From IMG/VR virus record IMGVR_UViG_3300025133_000721, positions 1 through 20,978 of that record: a stretch of DNA of 20,978 bases. One strand, given 5' to 3'. How positions within the stretch are numbered: the first letter of the stretch is position 1; every line of letters starts with the position of its first letter. The position numbers were made by a program, and so were the translations under genes. This DNA comes from a virus. Under the pieces are notes generated by a model. It was not told where the DNA came from. It did no database searches and was given only the letters and a program-made list of their open reading frames with translations. Below, piece by piece: positions 1-20,978 of the stretch.

Positions 1-871
1 CTACATTGATTTCTGGATCTGTTATTTGATCCTCCGGAGATGGAACAGTAAATATTTGTTCTTCTGTTTCTGGTTTGTTAAATGGAGTTGAAGTATCTAT
101 TTTAGCTAATTCAGGTTCTTTTTCCTCAACAGGCATGGGTTTAACAGGTATTTTTTCTAAAGTTGCATCGCCCAAGTTTTCTGGTATTATAGGCGGTTCA
201 ACTCTAGTAACATCTGGTTCAGCAGGTAATGGTTCAGGAACTTCTATTTGCTTTCTTATTCTTTCTCTTTCTTTTTCTTGATCTTTTTTATATTCATGCC
301 ATTTCTTTTTACTAATACGACCCCAATCACCATCAGCACCAGAAGGACCAAGATCATAACCTTGTTCAATCATTTCTTGCTGCTTCTGCTTGTAAGTGTT
401 TTTATTTATAGTACCATAACTTTCTATAGCACGCCTAGTTACATGACCAGTGTCAGGATCGGTCCATTGTGGATTTTTTAATGCATATTCGTGGTCTTTA
501 TCATATAGAACTTCGTCTAAAGGTTTACCTCCATGAGCAGGCAAAGCTATAGTTGTGTAAGGTTCTGCGCCTTCTTTATGATTTCTATCAAAATATTTTT
601 CAACTAAATCAAGCTGCTCAAGTTCGTTCATAGATGTTAACTTGCTATGGTCAAACTGTAAATCTTTAGCTGTCTTATCCATAAACTGTATAAGCCCAGT
701 TGCTGAAGAACCTGGGTTTTTACCTTTAACATTAAAATTTGACTCGTTTTCTATAGCGGTTAATAACGAGTCTACGCTAAACCCAAATTTTTCTGCAATG
801 GAATTTACCCTATCCTCTACCCCAGGTATTTGTAAGAATTGTTCTCTAGTTAAATCGCCTTCTTGCGCCAT
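1..871 (-). CDS. Virion lytic transglycosylase, N-terminal part (runs off left edge)
   Basis: The reading frame is open from an ATG at 871 to the window edge (290 codons, no stop), so the C-terminus is missing. Residues 20-110 look like an SLT/GEWL-type transglycosylase: the segment AIENESNFN (40-48) carries the catalytic-type Glu in the usual 'ES.F' setting, E43, and SSATGLIQFM (56-65) matches the family 'A.GL.Q' motif. Residues 160-195 resemble a peptidoglycan_binding_1 repeat (DLGPSGADGDWG at 173-184). From about 208 it becomes Pro/Glu-rich, probably a linker to the missing part. The enzyme would cut glycan strands of the host wall, most likely from within the virion during DNA entry, since it follows two ejection-type genes and has no signal peptide. 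T7 gp16 likewise has its transglycosylase domain at the N-terminus. A free endolysin is less likely in this position. The 19-nt leader is A/T only, with no Shine-Dalgarno sequence. Confidence 0.88.
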   Translation of the reverse strand, partial: MAQEGDLTREQFLQIPGVEDRVNSIAEKFGFSVDSLLTAIENESNFNVKGKNPGSSATGLIQFMDKTAKDLQFDHSKLTSMNELEQLDLVEKYFDRNHKEGAEPYTTIALPAHGGKPLDEVLYDKDHEYALKNPQWTDPDTGHVTRRAIESYGTINKNTYKQKQQEMIEQGYDLGPSGADGDWGRISKKKWHEYKKDQEKERERIRKQIEVPEPLPAEPDVTRVEPPIIPENLGDATLEKIPVKPMPVEEKEPELAKIDTSTPFNKPETEEQIFTVPSPEDQITDPEINV

Positions 872-890
872 ATAATTTAATTATTATTTT

Positions 891-2459
891 CTAAAAACTT
901 GCTCTTGTATCAAAAGCTTTCATAGATTCACCATTAAAAGTCTCCCAGCCCTGTGGATTACCATCTAAAGGCATTTGTTTAAATATTTTTTGAGTACTTA
1001 AATAACTTGTAAACAAATTAAAACCTTGTTCAGTTGAAAGATCAAAAGCTCTTTTCTCCTTACCTATTATTATTCCAACATGATTAGGTTTCTTTTTATC
1101 TTTTAAAGGCCCTAAATTAATACCGGTACCACGAAAAGCAGTTTGTAAGTTTTTCATAGCTTGTTTAGGGTTTGTTTTTAGAAGATTTCTTGTGTTGTCT
1201 ATACCACCTACAGATTTAGCAACTAACATATCTACATACAGTTCTCTTTTTTGTGTATCTATTTCTTTTTTAGTACCATAAATAGCTTCTCCTTGAGCAC
1301 CCCTTAAATATCTACCTTTAATATTTTCTTTAATATTGTATTGTTCGTTGTGTACATCAGCAACTCCTTGACCATACCATTTAGCCATATTCTTAAGATT
1401 GTGATCTAACCCTGTTTTTTGTCTAAGAAAATCTTCAGCCTCTTCTTTTGTCCATAGAAAATTACCATCTTTATCAAGAGCTGGTGAACCGCCAACTTCT
1501 ACTCCTGGCGTATATTCTCTCTTATCAAAATTCATTATCTCACCATTTTCATCTTGGTAGAATTCTTTTGGTAATTTTCCACTAGCAAAAGCATTTGCAT
1601 AGGTAAGATCTTCATCGTCAGGAAGAATATCCATAAACATCATTGACATTTTCTCCCCAGAAGTAGCTGGTGACTCAGAATCTTTATCAGATTTACCATC
1701 TTTTATTTTTGATAATAATTCTTTAGCCGCAGTTTCTGCAGTTAAAGGACTGGTAGCTGAAATTCCTTTTTGTTCTTTTTCAGTAAAATAATCGTTAGCA
1801 GCGGTACCACCATTGTTATAATCACCTTGTGGTAAAGGTAAAGGATTGTTTGCATTTGTTCCATATATAGTACCATCGGGCATTGTTACTTTTATATTGT
1901 AATTATCTTCTTTTGGATATTCTATTTTAACACCAGTATCTTCTCCTTCAAGAGTGGTATGTATTAGTGCTAAATGATTTTGTTGTCTTGGATTTAAAGA
2001 ACCATTATAATTACCATTTAATTCATAATTACCATATCTTATATCAACTAATTGTTGATTACCTTTATCAATATTTTGAATATAACCAGCTGCAGTTGTT
2101 ATATCTTTTTGGGCTTTCATATCGTTTTTATTTCTTGATAAAATCGATGCGTTTTCTTGATACATACCGCTAACCTCTTTCATAAGACCTTCCATTCCCG
2201 GCACATTTTCATTACCATTTATTTGAGTGTCTGTTAGAAAAGGTACAGTATCTAAGTTTGGTTTATTCTCCATTAATTGTTTAAAGGTGGCTTGTTGTTC
2301 TTGGTATATTTTGTTCAAATGATCCATACCGGGTTTTGATTTGTCTTTAAAACCACTACTAAAAGCTGTATATTGAGCGATAGCGGCACCACCGTCTCCT
2401 ACTGCTAACTCATTTGCTTCTAACATCCCTTTATCAGCTTGTCCTGTTATATTTGCCAT
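891..2459 (-). CDS. Probable internal virion (ejection) protein, 522 aa
   Basis: I do not recognise a named family. The protein starts at ATG 2459, just after the stop of the 304-aa gene, and ends 19 bp before the transglycosylase gene, so the three look cotranscribed. Residues about 45-135 are polar and probably helical (many Gln, Lys, Glu); about 140-235 are Asn/Gly-rich with likely beta strands; 240-300 are acidic and include PDDEDL; the last 170 residues are Lys-rich and probably helical. There is no signal peptide or membrane segment. Position between a gp14-like protein and a transglycosylase is that of T7 gp15, a component of the channel through which DNA is ejected, so an internal virion role is the best guess. 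This is inferred from gene order and not from sequence similarity. A tail component is the main alternative. Confidence 0.7.
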   Translation of the reverse strand: MANITGQADKGMLEANELAVGDGGAAIAQYTAFSSGFKDKSKPGMDHLNKIYQEQQATFKQLMENKPNLDTVPFLTDTQINGNENVPGMEGLMKEVSGMYQENASILSRNKNDMKAQKDITTAAGYIQNIDKGNQQLVDIRYGNYELNGNYNGSLNPRQQNHLALIHTTLEGEDTGVKIEYPKEDNYNIKVTMPDGTIYGTNANNPLPLPQGDYNNGGTAANDYFTEKEQKGISATSPLTAETAAKELLSKIKDGKSDKDSESPATSGEKMSMMFMDILPDDEDLTYANAFASGKLPKEFYQDENGEIMNFDKREYTPGVEVGGSPALDKDGNFLWTKEEAEDFLRQKTGLDHNLKNMAKWYGQGVADVHNEQYNIKENIKGRYLRGAQGEAIYGTKKEIDTQKRELYVDMLVAKSVGGIDNTRNLLKTNPKQAMKNLQTAFRGTGINLGPLKDKKKPNHVGIIIGKEKRAFDLSTEQGFNLFTSYLSTQKIFKQMPLDGNPQGWETFNGESMKAFDTRASF

Positions 2460-2461
2460 AA

Positions 2462-3376
2462 TTATATTGATTTAAATTGAACGTCTAACTTAGAATAATC
2501 AACCATATCATAACCATTAGCGTGTCTTACGACTGCTTCTTGTGGTATTTCATCTGACATAACACCTTGATAAATTCCTTTGCCATTTTCTTTGCTCTTG
2601 TACTCAAAGTTATATATATTTAATCCACTAGGTGATTTACCTACTAATTTAATATTTTTCTTTAATTTACGATCAGAACTTTTAAATTGATCCCAACTAA
2701 AACCTCCTTTACCATCAGCTCCTCCAGTTGGACTATAACCAGCGGCATAACCACTAGCCACAGATCCTGCAACCTCACCAATTCCACCAGCGATCATTGC
2801 TTTATGTGCTGCTATATCTTTCTTTGCAGCACCTAAACGTTGAGCATCCATACCAAACAACGTGCTTTGTCTACTTAAATCCAGTCTCTGTTGTTCGCTA
2901 ACTCCTTTTCCATAAACAGTTTGAGCTTGTAATTCCATTTGTTGTTCCATCATACCGCCTTTAGCAATTAATTGTTGATTAGCAGCTTCTTGTTGAGCTA
3001 TTGAAGCAGATGATGCTTGACTTTGCATCATATTTTGATTTGCTAAAGCTTGGGCTAAAGAAGCTACGCCACTACCACCAGCAGATCTTTGTAGTCCTTG
3101 CATTAAATTAGCTTGAGATTGTTGAAACATTTGATTTTGAAATTCAGCAGCTTTAGTACTAACAGTTATATCCTCATATGTATTTTGGAAATTTTGTTGT
3201 ACGTTTTCAAAAGGATTTTGAATAACGCGATCTTTATATCTTGCTCTAGATGCATCGTATTCACCTTGGGCTTCTCTTAATTCACGTCTTCTTGCCCCAC
3301 GGCCTGCCATCCCCATGCCTATTTTTGCTAAACCACTTATTGCGCCTGATACGGCCATTATTGCTAAAGGACCCAT
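2462..3376 (-). CDS. Ejection-type internal virion protein with C-terminal S74 chaperone domain
   Basis: 304 aa in two parts. Residues 1-28 form a hydrophobic, Gly-rich segment (MGPLAIMAVSGAISGLAKIG) followed by a basic stretch; residues 30-185 are very rich in Gln, Ala and Met and probably alpha-helical; a second Gly/Ala-rich hydrophobic stretch lies at about 190-215. This composition resembles T7 gp14-type internal virion proteins that enter the host envelope. Residues 234-304 match the intramolecular chaperone/peptidase S74 family: the SDRKLK motif begins at S234, and S234 with K239 has the Ser-to-Lys spacing of the self-cleaving dyad; NIYNFEYK, GIYQGV and the C-terminal YDMVDYSKLDV block follow. 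Known members trimerise a fibre and then cut themselves off. Cleavage here would be just before S234. Domain assignment is confident; the function of the N-terminal part is inferred from composition and gene order. Confidence 0.85.
   Translation of the reverse strand: MGPLAIMAVSGAISGLAKIGMGMAGRGARRRELREAQGEYDASRARYKDRVIQNPFENVQQNFQNTYEDITVSTKAAEFQNQMFQQSQANLMQGLQRSAGGSGVASLAQALANQNMMQSQASSASIAQQEAANQQLIAKGGMMEQQMELQAQTVYGKGVSEQQRLDLSRQSTLFGMDAQRLGAAKKDIAAHKAMIAGGIGEVAGSVASGYAAGYSPTGGADGKGGFSWDQFKSSDRKLKKNIKLVGKSPSGLNIYNFEYKSKENGKGIYQGVMSDEIPQEAVVRHANGYDMVDYSKLDVQFKSI
2465..2677 (-). other. S74-type intramolecular chaperone domain (residues 234-304)
   Basis: This is the C-terminal domain of the 304-aa protein. 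It begins at the predicted autocleavage serine (S234), with the lysine partner five residues on (K239). The rest follows the family pattern: a LVGKSPSGLNIY strand block, a YQGVMSDE segment, and a final VDYSKLDV strand. In endosialidase and other fibre proteins this domain guides trimerisation and is then released. Confidence 0.82.
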
Positions 3377-3431
3377 ATTATATTGTTTTTTTATTTAATG
3401 TCATATGTAATATAGTTACATTTATTGATTA

Positions 3432-3836
3432 TTATTTACTACTTCTTACTATTTCTGCACCTACGTTAAATAGTTCTGCTTTTTTTCTGGAATTATTAAT
3501 AAAATTTACACTAGCGTAATAACCTTTTAATCTATTTAGTTCAACAATATTGTTTTTACTAAAAAACATAAAGTAATTACCTGGATTTTGATAGCCCATT
3601 GTATCATAATCTACTCCTCCTGGTAAATCATAAACCGACAAACCAGCATAATCAATAGTAATATCACTACCATTTACACTTGTTATGTTTCCAACTTTTA
3701 TTGGACCTTCAGTTGCGGTATCGTAATTCCCACCAATACCAAAATTAGAATTAGCATGTTCACAAAAGAAAAGAGTGTCTCCAATCTTTAGTGAATTGTT
3801 CAATGCTTGATCTATATTAAAAGTTACGCTTGCCAT
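3432..3836 (-). CDS. Small beta-rich virion structural protein, 134 aa
   Basis: I do not recognise a named family, but the sequence looks like a compact beta protein. Residues 12-62 contain a strand-turn pattern SLKIGDTLFF, then KVGNITSV and ITIDYAG; the C-terminal 40 residues (NRLKGYYASVNFINN, AELFNVGAEIVRSSK) resemble the end of small structural proteins I associate with marine phages. There is no signal peptide or membrane segment. Its stop is 55 bp before the start of the ejection-type gene, and only one base separates its start from the stop of the 433-aa protein gene, so it is probably translated with the neck and tail block. A minor tail or tail-tip role is plausible; this is inference from position and fold-like pattern. 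Confidence 0.72.
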   Translation of the reverse strand: MASVTFNIDQALNNSLKIGDTLFFCEHANSNFGIGGNYDTATEGPIKVGNITSVNGSDITIDYAGLSVYDLPGGVDYDTMGYQNPGNYFMFFSKNNIVELNRLKGYYASVNFINNSRKKAELFNVGAEIVRSSK

Positions 3837-3837
3837 A

Positions 3838-5139
3838 TTAATAAGTATCTGTTATTGTTATTATTTTATTTAAATCTAACGTTAGTGTGAAACTTGTATG
3901 TGCTGATTTAAGGAAAGTAAGTGTTCCTGTTAAAGATGAAGTATCAGAACTACCAGTAAAATATATATCTGTATCAACTGGTATTGTAGTTGCGTTTGTC
4001 CCACTAGCAACAAACGTGTCAGCATCAGTAACGCTACTAACTGTTAACGCTTGATCTAATCCAGTCATACTTATTGTATTGCCAGCTTTAATACCTCTTG
4101 TACTATCAACATCAACACTAGTACTACTACTCCATTGAGTTTTTATTTGAGTTTTTACATTAAAATCTGTAGCACCACCAGTATCGTTATTAGTTACTGT
4201 TGCTAAAGCATATTTCATGTCACTAAGTTCTATATCAGCTCCATAAATATTTTTTACGTTTTGAAGACCATATGCTTGTATTGTTAACGTAGAATCATTT
4301 TCAAATGACTGTGCGTTAGAAAGCGTAAGAGTTTTTGCTTTAGCATTAACACCCCTTATTATTGCTTCTGTACTTAACGCTACTGTATCATCTTCTACTC
4401 CAACATTTTCAACTTTATGAGTAATTTCCATACCAACACGCAATCCTTTAATATCATCTAATATTACTGTAGCTGAACTACTAGTAGCTCCATTAACAAT
4501 TTTTTGCGTTGTTGTATAAAAATGACTTTCGTCGGGTTGAGCTAGTATAGTTAATGCATGATCACTATTGTTTATTGGTATAGTCCAATCTAAAGTAGTT
4601 GTATTATTTGGTGATTCTAAAGCTAATTTATTACCTATATTTTTAAAATCAGTAGATTTAGGTTTTACAAAAGTATAATTAGATGGTTCGACAATATCAG
4701 AATCTGAATGTAAAAGAGATATTGTTGTTGTTATATCTAAGTATTGGTAAATAGAACTTGGATATTTTAAACTTCCGTTTGCATTTGTTTCTATGCTAAA
4801 ATTAGGTACTTTATAAATTAAACTAGTAGATAAAGAATCTACAAACGATGTTTCAAAATGACTTTCTGCATAAACATAAACGTTGTATTCATCAGGATCT
4901 GTAACAAGTGGAAATGTTATAGGAATAAAATATCCTTCTTCATCTAAAATCTCTTTTTGTAATAATCTATATGCGGTAGATGTAAAAGTTTTTGTTTCAA
5001 AATTATAATAATGATTATCTTCATTAGTAACATATACACTAAAAACAGCGCCAACGTCTCCAAGAATAGACAATCTTCTTATTGTTTTGTTTTTAGATAA
5101 GTCACTATTATCTATATTTACTGATTTTATCTTTTTCAT
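3838..5139 (-). CDS. Beta-repeat tail or appendage structural protein, 433 aa
   Basis: The protein is rich in Thr, Ser, Asp and Val with alternating hydrophobic residues throughout, as in beta-sandwich appendage proteins, and has no signal peptide. Residues 1-110 form a conserved-looking N-terminal domain (RRLSILGDVGAVFSVYV at 21-37, then a DPDEYNVYVYAE strand at 81-92) that may dock to the tail. Residues 218-290 and 336-396 look like two copies of the same small module: Ser/Thr-rich entry, a V.V.D strand, a short 'KGL.VGM.I' or 'RGIKAGNTI' turn, then strands ending in hydroxyl-rich residues. It lies one base after the giant stabilisation gene and one base before the 134-aa gene. A tail-attached spike or adaptor is likely, but no enzymatic or receptor-binding motif is visible. 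Confidence 0.75.
   Translation of the reverse strand: MKKIKSVNIDNSDLSKNKTIRRLSILGDVGAVFSVYVTNEDNHYYNFETKTFTSTAYRLLQKEILDEEGYFIPITFPLVTDPDEYNVYVYAESHFETSFVDSLSTSLIYKVPNFSIETNANGSLKYPSSIYQYLDITTTISLLHSDSDIVEPSNYTFVKPKSTDFKNIGNKLALESPNNTTTLDWTIPINNSDHALTILAQPDESHFYTTTQKIVNGATSSSATVILDDIKGLRVGMEITHKVENVGVEDDTVALSTEAIIRGVNAKAKTLTLSNAQSFENDSTLTIQAYGLQNVKNIYGADIELSDMKYALATVTNNDTGGATDFNVKTQIKTQWSSSTSVDVDSTRGIKAGNTISMTGLDQALTVSSVTDADTFVASGTNATTIPVDTDIYFTGSSDTSSLTGTLTFLKSAHTSFTLTLDLNKIITITDTY
3952..4134 (-). repeat. Beta module, copy 2 of the 433-aa protein (residues 336-396)
   Basis: Divergent second copy of an internal duplication. The matching anchor points are V.VD strand, RGIKAGNTI turn, LTVSSV strand and a final IYFTG strand. 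Similarity is at the level of strand pattern, with low residue identity. Confidence 0.45.
4270..4488 (-). repeat. Beta module, copy 1 of the 433-aa protein (residues 218-290)
   Basis: First copy of the internal duplication: TVILDD strand, KGLRVGMEI turn, IIRGVN and KTLTLS strands, closing on STLTIQAYG. It is longer than copy 2 by an acidic loop (VENVGVEDDT). Confidence 0.45.
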
Positions 5140-5140
5140 A

Positions 5141-8100
5141 TTATGACATTTGAATTGTTACTTCATTAGAATATTCTACCCTTCCTAAAGCGTCCGTTGT
5201 TTTTAATCTAAAACCGTAGTATTTATCTACACCTACTTGAGTCCAAGGAGCATCTAATAAACTTTGATAACCCGTAATAAATGGAGAATCCCAGTTATTT
5301 GGAGGAAGAGTAAGATGTGTAGTGTAAGTGGGTATATAAGCGCTTGTTTCACTATTCGTAACTGGTGAGGCAAAGTTTGGTTCATATGGATCGTGGAAAA
5401 GATCATTAACAGGTACAGTTAGATATGGAGGTGTTGGGTTTAAAGTATTGTCATGGCGTATTGAAGGCACGGTAGTGGTGTTAGGATCGTTTGTCCAACC
5501 ACCTACATTCCAATCAGCGGCAATAGCAGAGTCAGTAGTTCCTGAATCAACAGCGTATTCCATTTCATAAACATAAGGTTCGTTTATTAACGCTCCATAA
5601 GCACTTGTTGTACCGTTCGTAATATAGAAGTTGTATTCATTATAATAGTATCCACCTAAATTAAGTGTTTGTAACCATTGTTTTTGTACTATTAATACTG
5701 GTGGTGTGTATAAATTAGTTAAGTCAAACAAACAGCTCCCATCTTGAACTGTAACAAGGGAGTTATGATTTGAAGATGTTCCATTAGCATCATAACAACC
5801 AAGAACAGCATCAAATGATTTTGTTATAGTATGTGTATGTGTAATTGCGTTTAAATCCGCATCGTACCAATAAAACGTAAAATTACCAACAACTTGACCG
5901 TCTGAAGTTAAGTTTATATTTTGATCCCAAGTATTTGTATATGGAACGTTATTACCTATTAAATTAGATTGACCTGGAATCGCTATATCAAAATCAAAAT
6001 AAGAAGGAGCATCAGTATAAGGAGTAGAAGGATCAGCTATATCATATCTTAAATTTGAAAAATTAGCTTGATAATTTGGTGTTGTAGTAACAACTGGATA
6101 GTCAGAAGGGGTAAAAGGATTTAATACAGTTCCTATAGGTGATCCTGTTACAAAGAAACTAGAAAGAACACCTAAACCTTGAACTGAAAAATTCTCTGTA
6201 TTTATTGTCCCAGTGTTTCCTGAAGTAGCACCTTTTATAGGACTAAACCACTCGTCTTGTTTTTCTGTAAAATTTAAAGCCGTTCCTAATTGATCTTCAT
6301 TTGTAGATATGTCATTAACATACCAACCTTGAGTAGTTATTCTATTTTTAAAATTTTGTTTAGCATAAGAATCTAATGTCTGTCCTGTACTACCCTCATA
6401 ATTAAGTGCTGAAAATGATTTAATAGTTTGTGGCTCTTGATTAAATAAGACTTTTATCTCAGACGGTGTAAAACCACCACCATCATTTAAGTAAAAAGTA
6501 TTTCTATCTACAGATTTATCATGGTGTTTATAAGCATTACCTTTTTTAAATGTAAAAAATTCATTTGCAACACTAATACCATTCTCTGGAATAAAAGATT
6601 TAAAACTAACCCATCCTTTTTCACTTTCTTTATAACTTAGTGTATGATTGTGATAATCTCCATATCGATTTAATTCATTATATTTTAATGTTAAGTTGTA
6701 TTCTTGTTTTCTGGCGTCATAACAACCTATTAAATATTTAGTATTTTTTAAATTATCAAAAAACCATGTTTTCATACCGGCTTCTGATATAGGTGTCAAT
6801 CCATCTTTAGATAATCTAAGAACAGCACCCCTTTGTTTGTCTGTAAAATAAGCTCTATAAGATTCTTTAGAAAATGACTCTGGATTTTTTGAGATACCAT
6901 AATCACCAACAAAAGGTATGGTTTGTCCTAAAACATTAATATTAGCTGTTAATTGAGGGTTTCCATCGGCATTATAAACAGCGTCTTTATTAGCTAATAT
7001 TTTTACAACTTTATCTTCGCAGAAAGTTATTAAATCAGTATTTCTACTAAATAGTTTTTGCACGGTACCATAAGTTGGATTTAAATCTTTTGTTATTTTC
7101 TCTCCTTGTATAAATTGATTTAAATCATTAGTACCACTAGTAGAATTATATATTCCTGAAAATATTAAACCACTACCTCTTCTTTCTTCTTTATATAAAT
7201 TACCCTCTAAAGTAGTTGAAACTTTAGGCCCTTTATCTATAATAATACCATTAAAAGCATCTTTAATTCTATTTGACTCTACACCATTACCAAAAGAATA
7301 ACAATTGAACCAAGGTAATTCTACCGCTGTTGTATTGTGAAAATCAAAATTAATATTAATATTACCTGTTTCTAAATGATCTTCAGCAACCTTAAAGGCT
7401 ATTGTTATTTCATCGTCACTAAAAAATAAAACATCAGGATATCCACTATTATCAGGATTTGATACTTGTAAAAACATATCAACCCATACGCCTGATTCAC
7501 TAATAAGTTGTATCACTCCATTATCAAAAATTTTATTTACATAAGTTTTTTGACTTCCACCACCCCCGCTAATACCTCGATCATTACCAAGACTTGATTG
7601 TCCAGAACCACCGGTTGGAATATAAGAGGCTATTTCAACATTCATTCCTGGTTTTATATAATTATGTATATTTGATGTTGTTAAAGTTATTGGATAAGCA
7701 TCACTCGCTTCATGATAAAGATTTATATCTACACTATCTTTTGGCTCTGTTTCCCATATAGCTGGATTATCAGGTAAATCTTCATCGTCAGCTATAGGTT
7801 CTATTATTTCTAACGTATAACCCTGCGCTTTTGTTATACCACTTTTTACATCAGGACCTGAGTTTGAAGAACCATCTAAATTAAATTCTGCGTTTGGATC
7901 AGTATTAGGAGAAAAACCATTCATGGCTATTTGCCCGTCGTTAGGAGCTGTTGGATCCCATGTCATTTTTTTATCAAGCCATAACCTCCAATTTCTACTA
8001 AAGTTTTCTGGTCTTCTTGCATTCGATCTAAGACCACCAGAACCCCACGATGCTCTGTCTATGTCATAATCATAACGTAACTTATAAATATCGTTTACAC

Positions 8101-11100
8101 TTGTTATAGTATAAATCGTTCCATTTGGATCTTCTGCCCATCTTATTTTGGTACCAGGTGTTAATGCATTGACAAAAGTATTTTCACCAGCATAACGAGA
8201 GTTTATTTGACCTTCTCCGACATTATATATAGAGGGGTTTCCTTCTGACCAACCAAGTCTTAGGCCATCCCCATACCAATAATCATACGGGCCATAAGTA
8301 CTGTTGTTAGTCCAAGTATCATTCCAGTAAGACTGCTTCCCAACCGCGCCACCATCTCTATCGGGATCAAGTTCATCTGGATCTGGTTCTAAACCAGAAA
8401 ACCCAAGTTCTATTCTAGATACATTAGAATAATTTTTAACTCCAATACCAACAGTTTCAAATCCTGTGTTTGCATCACTTCCTATGCCCCATATATGACT
8501 TTCGCTACTCCAAGTACCACTAGTATCATTATCTACATTAAATTGACCACCACACCTTGACTTAAATTCATCGATGAACCAAACATCTTCAAATGAAGTC
8601 GTTGTAGGCGTTGTGTTGTGGGCTCTTCTAGCAGTTATATCATGATGTCCTTCTCCTCTGAAAAAACCTGTAAACTTATAAAAGAACGATTTTAAATATT
8701 GCCAATTATCAAATTCATTATAATTTACATTAGTATCTGTATTCATACCTGTATTTTCCCAAGTAAGACCATGTTCATGCCAATCGACTTTATTTACTTT
8801 TCCATCTGAATGTAACGCCATATGATCTGGCGACATGTAGTATATTTTTCTTGAGGCTAATACTCTATAATTTGTTGAATCATCAATTTTTTTATCAATA
8901 TTACTTTTTACAATTTCATCTCTATTTATTTTTACAAAAAATCTTCCATCAAATTTAGGTGAATTTTCTAATTTACGCTTTTCAAATATAATAGCCGTTG
9001 CGTTTTCAATTTGACTATTATCTTCGTCATATATAAAATTAACATCACTTTCAAAAGTGTCAGCAATCTTGAAATCAATCATTGTGCCTGGCGTAACACC
9101 ATCCGCATCTGTAGTTGCTGATATATTAGACACTCTATAATTCTTTGTCGATTTAGTATTTCCTGATTGTTCAAATCTCACCCACAATTCATCTGTAGTG
9201 CCTTCTAATGCTTTGTAGATATTATCTAAACTACTATTAATAAACGGTTCGTAGTTAATGCTAAAATAATTTCTTGACTGTAAAGGAAATTTACCAGCGT
9301 CCTGTCCAAAGACATCATTTGAACCATTATTATGATATTCAAGTCCTTGTGGTAATTTTTTAAGCCTTATATAATCAGGCGCATTATTTTCTACTGCTAA
9401 AACTTTATATCTTGCAGTCTCTTTTACTAATTTATTAGAGTCATTACCTTTTTTTAATATTAAAAATGTATCTTCATCTACTTTGTTTCTATCACTAGAT
9501 GGAAAAGCAATCCATATGTTTCCATCATCAGCGTCATACCAACGATCCATAGCTAGATTGTAGTATTCGTTAGAAGTTTCTTTTACGTAAAACTTATAGT
9601 GAGTTGCAAAATCAGGTGGAGGAGTTTCTGTTTTAATATTAAGTTGATTTGAATTTCCTGCGTAGATTTTAGGGATTGATATACTAGCCGAACCACTAGT
9701 TAATACAGGTGTTTGTCTTCCATATTTATCAAAATAAACAATTCCTACTTGATAATTTCTTAAAGACTTTAAAGATTTTCTCGGAATTTTTACACCAGCA
9801 CCATTAGAATTAAATTCTTTTAAACTAATATTAAATCTTGGATGAGTTGTTGTTAGATTATAATTTTGTAAATAATTACCATAAACAATTCTATTACCAG
9901 TTACTTCTTGAGCAAGGGCTTTTCTTGGTACATTATCCCAGGGTCTTATAGTTTGGTTTGTAGGTAGTGTAGCATATATACTTTCGGCTTTTACTTTGTA
10001 TTTACCAGTTAATACTGAATGAATATTATCACCTGGGTATGTCCAACTGTTATAGAATGTACCATTGTATGGATTTAAAAGCTCATTAGTGTCGTTTTGT
10101 TTTATACTATCTAATATATATATATTTGAAGAATTTGATTCTTTATATAAAATATCTATACCAATTACATCTTTTGGTATATCTTTAGACACAAACTCTT
10201 TTATGAATAAACTAGACATTATATTAGACATGGCTATATTATACCCTTTTCTTGGATGAAAATCAAAATTACCTGGCATAAAAGCTATATTAGAAAAAGG
10301 ACCTATAGACGAATACTGCTTATCTGGATATTCGTATCTAAGAGCAAATCTAGGAAATTTAAATTCAAATAGTTTTTCTTGTGGTTGATAAAGATCTACA
10401 ACAAAAAAAGGCGCTAAACCCGTATCAATATCTAAACCAATAGGAACTCTATTGTCTATAGATATTATCTCAAAATTAAACACACCATCACTACTACCCA
10501 CTAAGTTCTGTATAACAGTATTTAATCTTAATTTAACTTCAAACTCTGTTAAAGGTGTTAAATGAGGATTTGTCTCATAACTTTTTAAAATAATCTCATC
10601 ATCAATAACCCAATTGAATACTCCTTCTGTTTTTATAACATTAATATCTATCCAATTACCAACAATTAGTCCATCAAAATCTACATTGGTGATACCACTT
10701 GTTGTGCCTGATCGTAAATTGTTAGACATTTCTAAACCAGGTGCTAATAGTGGTGCTTTTTTAATAACAGTTACATGTCGTTCTTCCATCGGTTGGTCAT
10801 CATTAAGCATAGTACTGTTTAAACCACTGCTATCAGTATTGCTAATTGATGTTTTTATATTTATTTGCTTTGGCTCACTATTGTTATCTGTCCAAAACAA
10901 AAGATCTTCAATGATATTTATACCTGTTATAATGTTGTTAAATTGAAAATCTAAAGCTTTACTTATAGTATTAACTCCACCTGGACAAGTTAAAGTACTA
11001 GATTTTTTAACAAACTTAAATAAGTTGTCTTTTGTTTCTTGCGGACTTAAAGTGCCTAAATTAATATCGTTTTGTAAAGTTATCGCTGTCAAACCGGTAT

Positions 11101-11617
11101 TAAGATGGTTTCTACTTATAGAAACAATAGGATTATCATTCCAATAGCACATTTGGCCATAAACATCTATATACTGAGCAATCATACCTCTACATAGGTT
11201 GGTTGATTGAGAATCAGGTATCATTATTTCATTAGCACTGTCATCATGATTAGCGTATTCAGCAGTTACTTCGTAAACATCTATAAAAACAGGTGTAACA
11301 ACACCATTTTGATATTTATAAATAGCGTCTTTATTACTACCAACTTCTTCATTCCCGTAAACATGACCTTTTACAAACCAGTAAAAACAATTGTTTTTTT
11401 CATCTGCAACAGCACCCACAACATAAATTCCCGTGTCTACACTTACGCCCGGTATTAAAGAATTACCTAAAATGTTTTGAACAGTACCTACATCAGAACC
11501 TTCTGAAGTAGAAATTTGTATATTCATTGCATGCCTATATTGGCCATTAGGTACAAGTCTTTCGTCAAGGTCTTTATTCATTACACCCTGATCAAAAGTA
11601 TTCTTTATTTCTGCCAT
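5141..11617 (-). CDS. Giant phage stabilisation (tail nozzle/muzzle) protein, 2158 aa
   Basis: The largest gene of the window. The N-terminus (residues 7-52) carries the signature NKDLDERLVPNGQYRHAMNI then STSEGSDVGTVQN, which I recognise from proteins annotated as P22-type stabilisation or tail proteins in marine phages. The following 1700 residues show many beta strands ending in aromatic or acidic turns, for example LLFWTDNNSEPKQINI near residue 240, compatible with propeller-like domains of gp10/gp12-type nozzle proteins. Residues of roughly 990-1240 form an unusual Trp/Gly/Asp-rich stretch. After about 1850 there is an additional tail with a DGSC motif (1940-1964) and a final fibronectin-III-like strand set (KYYGFRLKTTDALGR). 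P22 gp10 and T7 gp12 are far shorter. It should close the neck below the ring proteins and plug DNA exit. No frameshift or low-complexity break is seen. Confidence 0.88.
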   Translation of the reverse strand: MAEIKNTFDQGVMNKDLDERLVPNGQYRHAMNIQISTSEGSDVGTVQNILGNSLIPGVSVDTGIYVVGAVADEKNNCFYWFVKGHVYGNEEVGSNKDAIYKYQNGVVTPVFIDVYEVTAEYANHDDSANEIMIPDSQSTNLCRGMIAQYIDVYGQMCYWNDNPIVSISRNHLNTGLTAITLQNDINLGTLSPQETKDNLFKFVKKSSTLTCPGGVNTISKALDFQFNNIITGINIIEDLLFWTDNNSEPKQINIKTSISNTDSSGLNSTMLNDDQPMEERHVTVIKKAPLLAPGLEMSNNLRSGTTSGITNVDFDGLIVGNWIDINVIKTEGVFNWVIDDEIILKSYETNPHLTPLTEFEVKLRLNTVIQNLVGSSDGVFNFEIISIDNRVPIGLDIDTGLAPFFVVDLYQPQEKLFEFKFPRFALRYEYPDKQYSSIGPFSNIAFMPGNFDFHPRKGYNIAMSNIMSSLFIKEFVSKDIPKDVIGIDILYKESNSSNIYILDSIKQNDTNELLNPYNGTFYNSWTYPGDNIHSVLTGKYKVKAESIYATLPTNQTIRPWDNVPRKALAQEVTGNRIVYGNYLQNYNLTTTHPRFNISLKEFNSNGAGVKIPRKSLKSLRNYQVGIVYFDKYGRQTPVLTSGSASISIPKIYAGNSNQLNIKTETPPPDFATHYKFYVKETSNEYYNLAMDRWYDADDGNIWIAFPSSDRNKVDEDTFLILKKGNDSNKLVKETARYKVLAVENNAPDYIRLKKLPQGLEYHNNGSNDVFGQDAGKFPLQSRNYFSINYEPFINSSLDNIYKALEGTTDELWVRFEQSGNTKSTKNYRVSNISATTDADGVTPGTMIDFKIADTFESDVNFIYDEDNSQIENATAIIFEKRKLENSPKFDGRFFVKINRDEIVKSNIDKKIDDSTNYRVLASRKIYYMSPDHMALHSDGKVNKVDWHEHGLTWENTGMNTDTNVNYNEFDNWQYLKSFFYKFTGFFRGEGHHDITARRAHNTTPTTTSFEDVWFIDEFKSRCGGQFNVDNDTSGTWSSESHIWGIGSDANTGFETVGIGVKNYSNVSRIELGFSGLEPDPDELDPDRDGGAVGKQSYWNDTWTNNSTYGPYDYWYGDGLRLGWSEGNPSIYNVGEGQINSRYAGENTFVNALTPGTKIRWAEDPNGTIYTITSVNDIYKLRYDYDIDRASWGSGGLRSNARRPENFSRNWRLWLDKKMTWDPTAPNDGQIAMNGFSPNTDPNAEFNLDGSSNSGPDVKSGITKAQGYTLEIIEPIADDEDLPDNPAIWETEPKDSVDINLYHEASDAYPITLTTSNIHNYIKPGMNVEIASYIPTGGSGQSSLGNDRGISGGGGSQKTYVNKIFDNGVIQLISESGVWVDMFLQVSNPDNSGYPDVLFFSDDEITIAFKVAEDHLETGNININFDFHNTTAVELPWFNCYSFGNGVESNRIKDAFNGIIIDKGPKVSTTLEGNLYKEERRGSGLIFSGIYNSTSGTNDLNQFIQGEKITKDLNPTYGTVQKLFSRNTDLITFCEDKVVKILANKDAVYNADGNPQLTANINVLGQTIPFVGDYGISKNPESFSKESYRAYFTDKQRGAVLRLSKDGLTPISEAGMKTWFFDNLKNTKYLIGCYDARKQEYNLTLKYNELNRYGDYHNHTLSYKESEKGWVSFKSFIPENGISVANEFFTFKKGNAYKHHDKSVDRNTFYLNDGGGFTPSEIKVLFNQEPQTIKSFSALNYEGSTGQTLDSYAKQNFKNRITTQGWYVNDISTNEDQLGTALNFTEKQDEWFSPIKGATSGNTGTINTENFSVQGLGVLSSFFVTGSPIGTVLNPFTPSDYPVVTTTPNYQANFSNLRYDIADPSTPYTDAPSYFDFDIAIPGQSNLIGNNVPYTNTWDQNINLTSDGQVVGNFTFYWYDADLNAITHTHTITKSFDAVLGCYDANGTSSNHNSLVTVQDGSCLFDLTNLYTPPVLIVQKQWLQTLNLGGYYYNEYNFYITNGTTSAYGALINEPYVYEMEYAVDSGTTDSAIAADWNVGGWTNDPNTTTVPSIRHDNTLNPTPPYLTVPVNDLFHDPYEPNFASPVTNSETSAYIPTYTTHLTLPPNNWDSPFITGYQSLLDAPWTQVGVDKYYGFRLKTTDALGRVEYSNEVTIQMS
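5726..5800 (-). other. DGSC-type motif in the stabilisation protein (residues 1940-1964)
   Basis: The segment begins GCYDANG and ends VTVQDGSCLF, with cysteines at 1941 and 1962. It matches the 'GC.D..A.N.N..A...DGSC' repeat common in secreted and surface proteins of marine Flavobacteriia. Only one copy is visible. The match is by eye. Confidence 0.6.
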
Positions 11618-11620
11618 GTG

Positions 11621-13057
11621 TTAGTGTTTTATCTGTTTAGATTTACCTCTTAGTATCTGAGTAATCTCTTCAATCTTTATGTTTGATAGTCTTAACTTAG
11701 CTTTTCTTACAGCTGCAAATTTTTCTCTTCTAAGTCTATTTACTATATATTCTGGTACATTCTTTTTTCCTGACATAACCGCGAACGCTATACATTTATA
11801 CATAGCTTCTTCAGCCATTTTATGAACTTTTGTTTCTTCTTCAGTACCAAGTCCATCGCTTATATATTTTAATGTTACTGTTTTACCAGATATATTAGAA
11901 CTAAAATTTATCATACCTTTTCTCTCGTCTATATAAAAAGATCCATTGCTATTAGCGTAGTTAGGGTCTATACCGTATCTTTCCCCTTGCATTAAATCAT
12001 ATGTACCATCATCATATTTATCTACATTTTCACCTGGAGTATTAGCCTTATAATTAGTCCAAGTTGTAGAATCACTTTCTGGTTGTAAATTATTAGGATC
12101 AAAAGCATTTTTAACTGATAAACTATCAATTAAATTTGTTACATCTGTACCTCCCGCAGCATTAATAAAAGCTATTGTGCTAGTAATTAATACATAAACC
12201 TTATCATAAGCTCTTACATCTACACTGTCTAACTCAAGTTCTGTGGCTGTACCAGCTGTAGAATCATTCCATTCTAAAAAAGCTATATCAGGTGGATTAA
12301 CATTCGCAGATGGTCTTATAGGATGATTAGGATTTGTTTTTTTATCTCCAGGTACAGTATTTAATCCAAATCTTAATAAACCAGCTGGTATTTGACCAGC
12401 GGCTTGTGAAGAAGTTCCAGTTGCAGATATATTTACATAATCAATATCTTTTACATCAATCTCTTGCCAAGCAGCAAAAGCTCTACCCGTGTAAGATCCA
12501 TTAAGTGATTCAGAGACATGTGTAAAATTTAGGGCATTAGCTGTTGGAGTGCTAGTTTTAATAGCATAGCCAGCTGTTTTCATTGCCGTTGTAATTCCAT
12601 TTTTAACCCAAGGAGCTTTCAAATAAGGCTCATCAAAATTAGCATCTACAACTAATTCGTTTTCTTCAGCAAAATCGTAACCACCATCTGCATCTTGTTT
12701 TATTCTAAAAGGATTTGAGGTTTTTGAGGCTGGATACATTAAATGTTCTACGCCAGCTGAATCTGCCCATGTTAATTTTACGTAATTAACGTAATCATGA
12801 GGCAAAATCATTTTCAAACTAGTTGGTAAAACTATTTCGTATGCTTTTGTTGATTTAAAAGTATCAAAAGATAATTCTTGCATAGCTCTCATCGCGTGAA
12901 ACTGTACGTCGACTTTTCTAGCTTTTTCTATCATTTTATCTTCTCCAACATAAACAACCATAAATTGATTTATTATATCTTTTAAAGAAGTAAATTGATA
13001 ATTACCAAAATCATTTCCTTCATAATAACTTTTTTGTGTGTTTTCTAATAAACCCAT
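11621..13057 (-). CDS. Neck ring/adaptor-like protein with inserted beta domain, 478 aa
   Basis: The two ends look like one conserved domain split by an insertion. Residues 20-120 include a helical KARKVDVQFHAMRAMQELSF block and the segment LPHDYVNYVKLTWADSAG (85-102), which I associate with structural proteins next to capsid genes in marine phages. Residues 372-470 return with a beta hairpin (INFSSNISGKTVTLKYIS) and a basic C-terminal helix set (VNRLRREKFAAVRKAKLRL). Between them, residues about 136-328 are Thr/Ser/Ala-rich with strands such as AFAAWQEIDV and YDKVYVLITS, like a jelly-roll carbohydrate-binding module. Position between the 229-aa adaptor and the stabilisation protein suggests a neck ring below the portal. 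The core role is inferred from gene order. The start ATG lies three bases after the upstream stop codon. Confidence 0.78.
   Translation of the reverse strand: MGLLENTQKSYYEGNDFGNYQFTSLKDIINQFMVVYVGEDKMIEKARKVDVQFHAMRAMQELSFDTFKSTKAYEIVLPTSLKMILPHDYVNYVKLTWADSAGVEHLMYPASKTSNPFRIKQDADGGYDFAEENELVVDANFDEPYLKAPWVKNGITTAMKTAGYAIKTSTPTANALNFTHVSESLNGSYTGRAFAAWQEIDVKDIDYVNISATGTSSQAAGQIPAGLLRFGLNTVPGDKKTNPNHPIRPSANVNPPDIAFLEWNDSTAGTATELELDSVDVRAYDKVYVLITSTIAFINAAGGTDVTNLIDSLSVKNAFDPNNLQPESDSTTWTNYKANTPGENVDKYDDGTYDLMQGERYGIDPNYANSNGSFYIDERKGMINFSSNISGKTVTLKYISDGLGTEEETKVHKMAEEAMYKCIAFAVMSGKKNVPEYIVNRLRREKFAAVRKAKLRLSNIKIEEITQILRGKSKQIKH
12074..12652 (-). other. Inserted jelly-roll-like domain of the ring protein (residues 136-328)
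   Basis: Composition changes from a charged helical pattern to Thr/Ser/Ala-rich alternating strands and back. The run ELELDSVDVRAYDKVYVLI (273-291) and the closing LIDSLSVKNAF strand (309-319) are typical of carbohydrate-binding beta-sandwiches. No specific CBM family is claimed. Confidence 0.5.
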
Positions 13058-13060
13058 TTG

Positions 13061-13750
13061 TTATTGTTTTTGTTGTTGTATTTCTTTTATTTCTTCTTGT
13101 GTGGCTATTTGATATAAATCACTACCCATAGATATACCTGCTAATTCTAATATTTTAAATATTAAATTATTTTCCTCTGAAGGGTGTAAATCAAAATCAG
13201 TGGAATTAGAAACATTATATAATGCTTGATCTGAAACAATAACGTATGCCCAATTTGGAGTGAATGGAGTCCTAATATAATTACAAGTTATATTATCTCT
13301 TAACTGTTCATCACCAAAAACCGCAATACCAGTATCGTTTTTAACATATATGGGATTTTTATCTGTAGGTTTACAGAGTAAGGTGTCTTTTAATTGGTAA
13401 TAATCTTTTTGGGAAATATATTCCGCGATAGTATCACCGTATTTTACTAATTGTAGTTTATATAATTTATGGTGTGATGGGGTTGGTAGTTGCACACCAT
13501 TAGTTACTACTTGATTTGTTTTTTCAAATAAACTTATTTTTTCTTCTAAAATATCTATCATATCAGAATAACTAGTATCATTACCAGGAACTCTATTAAA
13601 CTGATTTATATCATAAAAATATTGCTCAAAAATTGCCATTTGAGCTTGGTCGGCAAATAAATTAAATTCTTGAGGAGTTATCATACCTCTTTGTTCTTTG
13701 TTAGCTATTGCTAAAACTTTTTGATATACTGTATCTATACTTACTGCCAT
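13061..13750 (-). CDS. Head-tail adaptor/ring-like structural protein, 229 aa
   Basis: The N-terminal 45 residues (VYQKVLAIANKEQRGMITPQ, then EFNLFADQAQMAIFEQYFYD) form a helical signature I associate with structural proteins next to portal and capsid genes in marine and Bacteroidota phages. The middle (about 85-170) has probable strands, including HHKLYKLQLVKYGDTIAEYI and AVFGDEQLRDNITCNYIRTP. The C-terminal residues 190-229 are helical and Gln/Glu-rich. Size, all-alpha start and place just before the ring-like gene fit a connector that binds under the portal. No enzymatic motif is present. It is the first gene after the UACG hairpin and is followed three bases later by the 478-aa gene. CDS status is firm; the adaptor role is inferred from context. 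Confidence 0.78.
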   Translation of the reverse strand: MAVSIDTVYQKVLAIANKEQRGMITPQEFNLFADQAQMAIFEQYFYDINQFNRVPGNDTSYSDMIDILEEKISLFEKTNQVVTNGVQLPTPSHHKLYKLQLVKYGDTIAEYISQKDYYQLKDTLLCKPTDKNPIYVKNDTGIAVFGDEQLRDNITCNYIRTPFTPNWAYVIVSDQALYNVSNSTDFDLHPSEENNLIFKILELAGISMGSDLYQIATQEEIKEIQQQKQ

Positions 13751-13763
13751 ATTTTATTTTTAT

Positions 13764-13802
13764 TGTAGTTTGCAATCGCCCCGTAGGGCGATCGCTCCTA
13801 CA
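13764..13802 (-). terminator. GC-rich hairpin with UACG tetraloop between 272-aa and 229-aa genes
   Basis: In minus-strand RNA a perfect 7-bp stem AUCGCCC/GGGCGAU (13775-13781 with 13786-13792) closes a UACG loop, i.e. a C(UNCG)G super-stable tetraloop. The stem extends by a G-U and two G-C pairs, then after a small internal loop by UGUAG/CUACA at the base. It fills most of the 58-bp gap and stands out in an AT-rich sequence. No long U tract follows, so it may be a terminator, a partial terminator, or an RNA processing or stability element. Confidence 0.6.
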
Positions 13803-13808
13803 GTTTGA

Positions 13809-14627
13809 TTATTTTAATCGTTTTTCTATATTTGCATATATTTCCATACCTTCATCAGTTTTAAACCAAGCGGCTAAAGCTGAATATGGATGCTCATCAA
13901 ATGGTACGTTCATTAGTTTTCTATCGTTAGAACCCCAACTAAACGTTCTTTGATCAGAAGATAATTTTAATATCCCCATTTCAGTTGCTTTTATACCAAA
14001 ATTTCTAAGTTGAACGTTATCATCATTTACTAAATCTAAAAATAACTGTGGGTTTTTCTTAGCATATAATAATAAATCACGTTTAAGTTCTTTAGAACTC
14101 ATCTTAGATACTTCAGAACCAATCTCTACACGCATAACCGCTTCAGCCATATCAATATCTAAATCTTGAGCAGCATTTAATGCTTCTATTTCTAGCTCTA
14201 GTACATCTACTTCTTCAGCGGCCTTTACTTCTGGTTTTAACTCAGTGTATACAACATCACACATGGGATGATATATAGAAAGTAATTTTTGCAAAACTGT
14301 TTTTTCTTTTGGTACAAATAATATTCCATTTCTAAAAATAATATGAGATAACCTTTGTTCACCTTGCATTTCGTCTACAAAAACTGTTCTTTGGTTTTCG
14401 CAGTACTTTAATTCTCTTTCATAACCCTTCTCTTCATCAAACCAATACATATTAGCTGATTTTATCATTCTAGATAACGGTCTATTTCTACTTGTCAAAT
14501 TGTACATTCTGTCTTTTATTTCCCAAGTTGGTTTTTTTGGTTCAACTTTTTTAGGTTTTGGTGTTTCAACAACTGGTGTTTCAACAATAGGTACCTCTAC
14601 CTTTTCTGTTTTTTGTTTTTTTGCCAT
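13809..14627 (-). CDS. Conserved phage protein of unknown function, 272 aa
   Basis: I recognise the general pattern from marine phage genomes but no function. Residues 1-40 are a Lys/Glu/Pro/Val-rich flexible leader. Residues 40-130 form a mixed domain (MYNLTSRNRPLSRMI, then IIFRNGILFVPKEKTVLQKLLS). Residues 135-272 are mostly helical and acidic: ELEIEALNAAQDLDIDMAEA, KMSSKELKRDLLLYAKKNP, then a SSDQRTFSWGSNDRKLM block and a C-terminal YSALAAWFKTDEGMEIYANI. There is no membrane segment or catalytic motif that I can name. It lies directly after the capsid terminator and before a stable hairpin, so it may be expressed separately from both the head and tail blocks. Possible roles include a head-associated protein or an assembly factor; this cannot be decided from sequence. 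Confidence 0.78.
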   Translation of the reverse strand: MAKKQKTEKVEVPIVETPVVETPKPKKVEPKKPTWEIKDRMYNLTSRNRPLSRMIKSANMYWFDEEKGYERELKYCENQRTVFVDEMQGEQRLSHIIFRNGILFVPKEKTVLQKLLSIYHPMCDVVYTELKPEVKAAEEVDVLELEIEALNAAQDLDIDMAEAVMRVEIGSEVSKMSSKELKRDLLLYAKKNPQLFLDLVNDDNVQLRNFGIKATEMGILKLSSDQRTFSWGSNDRKLMNVPFDEHPYSALAAWFKTDEGMEIYANIEKRLK

Positions 14628-14657
14628 AATATAATATATAATAAAATTAATAAAAAT

Positions 14658-14691
14658 AAAAGGGAGTGGAGACTAAGCTCCACCCTCTTTT
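14658..14691 (-). terminator. Rho-independent-type terminator after the capsid gene
   Basis: Arms 14658-14671 and 14678-14691 pair over 14 positions with one A-C mismatch and one G-U wobble, around a 6-nt loop. On the minus strand the stem is flanked 5' by A residues and followed by UUUUAUUUUUAUUAAUUUU, a U-rich run. It begins nine bases after the capsid stop codon, as expected for a terminator that caps the highly expressed capsid message. Confidence 0.8.
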
Positions 14692-14700
14692 AAAAATTGA

Positions 14701-16164
14701 TTAGTTCAATAACATAAAGTTATTTGCACCTTGAGTAACTAAACATCTTTCAGATAAATAGTTAACTCTCATTGCGTCTAATTCAGATGTAGTAGCACCA
14801 ACAGAACCAGTAATCCAAGTTTTCATTTTTCGATTATCAGTTTTTGAAGCTCTATATCTAACATGTAAGAAAGGACGTTTAAGGTTCTTTCCTAATTGTT
14901 GGTCGTAAACCGAAGATACACCAGCAGGAACTATAACTCCTCTAATTGCATCAGCAGCAGCTCTAGAATTAATTGCGCCTCTAGTACCAGCATCATTTAG
15001 ATATTTCCAGTCAGACTTGTAGAAATCGTAAGATCCACGTCTGAAACCAGAGAAACCTAAATTTAACGCCATTTCTTCAGAGTTGTTAAATACTCCCCAA
15101 GAAGTACCACCAGCACCGTAAGAATTCATTGAAGCTAACATGTCATCAATAGCTAAACTAGTGTTTCTGTTAACAAACATCATGTTTTCTTCAATAGCAC
15201 CTTGAGAATCAAACTCAGCTAAGATAGCGTCAAATTCTGCTAAATCAGTAGCAGCGTTAACACCAGTAATACCAGAAGAGTTATTCCCTCTATCATTAAT
15301 AGCGTCAAACAAACCTTGAGTACCAAAAGTAGTACCAGTTGTAGCTTGAGGAGACACAAGGAAATTAACACCTGTATCAAGTGTAGAAGCCGCTAAACCT
15401 CTAACGCCCTCTAAACATTGCATTTCTAAGTTATCAGCAAATCTCATTCTAGTTTCACCTTCAGCTTTTAAATACCATAAGTATCCAGAAGCACCATCTT
15501 CACCACTAACTTCAACCCATCCTATTGCAGACGCGTCAGAACCAGAAACGTGATACATGTCTCTAATAATAACTGGTTTGTTAGTAAATGATTGGTGAGA
15601 AGGCTCGTTAGCTGAACTATAAGGAGTATCAGATCCTTTTGCCCATTCAGAACCTATCTTAAGAACTGTAACCGCTACATCACCCATAGCAGGAGATGTA
15701 TTAGCAGCGTGTGCATATTCATAAGGAAGTATTGTTATAACATCAGAGCTGTCATCAGCTGTAACTCTACCAACATAAGTTACGTTAGCAGCAGCAACAA
15801 CACAAACATCACCAAGACGTAAACCGTGCTCGTTTTCAGTATATGTTGCGTTTGTTCCAGCGTGACCTGTTAATGTTACATTAGAGTGAGATGCATCCAT
15901 TGTACCTGTGTACGCTAAATGTAATCTACCCTGTTCAGACCAAACAACCATATCGGATGTCATAGCCTCTTCAGCCCCAACTTGTGAAAGAAATCCTGAA
16001 ACTGTTCTATTTCCGAACACTTCAGCTTCTTTTTCCATTAGGTCTGGTAAATATTGTTGTGCCCACCCATTTCCAGAAGCTGTAAAATCTATAAAGTTAG
16101 ATGCTAAAGCGTTTTGAGTTGGGCTTACAACGGTGTTTAAATTATCACCTGCAGTAATTGCCAT
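14701..16164 (-). CDS. Major capsid protein, 487 aa
   Basis: Placed after terminase, portal and scaffold and followed by a strong terminator, as usual for the main shell protein. Length fits large HK97-fold capsid proteins. Residues 1-90 are an N-arm-like region with helices (YLPDLMEKEAEVFGNRTVSGF at 39-59); 95-150 form a small beta insertion (HGLRLGDVCVV, then VITILPYEY); the centre has LWYLKAEGETRMRFADNLEMQ and a long helix (LAEFDAILAEFDSQGAIEENMMFVN), compatible with the spine helix region. The last 50 residues include HVRYRASKTDNRKMKTWITG and a hydrophobic end. Codon use and start context look like its neighbours, and no truncation is seen. Assignment rests mainly on gene order, length and composition, as no short diagnostic motif exists for this fold. 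Confidence 0.88.
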   Translation of the reverse strand: MAITAGDNLNTVVSPTQNALASNFIDFTASGNGWAQQYLPDLMEKEAEVFGNRTVSGFLSQVGAEEAMTSDMVVWSEQGRLHLAYTGTMDASHSNVTLTGHAGTNATYTENEHGLRLGDVCVVAAANVTYVGRVTADDSSDVITILPYEYAHAANTSPAMGDVAVTVLKIGSEWAKGSDTPYSSANEPSHQSFTNKPVIIRDMYHVSGSDASAIGWVEVSGEDGASGYLWYLKAEGETRMRFADNLEMQCLEGVRGLAASTLDTGVNFLVSPQATTGTTFGTQGLFDAINDRGNNSSGITGVNAATDLAEFDAILAEFDSQGAIEENMMFVNRNTSLAIDDMLASMNSYGAGGTSWGVFNNSEEMALNLGFSGFRRGSYDFYKSDWKYLNDAGTRGAINSRAAADAIRGVIVPAGVSSVYDQQLGKNLKRPFLHVRYRASKTDNRKMKTWITGSVGATTSELDAMRVNYLSERCLVTQGANNFMLLN

Positions 16165-16184
16165 AATTTTGTAATTTTAAATTG

Positions 16185-17336
16185 TTATTTATTTTTAATT
16201 TTAAACTTAAAATCAGCAGAGTTATTGCCTAGCACTTTAAATTTCATTCCACCTGTTTCTGTCTCAGTATGAGACCCTCTAGGATTCATGTCAACATTTT
16301 TAGATTTAGCAATACTTTCTTTTAAAGCATCAACTTTACCTTGTTCATAAAAGTGGTTTGCAATAGCATCGGGATTCATTGCTGTAAAAAGTGACTTATG
16401 ATAACCTTTTGCATCAGACATTTCGCTATTTTCGTTCAAAAACTTTTTGACAAAATTATTAATATCAGTTTGGCTTTCTTTCACTTCATTAGCATTTTTC
16501 ACGTTAAACCTATACTTTTTATCACCGACGTTATACTCAAAACCTTTGAACTTGTCGTTAAAAACCTCATTAGTTTTACTTAAAAAGGTACTAGTTTGTT
16601 TTTCTGCTATTTTTTTATTCTCTTCCGACTCCTTGTTATATCTATTAAAGAAATCCCAAGCTTTTTGTTGTTCTGAGGTCAACTTTGACCCAGCTTTAAC
16701 TTCTTCATAGTATTTGGACTTTTGCCCGTCCAGATGGGCTTTAGCGTTGGCAACTTGCTCTTTTAACGCTATTTTCTTCTTTTTTATAGCTCTTTCACTG
16801 TCATCTTCTCCTGCCATAAAAGTATCTTCTATCAAAAACTCTACCTCATCAGATGTTAGGTGTTGTTTTGTTTGTTTATAGTATTCTCTTAACACTGTCA
16901 TATCGTCGTAACTAGCAAAATCTTGGTTAAGACGTACGTAGTCTTCTAGAGTACCACCAGTTTCTTCCATAAAATCTACAACTTTTTGTAAATTTTCAGG
17001 TAATTTTTTCCCAGTTTCAACCTCTTCTATCTTAGCATCCATTAACTCTTCAGTGAGCTCTTGAGCCTCATCTTTAACTTCTTCTTCGGTTACTTCTTCT
17101 AATACTGGTACTTCTTCCTGCTTTTTTTCAATCTCTTCTTTTACTTCTTCTTTAACCTTTTCAACAACCTCTTCTTTAGGTTCTTCTTTAACCTCTTCTT
17201 TTTTTGTTAGTGGTTTATTTAAATCTACTTTAACAACGCTGTCATCTCCAGCGCTTTTAAATTTACTTTCATCAACTGTTTCAACAGTTTGATCTTGTGT
17301 AGTTTCTTCAACTACTTTTTCTACGTTTTCTTCCAT
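16185..17336 (-). CDS. Capsid scaffolding protein, 383 aa
   Basis: The composition is that of a scaffold: the first 125 residues are dominated by Glu, Lys and Val (VKEEPKEEVVEKVKEEVKEE and similar), followed by helices with coiled-coil-like heptads (LREYYKQTKQHLTSDEVEFL; KKKKIALKEQVANAKAHLDG), and a basic, Phe/Lys-rich C-terminus (GGMKFKVLGNN, DFKFKIKNK) of the kind that binds the inside of capsid subunits. There are no Cys residues, signal peptide or membrane segment. It lies directly between portal and capsid genes (25 and 20 bp gaps), the classical scaffold position. There is no Ser protease motif, so it does not look like a protease-scaffold fusion. The ATG at 17336 is preceded by an A/T-only leader. 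Confidence 0.85.
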   Translation of the reverse strand: MEENVEKVVEETTQDQTVETVDESKFKSAGDDSVVKVDLNKPLTKKEEVKEEPKEEVVEKVKEEVKEEIEKKQEEVPVLEEVTEEEVKDEAQELTEELMDAKIEEVETGKKLPENLQKVVDFMEETGGTLEDYVRLNQDFASYDDMTVLREYYKQTKQHLTSDEVEFLIEDTFMAGEDDSERAIKKKKIALKEQVANAKAHLDGQKSKYYEEVKAGSKLTSEQQKAWDFFNRYNKESEENKKIAEKQTSTFLSKTNEVFNDKFKGFEYNVGDKKYRFNVKNANEVKESQTDINNFVKKFLNENSEMSDAKGYHKSLFTAMNPDAIANHFYEQGKVDALKESIAKSKNVDMNPRGSHTETETGGMKFKVLGNNSADFKFKIKNK

Positions 17337-17361
17337 AATATAATATAATAATTAATAATTT

Positions 17362-19788
17362 TTAATCAAAAGATATAGGCTTTAATTCCATGCCACTACT
17401 TATACTATCACTTGCTGATTCAAAGTTTTTAGGTCCTTCGTCATTGTTTCTTTGTGAAATCATTTCACTTTGTTGAGTTGCTTGTATTTTAGTTCTATCA
17501 TCTTTACGATTTTCTTTCATGTTTTCGTTATCTGTCTTAGCTTTTGTTTCTAAGTTTTTAAGCTGCATACTATATTGGAACTCTTGTTCCATTAGTTGTT
17601 TCTTAAGTTCTGCTTCTGCCGCTTGTTCTTTCATTCTCAAGTCAGACTTTTGTGTTTCTAATTGAGTCTCTATTTGAGCTTGCATTTGCGCTTTTTGCAT
17701 TTCAGCTTGAGCTGCTGCTTGCGCAGCCTGTTGATTTGTCTCAGACTGAAGTTGCATGTTTCTTTCTTGTAATTGCTGATCTTTTTCTTGTTTCTTTTTT
17801 CTACGTATTTTTAATAATTGATTTGCAAGTTTTATATTTTTAATTTCTCTAAGATCAATAGCATCTTCAAGCTCTATATTTTGTTGTTGTAAAGCCATTT
17901 GGATATTATTCTCAAGCATAGCTTTTTCTTCTTCATCTGGTTGTAGTTCTATAAATATACCAAAGTCATATAAATGTAATTCTTTTAATTCTTCTAAAAC
18001 AGCAACATTATAAGCGCCTATAGCTTGTATAAAAGCATCTTTTGTTGGAGAATATTCTATAATATCAGATATTCTAAGAGATAAACATTCTGCCATTTCT
18101 GCTGTTAAAAACAAACCTGACTGTAATATGTGCCTTGTAGCGGTATTACTATTTGCGGCTGCTAGTTTTTGAACACCTACTAAAGCATTTTTATCTGGCA
18201 TACTACCATCTCTGGCCTCGTTAAGCCCGGTAGTATCTCTAATCATTTGTAGATAATAATTGTAGTTAGCAATAAGAGCTTGTATTTTATTACCACCATT
18301 ACCACTTGTTATCTCTTGAATAGGTACTTTACCAGGATTCATATCACCTTCAGAAGTAAAACTTCTACCAATTACGGATCCTGTTTGGAAGAACATGTTT
18401 AATGCCTCTTGTGGGTTATAATTTGTTCCATTACCCAGATCTATCTCAGCGAGACCATCCGCATCTAAATAAACACCATCAGGAACCATACGAGCCATAA
18501 CCTGTTGTAGTTTTAAATGTGTTAATTGTATCATGTCTGCAAAGCCCGTTACTCTTCTCACTAAAGATTCTATTTTCCCTTTATACATTCTAGGTGCTAC
18601 AACAGCATAATTCATTTTAACTTTTGTAAAATCACTTTTAGGACGTATCATATTTTGAGCCATTCTCCATTTTAGCACTTTTTTAGTACCTAATATCAAA
18701 GCACCTTCATATAATACCTCTACTTTTCTTTGTAATTTATCAAAACTTCCTTCTAAATTTCTAGGTGGATTAAAAGAATCGTCTTTTGGTATAGCTTTAT
18801 TAGCACCACTACCAGTTTGTTTTACTTTATATGTCTCATTCATATAAGTTTTATAATTAAAATATAAAACTTGAACTTTATTACTATCTGTTTCTCTATA
18901 GTTATTTTGCCCTGAATTATAATTAGTTTGAGTAAAAGTTTTATTTTTTTGAATATCTTTTAATTCATCTTTGCTTAAATCAGGAAATTCTTTTATTAAT
19001 TCATTTAAAGGCACGTCTTTTACTTCTCCAACGTAATATATATCATCAAAATAAGGGGATTCAGTATATGAATATACTAAATCAGCTGGATCAACATATT
19101 TTAATGTAGCGCCTTGAGATGAGTTAAATTCGTTTTTAACAGCACCAATTCCAAGCACAGTAAGATCATAGTAAAAACGCTTTTTAATTAACTCATAATT
19201 ATTACCATCCATTAAAACGTTTATAGCTTGTTCTTCTGCAATTTCAATAGCTTGCTTATAACTTAATTGCATGTGTAAATCTAGCTCTTCTTGGGTTTGC
19301 GGTAAATCAGTTGCTGGTATAGTTGTTTTAGAAACATCCATACCATAATTTTGTTGCATTATCGCATTAAAATCTTGTGAAGCCATGTCAGATAATATAT
19401 CTTGCATGTACTTACTTCTCTTATCTATACCTGCCCTATCTTGAGAATAAGCTTTTATATCATATGTTCTTTCTGCAATACCATTAACTACTATATCTAC
19501 AAATTTAGGTATAATTGGAACTGGCTTCCAATCTAAATTAAGATAGGATAAATCACCATTTATAGATAACTCATCCTTATATTTTTGTATTGGTTGTTCT
19601 CCCCTAGCATACAACCTAAGATTATGAAAATTATTTTTGTTAGTAGTGTATCGAACAGTGTTTCTATCGCTATGAAACCACTCAGTTTCAATAGCTTTAG
19701 CTACTTTTAACCCATATTCATTTGAGTTTTTTTCGCTATCACTGACAACTTGTGATGGGAAATAACTTTTTACCGCAGACTCTGCCAT
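17362..19788 (-). CDS. Portal protein, 808 aa
   Basis: Dodecameric ring through which the terminase packages DNA and on which the neck is built. Supporting features: a KYVDPADLVYSYTESPYFDD segment at about 225-245, typical of portal wing domains; TTGLNEARDGSMPDKNALVG at about 515-540, the conserved motif near the stem/clip helix of many portals; and helices rich in Met/Gln before it. From residue 620 to the end the protein becomes a long Gln/Lys/Glu/Ala-rich region (QQAAQAAAQAEMQKAQMQAQ) that should form a coiled coil or barrel projecting into the head. At 808 aa it is longer than P22 (725 aa) or T7 (about 536 aa) portals. The ATG at 19788 lies four bases after the terminase stop codon. Confidence 0.92.
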   Translation of the reverse strand: MAESAVKSYFPSQVVSDSEKNSNEYGLKVAKAIETEWFHSDRNTVRYTTNKNNFHNLRLYARGEQPIQKYKDELSINGDLSYLNLDWKPVPIIPKFVDIVVNGIAERTYDIKAYSQDRAGIDKRSKYMQDILSDMASQDFNAIMQQNYGMDVSKTTIPATDLPQTQEELDLHMQLSYKQAIEIAEEQAINVLMDGNNYELIKKRFYYDLTVLGIGAVKNEFNSSQGATLKYVDPADLVYSYTESPYFDDIYYVGEVKDVPLNELIKEFPDLSKDELKDIQKNKTFTQTNYNSGQNNYRETDSNKVQVLYFNYKTYMNETYKVKQTGSGANKAIPKDDSFNPPRNLEGSFDKLQRKVEVLYEGALILGTKKVLKWRMAQNMIRPKSDFTKVKMNYAVVAPRMYKGKIESLVRRVTGFADMIQLTHLKLQQVMARMVPDGVYLDADGLAEIDLGNGTNYNPQEALNMFFQTGSVIGRSFTSEGDMNPGKVPIQEITSGNGGNKIQALIANYNYYLQMIRDTTGLNEARDGSMPDKNALVGVQKLAAANSNTATRHILQSGLFLTAEMAECLSLRISDIIEYSPTKDAFIQAIGAYNVAVLEELKELHLYDFGIFIELQPDEEEKAMLENNIQMALQQQNIELEDAIDLREIKNIKLANQLLKIRRKKKQEKDQQLQERNMQLQSETNQQAAQAAAQAEMQKAQMQAQIETQLETQKSDLRMKEQAAEAELKKQLMEQEFQYSMQLKNLETKAKTDNENMKENRKDDRTKIQATQQSEMISQRNNDEGPKNFESASDSISSGMELKPISFD

Positions 19789-19792
19789 ATTA

Positions 19793-20978
19793 TTATTTTA
19801 TTATTTTTGATGTATTACCAGTATTGGTGTACTTGGAAATATTTATATTTAGTTTAGGTTTTTCAACATTAGGATTGGGTTTATACAGGTGTCGATTACA
19901 AGCCATAATAGCTAAGCCAGAACTTATAGCTGCATCATATGCAGTTCTTTTATTTATATCAAATCTAGCCCAATCATTAAGAGTTTCATTAAAGTACATG
20001 CTACCATAACTACCCGTTTGCATATGACCAACATGGCCTTGTATATACATTTCTATAGCAGCCGCATGTGCTTGTTTTATATCTTCGCTTGAGTTTGGTA
20101 TTCCTCCTACTTCTTTTTCTGCTACAGATAGTTTGTTCCATAGCTTATCAGGTCTATTCATACTAAAACCTCTATATCCTCTTCTTCTTAAGTAGTAAAG
20201 TAAGCGAGGTTTATTATTCTCTGCGAGTATTGGCATACTATAAAATACTAATGCCATTAACACGTCTTCAAAAAATATATCTGCAGTTTGTGGTCTAGCC
20301 ACGTATTCTAAAAAGAAATGATTTGGCGGGCAATCTTCCATACTAAACTTCGTAAGACCGTGTAAAGCTCCTTTAGATCCTTTCCCATCTACAGTCCCTG
20401 ATATATCATAACTATCACAACCAAAAGCACCCATATGTTCATTAGCAGGATACTTAATTCCATTTTTTATTGCAATTTTATTTTGCATATGAGATGGTGG
20501 CATCCAAGATATTTTAAATCTACCTTTTTTATCTGGATAAAATATAACTGTAGAATCTTTTACACCATTAACCCACTGGAAATTACCTCTTGAAATATTT
20601 TTATCACTTCCAGTACCTTCGTTATAATCTATTTGTTCGTATATTTTTACAAGATTAAATATACTGTTTAAAGCCTCATCTCTAAAGGCGTGTTGTGTAG
20701 TTCTTGGGAATTGTCTATAAAACTCATTTAAAGCGTCTTGATCGTTTTTCAGTCCATCAGCTTCGTTTTGCCAATTCTCTACAACACCTACATCTATTAA
20801 CTCTCCGTGTGGGTCGAAGACATCATGGTCTGGACTATCAAATACTGGAATACCGAATTCGTCAATAAATCCTTCATAGTTCCATTCCATTGGGATAAAA
20901 AGAGAATATAGCCCAGACGCTGTCTGTCCATTTCTGTTTCGTTTTGTAACATCGGATGCATTGTATAGTTTTTTGAAG
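19793..20978 (-). CDS. terL: Terminase large subunit, C-terminal part (runs off right edge)
   Basis: The frame is open to the window edge: 29 in-frame residues precede the internal ATG at 20890 (ending TASGLYSLFIP), and they read like the stretch before the nuclease domain, so the ATG is not the start. 394 residues are present. The nuclease (RNase H-like) domain is visible: GCDSYDISGT (nt 20393-20422) holds the first metal-binding Asp positions, PILAENNKP the probable central acidic residue, and TAYDAAISSGLA near the end fits the C-terminal D..DA-type motif. The ATPase half, with Walker A and B, lies outside the window. The nuclease cuts concatemeric DNA after each headful. The portal gene follows four bases after the stop, which is the usual phage order. 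Confidence 0.94.
   Translation of the reverse strand, partial: FKKLYNASDVTKRNRNGQTASGLYSLFIPMEWNYEGFIDEFGIPVFDSPDHDVFDPHGELIDVGVVENWQNEADGLKNDQDALNEFYRQFPRTTQHAFRDEALNSIFNLVKIYEQIDYNEGTGSDKNISRGNFQWVNGVKDSTVIFYPDKKGRFKISWMPPSHMQNKIAIKNGIKYPANEHMGAFGCDSYDISGTVDGKGSKGALHGLTKFSMEDCPPNHFFLEYVARPQTADIFFEDVLMALVFYSMPILAENNKPRLLYYLRRRGYRGFSMNRPDKLWNKLSVAEKEVGGIPNSSEDIKQAHAAAIEMYIQGHVGHMQTGSYGSMYFNETLNDWARFDINKRTAYDAAISSGLAIMACNRHLYKPNPNVEKPKLNINISKYTNTGNTSKIIK

Follow-up and report, generated by a model that had tools for sequence, protein, structure and literature searches.

The window, by which we mean the whole stretch of 20,978 nucleotides analysed here (IMG/VR virus record IMGVR_UViG_3300025133_000721), carries at positions 2 to 3376 three neighbouring genes on the minus strand. 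Upstream of this trio and on the same strand lie genes for a terminase, a portal, a scaffold-like protein, a member of a capsid protein family and three larger virion proteins. The gene order of this block together with the trio is that of the general podophage morphogenesis module, as in T7. The features discussed below are:

17362..19788, minus strand: portal protein (phrog_6547 portal, E=1.6e-157)
14701..16164, minus strand: gene of the major capsid protein, assigned from its position and family (phrog_13704 virion structural protein, E=4.5e-102)
5141..11617, minus strand: virion protein of 2158 aa at the nozzle/gp12 position (phrog_14478 virion structural protein, E=1.8e-131)
2462..3376, minus strand (3376..2462 in the ORF listing): first gene of the trio, 304 aa; probable gp14/gp7-type ejection protein and predicted outer-membrane pore former (hydropathy, composition, family alignment, iterative HMM, phrog_6121)
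2486..2677, minus strand: Peptidase_S74-like C-terminal tail, residues 234-297 of the 304-aa protein (Pfam S74, alignment)
891..2459, minus strand: middle protein of 522 aa at the gp15 (periplasmic tunnel) position (ORF, no membrane segment, conserved position)
2..871, minus strand: third protein, at the gp16 position, first 290 aa, the rest cut by the contig end (ORF open at its 3' end)
482..826, minus strand: SLT lytic transglycosylase domain, about residues 16-130 of the third protein (PF01464, PDB 9udh, phrog_342)
275..403, minus strand: possible peptidoglycan-binding-like stretch, residues 157-199 of the third protein (weak PDB hit 4nso)

Within the trio, the intergenic gaps are 2 nt (304-aa to 522-aa gene) and 19 nt (522-aa to third gene). 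The roles of the upstream 229-, 478- and 2158-aa proteins, including that of nozzle for the last, are presumed from position. The 2158-aa protein far exceeds T7 gp12 in length, and its counterparts in relatives have 947-2,669 aa. Between its gene and the trio lie two further genes (3432-3836, 134 aa, and 3838-5139, 433 aa), whose position is kept in many relatives.

Conservation of the trio, hosts and virion presence

The initial annotation had seen in the last three genes the order of T7 14-15-16, with a small Gly/Gln-rich protein of hydrophobic N-terminus, a larger soluble protein and a protein starting with a transglycosylase. This description stands, and the ORFs are as listed. We gathered about 150 loci by searching viral contigs with the capsid, 304-aa and 2158-aa proteins, and the order small, middle, large was kept in all 52 loci with three readable genes (the window counted in). 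Thus, the arrangement goes beyond chance. In these 52 loci, the first protein has 200-363 aa, the middle one 320-992 aa, and the third gene is usually open for >1,000 aa at the locus end; the gaps have medians of 12 and 10 nt.

Podophages isolated on Cellulophaga, Flavobacterium and Maribacter are among the loci keeping the trio order. Maribacter phage Panino has a short tail of about 15 nm (PMC11590407), and Calle and Gundel are podoviral (PMC8776804). The portal matches 87 isolated phages, the named ones all on Flavobacterium, Cellulophaga, Tenacibaculum or Maribacter, and these Flavobacteriia hosts make a Bacteroidota host for the window virus, which had been supposed from the start, well supported.

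In the record of Cellulophaga phage phi18:3, gp120, gp121 and gp123 are virion proteins by experimental MS/MS, and the counterpart of the capsid protein is annotated as a virion structural protein, also by MS/MS. Virion presence of the trio thus comes through relatives, by homology for the first protein and by position for the other two, because both the middle and the third gene evolve too fast.

The first and middle proteins

The 304-aa protein is rich in Gly (11.5%), Gln (10.5%) and Ala (12.5%), and has Q/A/G-rich helices and a core, AAGGSGIA..AQALANQ, that is conserved in the family alignment. A gp14-like protein should have about 200 aa and a membrane-inserting hydrophobic segment. The family has a median length of 229 aa, and the best 19-aa hydropathy within the first 40 residues of the window protein is 1.54 (1.31 for T7 gp14); two close family members, L103 and L146, are without the hydrophobic N-terminus. 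Iterative HMM searches found homology to phi18:3 gp120 (3.5e-31), phi38:1 gp099 and proteins of elemo and Panino, and phrog_6121 (virion structural protein) was matched with E=1.2e-9.

At its C-terminus, this protein carries the S74-like tail. Peptidase_S74 (PF13884) scores 14.5 bits there, under the curated Pfam cut-off of 22, and the tail-bearing relatives also stay below it (13.8-20.3 bits); H6/1 and PAE2 reach 37.1 and 43.1 bits. The catalytic Ser/Lys pair of the S74 family (S with K at +5; SDRKLK) is invariant in nine aligned S74-like tails, H6/1 and PAE2 among them.

Hydropathy revealed no TM-like segment in the 522-aa protein. Its homologues are recognisable solely within the nearest clade of 10 loci, and in the gp15-type profile comparison L115 alone joined the window group, all others remaining within noise. 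Accepted gp15 proteins are themselves mostly assigned by synteny and size (PMC8954989). In one relative (L102:14373-17351), the middle protein is 992 aa long and contains MORN repeats as well as, near its C-terminus, a weak SLT match (0.025), as if the wall hydrolase of the third protein had shifted to the second. The SLT domain of the window also matched this locus by phmmer (2.5e-20), with coordinates listed as those of a third gene but belonging to L102|14373, the middle gene.

No similarity to T7 had been obvious in the initial annotation, and our searches agree: sequence or profile homology of the trio to T7, P22 or SP6 proteins was not detected. Profile-profile comparison of the gp14-type core against T7, SP6, phiKMV, P-SSP7, epsilon15, P22, H6/1 and PAE2 stayed within the noise of reversed sequences, the known relative MW202828 alone rising above it. 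Starting from the T7 profile, the same method found SP6 and missed P22 and P-SSP7. Since it misses accepted members, the lack of detected homology carries little weight and cannot separate distant kinship from independent origin. AlphaFold models of the first two proteins were weak (pLDDT 67.6 and 61.7), and Foldseek and VIA-align gave no credible match for either. T7 chain 8e4g_u (Z 2.8, rmsd 10.4) was listed amid unrelated helical proteins, and we gave it no weight. When PDB sequences were searched with the profiles of both families, only coiled-coil or unrelated hits came back.

Wall hydrolase and size of the third protein

The N-terminal transglycosylase of the third protein was recognised by Pfam SLT (PF01464, residues 24-81, 26.0 bits against a curated cut-off of 21.3) and by a match to PDB 9udh (E=1.5e-11). 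Moreover, residues 23-115 align to profile positions 20-111 of phrog_342, the T7 gp16 family (E=3e-5). The predicted catalytic Glu is E41 or E43 (window 743-751), in the motif ENESNF at residues 41-46. Residues 157-199 show a weak sequence resemblance to PDB 4nso (E=0.0093), where no stretch passes alone.

This N-terminal wall hydrolase is exchangeable between close relatives: it is an SLT domain in the window, L083, L106, L108 and L117, Glyco_hydro_108 in L105 and L107, and a glucosaminidase in L115. Mosaic behaviour of this sort is described for ejection proteins (PMC8954989). L084 has an NPGNI-type stretch without family match at the same end, and a wall hydrolase domain is not apparent in most other relatives' third proteins.

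The complete third gene of the two nearest relatives encodes 3,309 aa (G001/L083) and 3,324 aa (G002/L084), and three other relatives have third proteins of 2,826, 3,010 and 3,189 aa. An HExxH of metallopeptidase form occurs in 20 of 53 third proteins (200 shuffles: mean 0.08, maximum 2), often with a conserved EE..AI.SE stretch downstream. The third proteins of L083 and L084 also hold the HAD-like series DFDDTLA, LTARP and FADD; in L083 the HExxH and HAD-like regions lie at residues 1343-1349 and about 2440-2600, with a similar layout in L084 and others. Neither region gave anything above cut-off against PDB and Pfam, and NCBIfam had no match in three giant third proteins. We therefore speak of candidate zincin-like and HAD-like regions at the motif level, from motifs, conservation and, for HExxH, the shuffle test. 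As the contig ends within the third gene of the window, such regions would be expected in the missing part of its protein. Panino's third protein (L092:35423-40912) is annotated as a tRNA methyltransferase in its record, and no Pfam family backs that.

The trio as a candidate ejection module

Ejection genes are defined as clustered, in the order small gp14-like, gp15-like and largest gp16-like (PMC8954989), and the trio has this arrangement. The gene order, the protein sizes, the occurrence in virions and the short-tailed morphology speak for an ejection module resembling T7 gp14-15-16 or DEV gp73-72-71. The internal core proteins proposed in the initial annotation thus gain support from order, sizes and the N-terminal transglycosylase, which agree with the T7/P22/SP6 ejection operon (PMC8954989), together with the phi18:3 MS/MS data and the podophage relatives. 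We consider it very probable that these are the ejection genes of a podophage with Flavobacteriia-like hosts, whose products would work as pore, tunnel and giant enzyme. By analogy with T7 (PMC8954989) and DEV (PMC10925440), after adsorption the 304-aa protein would exit first and form a pore in the outer membrane, which the 522-aa protein would prolong as a tunnel through the periplasm. The giant third protein would cut the peptidoglycan with its N-terminal transglycosylase, and then cross the inner membrane and bring further enzymatic regions to the cytoplasm.

Compared with T7 gp14-gp15-gp16 (and with P22 gp7-gp20-gp16, SP6, phiKMV and P-SSP7), the trio shares the gene order, a first protein of about 200-300 aa, a middle protein without membrane segment and the largest protein last. 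As in T7, an SLT domain opens the third protein; the mosaic nature of the wall hydrolase is also shared. It differs in that homology was not detected, the near relatives' third protein is about 2.5 times as long as T7 gp16, the first protein bears an S74-like tail, and relatives' third proteins have zincin-like and HAD-like regions. The Pervagoviridae, Pachyviridae and Elemovirus sets (phi38:1 gp099-101, phi18:3 gp120-123, elemo, Panino) agree in position, order and a homologous first protein, and the phi18:3 proteins are in virions. However, they are annotated merely as structural or hypothetical, and in three of them the third protein has 1,691-1,935 aa, with no wall hydrolase family found. 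Polyvalent proteins (PMC5512222) are likewise very long injected phage proteins with zincin-like and other enzymatic regions, sometimes with a wall hydrolase, but no named polyvalent-protein Pfam family was matched here, the regions being recognised by motifs and conservation.

The initial annotation had held that a tail fibre or baseplate match of the first two proteins would speak against ejection, and the 304-aa protein does have the S74-like tail with its Ser/Lys pair. S74 domains are typical of tail fibres. The 304-aa protein could then be a tail fibre or spike adaptor, trimerised as usual by an S74 chaperone, with the 522-aa protein as fibre partner. Nevertheless, the tail occurs in 7 of the 54 complete family members, and 42 of the 49 aligned or listed ones keep the core without it. 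In Pseudoalteromonas phage vB_PspP-H6/1, moreover, gp17, which leads a set of three annotated ejection proteins (gp17-gp18-gp19), combines the same type of tail with the DNA-ejection core of P22 gp7 (phrog_598, 3.7e-16), so that the tail is not the mark of a fibre here. H6/1 differs from the window in this core and in the size of its other two proteins (383 and 573 aa). The tail also sits on the small protein heading a similar gene run in PAE2, Microcystis Mwe-JY13 and Vibrio 1.275.O, and in MW202675 within a 1,185-aa protein annotated as internal virion protein D. As neither the 304- nor the 522-aa protein matches a beta-helix or fibre family, we regard a fibre role as improbable.

The sizes also recall Schitoviridae, where the third protein would be a giant virion RNA polymerase. 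DEV gp73-gp72-gp71 and N4 gp52-gp51-gp50 likewise combine a small pore former, a tunnel protein of about 520-640 aa and a giant of >3,000 aa. The DEV proteins have 17.7 kDa, 521 aa and 3,398 aa (PMC10925440), similar to the window and its relatives, whose third proteins of 3,010-3,324 aa come near DEV gp71 and N4 gp50 (3,500 aa; PMC10925440, PMC12633501), and a zincin-like region is reported for the N4 vRNAP (PMC5512222). But the giant and pore genes stand in the opposite order in DEV and N4, the window's portal and terminase families are not N4-like, and no RNA polymerase family, including a T7-type single-subunit module, was found in the third proteins of L083, L089, phi38:1, phi18:3 and Panino, the window copy being truncated. 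N4 ejection proteins have no wall hydrolase (PMC12633501). Thus, we hold a polymerase module of this kind to be very improbable. We see next to no chance for the other outcome foreseen as contrary to ejection, in which the third gene would encode a tape measure or an ordinary endolysin and merely lie downstream of two structural genes. Taken alone, the first 290 aa of its product do resemble a transglycosylase, possibly followed by a wall-binding stretch; however, the reading frame runs off the contig, relatives' versions reach 3,309 and 3,324 aa, MS/MS places phi18:3 gp123 in the virion, and the relatives are short-tailed (PMC11590407).

The trio therefore most likely encodes a machine of a known kind, made of proteins that leave the head of a short-tailed phage and form a transient channel for DNA across the cell envelope. 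Here it occurs in Flavobacteria phages, and its third protein is unusually large in close relatives. Ejectosomes are covered for phages of Proteobacteria and cyanobacteria in PMC8954989, and the text of that review does not mention Bacteroidota. An ejectosome in the Pervagoviridae, Pachyviridae and Elemovirus relatives would give a function to the 'structural' or 'hypothetical' genes of dozens of cultivated flavophages. Swapped wall-cutting domains and a third protein of such size would also shed light on how phages with short tails adapt to different envelopes, and on what enters the cell along with their DNA.

More tentatively, and on balance doubtfully, these phages may form a Bacteroidota podophage ejectosome lineage, whose third protein would be injected as a chain of several enzymes, about 3,000 aa long, with a wall hydrolase that can be exchanged, a zincin-like protease and, in some, a HAD-like phosphatase. 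The pore protein of some members would bear a self-cleaving S74 chaperone tail. Speculatively, this tail may be a folding aid, possibly self-cleaved, that holds a membrane-active protein assembly-competent. The size, exchangeable hydrolase and HExxH of the third protein, the S74-like tail, and the SLT-like domain on the middle protein of one relative were additions to the initial annotation. Finally, the last 60 aa of the L083 third protein contain basic KKRKFGSS repeats, and L084 has acidic repeats in the same place.
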